A DNA stretch of 34,754 bases from positions 1-34,754 of IMG/VR virus record IMGVR_UViG_3300037493_000418. The stretch is one strand, 5' to 3'. This document shows positions 1 through 34,754 of this stretch, piece after piece. The stretch comes from a virus. Below the pieces are notes generated by a model. It was given only the letters and a program-made list of their open reading frames with translations. It made no database searches and was not told where the DNA came from. Numbering within the stretch: the first letter of the stretch is position 1; each line of letters starts with the position of its first letter. The translations under genes were made by a program, and so were the position numbers.

Positions 1-299
1 CCCAGAACAACAAAGCCACCGTCCAAGCCTGGCACTACGTCCTGCTTTTTTAGTGATGCGGTGAAAACGTGCTTCCATTCCTCCGGCGTTAGCTTGCGCC
101 CGTACCAGTCAACCTGGCTGCTGATTTCTGTCAGCATGGCCCAAAGACGCGAGTTCTGCTCAAGGCTGCGCGTAGCCGGTTTGATCTCTAGCACCATCTT
201 ATGCCCTGCCATTAGTGCGCTTTTTAACTGCGGCCAGATTGTTTTGGTCATTACCGTGTGGGCCTGGACTGGTTCCCAGCATTGGACTGCAAGTTTCAT
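1..299 (-). CDS. ninB: NinB-like recombination protein, 3' end cut by window edge
   Basis: This is the N-terminal 99 codons of the gene seen complete at 33487-33882; the nucleotide sequence is identical over the shared part. NinB proteins of lambdoid phages assist recombination (the lambda Orf family) and interact with single-stranded DNA and SSB. The visible part has the family pattern of an N-terminal beta region, an IKPATRSLEQNSRLWAML helix segment and the W-x-G-x-x-x-T-P-E-E-W-K core. The start overlaps the stop of the upstream nuclease gene by ATGA. The missing C-terminus results from the window edge, not from a mutation. Confidence 0.85.
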   Translation of the reverse strand, partial: MKLAVQCWEPVQAHTVMTKTIWPQLKSALMAGHKMVLEIKPATRSLEQNSRLWAMLTEISSQVDWYGRKLTPEEWKHVFTASLKKQDVVPGLDGGFVVL

Positions 300-562
300 T
301 TAACTACTCCGATCATTCTTAAAGCGGCTTCAGGGCCATCAACGCGCGACAAAGTGCTACCAGACCAATTGCAAAAAAAGTCTTTCTGTAGCGCCGTTAA
401 ACGCTTTTTAGGGCCATCTTTGATTTCAACCAGAAACGTGTGGCCTTTGTAACCGACAAGCAAATCCACTGGCAAACCGATAATCCAAACACAAGCGCCA
501 GCAGCCCTTAGTGCGCTGACAATCTGGGCTTGGTTGGCGTCTACCCTTGCAGCGTATCGCAT
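296..562 (-). CDS. VRR-NUC-like PD-(D/E)XK nuclease, allele A (88 aa)
   Basis: This is a small nuclease of the VRR-NUC / Holliday-junction-resolvase-like type. The start at 562 is preceded by GGAG eight bases upstream and replaces a longer upstream extension. Visible motifs are a P-V-D-L-L-V segment carrying the first acidic residue, an E-I-K-D-G motif and a following L-T-x-x-Q. Compared with allele B at 33879-34166 it lacks seven residues, has GLPVD in place of G-V-P-D, and lacks the conserved Q-x-x-W-H-G helix, although the last 15 residues are identical. It overlaps ninB by ATGA and the upstream gene by 22 bases. Activity of this shorter allele is uncertain. Confidence 0.7.
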   Translation of the reverse strand: MRYAARVDANQAQIVSALRAAGACVWIIGLPVDLLVGYKGHTFLVEIKDGPKKRLTALQKDFFCNWSGSTLSRVDGPEAALRMIGVVK

Positions 563-759
563 AGTTCTGTCTCCGTTATTTCCCGCATGTATCCACGACA
601 TCGAGCGTCAAACCCTTTGCCGTAGTGCTTTTCAATGAGGGCAATCTGCTTTGTTAGCCAGACGTTAGCCTTTGGCCTGCCCAGCAGCGCTACGGTGGCA
701 AAGTAGGATGGCACAAGCATCCTTGCCTCGGCTTTCTCTAGTTGACCGCGGTCACTCAT
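541..759 (-). CDS. Conserved phage protein of unknown function (72 aa), copy A
   Basis: I do not recognise the function. The ATG at 759 overlaps the stop of the upstream zinc-ribbon-like gene by ATGA, which fixes the start; a longer open frame to 852 lies inside that gene. The protein is basic and mostly helical in appearance, with a MSDRGQLEKAEARMLVPSYF start and a Y-G-K-G-F-D-A-R-C-R-G-Y-M-R segment. Copy B at 34145-34363 has the same length and is very similar in protein sequence despite many nucleotide changes, which supports a real gene under purifying selection. Confidence 0.65.
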   Translation of the reverse strand: MSDRGQLEKAEARMLVPSYFATVALLGRPKANVWLTKQIALIEKHYGKGFDARCRGYMREITETELCDTLQG

Positions 760-908
760 TTGGTATAACTGCGAAATGCTGGCTCTGCCGGTTTCTCTTG
801 TCCACAGGCATGTTGAGTAGCTTCTCGCAATACCAACCAAGACCGATTGCATTTAATGCACACCCAGTATGGCTTTTTACTTGGGCAAGTGTTTACTTGT
901 TTAAGCAT
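756..908 (-). CDS. Small putative zinc-binding protein (50 aa), copy A
   Basis: This short gene starts at 908, six bases after a GGGG ribosome-binding site. It has C-x9-C-x2-C and a downstream H-x-C, a pattern that could bind one zinc ion. Copy B at 34360-34512 keeps all the cysteines and the histidine while differing at a few other residues, which argues for a functional small protein. It sits two bases after the upstream stop and overlaps the next gene by ATGA. The role is unknown; a DNA-binding or adaptor role is only a guess. Confidence 0.6.
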   Translation of the reverse strand: MLKQVNTCPSKKPYWVCIKCNRSWLVLREATQHACGQEKPAEPAFRSYTK

Positions 909-909
909 A

Positions 910-1176
910 TTATTCCCCGTATGTTGCATCGTAGTATTGCAATAAGTCACACTCAGAGTCACCGTCTAACTTTAATTGTCGAACAGCAGTGCAAATAATT
1001 GACCTTGCATCTTCAGGCATTGTCGTTTGCAGTGCAGCAATTAATCTGTTTGTACGATTGCGTTCAGTAAAAGCATCTTCCACTTTTGCTACAACTTCTT
1101 TATCAAGTGCGGCAATCGTTTCATCCAATTGATTAACAAGTGTTTCTAACGCTCTGATTTCAATAGATTTAATCAT
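910..1176 (-). CDS. Unknown coiled-coil-like protein (88 aa), copy A
   Basis: The start at 1176 overlaps the helicase stop by ATGA. The first 60 residues are rich in heptad-like leucine, isoleucine and charged residues and look like a helical coiled coil; the C-terminus is acidic and ends DATYGE. Copy B (34514-34754, cut by the window edge) is similar. No catalytic motif is visible and I do not recognise the family. Its place directly after the helicase suggests, but does not show, a replication-linked role. Confidence 0.6.
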   Translation of the reverse strand: MIKSIEIRALETLVNQLDETIAALDKEVVAKVEDAFTERNRTNRLIAALQTTMPEDARSIICTAVRQLKLDGDSECDLLQYYDATYGE

Positions 1177-2141
1177 TTTGTGTACTCGTAGTTAAAAGGC
1201 GCTTCGCTCGGGTTGCCGGTAAATTGCCCTGAGTCTTTGTGCAGCCATAAACCGATTGACGGTTCCCCATCTCCGCTGCCTTCAAAGTGGCGTTGCTTTC
1301 TGCAAAACAGAATCGAATCTGGCTCAGATTGCTTCTTGCCAAACTGTCCCAAGGTTCGGCGGTCATCTTCTTTCGGCTTGTTGCGCCAAACCATAAAAAG
1401 ATTGTCCACCTGGTCGGTGATGCTCCCGCTTCCTTTGGTGTCGTGCTTGTCAGGTATCTGCGCTTCGTTTGTTGGCTTTTTCAGGTGGTGGACCAGGTGA
1501 ATGTGGATCTGCAAGTCTTTGGCAATGGAAAAAAGTTCGCCCACCAGCCGCTTCTGGCCGTTCATATCGTCTTCATCGCCCACTACCTTCATCAGCGAGT
1601 CAATGAAAATATGCTTGATGCCCAGCTCCTTGGCGCAATATCGGCTCATGCCGATGACGGTTTCAGGGTTAGTCACGCCCATCTGGTCATAAATCCACAG
1701 GCGTTTATTGCTCCAGGCGCCAAAGCTGTCAAACATTTCGTCTAGCGCCTCATAGCCTTGGTCGTTCTGATATTCAGGCGTATACGGGTTTGTACCGATA
1801 AACATCCTGCTCATCAATCGGATTGTCTCAATTGGCTTCATTTCAAACGATGCCATGCAAACGCGCTCACCTTGGCTCATCAGGTGCATTGCTACCTGCG
1901 CGGTCATTTGGCTCTTGCCGTGGCCGTTTTGACCAGCCCAGACCGTCATCTCTCCTTCGCGGAAGTAAAACGAATCGTAGGATTTAACCCAAGGAAGGTA
2001 CAGTTTTCTTTCTGTAGAAAGATTTCGCATCCTTTCCTTAATCGCAGGAATGTAGTCAGCAGCAGGTCGCACTTTTTGCTTGTTGTCAGTTTCGCGCAGG
2101 TACTTCGAAAAGTCGATTGTGTCGGGGATTAGTTCAGCCAT
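1173..2141 (-). CDS. DnaB-like replicative helicase / RecA-fold ATPase
   Basis: This is a 322-residue P-loop ATPase of the DnaB C-terminal type. The Walker A motif is G-Q-N-G-H-G-K-S at residues 70-77. A hydrophobic Walker B strand ends at Asp181 (IKHIFIDSL), and an IHIHLVHHLKK strand follows at about 212-222, as in DnaB/Twinkle-type ATPases. A KGSGSITDQVDN segment at about 236-247 fits the later conserved motifs. It lacks both a primase domain and the DnaB N-terminal domain, so it is short for a replicative helicase. Some phages have such a short form. It follows the DUF1376 initiator-like gene in the same operon, so the two probably work together in replication. Confidence 0.85.
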   Translation of the reverse strand: MAELIPDTIDFSKYLRETDNKQKVRPAADYIPAIKERMRNLSTERKLYLPWVKSYDSFYFREGEMTVWAGQNGHGKSQMTAQVAMHLMSQGERVCMASFEMKPIETIRLMSRMFIGTNPYTPEYQNDQGYEALDEMFDSFGAWSNKRLWIYDQMGVTNPETVIGMSRYCAKELGIKHIFIDSLMKVVGDEDDMNGQKRLVGELFSIAKDLQIHIHLVHHLKKPTNEAQIPDKHDTKGSGSITDQVDNLFMVWRNKPKEDDRRTLGQFGKKQSEPDSILFCRKQRHFEGSGDGEPSIGLWLHKDSGQFTGNPSEAPFNYEYTK

Positions 2142-2466
2142 GCCATATCTCCACCCATCCTGTTTTTGCTACTTCACCACGCATTTCGGTATGGCTTGCT
2201 CCAACCCACTTTGCCCCTGCCGCTTTGCAAGCGTTAAACAGGCGTTTTGCGCGATCTTCTGTGTGGCTGGTTACGCTCACCCGCATGTTGACCAAAAACC
2301 GCAAATCAAGCCCTTCTATGGCTTCCTTGTGTACGCATACGGTTGGCGTGTCTCCGTATGTCTCCCAGTCGGTTAACGGGCTGGGGAAGTTGAAGTCGTC
2401 CAGGCTAATCATTGCGGGTGCCAGACCTTGCTGGCGCAGTTTGATGATTCCTTCATGGCCTTTCAT
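2134..2466 (-). CDS. Conserved hypothetical phage protein (110 aa)
   Basis: The start at 2466 is set by an ATGA overlap with the upstream gene; the stop overlaps the helicase start by eight bases. The protein has a D-D-F-x-F-P-S-P-L-x-D-W-E segment near the N-terminus and a T-E-D-R-A-K-R-L-F-N-A-C-K-A-A-G-A segment near the C-terminus that looks like an amphipathic helix. I do not recognise a family. Its position between initiator-like and helicase genes suggests a replication accessory role. Confidence 0.6.
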   Translation of the reverse strand: MKGHEGIIKLRQQGLAPAMISLDDFNFPSPLTDWETYGDTPTVCVHKEAIEGLDLRFLVNMRVSVTSHTEDRAKRLFNACKAAGAKWVGASHTEMRGEVAKTGWVEIWHG

Positions 2467-2639
2467 TTTCGTTCCTCCATCATTGCGTCTGCCATCCAAT
2501 AAGCATCTGCCGAAACTTGTTTTGGCAACCCAGTTAAGTTTTCTCTAGACAGAATGGCTTGCATAGCAAAAACAGCAAAGAAATCACGCAAAGTTATGTC
2601 TTGCAATGGAACTGGTGTTTTTTTGGTTTGGTTTTTCAT
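2463..2639 (-). CDS. Small conserved phage protein (58 aa)
   Basis: The start at 2639 overlaps the stop of the DUF1376 gene by ATGA. The sequence has L-R-D-F-F-A-V-F-A-M-Q-A followed by a short linker and A-x-x-Y-W-M-A-D-A-M-M-x-E-R at the end. This layout is very common in small phage and prophage proteins from replication regions of proteobacterial phages. The function is not established. It is about the usual length for that group. Confidence 0.65.
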   Translation of the reverse strand: MKNQTKKTPVPLQDITLRDFFAVFAMQAILSRENLTGLPKQVSADAYWMADAMMEERK

Positions 2640-3403
2640 GAGTAAGTCGGTAAAGTTGATTGATGAACGGAAGTGACTTCGTCTTGCCAACGGCCTTGGT
2701 TTAGCCAAGTAGCTGGTGCTGGTATGAATTGCCCACCATCCTTTTTCCACTGGTCGGTAGATTTCTGTTGGTCAATGGCTGACAACATTTGTTGCAAAAG
2801 TTCCTTGCCTACCTTTCGTTTGGCAAAGGATGTTTTGGCTAGGTCTTTGCCTTGCTTCTTTGGATACGCTTTCCAAAATTCATCAAACAGTTCGTCAGCA
2901 GGCTTGGCCTGCGGCTTCTCTTTTGTGGTTAGTGGTTCTTGGTTAATGGTTAATGGTTCATGGTTAGTGGTTGCATCAAGGGGGGCTAAAGGGTTCTTGA
3001 TGGGTACATGATGTGTACATGAAGTGACGTACTCCAGATGTGTTTTCTCAAGGTAGCACTTGATAAATTTATCCATGTGCACCAAAGATTTAAAGGTTGG
3101 GTTGTCACGGACAAGGGCGCCATAGGCGGATTTGGCTTGATGTTCTCGATAATTTTTGATCTCAGCATCTGCCCTTGGGTTGATAAACCCTTGCTCAGTG
3201 CTAACAAAAAACTCGCTTAAAACGCTCAAAACCTCTTGCTCATGCTCCCGCATAACAATCTGGCGAGCAATGTCCCGCTGCTTGATTGGAGATTCGTGAA
3301 GGTAGTAGTGGTCTAAGAGCCGCCTGTAGGCAATATCCTCAATCACTGTCAAATGATGGGTATGGCTCTTGTAGTCCCCAATATGGAACTGGTAGTAGTG
3401 CAT
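2636..3403 (-). CDS. DUF1376 replication-initiator-like protein
   Basis: The protein has 255 residues. The N-terminus (about 1-85) has the DUF1376 signature: YYQFHIGDY, T-x-x-L-x-x-x-E-x-x-A-Y-R-R-L-L-D-x-Y-Y, and H-E-S-P-I. A low-complexity linker follows at about residues 145-165. The C-terminal part has F-D-E-F-W-K-A-Y-P-K-K-x-x-K and G-Q-F-I-P-A-P-A-T-W-L-N-Q-G-R-W, shared by many phage replication proteins. DUF1376 genes usually occupy the lambda O position next to a helicase or loader, as here. The linker is encoded by a seven-base tandem repeat. The start has AAGG six bases upstream. Confidence 0.85.
   Translation of the reverse strand: MHYYQFHIGDYKSHTHHLTVIEDIAYRRLLDHYYLHESPIKQRDIARQIVMREHEQEVLSVLSEFFVSTEQGFINPRADAEIKNYREHQAKSAYGALVRDNPTFKSLVHMDKFIKCYLEKTHLEYVTSCTHHVPIKNPLAPLDATTNHEPLTINQEPLTTKEKPQAKPADELFDEFWKAYPKKQGKDLAKTSFAKRKVGKELLQQMLSAIDQQKSTDQWKKDGGQFIPAPATWLNQGRWQDEVTSVHQSTLPTYS
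2922..2970 (-). repeat. Seven tandem copies of a 7-base repeat inside the DUF1376 gene
   Basis: On the coding strand the sequence is seven consecutive heptamers close to CCAnTAA (CCACTAA, CCATGAA, CCATTAA, CCATTAA, CCAAGAA, CCACTAA, CCACAAA). As seven is not a multiple of three, the protein repeats only every 21 bases, giving an N-H-E-P-L-T-I / N-Q-E-P-L-T-T pattern. Similar N-H-K-P-L-T-I strings are common in phage replication proteins. The array could vary by slippage, or could act as an origin iteron array. Confidence 0.85.
3004..3025. repeat. Tandem 11-base direct repeat in the DUF1376 gene
   Basis: GTACATGATGT (3004-3014) is followed directly by GTACATGAAGT (3015-3025), with one mismatch. 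It lies 33 bases from the heptamer array, still inside the replication gene. It may be part of an origin, or simply a local duplication. Confidence 0.6.
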
Positions 3404-3502
3404 TGCTAACCTTACGTTCTAGGTTGACGTTACTGAAAAGTGCATCGGCAGGACGGTAACGAATCGTCTTTTCCCCCGCTAAAGGTAGCCGTGCCCAAAA
3501 TC

Positions 3503-3685
3503 TTACGCTGTTTTTTCCGCTTGTGCAATCTGTTTTGCAAACTTCATCCGAATGACCGTTTCCCAGCCCTTTGGCACAGAGCCGCGCAGCTTCCAGTTGC
3601 TGATGACGTTCTGCTTGAGGTCCAGGATGTAGGCCAGGCGACCCACGCCGCCAGCGGATAAAAGTGCAATTTCTAAGATGTTCAT
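3503..3685 (-). CDS. YdaS/Cro-like helix-turn-helix regulator (60 aa)
   Basis: The gene encodes a short DNA-binding protein. G-G-V-G-R-L-A-Y-I-L-D-L-K-Q-N-V-I-S-N-W-K-L-R-G-S-V-P (about residues 13-39) matches the helix-turn-helix and wing start of YdaS/Cro proteins, in which S-N-W-x-x-R-G-x-V-P is typical. It is the first gene of the leftward unit and faces the rightward operon, like lambda cro. The ATG at 3685 is only seven bases from a likely -10 box, so its mRNA may be leaderless. The open frame extends upstream to 3808, but that would cover the control region and is unlikely. It probably represses one or both divergent promoters. Confidence 0.8.
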   Translation of the reverse strand: MNILEIALLSAGGVGRLAYILDLKQNVISNWKLRGSVPKGWETVIRMKFAKQIAQAEKTA

Positions 3686-3692
3686 GCCGCGC

Positions 3693-3698
3693 ACTATA
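3693..3698 (-). promoter_or_regulatory. Candidate -10 box of the leftward promoter (leaderless)
   Basis: On the minus strand this reads TATAGT. Transcription from it would begin at about 3686, at or next to the ATG of the Cro-like gene, so there is no room for a ribosome-binding site. The -35 position has no good match, so the promoter may be weak or need an activator. The lambda PRM transcript for cI is a known leaderless parallel. Confidence 0.45.
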
Positions 3699-3711
3699 TC
3701 ACAAACGTGGT
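3698..3711. promoter_or_regulatory. Operator-like site 1 (ATCAC-N4-GTGGT)
   Basis: This imperfect palindrome has the same half-site and four-base spacer as the site at 3776-3789. It overlaps the leftward -10 box, so a bound protein would block that promoter. The likely binder is the Cro-like protein encoded alongside. Confidence 0.5.
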
Positions 3712-3736
3712 GGCAGGCACTAGGGAAAGTACCTAT

Positions 3737-3764
3737 AAAAAAAGTTAAAAAAAGTTGCAAAAAA
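3737..3764. promoter_or_regulatory. Phased A-tracts upstream of the rightward promoter
   Basis: There are three runs of A: 3737-3743, 3747-3753 and 3759-3764, spaced about one helical turn apart. The first two lie in a perfect tandem 10-mer AAAAAAAGTT. Such phasing bends DNA, and A-rich DNA just upstream of a -35 box can act as an UP element. Confidence 0.5.
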
Positions 3765-3766
3765 CC

Positions 3767-3794
3767 TTGCAAGGCATCACAGGCGTGATATGAT
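3767..3794 (+). promoter_or_regulatory. Rightward early promoter
   Basis: A TTGCAA -35 box (3767-3772) and a TATGAT -10 box (3789-3794) are separated by 16 bases, a good sigma-70 match. The start point would be near 3801, about 40 bases before the first rightward gene. The operator-like palindrome at 3776-3789 lies between the boxes, which fits repression by the Cro-like protein. Confidence 0.65.
3776..3789. promoter_or_regulatory. Operator-like site 2 (ATCAC-N4-GTGAT)
   Basis: This is a perfect 5+5 palindrome with a four-base spacer, placed in the spacer of the rightward promoter and touching its -10 box. It shares half-site and spacing with the site at 3698-3711. Confidence 0.6.
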
Positions 3795-3840
3795 GCGTCC
3801 AAGCCCAAGCAATCCCGCAGGGTCTTTTTAGGAGTCAGAA

Positions 3841-3972
3841 ATGACAGATTTTCAAGTTATCGCTTCCGTAATTCGTTACCTCCAAGCAGAGGCAGGCGCA
3901 GTCTCAGCAAACGTCTACTTGCCAAGCGGCAAAAGTGTTGTTGTTTACGTTGATGGTCGAGTCCAATACTAA
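3841..3972 (+). CDS. First rightward gene, unknown 43-aa protein
   Basis: This short open frame has an AGGAG ribosome-binding site six bases before the ATG. The protein begins MTDFQVIASVIRYLQAEAGA and ends with two short strand-like segments (SGKSVVVYVDGRVQY). It looks like a compact helix-plus-hairpin fold. The family is unknown. As the first early gene it would be made first in infection, where many phages encode host-takeover proteins, but nothing in the sequence shows this. The leader is duplicated ahead of the next gene. Confidence 0.55.
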   Translation: MTDFQVIASVIRYLQAEAGAVSANVYLPSGKSVVVYVDGRVQY

Positions 3973-3978
3973 ACAAAC

Positions 3979-3992
3979 GGGGCTTCGGCCCC
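3979..3992 (+). promoter_or_regulatory. GC-rich UUCG-tetraloop hairpin between genes
   Basis: GGGGC-TTCG-GCCCC forms a very stable five-pair stem with a UUCG loop seven bases after the first rightward gene. No U-tract follows directly (AATCCC comes next), so it is more likely an mRNA-stabilising or attenuating element than a full terminator. Confidence 0.55.
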
Positions 3993-4023
3993 AATCCCTA
4001 ACAGGTCTTTTTAAGGAAACACA

Positions 4024-4215
4024 ATGAACAATCCCTCCATCAAACTAGCTGATCTGGTTGCCATCCAGACCGCTTTTATCACCCTCTACCAACTAGTCAA
4101 TGAACTTAAATTAACGGAGTCGCAATTTGACCGCAAGTTAGATTGCGTTATGGGCCGCGTAGTCCTTGACCGAGTAATGGAATCCTTAAACGCAGAATTT
4201 GAGGTGACAGCATGA
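4024..4215 (+). CDS. Unknown early protein (63 aa)
   Basis: The start has AAGGA eight bases upstream, inside the duplicated leader. The protein looks all-helical (IQTAFITLYQLVNELKLTESQFDRKLD, then a second helix ending in AEFEVTA) with no catalytic motif. It overlaps the next micro-gene by ATGA. Function unknown. Confidence 0.55.
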   Translation: MNNPSIKLADLVAIQTAFITLYQLVNELKLTESQFDRKLDCVMGRVVLDRVMESLNAEFEVTA

Positions 4216-4292
4216 AACTTGCCGACATTGCTTTTGCCACCGCCATCGGTGTCAGCCTTGCCGCTGTTTTGGTCTACGGGTGGCCGCTATGA
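4212..4292 (+). CDS. Micro-protein with one membrane segment (26 aa)
   Basis: This very short frame starts in an ATGA overlap with the previous gene and ends in an ATGA overlap with the next. Nearly the whole protein is one hydrophobic helix (about residues 5-22, ADIAFATAIGVSLAAVLVYG). The double coupling supports translation. It may be a small inner-membrane peptide; its role is unknown. Confidence 0.5.
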   Translation: MKLADIAFATAIGVSLAAVLVYGWPL

Positions 4293-4549
4293 AATGCCTT
4301 GCCCCACCATGCCCGTCAGGAATGGCCGAGTTCAACCTCTTTATTGAGGGTGTCTGGCTTGTATGCCACTTTGAGTATGAGCCTGCAGAGCGCGGGTCTG
4401 CTTATGAACCGGCCATTGACCAGGTGTTGATTTTGTCCTCTGCTTACGTTAAAGGCGTAGACATTGCCCACCTGCTGCTGGAAAGCATTGCCATAGAGAT
4501 TACCCATCTTGCCCAACTTGAATTGGAGAACCAAGAATGCACATCGTAA
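4289..4549 (+). CDS. Unknown early protein (86 aa)
   Basis: The start is fixed by the ATGA overlap at 4289. The N-terminus has C-x4-C-P-S-G-M-A-E-F-N and a later C-H-F-E-Y-E-P, so there are three cysteines that might bind metal. The second half is helical and hydrophobic (DIAHLLLESIAIEITHLAQLELE). I do not recognise a family. Confidence 0.6.
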   Translation: MKCLAPPCPSGMAEFNLFIEGVWLVCHFEYEPAERGSAYEPAIDQVLILSSAYVKGVDIAHLLLESIAIEITHLAQLELENQECTS

Positions 4550-4626
4550 GGCTTTACCTCATGTACCGCAGATGCGGTTGGACTGTCATCAACTCTTTTA
4601 AACAAGCAATGAAAGCAATCAAATGA
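4537..4626 (+). CDS. Basic micro-protein (29 aa)
   Basis: It starts 13 bases before the end of the previous gene in another frame and ends in an ATGA overlap with the ERF gene. The protein is arginine/lysine rich (MHIVRLYLMYRRCGW start, ending KQAMKAIK). The overlap with ERF suggests it may mainly serve to couple ERF translation, but it could be a real small basic protein. Confidence 0.45.
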   Translation: MHIVRLYLMYRRCGWTVINSFKQAMKAIK

Positions 4627-5171
4627 AAAATATCGCCACCGCCCTTGTCAAAGCGCAAAAAGCCTTTGGCCCAGCCTTAAAGTCCTCTACAAACCCGCAT
4701 TTCAAAAGCCGGTACGCTGACCTTGCCGCGTGCGTGGAGGCCGTAATTGAAGGCTTAAACAGCGCAGGAATAGCCCTCGTGCAGCGCACCAGCCTGGACG
4801 ATAGCGGCGTGACCGTGGAAACCGTGTTTGTGCATGAATCCGGTGAAATGCTGGAGTGCGGCAAGCTGCATGTTCCATCTATCAAGCACGACCCGCAGGG
4901 CTACGGCTCGGCACTGACCTACGCACGTCGGTACAGTTTGATGGCAGCTTGTGGCATCGCCCCTGAAGATGATGATGGCAACGCTGGCAGCAAGCAGCCG
5001 CCCAAGTTGACAGAGGCAACCATGCAAGCATTGCTGGAAGACATTGCATCCTGTACTAATGAGGTGGAATTGAAAAACGCTTACTTTGAAGCTATTAAGG
5101 CCGTAGGCAACAACCAAAAAGCCAAAGACCACATCATTGCAGCCAAAGACGCTAAAAAGGCAACACTATGA
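4623..5171 (+). CDS. erf: ERF-family single-strand annealing recombinase
   Basis: The protein has 182 residues. The N-terminal two thirds matches the ERF family: L-V-K-A-Q-K-A-F-G-P-A-L-K, N-P-H-F-K-S-R-Y-A-D-L at about 22-32, and Y-G-S-A-L-T-Y-A-R-R-Y-S-L at about 96-108, the most conserved block. An acidic, glycine-rich hinge (PEDDDGNAGSK) joins it to a short helical C-terminus. ERF proteins anneal complementary single strands, as P22 Erf does when circularising genomes. The overlapping exonuclease gene and nearby SSB-like gene make this a complete annealing cassette, which fits a terminally redundant headful-packaged genome. Confidence 0.9.
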   Translation: MKNIATALVKAQKAFGPALKSSTNPHFKSRYADLAACVEAVIEGLNSAGIALVQRTSLDDSGVTVETVFVHESGEMLECGKLHVPSIKHDPQGYGSALTYARRYSLMAACGIAPEDDDGNAGSKQPPKLTEATMQALLEDIASCTNEVELKNAYFEAIKAVGNNQKAKDHIIAAKDAKKATL

Positions 5172-5794
5172 GCATACTTATTAGAGCAAGCGCCTTGTCC
5201 GCAATCATGACGGACGGCAAGGGTAAAGACGAACTGAGCGTAGGCGCTAAGACCTACATCACCAAGCTGGCAAAGGAATTTGTCTACGGATATGACGAAC
5301 GGGTGTCTAGCAAGTACATGGACAAGGGCATTCGGGTTGAGGACGCATCCATTGACCTGTACAACGCCGTAAAGCTAAGTAGTTACGCTAAGAACACAGA
5401 GCGCCGTAACAACGCTTGGTTGACTGGTGAAGCTGACATTGTGGCAACTCACAAAATCATTGACATTAAATCAAGCTGGTGCTTGACCACGTTTCCTGTG
5501 CTGTCTGAGCAAGGTGAAGACAAAGGCTATGAATGGCAGCTACGGGCTTACATGATGCTTTGGGACAAACCCTTTTCCGAGATTGCGTATTGCCTTGTTT
5601 CCACGCCTGATGACCTGATTGGCTGGGAGTCACCAAGCCTGCACCAGGTTGACCACATCAACCGCGAACTGCGCGTGACGCTGGTTCCATACGAAAGGGA
5701 TTTGGTCTTGGAGGAAAAGATCAAAGTCAAAGTAGAAGCCGCCCGACTTTACTATGACCACGTTGTTCGGGAAATTGCAAATCAACACAAATAA
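5168..5794 (+). CDS. PD-(D/E)XK exonuclease of the recombination cassette
   Basis: The 208-residue protein shows the PD-(D/E)XK pattern of phage exonucleases: a helical Glu (G-I-R-V-E-D, Glu58), G-E-A-D-I-V with Asp90, I-I-D-I-K with Asp99 and Lys101, then E-W-Q-L-R-A-Y as the Q-x3-Y motif of RecB/YqaJ/Cas4-type nucleases. It starts in an ATGA overlap with ERF, so the two are co-translated. The expected role is to resect double-strand ends to give ERF its single strands. I cannot tell from sequence alone whether it belongs to YqaJ or another branch. Confidence 0.8.
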   Translation: MSILIRASALSAIMTDGKGKDELSVGAKTYITKLAKEFVYGYDERVSSKYMDKGIRVEDASIDLYNAVKLSSYAKNTERRNNAWLTGEADIVATHKIIDIKSSWCLTTFPVLSEQGEDKGYEWQLRAYMMLWDKPFSEIAYCLVSTPDDLIGWESPSLHQVDHINRELRVTLVPYERDLVLEEKIKVKVEAARLYYDHVVREIANQHK

Positions 5795-5801
5795 GGGCTA
5801 T

Positions 5802-6047
5802 ATGTCTAAAGTTTTAAAAGAAATCACCATCATTGCAGGCCAGTACAAAAACAAAGAAGGCGCTCAAAAAAACCGCTATCAGCGTATTGGCAGCATCATT
5901 GAAACCAAGAATGGCGACATGCTGAAACTTGACCAAATGCCTTTGATTGACGGCGGCTGGAATGGTTGGGCGTATATCAATGAGCCGCGCCAAGATGATG
6001 CTTCGCAACAAAAACGTCAAATCAACGACCAGGACGTCCCTTTTTGA
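5802..6047 (+). CDS. Small SSB-like protein with acidic C-terminal tip (81 aa)
   Basis: The ATG at 5802 lies seven bases after the exonuclease stop; a longer in-frame start at 5754 would lie inside that gene. The body is strand-rich with a Y-Q-R-I-G-S-I-I-E-T-K-N-G-D-M core and a W-N-G-W-A-Y-I-N segment. The protein ends Q-D-V-P-F after an acidic, glutamine-rich tail, a layout very close to the D-D-x-P-F tip by which SSB binds partners. It is half the size of a normal SSB. The cassette position supports single-strand DNA binding, but the OB fold is inferred. Confidence 0.65.
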   Translation: MSKVLKEITIIAGQYKNKEGAQKNRYQRIGSIIETKNGDMLKLDQMPLIDGGWNGWAYINEPRQDDASQQKRQINDQDVPF

Positions 6048-6052
6048 TTTAC

Positions 6053-6156
6053 GGGGAGATGCGTACTCCATGATTGTCATGCTCTGTGTCACCATGACGG
6101 CTTAATGAGGCAAGTCTCCCCACCTTTTTCGGGGGAAAGCGGATGCTGGAGTGCGC
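6053..6156 (+). ncRNA. Candidate structured RNA element, possible pseudoknot
   Basis: This lies in the only sizeable gap (6048-6212) of the rightward operon. An outer stem pairs 6053-6059 (GGGGAGA) with 6115-6121 (TCTCCCC). Inside it GTCATG can pair with CATGAC. The segment 6061-6069 (GCGTACTCC) can pair with 6148-6156 (GGAGTGCGC) with one G-U pair; as one partner is inside and the other outside the outer stem, this would form a pseudoknot. CCCCACCTTTT also occurs twice (6118-6128 and 6191-6201). It could be a regulatory leader for the following micro-genes or a small RNA. Pairings were found by eye only. Confidence 0.4.
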
Positions 6157-6212
6157 CGTTACTAGCACAGATCAACCAGTGCAGCGAGTACCCCACCTTT
6201 TAGAAAGAATTT

Positions 6213-6275
6213 ATGTATCAAATTTTTAAGATAGCTTACTTAACCGCGCTGCTTATTGCATGGCGGTCATCATGA
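6213..6275 (+). CDS. Hydrophobic micro-protein (20 aa)
   Basis: The frame MYQIFKIAYLTALLIAWRSS follows AGAAAG and ends in an ATGA overlap with the next membrane protein gene. It is a single short hydrophobic helix with a charged end. It may be a real micro-protein or a leader peptide that couples translation. Confidence 0.4.
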   Translation: MYQIFKIAYLTALLIAWRSS

Positions 6276-6442
6276 ACGCCTGCACTGGAAACTGCGACCA
6301 GGGGCGCAGATGCACCTGCCTTCCAGACCGCAGTCTGTTTTGGGACGTGATGGAAGGGTTCGTTACCCTTGCCGTCATCTTTGGTGTTGTCGCAGGCCTG
6401 TGTATGTTGTTTGGATACATCTGGTATCGGGTGACGCCATGA
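6272..6442 (+). CDS. Small cysteine-rich membrane protein (56 aa)
   Basis: The start is taken at 6272 from the ATGA overlap. The N-terminus has four cysteines (A-C-T-G-N-C-D-Q-G-R-R-C-T-C) and the C-terminal half has one clear membrane helix (about residues 28-50) ending W-Y-R-V-T-P. Small proteins of this kind are common in early regions of proteobacterial phages; the function is not known. The cysteine cluster could bind metal. Confidence 0.6.
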   Translation: MNACTGNCDQGRRCTCLPDRSLFWDVMEGFVTLAVIFGVVAGLCMLFGYIWYRVTP

Positions 6443-6684
6443 ATTCAAAATGGCCCGCCCTTATTCGGCAAATCCTTCGTAAAGAAGAAGACGGCTGCAC
6501 CGTTGCCGAGCTTGCAGACCGCTTAGAAGCCAAGAATAGTTCCATTGCGGCTGCACTTGCTGTAATGCCGGATGCCTACGTTGACAGGTGGACTGAAGCA
6601 GGTCAGAGCCAACCTTACGAGGCCATCTGGTGTGTTGTTGTACCGCCCGAGGATTGCCCGCAACCAACAAGGAGAAAGAAATGA
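6439..6684 (+). CDS. Small winged-helix-like protein (81 aa)
   Basis: The ATG at 6439 overlaps the previous stop by ATGA. W-P-A-L-I-R-Q-I-L-R-K-E-E-D-G-C-T-V-A-E-L-A-D-R-L has the spacing of the first helices of a winged-helix domain, followed by N-S-S-I-A-A-A-L. It may bind DNA as a small regulator. The tail is proline- and lysine-rich. No closer family is recognised. Confidence 0.55.
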   Translation: MNSKWPALIRQILRKEEDGCTVAELADRLEAKNSSIAAALAVMPDAYVDRWTEAGQSQPYEAIWCVVVPPEDCPQPTRRKK

Positions 6685-7127
6685 AAGAAGCATTGAAGCT
6701 GGCGCTTGAGGCTTTGGAAGAAGCGGATGAAATTGAATTTTGGAACAAGCAAAAGCAAGCCATCATTGCCATCAAAGAAGCCTTGGCACAGCCAGAGCAG
6801 TCGGTAGCTGGCTATTGCAAAAAGATTGAGGAGCTTATTGTTGAGCGTGACCACTGGAAAGCCTTGGCACAGGACGAGCAGCCAGAGCAGGAGCCGGTGG
6901 CCTCGTATCTACCCGAAATGTCCATCCCAAATTTTTCCGCAAGAGTTGCGTGGGGGGCACCTGACCATATTGATTTACGCAACGGCTGGCGACCTCTTTA
7001 CACCACCCCAGCACAACGCCCGTGGGTAGGGCTGACGGCGCAAGAAGCTGCTGATTGCTGGACAACAAGTGCAACACAAACATGGCACAACTTTGAAGCT
7101 GCCTTGAAGGAGAAGAATGATATATAA
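6681..7127 (+). CDS. Hypothetical phage protein with helical N-terminus (148 aa)
   Basis: The start at 6681 overlaps the previous stop by ATGA and has AGGAGA upstream. The first 30 residues are one long helix (KEALKLALEALEEADEIEFW), then a repeated A-L-A-Q-P-E-Q / A-L-A-Q-D-E-Q-P-E-Q linker, then a segment with W-R-P-L-Y-T-T-P-A and a final helix. This layout with a P-L-Y-T-x-P motif is common in proteobacterial phage accessory proteins of unknown function. The repeated linker suggests slippage or domain shuffling. Confidence 0.6.
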   Translation: MKEALKLALEALEEADEIEFWNKQKQAIIAIKEALAQPEQSVAGYCKKIEELIVERDHWKALAQDEQPEQEPVASYLPEMSIPNFSARVAWGAPDHIDLRNGWRPLYTTPAQRPWVGLTAQEAADCWTTSATQTWHNFEAALKEKNDI

Positions 7128-7148
7128 TGAAACGCAAGGAGGTTCATT

Positions 7149-7604
7149 ATGGACATTGAAAAACTTATGTATGAGCATTTAAAGTACACGCCCGAAGATG
7201 GGAAAGTTTGGTGGGTTAAGCACCCAAGGCGATCAACCGCAAACGAAACAGAAGCTGGAAATTTTCGTCAAGACGGTTACCGCAAGCTGAAGTTTTGTGG
7301 CAAACAATATTTGGTTCATCGTGTTGCTTGGCTGCTGCATCATGGCTCTTGGCCTATGGGTGACATTGACCACATAGATGGAAACCCATCCAACAACAAA
7401 CTTGCAAATTTACGTGATGTTTCGCATTGCGTAAACATTCAGAACAGAAAGTCGGCAACTGCCAAAAACAAGACTGGATTTTTAGGTGTTGTTAAACGCA
7501 GAAATAAGTTTGCTGCCCATGTTCATCGCAACGGAAAGCAAATTTATCTTGGCTTATTTGAAACAGCAGAGCTTGCCCATCAAGCATATAAGGAAAACAC
7601 ATGA
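7149..7604 (+). CDS. HNH endonuclease with AP2-type DNA-binding domain, C-terminus short
   Basis: The 151-residue protein has AGGAGG well placed before the ATG. It carries an HNH_3-type nuclease domain with V-H-R (His57), D-H-I-D-G-N (74-79) and N-x3-L-A-N-L-R, then an AP2-like domain (about 109-148: T-G-F-L-G-V, H-V-H-R-N-G-K, Y-L-G-L-F-E-T-A-E-L-A-H-Q-A-Y). Such proteins are free-standing homing-type endonucleases that spread between phages. Here the frame stops right at A-Y-K-E-N-T, where relatives usually continue for some further residues. The stop is inside the shared AACACATGA junction also found after the next three genes. Confidence 0.85.
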   Translation: MDIEKLMYEHLKYTPEDGKVWWVKHPRRSTANETEAGNFRQDGYRKLKFCGKQYLVHRVAWLLHHGSWPMGDIDHIDGNPSNNKLANLRDVSHCVNIQNRKSATAKNKTGFLGVVKRRNKFAAHVHRNGKQIYLGLFETAELAHQAYKENT

Positions 7605-7858
7605 ACGCACGAGACAAAGAGCTTGCAAAGCAGGCGGGTATGGTTTATCGAGAATTTGAGGATGAATTTGCCAATGCAAATACCGATGGTGTAGACCAAA
7701 AAACAATGCAACAGTTTGCCGACCTCATCCGTGCCGACGAGCGTGAGGCTTGTGCGAAGGTGGCGCAAGAAACTATCTGTGATACCCACATTCCCACAGG
7801 AATAAATATTTATGGCACTCGCGCAGCCAAAGCAATCCAAGCAAGGGGGAACACATGA
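7601..7858 (+). CDS. Small conserved phage protein (85 aa)
   Basis: It starts at the ATGA overlap with the HNH gene. The F-A-D-L-I-R-A-D-E-R-E-A-C-A-K motif followed by a variable stretch and A-A-K-A-I-Q-A-R-G is widespread in small proteins of proteobacterial phages; its function is not known. The C-terminal G-N-T is encoded in the shared junction sequence. Confidence 0.65.
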   Translation: MNARDKELAKQAGMVYREFEDEFANANTDGVDQKTMQQFADLIRADEREACAKVAQETICDTHIPTGINIYGTRAAKAIQARGNT

Positions 7859-8532
7859 CCCCACTCATTAAAGAAATGGTCAAGATGGTGTCCGTCGCTA
7901 ACCTTGACCCAACTCAAATGCAGTGGTTTGATGTGACGGGAGCCATCAAGGAATACATCGACTACGACCAGAAAAAGTACCTACTGCACCCCGCACCCTA
8001 CCGAAACATGATGCTGTGCGGGAAGACAGCACAGGGTGACTTTATGTTGTCGGTGCTTGCAGAACCAGCGGCAACGATTGTTACGGGTTGGATTATGAAG
8101 CCTACAGGGTACAAGACCCTTGGGACTTTTTTGTTTGCTGAAGACAATGGAGAGCCAAAGACGGGCGAGGTTGACAAGCCAATTGACCCCCAAGACCAGT
8201 CGATGATGTGTGCGATTGTGGCTATGTTTTACGCATCGCTGGATATGCCTGTGCAAACGTATGTGCCAACAGTAAAAGACACATTTACAAATCGCAGGAA
8301 AATCAAAGAGGGTAAGCTACCGCTGTACGACTGGCACACGGTAACTATTGAGCCGCCTAAGCCGCCGTCTAAGTCTCTTGGTGGCACACACGCAAGCCCA
8401 AGAAGGCATCAGGCACGGGGCCATTGGCGAAATTACCCTTCAGGAAAACGCGGCTGGGTAAAAGAATGTTGGCGCGGTGATGCCAGCAAAGGCGCAGTGT
8501 TTAAAGACTATGAATTTAAGGGGAACACATGA
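7855..8532 (+). CDS. Hypothetical phage protein (225 aa)
   Basis: It starts at the ATGA overlap. The N-terminal two thirds is an unrecognised globular region. The C-terminal part has a D-W-H-T-V linker, a proline- and serine-rich stretch and then H-Q-A-R-G-H-W-R-N-Y-x-S-G-K-R-G-W-V-K-E-C-W-R-G-D with K-D-Y-E-F at the end. That basic tail recurs in many phage and plasmid proteins of unknown function and looks nucleic-acid binding. Confidence 0.6.
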   Translation: MTPLIKEMVKMVSVANLDPTQMQWFDVTGAIKEYIDYDQKKYLLHPAPYRNMMLCGKTAQGDFMLSVLAEPAATIVTGWIMKPTGYKTLGTFLFAEDNGEPKTGEVDKPIDPQDQSMMCAIVAMFYASLDMPVQTYVPTVKDTFTNRRKIKEGKLPLYDWHTVTIEPPKPPSKSLGGTHASPRRHQARGHWRNYPSGKRGWVKECWRGDASKGAVFKDYEFKGNT

Positions 8533-8732
8533 ACCACCGCCCAATTGAATCAGACTACAACAGCCTAGCAGCGTACACCCGTGCGCTTGAAGCGTATTGC
8601 GATAGGCTAGAACAGCCACGCCATTGGGTTGGTTTGTGCTGGGAAGATTTGACAGATGACCTTGTGAGGAGCAAATTTTTTAGGCAAGGCGCGGCATGGG
8701 CAGAGGCCAAGCTAAAAAGTAGGAACACATGA
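8529..8732 (+). CDS. Last intact rightward gene, unknown protein (67 aa)
   Basis: It starts at the ATGA overlap. The first half is helical (SLAAYTRALEAYCDRLEQ), and the second has W-V-G-L-C-W-E-D-L and F-R-Q-G-A-A-W-A-E-A-K-L, a motif seen in other small phage proteins of unknown function. It ends R-N-T in a fourth copy of the AACACATGA junction, but the ATG there (8729) leads only into antisense of the endolysin gene. Confidence 0.6.
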   Translation: MNHRPIESDYNSLAAYTRALEAYCDRLEQPRHWVGLCWEDLTDDLVRSKFFRQGAAWAEAKLKSRNT

Positions 8733-8770
8733 CCGGCTTTGCAAGCAAGCGTCACGCAGCGTTTGATCGC

Positions 8771-9211
8771 TTAGGCGAAAGGCCTGGTTCCTGTTTTGTC
8801 GATGATGAGCGCCTGCTTGCGGGGTTTGATGCCCTCGGCGTTGGGAATGCTCAAGTGGGTCCAGGAGTTGAATTCTCGGATAACCTGGTCGAAGCTAATG
8901 CCGCTGGCAATGATGGCCTTGACTACCTCGTCGGGGGTCATACCAGGCACCTTAAAGTCGGCAGCGCAGCCAGTGCGGTGTTGACTAGTGTCGCGGCTGC
9001 CCACGGCATCATTGATTTTCTTGGTGCGCAGGCCTGACGAGATCATGACCGGCTTGCCGCCCAGGACCGTCTTGACCTGCTCCAGGAAGTCAGCCAGGCG
9101 TGTCAAGTTAGCTAACTCCTGATCGTTGGGGCTGTTGTCCCAGCCGTTGCGCTCGGCAATCTCTGAGGCCGTCAGTTCTTTGAGGGAAAAATGTTCACTT
9201 AACTGAGTCAT
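8771..9211 (-). CDS. M15 peptidase endolysin
   Basis: This is a 146-residue enzyme of the M15A (VanY/D-Ala-D-Ala carboxypeptidase-like) fold that would cut peptidoglycan peptides at lysis. The zinc-site motif S-x-H-x2-G-x-A-x-D is seen as S-Q-H-R-T-G-C-A-A-D with His78 and Asp85, and the third ligand as W-T-H at His119. The N-terminus LSEHFSLKELT matches many phage relatives. I took the ATG at 9211; four codons further up is a second ATG. The gene overlaps the small membrane protein gene by 17 bases and is the last gene of the leftward unit. No signal peptide is seen, so it needs a holin. Confidence 0.88.
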   Translation of the reverse strand: MTQLSEHFSLKELTASEIAERNGWDNSPNDQELANLTRLADFLEQVKTVLGGKPVMISSGLRTKKINDAVGSRDTSQHRTGCAADFKVPGMTPDEVVKAIIASGISFDQVIREFNSWTHLSIPNAEGIKPRKQALIIDKTGTRPFA

Positions 9212-9422
9212 TATTGCTTCCAATCTTGATGCCGGTAATTAGCCCGATAAAGCCGCCGATGATTGTCTGGAAGGCTGGGCCAACAATTTCAAACAGCTTG
9301 TTGTTATCAACCTTCTCGTCGAAGAACCCAAGCACAAAAACCGACACCATTGACATAACCGTAGCCGCCAGAGTGAAACAAGCAACCATTGTCACCCAGT
9401 TTGACAATTGCTCTTTGTTCAT
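9195..9422 (-). CDS. Two-TM small membrane protein, holin candidate (75 aa)
   Basis: The protein has two membrane segments, about residues 10-33 (VTMVACFTLAATVMSMVSVFVLGFF) and 50-68 (FQTIIGGFIGLITGIKIG), with a short charged N-terminus and a polar loop with several acidic and basic residues. Size and shape fit a class II holin. It overlaps the endolysin and the three-TM holin gene by ATGA. It could instead modulate the other holin. Confidence 0.65.
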   Translation of the reverse strand: MNKEQLSNWVTMVACFTLAATVMSMVSVFVLGFFDEKVDNNKLFEIVGPAFQTIIGGFIGLITGIKIGSNNDSVK

Positions 9423-9826
9423 TTCTTGTTCCTCATGTCGGCCAGTTTCTCAACTGTGCGGCCTCCAAAATACGCCAAGAAGATGATTTGTCCCCATTGG
9501 CCAAGAAGCTGGACATAGGATTCTTGCGCGTTGTAGCCGAAGGCCGACATCATGGTGAACAGAAAGAAGGCCACGAAGATGGCTATAAGGGCCATTGGCC
9601 GGATGTTCTTGGATAGCCAAGAGTCTGACCCCATGTCGGCCTGCCAGCGGTCTGTGATGGCCGTCTGCTCGACCTCGTAGAGCTTGGTCTCGTTGGCCAT
9701 CTTAGCCAGCTCGCCGTCCTGGGCCATCTTGGCCAAGTCCATCTGGGCTTTGGCTTTGGCCTCTGGGTCTGGAATGAGCTTGTCAATCAGCTTGTTGCCG
9801 ATGCCAAGAATTGAGTCAAGTAGCAT
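9419..9826 (-). CDS. Holin of the 3-TM (gene-transfer-release) type
   Basis: This 135-residue protein begins with a short hydrophobic or amphipathic helix, then a long charged helix with A-K-M-A-Q-D-G-E-L-A-K-M-A-N repeat-like spacing. D-R-W-Q-A-D-M-G-S-D-S-W-L-S-K-N-I-R-P leads into two membrane helices (about 75-95 and 105-122). The R-W-x-x-D-x-x-S-D-S-W-L-S-K-x-x-R-P block is the signature of the three-TM holin family first described in gene-transfer agents. It would form the membrane hole releasing the endolysin. Confidence 0.8.
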   Translation of the reverse strand: MLLDSILGIGNKLIDKLIPDPEAKAKAQMDLAKMAQDGELAKMANETKLYEVEQTAITDRWQADMGSDSWLSKNIRPMALIAIFVAFFLFTMMSAFGYNAQESYVQLLGQWGQIIFLAYFGGRTVEKLADMRNKK

Positions 9827-9828
9827 GA

Positions 9829-10302
9829 TTACCTCCTCATAAAGTCCACGTACTGCGCAGTGCCCCAGGCCACCAGCGTAAGCAGGCCAGCAATGGCGAC
9901 CAGCAGCAGGCCCATTTCAATGACTTCTTCAATCTCTTTGGCACGCTTGGCCTTGGCGTTGTCGGCCTCAATCTCCTCGGCTTTGTTGCGGGCCACGATG
10001 GCGTTGCGCTCCCGCAGGAAGTCCATCCAGAGGTTGGTCTTGCCACGGCGCATAAAGGAGATTTTGATCTGTTCCTCAACTTGCTGCATTTCCTCGGCCA
10101 ACTGGATGATCTGCATGGCCTCCGAGTTGGCTGACTGAAACGATTTTTTAGGCGGATTCGCCTTGACCTTCATTACTGCGTCTTTGGCATCGAAGAACTG
10201 GTGGAACAGTTCCGAGGCATCTTTGCCCAAGGCAATCGCCTGCTTGACGCCTGCAATGGTTGCCCGTGCCGTAGCAATGACAGCCATTGTCTCAACGATC
10301 AT
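9829..10302 (-). CDS. Lysis-region coiled-coil protein with C-terminal TM (157 aa)
   Basis: The start is set at 10302 by a TAATG overlap with the upstream gene. The protein is mostly long charged helix (E-E-M-Q-Q-V-E-E-Q-I-K-I-S-F, then K-A-E-E-I-E-A-D-N-A-K-A-K-R-A-K-E-I-E-E) and ends with one membrane helix (about 132-152). The first 30 residues are also weakly hydrophobic. In a lysis cassette this shape is compatible with a spanin-like or holin-regulating protein, but neither a signal sequence nor an overlapping lipoprotein is visible. Function is uncertain. Confidence 0.6.
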   Translation of the reverse strand: MIVETMAVIATARATIAGVKQAIALGKDASELFHQFFDAKDAVMKVKANPPKKSFQSANSEAMQIIQLAEEMQQVEEQIKISFMRRGKTNLWMDFLRERNAIVARNKAEEIEADNAKAKRAKEIEEVIEMGLLLVAIAGLLTLVAWGTAQYVDFMRR

Positions 10303-10514
10303 TAGTGCTTCCAAATGCTAATGAAATAACCGATCACGACAGAAACACCGGAAACGACAGTCATGCCAAACCACAGACCGCCTTTGCCTTTGTTGGCCAG
10401 GGCGAGCAGCTCCTCGACGTTGCGCTCCATCTTGTCAACCTTTTTGTCCATGTCCTGGACTTTCTGCCAGAGCACGCCGTATTTAACGAGGTCGATCTCG
10501 GTTCCTTCAGCCAT
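10302..10514 (-). CDS. Small coiled-coil protein with C-terminal TM, XhlA-like (70 aa)
   Basis: I chose the ATG at 10514 because GGAG lies eight bases upstream; an earlier ATG (10532) touching the previous stop has no such site. The layout is acidic N-terminus, a heptad coiled coil (KVQDMDKKVDKMERNVEELL), a K-G-K-G-G linker and one membrane helix ending W-K-H. This resembles haemolysin XhlA-type lysis accessory proteins. It forms the first of four membrane proteins in the lysis cluster. Confidence 0.6.
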   Translation of the reverse strand: MAEGTEIDLVKYGVLWQKVQDMDKKVDKMERNVEELLALANKGKGGLWFGMTVVSGVSVVIGYFISIWKH

Positions 10515-10532
10515 TAAATCAGTCTCCAACAT

Positions 10533-10886
10533 TTAGAGGCCTTGGCCTGGGGTGATGTAGACAGTGGTTGCGCTGGCAGCCAGGCCGCTGAAATAGGTGT
10601 TGATGTTGAAACGCAAAATTTCCACCGCACCAGGCACCAGCACAATGGCCGCTGTTGGCGTACCGGCCACAGGCGCTACAGCATTGGCAGTAGCCTCTGC
10701 TGCGGTGCTCCCAGTGCCCAGAAACACAGTCACGGTGCCTGCGTTAATAAAGCGGTACTGACCCGTGTTCTGCTGGTCAAACTTGGCGTATACAGGCGCT
10801 TGGATGCCGGTGGGTGCCGAGGTCGTGGATGCCACCACAATGGTCTTGCCAAGGGGAGTGAATGCGATTTGTGAATTACCAGCCAT
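10533..10886 (-). CDS. Small structural-type protein (117 aa)
   Basis: The protein is rich in Ala, Thr, Val and Gly with alternating strand-like segments and few charges, typical of phage virion decoration or fibre-tip proteins. It has no catalytic motif. It lies between the spike genes and the lysis genes. Similar texture is seen in the 111-residue protein at 20332-20667, but I could not align them convincingly by eye. Confidence 0.55.
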   Translation of the reverse strand: MAGNSQIAFTPLGKTIVVASTTSAPTGIQAPVYAKFDQQNTGQYRFINAGTVTVFLGTGSTAAEATANAVAPVAGTPTAAIVLVPGAVEILRFNINTYFSGLAASATTVYITPGQGL

Positions 10887-10887
10887 G

Positions 10888-11133
10888 TCAGACTCCTTGT
10901 GCAGCGGTTGCTGCTTTGTATGTTGCGATCACGTCAGCCGTGTGAATAGATGCAGCAATGGCTTGCACCTTGGCTTCTTCACCACTTACGTCAGCACCAG
11001 GGGCAACAACGTGGCGGTGGAACTTGCTGCTGATTTCAACGCCATCTTCTTTGATTGCGGTTTTGGTGCGAACCTGAAGGCAGCCGTTTTCAACAACTTC
11101 AATCAAATCGACGGAGATAACTTTTTCTAACAT
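10888..11133 (-). CDS. Small conserved protein downstream of the tailspike (81 aa)
   Basis: AAGGAA stands six bases before the ATG. The protein starts MLEKVISVDLIEVVENGCLQVRT, then K-E-D-G-V-E-I-S-S-K-F-H-R-H-V-V-A-P-G-A-D-V-S. This pattern is frequent in small phage proteins encoded near tail fibres; its role is unclear. It looks like a small beta-sandwich followed by a helix. Confidence 0.6.
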   Translation of the reverse strand: MLEKVISVDLIEVVENGCLQVRTKTAIKEDGVEISSKFHRHVVAPGADVSGEEAKVQAIAASIHTADVIATYKAATAAQGV

Positions 11134-11178
11134 GATATTTCCTTGTTTCCAACCCGACCATCCAGTCAGGCATTAAGT

Positions 11179-11195
11179 CTGGTGGGCCGCACCAG
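11179..11195 (-). terminator. Intergenic hairpin, possible weak terminator or processing site
   Basis: CTGGTG and CACCAG form a perfect six-pair stem with a five-base loop seven bases after the stop of the 85-residue gene. There is no U-tract, so full termination is unlikely. The 68-base gap it occupies holds no gene. Confidence 0.35.
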
Positions 11196-11201
11196 TACGG
11201 T

Positions 11202-11459
11202 TTAGCAATCAGTTGCTCCAGCAAATTCTGGCAGTGTTTTCAAATGTGCGTAGGCTTGGGCAATTGGATTATCGCCTTCAATATCATAGTCTGTGACAAA
11301 TATTAAATTATCAAACGCTAATTTTGATTGACTATCTTTATAACTTTTTATTTCAAATTGCAATGAATTTTTGTTTGAAATAGTTACGTTTTCAATACGG
11401 TGATACGCATTTTCAGCTATTAATCCATAGCGTGTTGTTTTGGTCATTTGCAAAGCCAT
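11202..11459 (-). CDS. Conserved small phage protein (85 aa)
   Basis: It has the recurrent pattern MALQMTKTTRYG at the start, A-Y-H-R-I-E-N, F-E-I-K-S-Y-K-D in the middle and Y-D-I-x-G-D-N-P-I-A-Q-A-Y-A-H-L-K-T-L-P-E-F at the end. I know this arrangement from proteins encoded beside tail-fibre genes in many phages; the function is unknown. Its low GC matches the adjacent spike gene, suggesting they moved together. Confidence 0.65.
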   Translation of the reverse strand: MALQMTKTTRYGLIAENAYHRIENVTISNKNSLQFEIKSYKDSQSKLAFDNLIFVTDYDIEGDNPIAQAYAHLKTLPEFAGATDC

Positions 11460-11473
11460 TTTTAACCCTTTCT

Positions 11474-13183
11474 TTACGCAATGCGTACAAAAGATAAATC
11501 AGAAGTTTGTGTAGTTGCACCGTTCGTAAACCTCAAGGTTCCAACACTAGGCGTTGAAAAAGCCAGTACGCTATTGCCCAAAGATACTAAAGTGATTGCT
11601 GGTGGGCTTGAATTATCAAGTCGCATAATTGAGTATGCGTATTCGGTTGTTGTTACGTTACCAGATGCATAAATAAGCCACGCTGATTTTCCATGCACCG
11701 CTTGTGTAAACGAAAAATCTTGTGTGCCTGCATTACCAAGCGTGTTGCTTGTTAACGAAGATGTACGATGTTTTCCGGCATAAAAAGGTGCTGTATTGTT
11801 AATATCTCCTATTTGTGAATTAGTCCCAATACATACTGCATCTGTTGACCCAATTGTTATAAATAACGAAGGCTTGCTAACATATATTGAATGAGTTGTA
11901 CCTTTATACAATGCCGCACTTGCAATCAACAACTCTATAAATGAAGTTCTTGTCGCGGCTGCGGCTGATACTTCACCAACACTACCAGCTCTATCAGCGA
12001 CAATTTCATACATTGAACCTAATGGCGCAGAATAAGTTTGAGTTCCATCGGAATCTAATACATACCCATGAACTCCTTGGTGGACAAACTTATATTTGTT
12101 GTATTTTGATTCTAAATAAACAGTTGCAATCCCATTATATCCACTTGCTTCATCTCTTGTTGTTGCGTTGTTAATGATGGAATCGCATTGACCAGAAAAT
12201 GCAACATTAGAAATTGAACAGAAGCGATGCCGCCCACGAATAAATGCTTTAGGAAAGTTTGCGCCTGAATTTACAATGGTTCCATTTGAAATATCAACAT
12301 ATTCAGCGCCATCTAAAATTATTGGTGCAAACATTAAGTCGCCATTTTGCGCCCCTGTTACGGCACAATTTACAGCCACAAAGTTTGTCACTACAATTTG
12401 AACTTTGTTGCCAAGTTCGTTTTCACCTGCTGTTGATGCCGATTGCGTTCCCGTAGATTGAGAAAAATATGCAAACACGCCGCAATCAATTGCAGTGATG
12501 TTGCTGTACACGGTTGGCCCAAATTGTGCGCCGCTTCCTAATACATTTGAGATTGCTATCGCGCAGTTTTCAACAACTACGTTGTCAACCATGATGTTTT
12601 CAAAATTTGTTTCAAACTGAAACGCTTTGCCGCCATAGTAATAATTTAATGGTGCGCCAGTTACACTATTTACATCAACTGTTCCAAAAGAACAATTCTT
12701 GACAATACCACCAATAAATTTAATGTTGTTGGCTTTAAACGCGTTATTTACTATGCCTGTTGCGGGGTCTAATCCTTCAACAACCGCAGCATTGTCGCCA
12801 GAGATTCCAAAATAAATAAAGTTATTGTCAATCTTTAAATTGATAATTTCAATGTTTTCTCCAGCAGCAACAAATGAATGACCAAGAGTTGTGTAGTCAC
12901 CCAGTTCAATCCATTCGTCGCAGATAAACCTTGTGTTTGATTTAACAACAATTTGATTGTCAATCAAATACGGCGACCCTTTACATGGCAACAACACTGT
13001 GCCGCCACCATTTGCAAATGCCGCATCACACGCCGCTTGAATAGCCAATTTCCAAGACTGAAAAGATGCAATAGTGTTAATACCGCCAGATTTTGCGGTG
13101 TGGGTAAAAACTAAACTAGAATAATCAAGGACGCTAAAAACGTCCCCAAGAATCATGGAGTTTGTTACTTTGGTCAGCGCCAT
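11474..13183 (-). CDS. Tailspike with beta-helix (pectate-lyase-like) domain
   Basis: The protein has 569 residues. The N-terminus (MALTKVTNSMILGDVFSVLDY) is a conserved virion-attachment leader of podovirus spikes. F-A-N-G-G-G-T-V-L-L-P (about 55-65) opens a right-handed parallel beta-helix. Repeated short strands with Asn turns follow (NIEIINLKIDNNFIYFG, NIKFIGGIVKNCSFG, VVENCAIAISNV). The C-terminal 150 residues look like a separate receptor-binding or trimerisation beta-sandwich. It probably binds and may cleave surface polysaccharide. Catalytic residues cannot be placed by eye. Base composition is clearly more AT-rich than the flanking structural genes. Confidence 0.8.
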   Translation of the reverse strand: MALTKVTNSMILGDVFSVLDYSSLVFTHTAKSGGINTIASFQSWKLAIQAACDAAFANGGGTVLLPCKGSPYLIDNQIVVKSNTRFICDEWIELGDYTTLGHSFVAAGENIEIINLKIDNNFIYFGISGDNAAVVEGLDPATGIVNNAFKANNIKFIGGIVKNCSFGTVDVNSVTGAPLNYYYGGKAFQFETNFENIMVDNVVVENCAIAISNVLGSGAQFGPTVYSNITAIDCGVFAYFSQSTGTQSASTAGENELGNKVQIVVTNFVAVNCAVTGAQNGDLMFAPIILDGAEYVDISNGTIVNSGANFPKAFIRGRHRFCSISNVAFSGQCDSIINNATTRDEASGYNGIATVYLESKYNKYKFVHQGVHGYVLDSDGTQTYSAPLGSMYEIVADRAGSVGEVSAAAATRTSFIELLIASAALYKGTTHSIYVSKPSLFITIGSTDAVCIGTNSQIGDINNTAPFYAGKHRTSSLTSNTLGNAGTQDFSFTQAVHGKSAWLIYASGNVTTTEYAYSIMRLDNSSPPAITLVSLGNSVLAFSTPSVGTLRFTNGATTQTSDLSFVRIA

Positions 13184-13192
13184 GATTTATCC

Positions 13193-14344
13193 TTAGACGT
13201 AATAAGTCAAAGTGCCGTACAACACGGTATTTCCAGCAGAAATTCCACTTACGTTTACTTGTGAATATGCACTAGCTGTCGCCATAGTCCGTAAAGTCAA
13301 TTTATCGCCTGCCGACAAAGCACCTTCAAATGCTAACTGCCCCAAATATGTTAAATTACTTGCTGCTGTTGCGGCAATTACAACTTTACCTGAAGCAAAG
13401 TTAAACGGTATGCCAGCTACTTGGATAGCGCCAGACCAACTTCCAACATTGTCAACTTGAAAGCTAAAGCCTATCGTAACTTGGTTTCCGACTTTTGTGT
13501 ATATTCCATACGCACTTGAAACAGCGGCAGCACCAGCGCTTCCTGCATTACTTGATAAATCTGGAGTCCATGACCCAGTTTCGTAATCATCTAGCAACTC
13601 ACTTGTGCCTGTGCCTGCTGTGGCGGTAAAGTCGATGCCTTTGCCAGATGTGCCGATGACTAGGTTGCCGTTGTCAATTCGAATATTACCGCCAACAACA
13701 TCCAATTTTTCTGTTGGGCCAACTGTTCCCACACCAACACGACTGTTTGTTGCATCTGTGCAGAAAAGGTTGGCATCTGTGTCGCCTTCAATCCGCACAT
13801 TAAATACAGCACCGATTTCGTTAATCACAAGATTGGTTGTGCCGATAATCATCTTTTCAGTCAATGCACCAGCGGTTGCAGTCTCAAAGTGAAGCTGGCC
13901 CTGTTCAGCGGTTGACGTTGGGCTGAGAATAGATGCATGAATTAAACCGTAGGCTTGTTTGTTGCCTGCTGAATCTTCACCATTGAACTCAATTTCGCCT
14001 AATGTGTCAGATGCGGCTGGTGTTGCCGAATCTCTATATAACTCCAGCAATGGGGATGCTGTCGCGCCAGCATCGGTTGATGTCAGTGTCACGTTGGCAA
14101 AGTTGCCATCAGACCCGCCCTCAACCCTTTGCCAGACTGCACCGTTATAGACTATCCAATCACCTAAACCAAAGAATAATTGCACACCACCAAAGGTTTG
14201 CGTTCCTGCGGTACTGACCACATAGTAATCACCCTTTGCGCCAGTGCCATCTGCCAGCGTTGGGGTATTGCTTGAGGCATTCCATGTGCCTTTGTAGTTC
14301 AATGCACCGATGGCATTGGTAATAGATGAAACTGTCTTAAGCAT
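13193..14344 (-). CDS. Tail fibre protein
   Basis: The 383-residue protein begins with a Y-K-G-T-W-N-A-x-x-N-T-P-T-L module and G-D-Y-Y-V-V, as in phage fibres with carbohydrate-binding-like repeats. A middle part carries T-N-S-R-V-G-V-G-T-V-G-P-T-E-K-L-D-V-V-G-G-N-I-R-I, a segment that usually precedes trimeric fibre shafts or chaperone domains. The C-terminal 140 residues are a Ser/Ala/Gly-rich beta domain (D-D-Y-E-T-G-S-W-T-P). It is one of several receptor-binding candidates. No intramolecular peptidase motif is clear. Confidence 0.75.
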   Translation of the reverse strand: MLKTVSSITNAIGALNYKGTWNASSNTPTLADGTGAKGDYYVVSTAGTQTFGGVQLFFGLGDWIVYNGAVWQRVEGGSDGNFANVTLTSTDAGATASPLLELYRDSATPAASDTLGEIEFNGEDSAGNKQAYGLIHASILSPTSTAEQGQLHFETATAGALTEKMIIGTTNLVINEIGAVFNVRIEGDTDANLFCTDATNSRVGVGTVGPTEKLDVVGGNIRIDNGNLVIGTSGKGIDFTATAGTGTSELLDDYETGSWTPDLSSNAGSAGAAAVSSAYGIYTKVGNQVTIGFSFQVDNVGSWSGAIQVAGIPFNFASGKVVIAATAASNLTYLGQLAFEGALSAGDKLTLRTMATASAYSQVNVSGISAGNTVLYGTLTYYV

Positions 14345-14354
14345 TGATTTCTCC

Positions 14355-14837
14355 TTAAATCAGGAACTCGATGATCGAGGTTAATGGGGGTGCTTGGCTG
14401 AATGTCACATTACCGCCGGTCACCGTGTAGGTGTTTTGGTTCTGATAGACACCATTGATATAAATTGCGAACGGTGTAGAGGTCACAGGAAAAATGGTCT
14501 GTGTTCCGTTGCCGGTTGCATTAGTTGCCGCTGACCCAGATGAAATATTCCCATTAAACGAGGTGTAGACCACGCTGCCCTTGCTGTCCAGCACCTGAAT
14601 GCTGTAGTCCGTGGCCGCATAGAAACGCGAGGGCGTTCCCTGGTACACCGGATAGCCATTGAGCGTGCGGATAGGCTGCACTGCTGGAATGGTCAGAGCT
14701 GCGTCCCAATAGACCGCGATGGGGTTGACCTGGGGGTTCAGGTTGACCGTGCCAATCCAGATGTACCCGTTCTCCAACGGCAGGCCGTCAGTGCCAGCGA
14801 ATGCTGGGTATGGCGGTTGAATCGAGAGTGCGGACAT
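14355..14837 (-). CDS. P22-tailspike-type head-binding domain as a separate protein (160 aa)
   Basis: The first 110 residues resemble the P22 tailspike head-binding domain: F-x-x-x-D-G-L-P-L-E-N-G-Y-I-W-I-G, then V-N-P-I-A-V-Y-W-D-A-A-L-T, P-I-R-T-L-N-G-Y-P-V-Y and Y-S-I-Q-V-L-D-S-K-G-S-V-V-Y. In P22 this domain is fused to a beta-helix, but here the protein stops after a further 50-residue T-N-A-T-G-N-G-T-Q-T-I-F-P-V module. It may be an adaptor that attaches the fibre and spike encoded next to it. The start follows the stop of the ejection-protein gene by one base. Confidence 0.75.
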   Translation of the reverse strand: MSALSIQPPYPAFAGTDGLPLENGYIWIGTVNLNPQVNPIAVYWDAALTIPAVQPIRTLNGYPVYQGTPSRFYAATDYSIQVLDSKGSVVYTSFNGNISSGSAATNATGNGTQTIFPVTSTPFAIYINGVYQNQNTYTVTGGNVTFSQAPPLTSIIEFLI

Positions 14838-17195
14838 TTATTGGTTCTCCTGGTCGAATTGGCGCTCGGCTTGGGTTGCTGTCTGCAACCATTGAATCCT
14901 TGCGTCCAATGCTTTCGGCAGTTTAGCTGCATCTGCAAAATTCTGGAAGGATTGTGACATGGCTGCACGACGAATGGTAGCTGCGCTTGGCGTGCCTTTG
15001 GTTGCGGCTTCGATGGTAAGTTTCTGGAATGCCTCATCAGCAAACAGTTTTCCTGCGGCTTTGACGCGATCTTCAGCTCCTTGCGACATAAATTTAATAA
15101 TGTCTGGCGCAATGGCACCTCCACCAGGCACAACGCCAGCCACTGCTGTTGCAGCTCTTTGGGTAATGCTGCTGTTCATAACCTTGCCAATCAGACCTTC
15201 AGGGTTAGCAAAGGCTTGGTTTGCCTTGCCGGTAGTAAGCACCTGCGCCCGTGCGTCAGTAATGCGCTTAGAAACCTCAAACAAATCACGCAGCACGTTT
15301 GCCGAGTCTTTGCCCAACGTGTCCACAATCGTCTTGTAGACAGGAGGATTAGCACGAAGCTGGGGATAAATGGTTGCAAACTCAGAAAATCCGAATCCAC
15401 CTTTCTCAGCGCCTCTGGCCGAGCGCGTAACGGACGCCAGCGCGGTGGCTATCGTCTCTTTGCGCAAGTCTTCTGGAACGGTCTTGAGCAGGCGGTTGAA
15501 TTCGCCTGCATCGCCCTTGGCCGCGCCTGTGATGGCGGTGCGCATCTTGTTGGCTATGCTGCCCTCGATGTCCTGGCCAAACGCATTCACAATGCGCTTG
15601 CCCAAGGCACGCTCTTTTGCGTAGATTAGATTGGCCGCACGCAGTTGCTGGCGCAGTTCTTCGCCGCCGATGTTGCCCACGTTGGTCAGTTGATCGTCAG
15701 CCAGTGCCGCATACAGGCGTTTTAGGTCTGCTTCGGCCATGCTCCCATATGGTGATTCCATCTTGTTGATGGCTTTCCCAATCAAACCTTTTTCACGCTG
15801 CAAACGACCATAGGTGATGTTTCCTTCGTCGATCATCTTGGATAGATTGCGCTCGGCTGCGGACATTCCTGTTTCGCCCACCTCGGCCTTGACAGAATCA
15901 AGGGTTGTTCTGAGCTTTGGAAGTTCGACAACCGATGTCTTTGGAACCACCTCATCGACTGCATTGTAAATTTTGCCAGCCGCTGTATTGAGGTCTGATC
16001 TGGTCTTGGTCAGCGAGTCTTTGATCTTTTGCGAGACCACGCCAGGTGCGACTGCACCTTCGACAAAAGTGGCATCGAATTGCTTGATTACATCGTCGGC
16101 CTTGTCAACGGCTTGCGTAACAGTAGTGCGCCATGCGGCTTCGGCTTCGCTGCCTGCGGCTGAACGAGTCAGGCCTGCGGCTGCTCGGACTTGTGGGTTG
16201 TCGCTGAATACGTCGGCAGGCAATTGAATGCCAAGCCGGTCGGCTGCTTCTTTGGCTGCTACGTTGACCTGGGCAAGATCGGCCAGCCGGTCGCGTGCGC
16301 CAGTTGAGCCAAAGCCTGTGCCTGCTGCTTTTTGAATTAAATCATTAACTGATTCTTGAGTGACTTCAGACACGACGGGGGCGGCTGGGGCTACTGGCGC
16401 TGCTGGTGCAACCTCTGGCATTGGTGCGGCCATTGGGGCCGCTGGAGGCGCTTCTGGGGCCATTGCTGTGCCCATTGATGCGCCTGGCGCTCCTGGTGCT
16501 GCCGCAGGCGTTGGCGTGCGGCCTGGGCCTGTCATGCGCTGGATGCCGCCTTTGACTGCCTGAACAACTGGAGGCACAACCCGTTGCAAAATCTGTCCTG
16601 CTGGGCCTGTTGCCGCTGCCATGCCAACTTCGCCAATGTCGAACTTTCCACCAGTTGCTGCTTGGCTTGCTTCAATAGCTGACTGAGTTACTGCCGCTGT
16701 TCCAATTGCGCCAGGAATCGTGACTGCTCGGCCTACGGGTGTGAATGCTGCAAGTGCTGAACCGACGCGGGGGAGATCGCCAAAGGTCAGGCCTGGGGTG
16801 ATTGCGTATTCTTTTTGGTCAACGGACGAGCGCATTAGGTAGTTACCTTTTGCGTCTTGACGAACTTGAACGCCAGGGAAGTTAGCCTGCAAGACCTGCA
16901 CCGTTTCCTCGGGGGCGCTCATCAGCGTGCCCAATGCGGTTTTGAAACCTGCCACGCTCAACTGGTTGAGTTCTGGCATGTTCACCCATTCCGGCAGTGT
17001 TTGGGTCTCAGGCGTTGCGCGTGCGCGGCCAGTGACCTGCTCGGACAGGCCTTCAAAGAATCCCATCTTTGGCTGTTGTGATGCCGCCCACTGTTCAGGA
17101 GACATAGGCGCCGCAGCGGGTGCTGTAGCCATAGGTGCAGACGCTGCTGGCGCAGCTTGCTTAGTCTGTGATGCCAGCCATTCTTCTGGACTCAT
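14838..17195 (-). CDS. Large DNA-ejection protein, P22 gp16-like position (785 aa)
   Basis: The ATG at 17195 overlaps the previous stop by ATGA. The N-terminus carries two copies of a short motif (MSPEEWLASQ and MSPEQWAASQ) separated by an Ala/Pro linker. A hydrophobic, Gly/Ala-rich segment follows (about 160-220), then a long Ala/Pro-rich hinge (about 235-290). The remainder is mostly helical (E-A-A-W-R-T-T-V-T-Q-A-V-D-K-A-D-D, A-A-E-R-N-L-S-K-M-I-D-E-G-N). Place and size fit the third ejection protein, which exits the virion into the cell envelope with the DNA. No lytic transglycosylase motif is obvious. Confidence 0.7.
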   Translation of the reverse strand: MSPEEWLASQTKQAAPAASAPMATAPAAAPMSPEQWAASQQPKMGFFEGLSEQVTGRARATPETQTLPEWVNMPELNQLSVAGFKTALGTLMSAPEETVQVLQANFPGVQVRQDAKGNYLMRSSVDQKEYAITPGLTFGDLPRVGSALAAFTPVGRAVTIPGAIGTAAVTQSAIEASQAATGGKFDIGEVGMAAATGPAGQILQRVVPPVVQAVKGGIQRMTGPGRTPTPAAAPGAPGASMGTAMAPEAPPAAPMAAPMPEVAPAAPVAPAAPVVSEVTQESVNDLIQKAAGTGFGSTGARDRLADLAQVNVAAKEAADRLGIQLPADVFSDNPQVRAAAGLTRSAAGSEAEAAWRTTVTQAVDKADDVIKQFDATFVEGAVAPGVVSQKIKDSLTKTRSDLNTAAGKIYNAVDEVVPKTSVVELPKLRTTLDSVKAEVGETGMSAAERNLSKMIDEGNITYGRLQREKGLIGKAINKMESPYGSMAEADLKRLYAALADDQLTNVGNIGGEELRQQLRAANLIYAKERALGKRIVNAFGQDIEGSIANKMRTAITGAAKGDAGEFNRLLKTVPEDLRKETIATALASVTRSARGAEKGGFGFSEFATIYPQLRANPPVYKTIVDTLGKDSANVLRDLFEVSKRITDARAQVLTTGKANQAFANPEGLIGKVMNSSITQRAATAVAGVVPGGGAIAPDIIKFMSQGAEDRVKAAGKLFADEAFQKLTIEAATKGTPSAATIRRAAMSQSFQNFADAAKLPKALDARIQWLQTATQAERQFDQENQ

Positions 17196-18655
17196 TGCAC
17201 CCCCATAGATTGTTTGTATGCGCCCCACTGAGCATCAGTGAAGTTTGCAGGACGAGTGTAAGTTTTTCCATTGACCGTGACGCTGTTGCCAGATGCTTCA
17301 GGTGGTCTAAGGGCAGTCGGTGCTACCTCGGTTTCAGTATAAAAAATGTTTTGGGTATTTAATCCGTAGCCTTTGGCAATGCGGCCAATACCTTTGCGAA
17401 CAGTGTCTTCCTGTTGCCCAGAAACCTTAAAAAGGTTTTCAGCCTGTCCCCTGAATGCTTTTCGCTGCGTTGGGTTTAGTCTGCCACCTGTAACCAGATT
17501 GTTGTAAACGTTTCTAATACGATCAGGAACACCCGCAGCATTTTGTGCGTTGGCAAATTCACCACTGTTCACTGTTGAACCAGTGTCTTGCATTTTCATG
17601 AAGTTGAAAACTAATGCTAAGTCTGCTGGGGCTTCTTCGTCTGGTGTTTTTGGATCAGACACAGCCAAAATCCGGCCATAAGCAGATTTGACATCTTGGT
17701 AACCTTTTGTTTGATCGCTGTATTCCTTGCGGAATTTTGCTTCAGCTTCTGGGCGTTTGTCCAAAGGAATAACGCCCGAGGCTATTTCATCTGCTTGTTT
17801 CTGGGCGAGGGTTGCATCTGCGCCAGACTTTTTTGCCGCAGCATCAGATGCCTTAACTGCAGCTTCAGCCTGTTTAATCTGACTTTCTGTCAGACCAAGT
17901 TGAAGGCCCTGCTGTCGCACATTCAGTACTTGCTTAGCCCGTTCAAATTCGGCTAGCGTTGCTTCTCTGTCAGCTTGCGCCTTTGCTAGTTTTAATGCGG
18001 CAGCTTCAATTTCTCCTGCGGTGATTGCTTTCTCTTGAGCTATTAAAGCATCTGCTTCCGCTTTGTCTGCTTTTGCAAGTTTTTCACGCAATCCCGCTGG
18101 TGCTTCTGCCGCCGCTCTGCCTTCTTGGCTGAGTGATATGGCACTGCTGATAACGTCTTTACCACCAGGCATCTGCGAGATAGTGAAGCCGAAATAATCT
18201 TCGGTGGCTTGGGGGTTCTCCTTGGCCACATTGCGCCAGGTCTCCAAGAACTTGGCACCAGCTTCGTCGCCGGAAGTGCGCTTGCCTTCAATCTGCTGGT
18301 CAAGTAGACCAATAGCAATCTCTGGCTTTTTTGCCTTGAATGCAGAAAATACTTGGCCCGCTTGTTGCAGTGCTACATTCTGACGCTCACCTGACAACAT
18401 TTCAAAACTTTTACGAATAGATTGTGCTTGCGTTTCTGGCAGCATCATGGAAAGGTTGGCATAGTCTGCAGCGGTTGCATTTGGCCCACGCAGTTTGGCA
18501 AAACCGTCTTGGATTAGCTTTTGCTGTGCCATTTGTTGCGTTTGCTGCTCTTGCTTTAAGCCAGCCTCTCGAATGCTCGCACCAGTCTGAAAAGCGCCTA
18601 AGAAGGCTTGTGTCGGGTCAGCGATTTGAACGCCGTAATCAATGGGTGCTGGCAT
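17192..18655 (-). CDS. DNA-ejection protein, P22 gp20-like position (487 aa)
   Basis: The start at 18655 overlaps the previous stop by TAATG. The N-terminal segment D-P-T-Q-A-F-L-G-A-F-Q-T-G-A-S-I-R-E-A leads into a long helical, Gln/Ala-rich region (about 25-300) with strong coiled-coil character. The C-terminal third (K-G-Y-Q-D-V-K-S-A-Y-G-R-I, L-V-F-N-F-M-K-M-Q-D-T-G-S-T-V-N-S-G-E-F-A) is a conserved domain in podovirus internal virion proteins. The gene sits between the gp7-like and gp16-like genes, as in P22. Confidence 0.75.
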   Translation of the reverse strand: MPAPIDYGVQIADPTQAFLGAFQTGASIREAGLKQEQQTQQMAQQKLIQDGFAKLRGPNATAADYANLSMMLPETQAQSIRKSFEMLSGERQNVALQQAGQVFSAFKAKKPEIAIGLLDQQIEGKRTSGDEAGAKFLETWRNVAKENPQATEDYFGFTISQMPGGKDVISSAISLSQEGRAAAEAPAGLREKLAKADKAEADALIAQEKAITAGEIEAAALKLAKAQADREATLAEFERAKQVLNVRQQGLQLGLTESQIKQAEAAVKASDAAAKKSGADATLAQKQADEIASGVIPLDKRPEAEAKFRKEYSDQTKGYQDVKSAYGRILAVSDPKTPDEEAPADLALVFNFMKMQDTGSTVNSGEFANAQNAAGVPDRIRNVYNNLVTGGRLNPTQRKAFRGQAENLFKVSGQQEDTVRKGIGRIAKGYGLNTQNIFYTETEVAPTALRPPEASGNSVTVNGKTYTRPANFTDAQWGAYKQSMGVQ

Positions 18656-19389
18656 TAGAATTTCCCTAAACTAATTAAAGTACCAAGCGGATCAGAGGAT
18701 GCGTTTGCTTCATTTAGCATTGATTGTGTAATACCAGAATTGCTAAACTTACCACCAAGTCCACTATAAATTCCAAGACCACCAGCAATTCCTCCTGGTA
18801 TTGCACCAAATGCTCTGCCTTGTCCAATATCACCACCTGCAATCGCTGCGCCTTGCTCGCCAAGCAAGCCGGATATTCTCTGACCTGTTTGCATTCCAGC
18901 AGTACCGACACCGGCTGCGGATTGTTGCCCGAGCGATGTCATGCCACCCAAGCGGCCATATTGTTGCTCGATGAGGCTAGACAAGAGCTGGGGACGGAAC
19001 TGGCCGAGTGCTGCCTGAATGTTGCCGCCACGCAGGCCACCAGTGGCCGATGCACGTTGCAGCAGTGCTTCTTCGCCCTGTGCTGCAAGGGCTTTATATG
19101 TCTCGCCGCCACTGATGCGCTCGATGGCTGCACGCTCGGCCTCTGGGCCTTTGAGGCCAAGGAAGGCTTGCTGCTGCTCAAGTGCACCTGGACCAGCCTC
19201 GGTATAAGGCTGAAGTAATTTTTGAACTGCATCAAATTGCCGACGCTGTTCTTCAATGCCGCTTTGGGCTGCGCCTGCCTGAGTAGATGCCGCTGATTTT
19301 GCTGCGTCAGCCTGAGCCATGCCTGAGATTAGCGTTGCGCCGCCTACTGCGATTCCAGCGATTGCTGCGCCTGATAGTCCGAATGTCAT
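18655..19389 (-). CDS. DNA-ejection protein, P22 gp7-like (244 aa)
   Basis: The N-terminus has a membrane-like hydrophobic helix (A-A-I-A-G-I-A-V-G-G-A-T-L-I-S-G, about residues 7-22). A helical Ala/Gln-rich region (Q-R-R-Q-F-D-A-V-Q-K-L-L-Q-P-Y) and a glycine-rich tail (I-P-G-G-I-A-G-G-L-G-I-Y-S-G-L-G) follow. This is the usual texture of phage injection proteins, which pass the envelope during DNA entry. It is first in the ejection-protein cluster and overlaps the cupin stop by ATGA. Confidence 0.75.
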   Translation of the reverse strand: MTFGLSGAAIAGIAVGGATLISGMAQADAAKSAASTQAGAAQSGIEEQRRQFDAVQKLLQPYTEAGPGALEQQQAFLGLKGPEAERAAIERISGGETYKALAAQGEEALLQRASATGGLRGGNIQAALGQFRPQLLSSLIEQQYGRLGGMTSLGQQSAAGVGTAGMQTGQRISGLLGEQGAAIAGGDIGQGRAFGAIPGGIAGGLGIYSGLGGKFSNSGITQSMLNEANASSDPLGTLISLGKF

Positions 19390-19844
19390 TTTGATTGCTC
19401 CAAGTGCTCAGGCTGCACAGCATCAAGGGCCGGTGCTGGCGCTGGAATGGTGAACAAGTCCCACAGCGCCTGCGGTTGCTGTTCGTTGGTTGGGTTGGCG
19501 TGGAATGTTGTCACCTCAACGTCAGTCAAGGCAATGCCAGCACGCTTAGTGCCGATCTTGGAGACGCTCATGTCGCCTGGTCCAAGGGTGCGGGGGCCAT
19601 TGTCTGTGCTGACGATGAGGCTGCCTTTGCGCACCATGAAGAAAGATTCTTCGCGGTGGATTGCGCCAGTTAAAGCAGTACCTGCGGGAATGTGCATTGT
19701 GCGAGCGTAGAGACCAGCGCAGAAGGCGTGATCGACAGGCATGTCTACCTGTGGCAGCTTCAACAGCTCGGCCTCCAGGCGATAGATTGGCAGGTGCTCG
19801 GCTGGCACGCCAGCTTGGACTTCCTGAACCACGACATTGCTCAT
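19386..19844 (-). CDS. Cupin-fold protein in the virion gene cluster (152 aa)
   Basis: The centre matches a single cupin domain: T-G-A-I-H-R-E-E-S-F-F-M-V-R-K-G (about 59-74), P-R-T-L-G-P-G-D-M (about 84-92), and F-H-A-N-P-T-N (about 113-119). Possible metal ligands are the two histidines and a glutamate, though the second motif is degenerate. Cupin proteins recur in podovirus genomes next to ejection genes with no proven role; a structural or sugar-binding role is possible. Start preceded by GAGGAG. Confidence 0.7.
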   Translation of the reverse strand: MSNVVVQEVQAGVPAEHLPIYRLEAELLKLPQVDMPVDHAFCAGLYARTMHIPAGTALTGAIHREESFFMVRKGSLIVSTDNGPRTLGPGDMSVSKIGTKRAGIALTDVEVTTFHANPTNEQQPQALWDLFTIPAPAPALDAVQPEHLEQSK

Positions 19845-19918
19845 CGGACACTCCTCTTCAGGGTGAGCCGCTGGTGGCCCGATAGACTCAGCGCCATCAT
19901 TGTCCCATATTTCGGCAT
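19841..19918 (-). CDS. Possible 25-aa micro-gene coupled to the cupin gene
   Basis: An ATG at 19918 opens a short frame (MPKYGTMMALSLSGHQRLTL start) that ends in an ATGA overlap with the cupin gene and covers the whole gap between it and the upstream cysteine-rich gene. It has only a weak ribosome-binding site. It may be a coupling leader rather than a functional protein. The cupin frame itself is open back to the upstream gene's TGA. Confidence 0.35.
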   Translation of the reverse strand: MPKYGTMMALSLSGHQRLTLKRSVR

Positions 19919-19922
19919 TTCG

Positions 19923-20321
19923 TCAATCCATCTCAGATTCGCGCTCTTCCCAGGCTTGGCAGACGCGCATGTCGTTACAGATGAAGTTCAGCTTTTCACA
20001 ATGCCCACGGAAGCCTGCGCCTTTGTCATAGGTTGCCAATGGGATACGCTCTATCCTGACTTGGGTCATGAACGTGTTGTCGTAATACTCGCAGTTTGAG
20101 CAATGCTTGCGACGGGCGTCCTTCTCATCGCACTGCATGGCTTCGGCCAGACCCACGTAGAACTTTTTGTTTGCGCCTGGTTCGTTGGTAGGCACTTCGG
20201 GGCCATAGTTCCAGTCTTGTACTGCAATGGCGTAGTTCTTTTTGTTTTGGGCTGTGGTAACGAATTCGTCTTCCATCGGCAGACCCATAAACCCCTTTGG
20301 CATCATCATAAATTTGTCCAT
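19923..20321 (-). CDS. Cysteine-rich, probably metal-binding protein (132 aa)
   Basis: The second half has seven cysteines in K-H-C-S-N-C-E-Y-Y-D and G-H-C-E-K-L-N-F-I-C-N-D-M-R-V-C-Q-A-W, plus one earlier. The spacing recalls high-potential iron-sulfur-like or zinc-binding small proteins known in aquatic phages. The N-terminus M-M-M-P-K-G-F-M-G-L-P-M is methionine-rich. It precedes the cupin gene. The function is not known; cofactor type cannot be decided from sequence. Confidence 0.6.
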   Translation of the reverse strand: MDKFMMMPKGFMGLPMEDEFVTTAQNKKNYAIAVQDWNYGPEVPTNEPGANKKFYVGLAEAMQCDEKDARRKHCSNCEYYDNTFMTQVRIERIPLATYDKGAGFRGHCEKLNFICNDMRVCQAWEERESEMD

Positions 20322-20331
20322 GCTGTTCTCC

Positions 20332-20667
20332 TTATGAAATTTCGCGGCCAGATGCGCGGATGGTCAAGGATGTTGCCGTCCCTGCCAGCGTAGATATAAA
20401 ACCACCAACGTCTAATGCCTGACCTACCAGCTCGGGGCAGGTGTAGGTTTCGTCTGGCACGATGGTTCGCGTGTCAATAATCAGGTTCGATGTTGCTGCC
20501 GACCCAGTTACGGTGACCAGGTTACAACTGAAGGTCACATTGTTGGCGCTGGTGTTTGTCACCGTGAACTTGTCAATGATTGCCTTGACGTTTGTTGCGG
20601 TGTATTGGGTGGTCTGTGCGTTTTCTGCCTGTTTTGCAGGGATTAAAACTTTTACTGTGACTGTCAT
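20332..20667 (-). CDS. Small virion-type beta protein (111 aa)
   Basis: The protein is Thr/Val/Ala-rich with regular strand-like blocks (A-N-V-K-A-I-I-D-K-F-T-V-T-N-T-S, N-V-T-F-S-C-N-L-V-T-V-T-G) and a Y-T-C-P-E-L-V-G-Q-A-L segment near the end. This type of protein is common around neck and tail genes of aquatic podoviruses; the role is unknown. It starts by ATGA overlap with the tail-needle-like gene. Confidence 0.6.
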   Translation of the reverse strand: MTVTVKVLIPAKQAENAQTTQYTATNVKAIIDKFTVTNTSANNVTFSCNLVTVTGSAATSNLIIDTRTIVPDETYTCPELVGQALDVGGFISTLAGTATSLTIRASGREIS

Positions 20668-21458
20668 AGTACACCTTGAATGTTGTTGTTGACTGTGAGA
20701 ATTATGGCCGGAATGCTTGGATGGGGTGCGGCAGCAGCGAAAGCAGTAACCTCAACACTGAGGTCAGTGACTGAAAACATTAGCTCTACATAGTCATTTG
20801 CTTTGAGATCGAAAAAGAAATTTAACGATGAAAAAATCTCAGCGTTGTTGCCCTGAATCCTAATTCGGCTGCAACTGTCTGGCACATCGACACCGTTAAG
20901 GCGAAACCAGAAATCAAATATTGCTGTGCCGCCTGCGGTCTTGTCCAGTTGGAACGAGGTGTCAAAGTTGTAGATGCCCTCGCTGTCCACAATGATTCTT
21001 GATGTTGGAGTTCCAATAAAAACGCCATTGCTTAGGTCTGTCGTGTTAAACGTGATTGCGGTTGCTGTATTGATGACCGTGGCTGTCTGTGTAGTGGTGT
21101 CGTAAAACGACCCATACCTTGCCCGTTTGAACTCCCTTGGAGGTGGGGTCATCTGCAAGCCTTCTACCGCTTTGGTTAGCTTGTCAACTAGCGCCAGTGC
21201 CTGGCTTGCCCTGTTTTCTGCCAGTGCTGCATTCACTGCTGATTGCTGCGCTAAAGCCGAAATCTGAGACAGTGCCTCGTTTGCAGCAGCAGCGGCATTG
21301 TCGGCCTGAAACTCAAAGTCGGTTCCCGTGATGACTTGCAGTTGGTCAACCGTAGAAAACAATAGTTCAAACTGCCTTATCTGCTGCTGGTCGGTCAGAA
21401 ACGCCGCGAGCTGGTCACGGGTCAGGTTGAGCTTGCGGGAGACGGGTGCGGTGGCCAT
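20664..21458 (-). CDS. Coiled-coil plus jelly-roll protein, candidate tail needle/knob
   Basis: The protein has 264 residues. The N-terminus (L-T-R-D-Q-L-A-A-F-L-T-D-Q-Q-Q-I-R-Q-F-E) is a conserved helix of podovirus neck or fibre proteins. A helical region with heptad character spans about 28-105. The last 150 residues form a C1q/TNF-like jelly-roll (Y-N-F-D-T-S-F-Q-L-D-K, F-D-F-W-F-R-L-N-G-V-D-V, Y-V-E-L-M-F-S-V). It follows the gp10-like gene directly, where P22 and Sf6 encode the tail needle gp26; the Sf6 needle also ends in such a knob. The needle call is inference from position and architecture. Confidence 0.65.
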   Translation of the reverse strand: MATAPVSRKLNLTRDQLAAFLTDQQQIRQFELLFSTVDQLQVITGTDFEFQADNAAAAANEALSQISALAQQSAVNAALAENRASQALALVDKLTKAVEGLQMTPPPREFKRARYGSFYDTTTQTATVINTATAITFNTTDLSNGVFIGTPTSRIIVDSEGIYNFDTSFQLDKTAGGTAIFDFWFRLNGVDVPDSCSRIRIQGNNAEIFSSLNFFFDLKANDYVELMFSVTDLSVEVTAFAAAAPHPSIPAIILTVNNNIQGVL

Positions 21459-22867
21459 CAGTACGCCAGTGGCTCAATCTGAGCTTCAAGTCGAATGAAG
21501 GACACATGGGCATCGCTGTCGCCCCTAAATCGCTGAATACGCCAGTTGCGCATATGCCCCTGCTGGAACCAGCAGAGGCGCTTGTTGCTGCCGATAGTGC
21601 CAACGCTGATGCTGCGCTCTTGGCTGTATGCCTTGCCGTCCACGCTGTAGCTGGTGCTGATCTGTGGATTGATGCCCAAATCCACGCTGCCGGTCAGGCT
21701 GACCAACTCGAGCTTGTTGAAGATTGCGCCGTTGCTTTCGTTGTAGACAATGAGCGTGCCAAATTCCCAACGCACTTGCTCGCCCCAGTGGTGGCCGGTG
21801 TCTTGCACGAAGTAGCCGATGGAGGTGGATTGAGGGTCGCCAACGAGCCACTTGTCGTAGACCCAAACAAAATTGCGTGCGCGGTACTGGGCAAAGCCGA
21901 CCACGGCGGTGGTGAGCGTAAACCAGACCTGTTCTCCCAGTTCCTGAGATGCCGATGCGTCATAGACGATGGTGCGATCTGGAAGGTGGACGTACAAATG
22001 TTGATGTGCCTTGTCGTTTCGTGCTTCGAGCTTGACGGTGGCAAGTTGCACCTCAGTGTAGTTCAGGAGCAGATTGTCAATCTCTTGCGTGCTGGCCTTC
22101 TCGGTAATGGCTGCTGCGCCAACATAGATGCCTGGCGCTTCGTTGCGGCCACTGCCAAGGAAAGCAATGCGATCAATAAAGACGCAGCACCCTTGAGTTC
22201 CGATAACGCCCTTTTGGATTTGAGCACCCTCGATGCGTGCGAAGGGGAACAGTTCGCCGCCCACGTTGTCGAACACCTCGATAGTGTGACGGTTGAGGGC
22301 ATAGATTTCATTTCGCAGCTTGAGCAGTGCGACCACGGGGTCGGGGTCTACCTCTGATGAGCCGTATTTCAGCGGGTTGACTTGCGTCGGGTCTGTTAGC
22401 TCGGTGACGATCAGGGACTCGCCGTCGGTGGTCATGAAGTAGCCGTCCACCCAAACCACATCAAGCACAATGCCGAGGTCGGGGTCTGTCACTTGAACGA
22501 GGGTGGACGTTAGCGGATTCCAGTAGTACAGACGGCCACCGGAGGCAATGGCAAGGAGGTCAAAGCTGTAATCCATTGTTACCAGCTCGGTGGTTGGGCC
22601 TCCAACGTCGCCGAGAATGGTCACAGTGCCGTCGCTGGCCACTTCAACCAGCTTGGTGCCCATAACTCGGTAACAGTCGCCCTGCCACTCAATGCCGCCA
22701 CGATCAATGCCTGGGCCTGTGCCGTTGGCAACAATGCCGTCACCTGGGCGCAGAAAGCCATTGCTGATGCCAGACTTCTTTGGCACCGGCACAAAGTTCA
22801 CCGGATAACTGGTGCGCAGCTCTGGCGTGGTGTCAGCGTAAATGCCGTTTAGGATTGGGACTTGCAT
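21458..22867 (-). CDS. P22 gp10-like packaged-DNA stabilisation / tail hub protein
   Basis: The 469-residue protein has the family start P-I-L-x-G-I-Y-x-D-x-x-P-E-L-R-x-x-Y-P-V-N-x-V-P-V and a repeated beta-propeller-like pattern of W/Y-rich strands (V-V-W-V-D-G-Y-F-M-T-T-D-G-E-S, R-H-T-I-E-V-F-D-N, I-A-F-L-G-S-G-R-N, H-L-Y-V-H-L-P-D-R-T). This matches P22 gp10, the hexameric hub between gp4 and the needle that plugs the packaged head. Length and position are as expected. Confidence 0.88.
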   Translation of the reverse strand: MQVPILNGIYADTTPELRTSYPVNFVPVPKKSGISNGFLRPGDGIVANGTGPGIDRGGIEWQGDCYRVMGTKLVEVASDGTVTILGDVGGPTTELVTMDYSFDLLAIASGGRLYYWNPLTSTLVQVTDPDLGIVLDVVWVDGYFMTTDGESLIVTELTDPTQVNPLKYGSSEVDPDPVVALLKLRNEIYALNRHTIEVFDNVGGELFPFARIEGAQIQKGVIGTQGCCVFIDRIAFLGSGRNEAPGIYVGAAAITEKASTQEIDNLLLNYTEVQLATVKLEARNDKAHQHLYVHLPDRTIVYDASASQELGEQVWFTLTTAVVGFAQYRARNFVWVYDKWLVGDPQSTSIGYFVQDTGHHWGEQVRWEFGTLIVYNESNGAIFNKLELVSLTGSVDLGINPQISTSYSVDGKAYSQERSISVGTIGSNKRLCWFQQGHMRNWRIQRFRGDSDAHVSFIRLEAQIEPLAY

Positions 22868-23161
22868 TTACTTGGCCTTGTTTCTGGCTGAGATTTTCTT
22901 TGCTTTAGCTTGTGCATCTGCCTTAGAAGATGCGCCCCATGCCTTCAGGCTTAACAGCAATCGAGTAGGTTCCCCGTCTTTGTATTCAGGACCAGGATTG
23001 CCACCCATACGGGCCAGGAACGATGCCCTGCGCGGATTGTCACCAGTCTTAACCGGAGGCTTTAGGTTCATGCCTTCGGCCTTGGCAGCAGCACGCCCTT
23101 TGGCGTTTAGTCCACCTTTAGGGTTCTGGCCTTCCTTGCGTGCGTAGGCTGGAGTTTTCAT
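22868..23161 (-). CDS. DUF6321-like small basic protein (97 aa)
   Basis: T-P-A-Y-A-R-K-E-G-Q-N-P-K-G-G-L-N-A-K-G-R-A-A-A-K-A-E-G is the signature of the DUF6321 group. R-R-A-S-F-L-A-R-M-G-G-N-P-G-P follows. The protein is very rich in lysine and arginine and may bind DNA or act as an arginine/lysine-rich virion protein. It is the last of three adjacent basic genes linked by ATGA overlaps. Confidence 0.7.
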   Translation of the reverse strand: MKTPAYARKEGQNPKGGLNAKGRAAAKAEGMNLKPPVKTGDNPRRASFLARMGGNPGPEYKDGEPTRLLLSLKAWGASSKADAQAKAKKISARNKAK

Positions 23162-23391
23162 CTGAACCCCTTGATCTTTTCAGCCACCTTCTTAGGCTGC
23201 TTAGCAAACTGCTTGCCTGCCTTTGTAGCCTCACGCTTTGCCCTTGTGGTTGCCGCATATTCTGCTGGGGTCAGGGCTTTGATGGCCTTGGCAGGTAGAT
23301 AACGCTCGCCAGTTTCAGACGATGGTTTGCCGGACTTGGTGCGCCAGTCTTGCTTACTCCAGTCTGACAGTGACTTTTGCGAGGCTTTCAT
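23158..23391 (-). CDS. Small basic phage protein (77 aa)
   Basis: The protein has W-S-K-Q-D-W-R-T-K-S-G-K-P-S-S-E-T-G-E-R-Y-L-P near the N-terminus and a lysine-rich helical tail. This block recurs in proteins from aquatic phages, alone or fused to the neighbouring modules. It is linked to both neighbours by ATGA overlaps. Function unknown. Confidence 0.65.
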   Translation of the reverse strand: MKASQKSLSDWSKQDWRTKSGKPSSETGERYLPAKAIKALTPAEYAATTRAKREATKAGKQFAKQPKKVAEKIKGFR

Positions 23392-23570
23392 TTATAGCCA
23401 CCGCCAGCTTTTTTGTACTCCACCGCAAGCAGTTGGGCTTTACGGGCTGACCATTCATTCGGGTCGCCGCCCTTTGTCCCTGCCTTGATTTTCTCAAATA
23501 AGGCTTTCCGCATGGTTGGCTTCGTGTAGTTGCCAGCCGCATTGACCGTGGACTTTGGTTTGGTTGCCAT
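23388..23570 (-). CDS. Small basic phage protein (60 aa)
   Basis: The pattern N-x-x-G-N-Y-T-K-P-T-M-R-K-x-L-F-E-K-I-K-A-G-x-K-G-G, then W-S-A-R-K-A-Q-L-L-A and A-G-G-G-Y-K, is common in aquatic phages. It is strongly basic with Gly-rich turns and probably binds nucleic acid or the capsid interior. It is first of the three-gene basic cluster and starts three bases after the stop of the fibre gene. Confidence 0.7.
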   Translation of the reverse strand: MATKPKSTVNAAGNYTKPTMRKALFEKIKAGTKGGDPNEWSARKAQLLAVEYKKAGGGYK

Positions 23571-23573
23571 AGC

Positions 23574-24896
23574 TTAGACGTAAGAGGGATACCATTTAGT
23601 TGTGCCTGAATCGTAGGTCATTGTCAGTGCGCGGTTGACCACTGCTGTACCGGCCACCGCGATGTTTCCTGCGGTTGTCCAGGTGAATGCGCCTGTGGGG
23701 ATTAGGGTAATGGTTCCACCGGCAGTGGAAAAGCTGGTCGAGGCAGTGATCGTGACAACTGCTGCCGTGCCGCTAATAAACGTGATGCTTTTTGTGGGTG
23801 CGATGGTGGCTGCGCTTGCAATGGTAGTTGCTGCTGCGTTAGTTCCAAGCAATCCAACAAAGGATGCATCTGCGCCATTCCAGTAAGCGGCCACGTCGCC
23901 ATTGCCATTGCTGAGAACCACATAGCCGGTCGTGGCAGTGCGAATGTCCAACACGCCAGGGGTGTTGCCGTCAAAGTTGCCCAAAATTACGTTGTTGGAG
24001 CCGGTTGTAATTTCAAAGCCGGAGAGGTAGCCAATGCCGATATTGGTGTTTCCGGTTGTGGTGGCCAGTGCCGAACCGCCGATTGCCGTGTTGAATAGGC
24101 CACTGGTATTTAGGCGCAAAGTGCTGTCGCCAATGCTGACGTTTTGGCGTGCCGTCGTTCGGGCCTGCTGAGAATCAAAACCAATGGCAATATTGGAAAA
24201 GCCGTCAATGTTTGCCTTGAGGGTATTGGTGCCGATGGCAATGTTCTTGAGGCCAGTCGTGTTTGCCAGCAGAGCTGAATTGTTGATGGCCACGTTGTCG
24301 GTGCCAGTTGTGTTGGCTGTCAAGCCATCGCCCATCACCACGTTGGAGGTGTTGGTTCCAGAGCCACGGCCAACGACAAGGCCTTGCAGCGTGGTCAGAC
24401 CTGGGGTAACTGTGAGGCTAGTAAAGTTGACCGAAAGGTCTGCGTTAATGTTGTACCAAGAGTTTGTGGCCTGGTAATAGCGCACCGTGAAGGCTGCGCC
24501 AGCTTCAAGCGTGGTGGGAAAAGCATAACCTGCGGCTGCGCCATTAAGGGCTATGGTAAATGCGGTGATCTTCTGCGTTGTAGTGATAAGCACCTGGGTT
24601 CCGTCCGGCACTCCGGTGTTCAGCGGCAGGGTGATTGTTCCAGAGGCCAAAGTTCCAGCGGGTTGCAAGAGCATCCACTGCTGCTCGCTGACTGGCGTCG
24701 GCACGGTGATGTTAAAGCCGGTGCCTGGGGTATACAGGTTGGTCGATACCGTTGGCGATGCAAAACTCTGCTGGAAAAACGTCAGCAACGAACCGATTGA
24801 GGTTCTGCGAGCATCACCATTGTTGGGCGAGTAAACAGGTAACTGATCGCCGCTTGAAATCGTGTTTAGGACGGGGAGTTGATTGATCGTTGGCAT
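23574..24896 (-). CDS. Fibre protein with YadA-like beta-roll repeats (440 aa)
   Basis: The N-terminus is P-T-I-N-Q-L-P-V-L-N-T-I-S-S-G-D-Q-L-P-V-Y-S, a conserved virion-anchoring leader followed by a jelly-roll-like domain. Residues about 190-320 have repeats of N-T-x-G-x-x-N-x-A-I-G-x-x-x-L, the left-handed beta-roll repeat of trimeric autotransporter head domains (YadA-like). The C-terminal 100 residues are a Thr/Ala-rich beta domain ending T-K-W-Y-P-S-Y-V. Encoded next to gp4, it could decorate the head-tail junction or neck. Receptor binding is plausible but not shown. Confidence 0.75.
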   Translation of the reverse strand: MPTINQLPVLNTISSGDQLPVYSPNNGDARRTSIGSLLTFFQQSFASPTVSTNLYTPGTGFNITVPTPVSEQQWMLLQPAGTLASGTITLPLNTGVPDGTQVLITTTQKITAFTIALNGAAAGYAFPTTLEAGAAFTVRYYQATNSWYNINADLSVNFTSLTVTPGLTTLQGLVVGRGSGTNTSNVVMGDGLTANTTGTDNVAINNSALLANTTGLKNIAIGTNTLKANIDGFSNIAIGFDSQQARTTARQNVSIGDSTLRLNTSGLFNTAIGGSALATTTGNTNIGIGYLSGFEITTGSNNVILGNFDGNTPGVLDIRTATTGYVVLSNGNGDVAAYWNGADASFVGLLGTNAAATTIASAATIAPTKSITFISGTAAVVTITASTSFSTAGGTITLIPTGAFTWTTAGNIAVAGTAVVNRALTMTYDSGTTKWYPSYV

Positions 24897-24904
24897 AATT
24901 GTCC

Positions 24905-25387
24905 TTAGTAATATTCAAGAGGCCCATCAGGGCCAGCGGTGACTGGGTTGGCTGGTGGCCTGATGAACGGATTGTCGTACACGCGCCAGGGTTTGTTACC
25001 TGCCCCTGCAGGCATTGTTGCAGGCAGTTGCTGTTCAAGTGGGAATGTGGCTCTTTGCAGCAGAATGTCATAACCCTGCTTGGCAGTGGTCTTGGTCTCA
25101 ATCATTACCTGTTTGCCGTAACTCGGGGCGAGCCTGATGGCCAGGCTGCAAATTATGGCTTCATAGGCCGAATCGGGGACGTTGGTTTCTTCGTCTAGAT
25201 CGCTGTCCTGTGGGCTGGATGGCAGCGGATAGCCCAGACGGATACCCTTAGCATTCCAGTCAGCCAGCATCGCATCTAAGCGGCGCAGGGCTGATTGCAA
25301 TTGCTCGGGCTGTAAATCAAACACATAAGACGCAAGCCCAATTTCTTCAAAGGATGCGCTTATGAATTGTCGTTTGGTGTAGCCCAT
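24905..25387 (-). CDS. P22 gp4-like head-tail adaptor / tail accessory factor
   Basis: The 160-residue protein starts M-G-Y-T-K-R-Q-F-I-S-A-S-F-E-E-I-G-L, with L-R-R-L-D-A-M-L-A-D-W-N-A-K-G-I-R-L-G-Y-P at about 34-54 and Y-E-A-I-I-C-S-L-A-I-R-L-A-P-S-Y-G at about 75-91. These are hallmarks of the P22 gp4 family that binds the portal and completes the tail. The start lies inside the end of the upstream gene (28-base overlap) and has AGGA upstream. Confidence 0.85.
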   Translation of the reverse strand: MGYTKRQFISASFEEIGLASYVFDLQPEQLQSALRRLDAMLADWNAKGIRLGYPLPSSPQDSDLDEETNVPDSAYEAIICSLAIRLAPSYGKQVMIETKTTAKQGYDILLQRATFPLEQQLPATMPAGAGNKPWRVYDNPFIRPPANPVTAGPDGPLEYY

Positions 25388-25698
25388 TGCATTTCCTCAA
25401 TGTGTTTCAGAAGTGTCGCGTCAGACCAGCGTTTATCAACCTTTAGCCCAATGGCCTCGGCTTGTTGCAGCATTTCCTCGCGTGTTACTGGACTATCGTC
25501 TGCAGGAGTTTCAATCTCTTCAATCAACTCAACTTCAGACACTACAACGACCTCACGCCTACCAATTGGCGATGGCCGAATTTGCTTGGTTGCCTTGCGC
25601 TCTATGGCCTGTGACTTTTTCAGTTTGCGCTTTTGCAGCCGCAACTCTTTCCACGGGGCAAGAGCCTTAGTCTTGATAATTGCGGCTGACTTAATCAT
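25360..25698 (-). CDS. Small protein with C-terminal HeH/SAP-like domain (112 aa)
   Basis: The N-terminal half is highly basic (K-E-L-R-L-Q-K-R-K-L-K-K-S), followed by an acidic stretch. The last 40 residues (V-T-R-E-E-M-L-Q-Q-A-E-A-I-G-L-K-V-D-K-R-W-S-D-A-T-L-L-K-H-I) have the helix-extended-helix pattern of HeH/SAP/Rho-N domains that bind nucleic acid. Such small proteins lie near capsid genes in several phages. A role at the portal or in DNA packaging is possible. Confidence 0.6.
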   Translation of the reverse strand: MIKSAAIIKTKALAPWKELRLQKRKLKKSQAIERKATKQIRPSPIGRREVVVVSEVELIEEIETPADDSPVTREEMLQQAEAIGLKVDKRWSDATLLKHIEEMQWATPNDNS

Positions 25699-25853
25699 TT
25701 CTTTTTCATTGGTGCTTGCTTACCAGCAGCTTTTGCAGACTTAGCCGCCATGCCCAAAGACATTGCAATGGCTTGCTTTTGGGGTTTGCCTGACTTCATT
25801 TCCATAGCAATATTCTTGCCGATGGTCTTTTTGGAATAACCTTGTTTCATCAT
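25695..25853 (-). CDS. DUF6496-like small basic protein (52 aa)
   Basis: I took the ATG at 25853 because GGAG is seven bases upstream; an earlier ATG at 25865 would contain that site. Y-S-K-K-T-I-G-K-N-I-A-M-E-M-K-S-G-K-P-Q-K-Q-A-I-A-M-S-L is the family pattern. The rest is a lysine/alanine-rich tail. It follows the decoration gene after a terminator-like hairpin. Function unknown; it may bind DNA. Confidence 0.65.
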   Translation of the reverse strand: MMKQGYSKKTIGKNIAMEMKSGKPQKQAIAMSLGMAAKSAKAAGKQAPMKKK

Positions 25854-25870
25854 TTTTAGCTCCATGTAAA

Positions 25871-25896
25871 ACAGGCCAACATCTCTGCTGGCCTGT
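25871..25896 (-). terminator. Hairpin terminator/attenuator after the head genes
   Basis: On the minus strand ACAGGCCA pairs perfectly with TGGCCTGT over a ten-base loop, followed by TTTT with only a short U-tract. It lies between the decoration-like gene and the DUF6496-like gene. It probably lowers readthrough so that the coat and decoration genes are expressed more than those downstream. Confidence 0.65.
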
Positions 25897-25905
25897 CCTG
25901 GTTGG

Positions 25906-26508
25906 TTAGCCGATCCGATACGATACGAAGGTTTCGGCAGCAGTCTTGCGAGTGCGCCATGCGCCAGAGGTAACGGTGGCAACTGCGGCAGTGCCGACAA
26001 TCGTGTGACCCGTTGCGGCGGCTGTAACCGTGAAGGCATTTGCGCCCGTAGCGATTACAGACCAGTCGAACGAATCACCAATTGCAAACTCACTGGCAGC
26101 GTCCAATACCGCACCGGTCGGCAGCGTGCCAGCAACAGCAGCAGCCGTGGTGGAGGTAACGATACCCGACAGGATCATCGCAGCGGTCAGGGCGCCGGTA
26201 GCGTTGAGCACGCCCGGCGTTCCTTGAAGCTGAAACTTCCCATCATCCGAAACAACCGGATCGGTGCCGACCGCGTAAGTTGCACCCGACGCGCCGGCCT
26301 GAATGGTCACGTTCGTGGCATTCGTGAAAGCGGCAGACACATAGGTGGTGTTCTCAACTACGGTCAACAAGTCTTGCGATTCGGGGAAATTGGGGTAACC
26401 AACTTCCTGAAACACGCTTGCTGGCGAGTAGGCTTGAACGGCGATTTTCTCGCCTGCTGGCACGGTAACGGTAGCCGTACCTTGTGCAAAAACTACGTTG
26501 TAACTCAT
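25906..26508 (-). CDS. Putative head decoration protein (200 aa)
   Basis: An AAGGAG site five bases before the ATG makes it one of the strongest translation starts. The protein is Ala/Thr/Val/Gly-rich, nearly without cysteines, with alternating short strands (F-A-Q-G-T-A-T-V-T-V-P-A-G-E-K-I-A-V-Q-A-Y, T-Y-V-S-A-A-F-T-N-A-T-N-V-T-I-Q-A-G-A-S-G). It follows the coat gene by nine bases. This place and texture suggest a capsid decoration or stabilising protein; the family is not certain. Confidence 0.65.
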   Translation of the reverse strand: MSYNVVFAQGTATVTVPAGEKIAVQAYSPASVFQEVGYPNFPESQDLLTVVENTTYVSAAFTNATNVTIQAGASGATYAVGTDPVVSDDGKFQLQGTPGVLNATGALTAAMILSGIVTSTTAAAVAGTLPTGAVLDAASEFAIGDSFDWSVIATGANAFTVTAAATGHTIVGTAAVATVTSGAWRTRKTAAETFVSYRIG

Positions 26509-26517
26509 GATAACTCC

Positions 26518-27816
26518 TTAAGGTGTTTGGTTGAACAACAGGATGCCGGACATCTCTGGCTGCTTATTGACCACGCCAAACAAGGTATCCAAACGATACT
26601 TGGTTTTCATGGTGTTGACATCGTATTGCTTCTGCATGACCAGCTCAATGCCTTGATCTGTGGAGGCACGCATCACTGCGACACCAGCATCAGACGGGAC
26701 AGCGTAACGACCGGGCAGAATCTCAAGCGCATCTTTCTGCCAGAAGCAGTTGATAGGTGCAGCATCGACATTCAAGCGGTTGATGGTACGACCAGCGGCG
26801 GCAGTCACGATACAGTTTTGATACTGCAACTCGGCATCAGTTCCACCTTGTGCGGAAATAATGGGAGGTGTGATAACGCAAGTGGTTGCAGTGGTCACGC
26901 TCACCACACGGAAGGTCTTGGAGAATCCAGTACCTTGTTTAGTGATGTGATGGACAGCCTCAACGCCTTCGATCTCGATGGCAGTACCTGCTGGCAAGTC
27001 GGTGGTGCTGGACACGGTAATCGTTTGGAAACGATTGTCCACGTTGGCAGTTTCACCAGTGACAGCAGTTGAAGTTGCAACAGGCACATAGTAGTTATTT
27101 GCCGCAGCCAAAGTGCTCATTGTTGGGTCAGCACCGGTTGCCGCTGCAATACGATTTGCGTAATCAAGTTTGTAGGTCTCAAAGCCTGCGACCATACCAA
27201 CGTAAGAACGCTCAAACGCATTGTTTGACTTGTTACCAGCAAAGCTACGGGCTACAGATGAGCTAGAACCTGTATTTACACCACCAGCGATATTTCCAGC
27301 GATGCCGTTGTAGTCGCGTGAGGACAGAGCCAAGTAACGGTCAAAGGCTTGTACACCCTGCTCGTTCATGATGCTGTCGCACAAAGCGATGTCGTCATAA
27401 TCACCAGCGGCTGTGCTGACAGTGACCACCAACGAACCGAGGTTTGCGGCAGTGTTCATGATGGCGATGTTGATGTCGGATGCCAGTTTCTGCTTTGCAG
27501 CTTCTCCCAAGCGACCTTCTTGCAACGCATCACGCAATTCCAAAGCATCAAGAATAAACGGCACAGACTTTTGAAAACCAAGTGTCGCTGGTACTGAAAG
27601 CTGTGTGTATGCGGTGAAGTTGTTGGTCTGGTCCATGCCGTCATACGATTGCGCGATGTACGGTTGGGGACGATAAATAACGTTGTTGGTGCGTTCCATC
27701 ATCGAGCCATCTGTGTTGTAGATGGACACGTTGCGGGACAAAACTAGAGCGTCGTTAAAACCTTCGAGGATGTCCTCAAAGGCTACGCGCTCTTCCTTGC
27801 TGAATGAATTACTCAT
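26518..27816 (-). CDS. Major capsid protein, P22 coat-like
   Basis: The 432-residue protein is close to the 430 residues of P22 gp5. It starts M-S-N-S-F-S-K-E-E-R-V-A-F-E-D-I-L-E-G-F-N-D-A-L-V-L-S and continues V-P-A-T-L-G-F-Q-K-S-V-P-F, D-A-L-E-L-R-D-A-L-Q-E-G-R-L-G-E-A-A-K-Q-K-L-A-S-D-I-N, which fits the HK97-fold P22 coat family. The final part D-T-L-F-G-V-V-N-K-Q-P-E-M is also typical. A GGAG site six bases before the ATG may be part of a hairpin with upstream sequence. Order scaffold-coat matches P22. Confidence 0.88.
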   Translation of the reverse strand: MSNSFSKEERVAFEDILEGFNDALVLSRNVSIYNTDGSMMERTNNVIYRPQPYIAQSYDGMDQTNNFTAYTQLSVPATLGFQKSVPFILDALELRDALQEGRLGEAAKQKLASDINIAIMNTAANLGSLVVTVSTAAGDYDDIALCDSIMNEQGVQAFDRYLALSSRDYNGIAGNIAGGVNTGSSSSVARSFAGNKSNNAFERSYVGMVAGFETYKLDYANRIAAATGADPTMSTLAAANNYYVPVATSTAVTGETANVDNRFQTITVSSTTDLPAGTAIEIEGVEAVHHITKQGTGFSKTFRVVSVTTATTCVITPPIISAQGGTDAELQYQNCIVTAAAGRTINRLNVDAAPINCFWQKDALEILPGRYAVPSDAGVAVMRASTDQGIELVMQKQYDVNTMKTKYRLDTLFGVVNKQPEMSGILLFNQTP

Positions 27817-27823
27817 AAAAACT

Positions 27824-27880
27824 CCATTGGTTGAATAAAAAATTTCGGCATTGCTGCCAGGTTCCTTTACTCACCAATGG
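27824..27880 (-). promoter_or_regulatory. Inverted repeat covering the coat-gene ribosome-binding site
   Basis: On the minus strand CCATTGGT (27873-27880) is complementary to ACCAATGG (27824-27831) over a 41-base loop. The second arm includes the first two bases of the GGAG (27822-27825) site of the coat gene. It lies in a 122-base gap between scaffold stop and coat start that holds no other convincing gene. It may limit or time coat translation. Confidence 0.4.
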
Positions 27881-27938
27881 GCTGGCGGGGGCCATTCAAC
27901 TGCTATTTTTTTGGGGCTAGCGACACCCGTTTTGCGCA

Positions 27939-28739
27939 TTATGCCTTTTTTTGGCGTTTGTATGCAACCACTTTGGACATATTGCCGGTTCGGGCTGCTT
28001 CTTCCCGCAGCCGTTCGAGGGTGGAGTCCACCGCGCCTGATGATCGGCCTGTGCCGGTAACGACACGTTCGGGGGCTGGCGCTTGTTTGCGGTTTGTAAC
28101 TTTCAATTCTTTCTCCAGTTTTGCTACCGCGAAGGCAAACTTCACGGGGTCTTTGATGTCGGACAGTTCCTTGGCCTTCTTCGGGTTCTTTCCAAGGGCG
28201 TAAATGACGAGTGCAGGATTATCCGCACCCTGGAGCACCACGCCTTGCTGCGTGATACTGAATAGCTCTTGGGCGATTGCCTCGGCCTCTTCATAGTCTT
28301 TAACTCGCAGCTCGGCTTTTGCTTTACCGTAGCCGTCCAGTTTGGCCTGCCATGCTTTCTGCTGGTTTTGCACTTCGGCTTCTTGCCTAGCGTTAACGTC
28401 ATCGGCTTGTCGCTTGCGCTCGAACCATGTTGTCAGTGCTTCCTCGTACCTCTCAGCGTCGTAGTCGTGATCTTCCAGGCTTGGCTTCTTGCCCAGCATG
28501 ACCGGCTTGGTCTCAGTCTGTGCGGTGCTTTGCAGCTTGCCCTGCAGTTCACGGTTTTGGCGTTGCAGTTCTCGGTTCGTCTTGCGCAGCTCGCGTACCC
28601 ATTCGGGGGCATGGGCTGGCTCTTCAGGAGGTGGCGCTTCCTCGCCAATGCTGACAACTACTTCCTCCTCTTCAATCTCTTCCTCTTCAGCAATTTCGCT
28701 GATTTCTTCAATTTCCTCTAACTCAATTTCTTCATTCAT
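27939..28739 (-). CDS. Scaffolding protein, P22 gp8-like position (266 aa)
   Basis: I took the ATG at 28739, which has GGAG six bases upstream, over the ATG at 28760. The first 30 residues are almost entirely Glu and Ile, then a proline-rich hinge. A long helical region follows (W-V-R-E-L-R-K-T-N-R-E-L-Q-R-Q-N-R-E-L-Q-G-K-L-Q). The C-terminus is basic and helical (L-E-R-L-R-E-E-A-A-R-T-G-N-M-S-K-V-V-A-Y-K-R-Q-K-K-A), as expected of the coat-binding helix-turn-helix of P22 scaffold. It lies between portal and coat genes, so the scaffold call is strong on context. Confidence 0.8.
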   Translation of the reverse strand: MNEEIELEEIEEISEIAEEEEIEEEEVVVSIGEEAPPPEEPAHAPEWVRELRKTNRELQRQNRELQGKLQSTAQTETKPVMLGKKPSLEDHDYDAERYEEALTTWFERKRQADDVNARQEAEVQNQQKAWQAKLDGYGKAKAELRVKDYEEAEAIAQELFSITQQGVVLQGADNPALVIYALGKNPKKAKELSDIKDPVKFAFAVAKLEKELKVTNRKQAPAPERVVTGTGRSSGAVDSTLERLREEAARTGNMSKVVAYKRQKKA

Positions 28740-28760
28740 CGTTAACTCCATCTCACCCAT

Positions 28761-30824
28761 TTAAAACGGCTGGGTGGTTGCCGTTGTCTGTTGTTGAACA
28801 ACTCCACCGATTTCCTCGGCTAGTTTCAGCGCATGGTCTTGCGAATCCATGTCCACGTTGCTGAGGGTCTCGACCGTTTTGGCTCGGCTGAGTTCAGCGT
28901 CGGCAATGGTCTTGACGGTGCTGGCGCGTGCCTGGGCTGCTTTGGCGGTGGCCTCTTCGGCTGCGGCTTGCAGGTAGATCGCGTTCGGGTCTTGCGGCTG
29001 GCCCTGCATCTCGGCCATCATTTCTTGGGCCTCGTCGTCGGTGGGCTTGACCACGCCCATGCGCAGGAGTTTCTTGCGGAAGTACGCATTAGCATCGCCT
29101 ACGCCCTCGCCTTCCATGTTCATCATGGCCATTGCAGTCAGCACCTGCTGGGTCTCTGGGTCTTGGGTGATCTGGAGCATTCCAGTCAAAGCCCTGACCG
29201 TCGCGGCACGCTTGCTGCTGGACGATGGCCCGACTTCAGCTACAACGTCAAAGGTGGCGTCGGTCAAGTCGTTTGCCATTACCATTGCGCCGGTCTCCTG
29301 GTCAATCATGGGTTGCATTAACTCAACCATTCCCGCTTCACCAGTGGGCGCGATAGTTTTCATCTTGCGCTTGTCCTCGGTATAGATTTCCTTTGCCATG
29401 CCCAGCCAGATTTCGCCGCAGCGCTTCATGCCCTTGGCGAAATTGCTCATGTAGATGAAGGTCTGCATGTCCACACGGGTTTGAATCATCTCCACCGCTT
29501 TGCCGGATACGCCAGACACCATCTTGTCAGCGCCTTGCGGGTTGCCCAGAATATCCTGCATGTCCTGCTCGGTGATCTGCAAGAGTGCCGCCATTGCCGG
29601 AGGGATTTGTGCCGACTTTGTATAGGCCACAGGCCCAGAGATTTGAGTGCCGCCATCAGCCCCAGTGACAGGGTTAATCAGCAAGTAAGGGTAATCCCTT
29701 AGGTTATCTTCTGCCCACATTACCTGATGCCCTGCGACCTGTTCAGGCGTCATGATGGGCTTCTCGATGCTCGACAGTGCGCTAATCTCGCCCAGCTTGG
29801 ACAGTTGCATGTTCTTCAGGCGCTGGGCATCCTTGGCAAGCCTGACTGCGCCCATGCAACGCTCGATGTTGTCCACGAACCACCGTTTGCCGTAGACCAC
29901 CACAATGGGAATGTTCTTGCCAGCGATATATCCGGCATCCTCCAACACCTTGCCGCCACTCATGATGTACTTGCGTACACGCATCCGCTTGACACGTTTC
30001 TGTCTGACTTCCCTAGTGCCGATGGCCATCAGGGTTTCTTCTAGGGTCTCATCGTTTACAAAGTCTGTGGCGGTGTAGCGCTCCTCAGTTCCGTCAATGG
30101 CCTGGAATATGCGGATGGTCTCGCTCTTTTCCTCGATCTTGTAGTATTCAGCCACAAAAACAATATCGGGAGTCGCCCAGTCAAATTCATATTGGTGAAT
30201 GATCTTGGGCCAGTCTGTCGGGTCATCGTTGTAGATTTCCTTGTAGCTGTCACGGGTCATGCTGGTGACCACAAAGCAGAATTTGGCGTCGGACTTGTCC
30301 TGGCGCTTGGCGTTCAGGTCAAAGAATACCGAACTGTCAGCATCGTAGATGGGTTCAAAGCGAATGCGCTGGCGGTCATCTTCGTCATCTTCCTCATCTT
30401 CATAGACTGTGCGCAAGCGCCAGGCACCGATACCACCGCCTACGGCCTCCTCAAAGGCGTTGTCGTAAGCCTCATCGGCCACAGATGCCTGCTCATCAGC
30501 GCGGTACAGGCCATCGCAGACCTCGGCCAGCTTGTCGTTCTCTGACCCGTCCTTGCTGACATAATCAACTGTAATGCGGTTGTTACGGTACTCGTTGACA
30601 ATTCGAATGACTGCCAACATGATTTTGTTGACTTCAAACTTCGGCTTGTTTTCGTACTGGTCGTAAAGTGGGCCTTCCCACTGAGCGCCACACAAACTGT
30701 AAAAGCGCCGGTCTTGCAGGCATTGCAGGCGCTCATCTCGCAGCGCTGTTTGTATGTCGTTGAACTGCCGCAGCGCATCAGCGTGCAGATTTGCTAGGCG
30801 TTGGTCATTGGGTATTCGTGCCAT
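28761..30824 (-). CDS. Portal protein, P22 gp1-like
   Basis: At 687 residues it is near the 725 of P22 gp1. Typical segments are R-F-Y-S-L-C-G-A-Q-W near residue 42, R-I-V-N-E-Y-R-N-N-R-I-T-V-D-Y at about 73-87, and F-D-L-N-A-K-R-Q-D-K-S-D-A-K-F near 167. The core has P-I-V-V-V-Y-G-K-R-W and N-P-Q-G-A-D-K, and the C-terminus forms a long helical, Ala/Glu-rich barrel-like tail. It forms the dodecameric DNA gate at one capsid vertex and works with terL. Confidence 0.9.
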   Translation of the reverse strand: MARIPNDQRLANLHADALRQFNDIQTALRDERLQCLQDRRFYSLCGAQWEGPLYDQYENKPKFEVNKIMLAVIRIVNEYRNNRITVDYVSKDGSENDKLAEVCDGLYRADEQASVADEAYDNAFEEAVGGGIGAWRLRTVYEDEEDDEDDRQRIRFEPIYDADSSVFFDLNAKRQDKSDAKFCFVVTSMTRDSYKEIYNDDPTDWPKIIHQYEFDWATPDIVFVAEYYKIEEKSETIRIFQAIDGTEERYTATDFVNDETLEETLMAIGTREVRQKRVKRMRVRKYIMSGGKVLEDAGYIAGKNIPIVVVYGKRWFVDNIERCMGAVRLAKDAQRLKNMQLSKLGEISALSSIEKPIMTPEQVAGHQVMWAEDNLRDYPYLLINPVTGADGGTQISGPVAYTKSAQIPPAMAALLQITEQDMQDILGNPQGADKMVSGVSGKAVEMIQTRVDMQTFIYMSNFAKGMKRCGEIWLGMAKEIYTEDKRKMKTIAPTGEAGMVELMQPMIDQETGAMVMANDLTDATFDVVAEVGPSSSSKRAATVRALTGMLQITQDPETQQVLTAMAMMNMEGEGVGDANAYFRKKLLRMGVVKPTDDEAQEMMAEMQGQPQDPNAIYLQAAAEEATAKAAQARASTVKTIADAELSRAKTVETLSNVDMDSQDHALKLAEEIGGVVQQQTTATTQPF

Positions 30825-30847
30825 GGTTGTCCTTTTGGGGCGATTAT

Positions 30848-32071
30848 CTACCAGCGTTTGACATTGGGCAATGGCGTAAATGTAGCCGCTTTCGTGACTG
30901 CTGACCGCCTAATGCCCTCGCAGGCATACCGCAAGGCGTCAATAACGTGGTTCTTTTTGTCTTCCAGCACCGGCAGGATTCGCCCTGTCAATGGGTCAGA
31001 CTTGTAGCTGTAGAGGCTGAGTTCGTCAATAGTATGCGTGCAGCGAGGGTGCACCACAATGTCGTAGTTCTTGAGAAACTCAATGCCTTCCTCTACCGAC
31101 TTCGGCCCTTTGATGGCGGTCATGATCTTGGGAAAACCGTTCTTGCGCATGTGGCTGATGGTCTCTGGCCTGGCTGAGTCGGCCACGATGGGCCATTTCT
31201 CGGCCTCCGGCACCTGCATGAACAGTTCAGGCGTGTTGACAATCTCGCAGCCCACCATATAGGCTTCATGGTCAATGTACAGCTTGCGCCCAATGATGTG
31301 GCAGCGCACCAGGGTAGTCGGGTCAACGGCAAAGCCCCAGTCTGCGCCCAGCCGGTGGATTGCGTCTAACGGTGCCTCAAAGTCATCAATCACCCAGTTC
31401 TTGAACACCCTGCTGCTGCTGTTGGTCAAGTAGCTGCCCATCCAAACATGGGCGTACTTGTCGGGGTCGCGCCGCTTGTCGTACTCCATCTCTTCTTTGA
31501 GAACGTCAGGAAACCACGGGTTTTGCCCAAAGTTGACCTTTAAGACGGTGGCATCCTTTGGCGGTTCAGGCCCACGCAGCAGGAAGTCCACGGGGTCGGA
31601 CTGCTGACGCGGGTTCCACGTGAACCACAGTTCGCTGTCTGGCTTGCGGATGGTTGGCCGCAGCAGGTCTAGGCTGGTCTGGCTCAGGCTTTGGGCCTCC
31701 TCCACCCAGGCGCAGTCGTAGCCTTCCAGCGACTTAATGCTGTCAGCGGTGTGATTCTGCATACCCTGGAAGATGATCGCGCCGTCGGCCTTCCTGGACT
31801 TGATGACGGCATCCTGGACCTCGAAGTAGGCGCCAGCATTCATATCTTGGATTTTGGTCTCGAGCAATCTCTTGACGGACTGGTTCAGGGATTTCTGAAT
31901 CTCACGGACGCAAACGCTTCTGCGTTTCTGGTCAATGATGTGCGCCTCGATCATTAACTCAGCAAACATATGGGACTTGCCCGAGCCTCGACCGCCCCAG
32001 GCGCCTTTGTACCGGCTGGCCTCCAGCAGGGGCACGGCCCATTCGGGGGTCTGAATTTGGAGGGTTGTCAT
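30848..32071 (-). CDS. terL: Terminase large subunit
   Basis: The 407-residue packaging motor has Walker A G-G-R-G-S-G-K-S at 26-33, R-E-I-Q-K-S-L-N-Q-S-V-K near 57-68 and Walker B C-A-W-V-E-E-A near 119-125. The C-terminal nuclease begins with L-G-A-D-W-G-F-A-V-D-P near 240, the first acidic pair of the RNase H-like fold. It belongs to the PBSX/terminase_3-like group rather than to P22's own terL type by eye. It starts by ATGA overlap with the methyltransferase gene, and is followed by the portal. Confidence 0.92.
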   Translation of the reverse strand: MTTLQIQTPEWAVPLLEASRYKGAWGGRGSGKSHMFAELMIEAHIIDQKRRSVCVREIQKSLNQSVKRLLETKIQDMNAGAYFEVQDAVIKSRKADGAIIFQGMQNHTADSIKSLEGYDCAWVEEAQSLSQTSLDLLRPTIRKPDSELWFTWNPRQQSDPVDFLLRGPEPPKDATVLKVNFGQNPWFPDVLKEEMEYDKRRDPDKYAHVWMGSYLTNSSSRVFKNWVIDDFEAPLDAIHRLGADWGFAVDPTTLVRCHIIGRKLYIDHEAYMVGCEIVNTPELFMQVPEAEKWPIVADSARPETISHMRKNGFPKIMTAIKGPKSVEEGIEFLKNYDIVVHPRCTHTIDELSLYSYKSDPLTGRILPVLEDKKNHVIDALRYACEGIRRSAVTKAATFTPLPNVKRW

Positions 32072-32790
32072 TTCTTGTAAGTCACAATCACCGTATTAAC
32101 CATAGTTCCAGATTCTTTAAACGCGCCACTAGGCAAACTTTCTATCGTGCTGACGCTTTCCCGAAATTCTTTAGTCAATTTATCTTGGCGAAACAAAACA
32201 CCAGCAGACATAACGGCGACCAACGTTCCACCATCTTTTAAAAAATGTTTGGCATGGTTAACGTGTTTAATGTCTTGACGCTTTGAAAAAGGTGGATTCA
32301 TTAAAACCGCGTCATATTTGGCTTCTGGCTTTATTTCCATAAAATCGGCTTGAATAACTACGGCTTTGAAATGTTGGCGCAAGTATTCGGCGTTTTCGGC
32401 CATCTTTTCAACACAATCAATTTTGCATCCTTCAAGACCTTCAATCAAAGCGCCACGGCCTGCGCTTGGTTCTAAAACAGTCATTCCCGTATAAATACCG
32501 GCTAATTCTCTTACCCTGTTTGCCACATTTAAAGGTGTAGGGAAAAACTCAAATTCATCTTTGGGAACGTCAACTTCACCAGTCAAAATAATTTGATCTA
32601 TTCGGTCTTCGGCATCAGTATCAAAAACGTGCGCTTTGGCGCTGCGGTTCCATTTACCACCAGCAGCCTCTAGAACCTTGTTAACGCTCATATACATAGC
32701 CCTATCAAGTTGACTAGGCGGCAAAAAATATTGTCTGCCAGTTGCAATGCCTGCGCTTAGGACTTGCAATACATCGTTTGTAATTTTCAT
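32068..32790 (-). CDS. Class I DNA methyltransferase (probably N6-adenine) between terS and terL
   Basis: The 240-residue enzyme has motif I V-L-E-P-S-A-G-R-G-A-L (105-115) and motif IV N-P-P-F (165-168), the pattern of N6-adenine methyltransferases. The first 95 residues (F-L-P-P-x-Q-L-D-R, V-N-K-V-L-E-A-A-G-G-K-W, F-F-P-T-P) are an N-terminal domain shared with many phage methyltransferases. No separate target-recognition domain is visible. It joins both neighbours by ATGA overlaps despite a visibly lower GC content. It may protect genomic DNA or mark packaging sites. Confidence 0.85.
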   Translation of the reverse strand: MKITNDVLQVLSAGIATGRQYFLPPSQLDRAMYMSVNKVLEAAGGKWNRSAKAHVFDTDAEDRIDQIILTGEVDVPKDEFEFFPTPLNVANRVRELAGIYTGMTVLEPSAGRGALIEGLEGCKIDCVEKMAENAEYLRQHFKAVVIQADFMEIKPEAKYDAVLMNPPFSKRQDIKHVNHAKHFLKDGGTLVAVMSAGVLFRQDKLTKEFRESVSTIESLPSGAFKESGTMVNTVIVTYKK

Positions 32791-33209
32791 GCTTTCACCA
32801 CCACGCGCTCGATGCGCTGAACCAGTGGATTAGCAGGGTCGCCCGATACTTCCAGCTTCTCGCCGTACTTCTTGGGCGCCAGCTTGGACAGAAGCCACTT
32901 GCGGGTGTCCACTTGGAGCTTGTGCTTTTGCACTGCCGCCCAGTCTTTCTTGCCGTCAGGTTGCAGACCGACATCTTCGTCGCTCAACTCCAGCACCTCG
33001 TTTGCCATGCGCTCAATCAAGTCCTCGCGTGCGCGTGCGTAGTTGTTTGCAAGTTCAGCATCTTCATCTGCCCAACGAATAAAAGTGCTGTGACTTACTC
33101 CAGCAGCCGCGCATGATTTGAACGTGCTTAAACCACCGCGCATACCTTCCAGCACTATTTTGCTTACTTTGGCTCGTTCATCACTTCCTGGCGATGTGCG
33201 TTTGGTCAT
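32787..33209 (-). CDS. terS: Terminase small subunit
   Basis: The start at 33209 overlaps the HNH stop by ATGA. The 140-residue protein has a helix-turn-helix-like part (G-L-S-T-F-K-S-C-A-A-A-G-V-S-H-S-T-F-I-R-W, about 22-42) and a long helix A-N-E-V-L-E-L-S-D-E-D. It ends with W-L-L-S-K-L-A-P-K-K-Y-G-E-K-L-E-V-S-G-D, typical of small terminase proteins of this group. It recognises the packaging (pac) site, which is often inside its own gene in headful phages. Confidence 0.82.
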   Translation of the reverse strand: MTKRTSPGSDERAKVSKIVLEGMRGGLSTFKSCAAAGVSHSTFIRWADEDAELANNYARAREDLIERMANEVLELSDEDVGLQPDGKKDWAAVQKHKLQVDTRKWLLSKLAPKKYGEKLEVSGDPANPLVQRIERVVVKA

Positions 33210-33490
33210 TTGTTTAACATTTCTATAGTTTTCACATGGGCATTGTGCCACATTTGTGATTTTTCGTACTTACTCATTTTGCCTTGGTCTAGGTTGGCAT
33301 GGCAAGTAAAGCAAAGTGCGGCCACAAATTCATCGCTGGCTTTGATTCCCCGTCCTTTGCCATGCGCCCCTTCGTTTGAGTGTGCGGCTACTACCGTGCC
33401 ATCTTCTGCGCCGCAATGCTGGCAAGGTAATGCTCGGCAGGCTTCCAAGCGCTTTTTGTCGCGCAGGTACTTAGTCTTAGGGAACATCAT
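33206..33490 (-). CDS. Small HNH-type nuclease, DUF1364-like (94 aa)
   Basis: C-x2-C (P-C-Q-H-C-G), A-A-H-S-N-E-G-A-H-G-K-G-R-G-I-K and C-F-T-C-H-A-N-L-D form a zinc-ribbon HNH pattern. This resembles DUF1364 proteins of phage nin-like regions. Placement between ninB and terS is also that of HNH proteins that aid terminase in cos and pac phages. Its role may be in recombination or packaging; the sequence does not decide. The start overlaps the ninB stop by ATGA. Confidence 0.7.
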   Translation of the reverse strand: MMFPKTKYLRDKKRLEACRALPCQHCGAEDGTVVAAHSNEGAHGKGRGIKASDEFVAALCFTCHANLDQGKMSKYEKSQMWHNAHVKTIEMLNK

Positions 33491-33882
33491 GCGGAAAACC
33501 TCACGCCTTTTTCTGCGCCGAAGGCTTCCATTAAAGTCTGCAAATCACACATTTCCGCTTTGGTCATCTTGCTTGTTGACATTCCCAGAACAACAAAGCC
33601 ACCGTCCAAGCCTGGCACTACGTCCTGCTTTTTTAGTGATGCGGTGAAAACGTGCTTCCATTCCTCCGGCGTTAGCTTGCGCCCGTACCAGTCAACCTGG
33701 CTGCTGATTTCTGTCAGCATGGCCCAAAGACGCGAGTTCTGCTCAAGGCTGCGCGTAGCCGGTTTGATCTCTAGCACCATCTTATGCCCTGCCATTAGTG
33801 CGCTTTTTAACTGCGGCCAGATTGTTTTGGTCATTACCGTGTGGGCCTGGACTGGTTCCCAGCATTGGACTGCAAGTTTCAT
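33487..33882 (-). CDS. ninB: NinB-like recombination protein
   Basis: The complete 131-residue gene has the family core I-K-P-A-T-R-S-L-E-Q-N-S-R-L-W-A-M-L-T-E-I-S (about 40-61), W-Y-G-R-K-L-T-P-E-E-W-K-H-V-F-T-A (about 64-80) and V-V-L-G-M-S-T-S-K-M-T-K-A-E-M (about 97-111). NinB/Orf helps single-strand annealing recombination and fits with the ERF cassette on the other side of the control region. It starts by ATGA overlap with the nuclease gene. The first 99 codons recur, identical, at the left edge of the window. Confidence 0.85.
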   Translation of the reverse strand: MKLAVQCWEPVQAHTVMTKTIWPQLKSALMAGHKMVLEIKPATRSLEQNSRLWAMLTEISSQVDWYGRKLTPEEWKHVFTASLKKQDVVPGLDGGFVVLGMSTSKMTKAEMCDLQTLMEAFGAEKGVRFSA

Positions 33883-34166
33883 TTGACTACTCCGATCATT
33901 CTTAAAGCGGCTTCAGGGCCATCAACAATGCAAACTGGGCCTTGCCATGCACCGTGCCATTTCAATTGGTCTTCAGTTAGCTTTTGGGCTGATTTGGGCT
34001 TGCTACCGTCTTTTATTTCCATCAATAGATTTACCCCTCTGATTGACACCAAAAGGTCGGGAACGCCTTTCCCAAGCGCAGCCAATGATTGAACAGATGC
34101 GCCTGCCGCCCGTAATGCGCTTACAACTTGAATTTGATTTGAGTCTATTTTTGCTGCTCTTCGCAT
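33879..34166 (-). CDS. VRR-NUC-like PD-(D/E)XK nuclease, allele B (95 aa)
   Basis: This allele shows the full family pattern: G-K-G-V-P-D-L-L-V (first acidic residue), L-L-M-E-I-K-D-G (E-x-K), L-T-E-D-Q-L-K-W-H-G, then V-D-G-P-E-A-A-L. VRR-NUC proteins are PD-(D/E)XK nucleases found stand-alone in phages and as a domain of FAN1; the phage forms may cut branched DNA. The start at 34166 has GGAG eight bases upstream. The first 35 and last 15 residues align well with allele A, while the centre differs. It overlaps both neighbours as allele A does. Confidence 0.8.
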   Translation of the reverse strand: MRRAAKIDSNQIQVVSALRAAGASVQSLAALGKGVPDLLVSIRGVNLLMEIKDGSKPKSAQKLTEDQLKWHGAWQGPVCIVDGPEAALRMIGVVK

Positions 34167-34363
34167 AGTTCTGTCTCCGTTATTTCGCGCATATAGCCAC
34201 GGCATCGAGCGTCAAACCCTTTGCCGTAGTGAGTTTCAATCCTTGCGATCTGCTTTGTGAGCCAGGCGTTAGCCTTGGGCTTACCTAGCAGGGCAACAGT
34301 AGCAAAGTAGGACGGGACAAGCATCCTTGCCTCGGCTTTCTCTAGTTGACCGCGGTCACTCAT
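34145..34363 (-). CDS. Conserved phage protein of unknown function (72 aa), copy B
   Basis: It has the same length and start context as 541-759 and a very similar protein; the last few residues differ (E-E-Q-Q-K against D-T-L-Q-G). Many nucleotide differences are silent, which supports selection on the protein. It overlaps the zinc-ribbon-like gene by ATGA. Confidence 0.65.
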   Translation of the reverse strand: MSDRGQLEKAEARMLVPSYFATVALLGKPKANAWLTKQIARIETHYGKGFDARCRGYMREITETELCEEQQK

Positions 34364-34512
34364 TTGGTATAGCTGCGAAATGCTGGCTCTGCCGGTTTAT
34401 CTTGTCCACAGGCATGTTGAGTAGCTTCTCGCAATACTAACCAAGCCCAATTGCATTTAATGCACACCCAGTACGGCTTTTTACTCGGGCAAGTGTTTAC
34501 TTGTTTAAGCAT
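34360..34512 (-). CDS. Small putative zinc-binding protein (50 aa), copy B
   Basis: The translated frame from 34512 keeps all cysteines and the histidine of copy A, with changes such as R-S to W-A after the second cysteine pair and E to D near the end. The ATGA overlap with the next gene is also kept. It is too short to stand out by length but is supported by this conservation. Confidence 0.6.
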   Translation of the reverse strand: MLKQVNTCPSKKPYWVCIKCNWAWLVLREATQHACGQDKPAEPAFRSYTK

Positions 34513-34513
34513 A

Positions 34514-34754
34514 TTATTCTTCGTAAATTGCATCGTAGTATTGCAAAAGGTCGCATTCAGTATCGCCGTCCGACTTTAATTCTCGAACAGCAGTGCAAAC
34601 AATTGACCTTGCATCTTCAGGCATTGCCGCTTGCAGTACAGCAATTAATCTGTTTGTACGATTGCGTTCAGTAAAAGCATCTTCCACTTTTGCTACAACT
34701 TCTTTATCAAGTGCGGCAATCGTTTCATCCAATTGATTAACAAGTGTTTCTAAC
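34514..34754 (-). CDS. Unknown coiled-coil-like protein, copy B, 5' end cut by window edge
   Basis: This is the counterpart of 910-1176. The window ends inside the gene, so the first eight codons and part of the ninth are missing. The visible part differs from copy A at a handful of residues (for example Q-A-A-M against T-T-M-P region, and I-Y-E-E against T-Y-G-E at the end). The internal ATG at 34732 is not the true start. Confidence 0.6.
   Translation of the reverse strand, partial: LETLVNQLDETIAALDKEVVAKVEDAFTERNRTNRLIAVLQAAMPEDARSIVCTAVRELKSDGDTECDLLQYYDAIYEE

Follow-up and report, generated by a model that had tools for sequence, protein, structure and literature searches.

Tandem heptamers and adjoining 11-bp repeats inside DUF1376 genes suggest a phage replication origin within its own initiator gene

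Why should a gene coding for a replication-initiator-like protein carry a run of seven 7-nt repeats in the middle of its coding sequence? The window analysed here (the whole stretch of DNA, a viral record of 34,754 bases) contains such a gene at positions 2636–3403, on the minus strand. Its 255 aa product matched the Pfam family DUF1376 over residues 2–82 (E=1.4e-19), as well as the PHROG families ‘primosomal protein’ (1.5e-41) and ‘replication initiation protein’ (1.5e-25). DUF1376 is a Pfam family of unknown function, and it is this homology that makes the gene a probable phage replication initiator. The DUF1376 N-domain (3158–3400, minus strand) was modelled by AlphaFold2 as helices followed by two short strands. 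A fold search returned mostly winged-helix chains (best VIA-align Z 6.0); these matches were weak, and the domain is at most weakly winged-helix-like. Foldseek gave no match for the N-domain at E≤0.001, and a sequence search of the PDB gave none at E≤1. A segment of predicted helices follows (residues 88–130; 3014–3142, minus strand). Next comes a linker for which AlphaFold2 gave pLDDT values below 50 at residues 135–149 and 151–163 in the window protein. Beyond it lies a helical C-terminal domain recognised by PHROG and AlphaFold2 (residues 169–244; 2672–2899, minus strand). The linker, flanked by the ordered N- and C-domains, is predicted to be disordered. Downstream of the DUF1376 gene, and in the same direction, lies a gene for a DnaB-like replicative helicase (1173–2141, minus strand; Pfam DnaB_C 3.8e-14, PHROG primase/helicase 1.8e-55).

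A first-pass annotation of this DNA had reported seven CCAnTAA heptamers at 2922–2970, placed them in the linker between the DUF1376 and C-terminal domains, and proposed an origin like that of phage lambda, which lies inside gene O. The array is real, has seven units and does occupy the predicted disordered linker (residues 144–160), although its correct coordinates are 2926–2972. The array is read on the same strand that encodes the protein, the minus strand. Written as CCANNAA, the units are CCACTAA (twice), CCATTAA (twice), CCATGAA, CCAAGAA and CCACAAA, so that four of the seven fit the unit first proposed and three do not; AACCANN describes all of them better. The AACCA cores lie at an exact 7-nt spacing, at 2926–2930, 2933–2937, 2940–2944, 2947–2951, 2954–2958, 2961–2965 and 2968–2972. 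The pattern of four AACCANN units matched the window four times, in overlapping positions that all fall in the array, and was absent from 100 dinucleotide shuffles. Tandem Repeats Finder recovered the array with periods of 7 and 21. When the linker was redrawn with synonymous codons according to the usage of the gene itself, a seven-unit run was obtained in 0 of 20,000 redraws.

The heptamers do not stand alone. Three contiguous 11-bp direct repeats, absent from the first-pass annotation, occupy positions 2990–3022, upstream of the array on the coding strand: unit 1 at 3012–3022 (TCATGTACACA), unit 2 at 3001–3011 (TCATGTACCCA) and a degenerate unit 3 at 2990–3000 (TCAAGAACCCT), which counted by eye resembles unit 2 at 8 of 11 positions; all three are on the minus strand. 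They are separated from the heptamers by a G+C-rich 17-bp spacer (2973–2989, minus strand; A+T 0.41). Tandem Repeats Finder detected a period of 11 at 2998–3022, and an equally good 11- or 12-bp repeat appeared in 0.66% of synonymous redraws (p = 0.0066).

A gene-blind scan of viral contigs for four AACCANN units identified at least 120 loci. Among the 120 matches listed, 110 lie inside ORFs assigned to DUF1376 with a profile built from relatives, and all of these 110 arrays are on the sense strand. The same pattern in cellular genomes, and a control pattern (AAGGANN) in viral contigs, each gave 0 of 120 among the matches listed in DUF1376 genes. ACCAANN was unusable as a control, since AACCAAN arrays match it too; 69 of the 90 new loci that it found fall in DUF1376 genes. 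For a sample chosen without regard to the repeat, the N-domain of a Vibrio phage alone was used to retrieve 80 loci, giving 68 distinct proteins with a length of 190 aa or more. Runs of at least four AACCA heptamers were present in 47 of these 68 genes (26 distinct arrays, so that tests on such related sequences are only partly independent). Four or more AMMCANN units (M being A or C) were present in 67; the AMMCA core was generalised after variants had been seen, partly in the counted set, a circumstance from which the AACCA count is free. In the same set, four other cores with two degenerate sites, as well as AAGGA, gave no arrays at a 7-nt spacing, and AMMCA gave none at five other spacings. 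Most of the relatives lacking AACCA show a variant heptamer (AAACA, ACACA, ACCCA or AACTA) at the same place.

Records of named phages supplied a further 14 DUF1376 genes. AACCA runs of three or more units were found in seven: Pseudomonas phage MR13 (6), Methylophilaceae phage P19250A (4), Vibrio 1.184 (7), phiAC-1 (3), Mcat18 (4), Thalassomonas phage BA3 (7) and Mcat24 (4). ValSw3-3 and phPA-G have a run of 2, and five of the 14 a run of 0–1. Vibrio 1.003, with an AACCA run of 0–1, has five AMMCA units; Vibrio 1.039 has an AACTA array; AbTJ has an AACCN array, recognised by eye; and Xanthomonas Rb1 has four CCA at 7 nt. Among the closest relatives, L123, L125, L126 and L127 have AACCA runs of 1–2; L123 and L125 contain six variant-core units by eye, while the arrays of L126 and L127 are broken or hexameric. 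The first-pass annotation had named homologues without a repeat at this position as a counter-indication. Most have a variant in place, but the E. coli Rac YdaU group lacks AACCA heptamers and the DUF1376 gene of ctQRb9 shows no clear 7-nt array. A primase/helicase, DnaB-like or replicative helicase is annotated directly after the DUF1376 gene in five of the named phages; in the rest the neighbouring gene carries another annotation.

The 11-bp repeats were followed in 215 distinct genes, 211 of them with a recognised DUF1376 domain; pattern-selected genes were included, the stretch upstream of the heptamers being outside that selection. Scored as at least 9/11 identity within the 70 nt before the heptamers, an 11-nt-spaced repeat was present in 59% of these genes, versus 2% in a control stretch. 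Spacings of 22, 12, 23 and 24 nt were also raised, and all others between 8 and 30 nt were at or below 3%. Direct, iteron-like units at a helical-turn spacing occur both in the window and across this larger set. Their sequence differs between subfamilies (five or more classes, with 42 genes left unclassed), the commonest best spacing being 11 nt in each class. In the N-domain-selected set, autocorrelation of the linker peaked at lags 11 (0.40) and 7 (0.37); elsewhere the values at these lags were 0.25–0.30 for the N-terminal part and about 0.26 for the C-terminal part. Gene by gene the 11-bp repeats are statistically weaker than the heptamers: of the 59 genes tested by synonymous redraws, 58% reached p<0.05 and only 14% p≤1/300 for these repeats, whereas the observed heptamer run was matched in at most 1/300 of redraws for 97% of the 59.

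The heptamers are constrained as DNA. In the 68-gene set, array codons were located through the peptide motif N[HQ][KEQ]P, which is blind to the DNA sequence. Array Asn was encoded by AAC in 72 of 72 cases (61% elsewhere in these genes), Pro by CCA in 72 of 72 (28%), Thr by ACC in 51 of 51 (26%), Ile by ATA in 44 of 48 (16%) and Leu by TTA in 13 of 13 (16%). The last base of the heptamer, followed in 77 pattern-selected and 26 N-domain-selected distinct arrays, was T in 85–93% of units read in the ANN phase, 70–78% of those read NNA and 0% of those read NAA. A T in the latter phase would generate a TAA stop, which accounts for its absence; the reading frame alters the array solely where it is forced to. 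Further, the AAACANN and ACACANN variants carry one changed base in each unit, even though the units encode different amino acids at the three codon phases; it is therefore the DNA, and not the peptide, that repeats. These sequence patterns argue that selection acts on the array at the DNA level.

We consider it likely, judging from sequence comparisons, that the array and the 11-bp repeats form a phage replication origin inside the gene of its own initiator. The 11-bp repeats resemble classical initiator iterons in that they are subfamily-specific and keep the helical-turn spacing. The A+T-rich, nearly invariant heptamers probably resemble, by analogy, an origin-opening element. We infer the binding, opening and helicase-loading steps, and the division of roles between the two elements, as follows. 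The 11-bp direct repeats at 2990–3022 would serve as duplex iterons, bound on the same face of the helix by several DUF1376 protein molecules; the heptamers next to them at 2926–2972, AT-rich and with hardly any G, would be opened and then held single-stranded; and this is where the DnaB-like helicase of the downstream gene would be loaded. Since both elements lie in, or next to, codons of the disordered linker, they could be kept at little cost to the protein. Over 60 genes, the array has an A+T content of 69%, compared with 46% for the 60 nt that precede it and 53% for the remaining gene sequence; on the coding strand, G makes up 4% of the array but 23% of the gene sequence ahead of it. In the window itself the contrast is small (array 62%, 11-bp repeats 58%, gene 55% A+T).

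GC-skew, suggested in the first-pass annotation as a check, has its minimum close to the gene in most of the phage genomes analysed. In the window the detrended minimum falls at 2,531, some 0.4 kb away from the array and 0.5 kb from the middle of the gene. In eight of nine phage genomes the minimum lies within 12% of genome length of the DUF1376 gene, and the mean distance over the nine is 0.073 of genome length versus 0.25 expected (P=2e-5 if positions were uniform), although transcription also diverges in the region where the minimum lies, which is a confounder. The minimum of P19250A is 12 kb away from the gene. Two phages without an AACCA run, AbTJ and Vibrio 1.039, also have the minimum near the gene.

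The class of the 11-bp repeat is clustered on the tree of N-domains (38 changes versus 86.8 when shuffled). Kinship of the N-domain was expected to fix the class, but the class switches between close N-domains: that of the window is 85% identical to the N-domain of a relative (L140) with another repeat class. The segment following DUF1376 matches the repeat class in 166 of the 166 genes carrying both labels, but the labels and their regular expressions were written after viewing examples and tuned by eye (of the 215 genes, 17 have a segment label and no class label, and 32 no segment label). Because the segment adjoins the repeats and the labels are post hoc, common descent of a single block explains the match as well. 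Within each class, most genes have AACCA as their heptamer core. These observations raise the possibility, which we advance only tentatively, of a cassette that phages of the whole family can exchange. A basic recognition segment, the 11-bp duplex sites belonging to it and a near-universal 7-bp array read as single strand would share a single stretch of coding sequence, and recombination would transfer the specificity of the protein along with the sites that match it; the arrangement would be the phage counterpart of DnaA-box plus DnaA-trio.

Several explanations would dispense with an origin. Selection might act on the peptide (TNxEPxT repeats, for instance as a docking motif), the DNA repeat being a by-product, and the linker peptide is indeed recognisable across many phages. 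This is hard to reconcile with the fixed synonymous sites, some of which use codons (ATA and TTA) that are in the minority outside the array, or with AAACA variants that alter several residues yet retain the 7-nt DNA period, and we regard it as highly unlikely. Equally unlikely is a slippage-born heptamer microsatellite of the kind found in bacterial genomes, tolerated in the linker. Heptamer arrays are common in bacteria, TAACTGA (PMC4679880) and GGGAATC (PMC4692102) being described, in the parts of these papers that deal with them, mainly from intergenic DNA; AACCA arrays are also present in cellular genomes. The phage arrays share with those repeats the tandem unit of seven, but they keep a five-base core with free bases and sit in one gene family, at one position and with fixed codons, the 110 of 120 listed matches in DUF1376 genes being far from a mainly intergenic placement. 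The homogenisation of units that slippage should leave was not seen in either set of phage arrays: the two free bases are shared between units at 0.44 (77 arrays) and 0.46 (26 arrays), versus 0.82 in 89 chromosomal arrays matching the same pattern, and run length among the matches listed is 4–9 units versus 4–39. The first-pass suggestion that slippage varies the length of the array is not supported by these figures. Descent from chromosomal heptamer repeats was likewise discarded: none of the many cellular AACCA arrays listed lies in a DUF1376 gene, and they were therefore treated as separate. A role at the level of RNA, for instance as a set of protein-binding sites carried by the initiator mRNA, would agree with the sense orientation of all 110 listed arrays in DUF1376 genes; the helical-turn spacing of the adjoining repeats, however, indicates duplex DNA, leaving this explanation very improbable.

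Other readings keep a role for the DNA. The locus could be an origin in which the heptamers themselves are the duplex binding sites of the initiator (three units make 21 bp, two helical turns), with the 11-bp repeats secondary. In favour of this, conservation is higher for the heptamers (67 of 68 genes) than for the 11-bp-spaced repeats (59% of 215). Still, the AACCA core stays constant across subfamilies whose 11-bp repeats differ, which makes it less like a specific iteron, and the array is strand-asymmetric and A+T-rich; we take this version of an origin to be rather unlikely. The locus could also serve as a recombination junction for swapping initiator domains, or as an operator or packaging site. 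The C-terminal domain does differ between phages on the far side of the heptamer array, and the block of segment plus repeats changes between close N-domains such as those of the window and L140. A recombination junction, though, needs neither an 11-bp helical spacing nor A+T-richness, and the host gene consistently belongs to the initiator-like DUF1376 family. Such other roles appear improbable.

The preferred reading, an intragenic origin with 11-bp iterons and a heptameric opening element, can be set against known systems. The iterons of lambda and Stx phages are about 18–19 bp long. Their origin lies in the middle of gene O and combines iterons (four in lambda, six in Stx phages) with an A+T-rich tract, as given in the part of PMC7466680 concerned with it. 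The present locus is like it in its position inside an initiator-like gene, between the domains, in the A+T-rich tract beside the repeats (clear over 60 genes, weak in the window) and in the replication-partner gene alongside, here a helicase gene downstream. It differs in that the repeats are 11 bp (one turn), that a strict 7-bp array makes up the A+T-rich part, and that DUF1376 is a different Pfam family from lambda O. Nearly all the comparative tests agree with the lambda-O-like origin first proposed, with the amendment that the array is preceded by the 11-bp repeats. In iteron plasmid origins such as RK2 oriV, the initiator holds repeats of the opening region single-stranded, according to the relevant part of PMC10797057. 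Initiator iterons together with repeats in the opening region would be common to both, but the RK2 DUE contains 13-mers, while the present locus has units of 11 and 7 bp, placed within coding sequence. Origins made of DnaA-boxes and DnaA-trios, also treated in that part of PMC10797057, offer a working analogy, in which short repeats recognised in single-stranded form come after a duplex site; trios are of 3 nt and read by DnaA, whereas the units here are of 7 nt and would be read by a phage protein.

DUF1376 is mentioned in PMC5795418. In the open-licence literature, outside which most subscription journals lie, we found no description of an 11-bp plus 7-bp design, nor anything joining DUF1376 with iterons, or phage with origin of replication, heptamer and iterons. 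The locus would work like a lambda-type intragenic origin, and its two-repeat design appears undescribed. If this is true, the origin would be located and the initiator defined for a large set of phages. The array would also be a strict compromise between two codes, the DNA favouring AACCA(A/T)T and the reading frame forbidding that T in each third unit. In addition, the family would provide a natural series of recognition segments with matching sites for studying how initiator specificity changes.

Some minor observations were made along the way. A G-quadruplex on the GG strand was considered and rejected, as it is not conserved (the AAACA and ACACA variants have no GG); a DnaA box, of partial likeness by eye only, was dropped. 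Cellular AACCANN arrays (L202–L321) are common, many of them in Bacteroidota and cyanobacteria, often without a convincing overlying gene, and are made of homogeneous units, up to 39 copies among the matches listed. The public annotation of MR13 gp61 (L533) and its neighbours names the DUF1376 gene an antirepressor, which looks wrong, and the next gene a globin, which is doubtful. Another initiator-like family (Aurca01 type; L541, L711–L789) has an MR13-like C-domain and an N-domain without a Pfam match. No AMMCA array was found in 73 of its genes; its linker contains repeats of GATTCCT type with a 15-nt period, encoding SLIPD, which are perhaps an intragenic origin of their own. In the window, an Erf-like annealing protein gene (4623–5171) and an exonuclease gene (5168–5794) lie on the strand opposite to the DUF1376 gene, beyond a divergence point near 3.8–4.0 kb. 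Finally, the ends of the record are near-duplicates: positions 1–343 and 488–1150 correspond to about 33584–33926 (343 nt, 99.7% identity) and 34092–34754 (663 nt, 89.4%), and the genome may be circular or have terminal redundancy, with two strains joined in the record.
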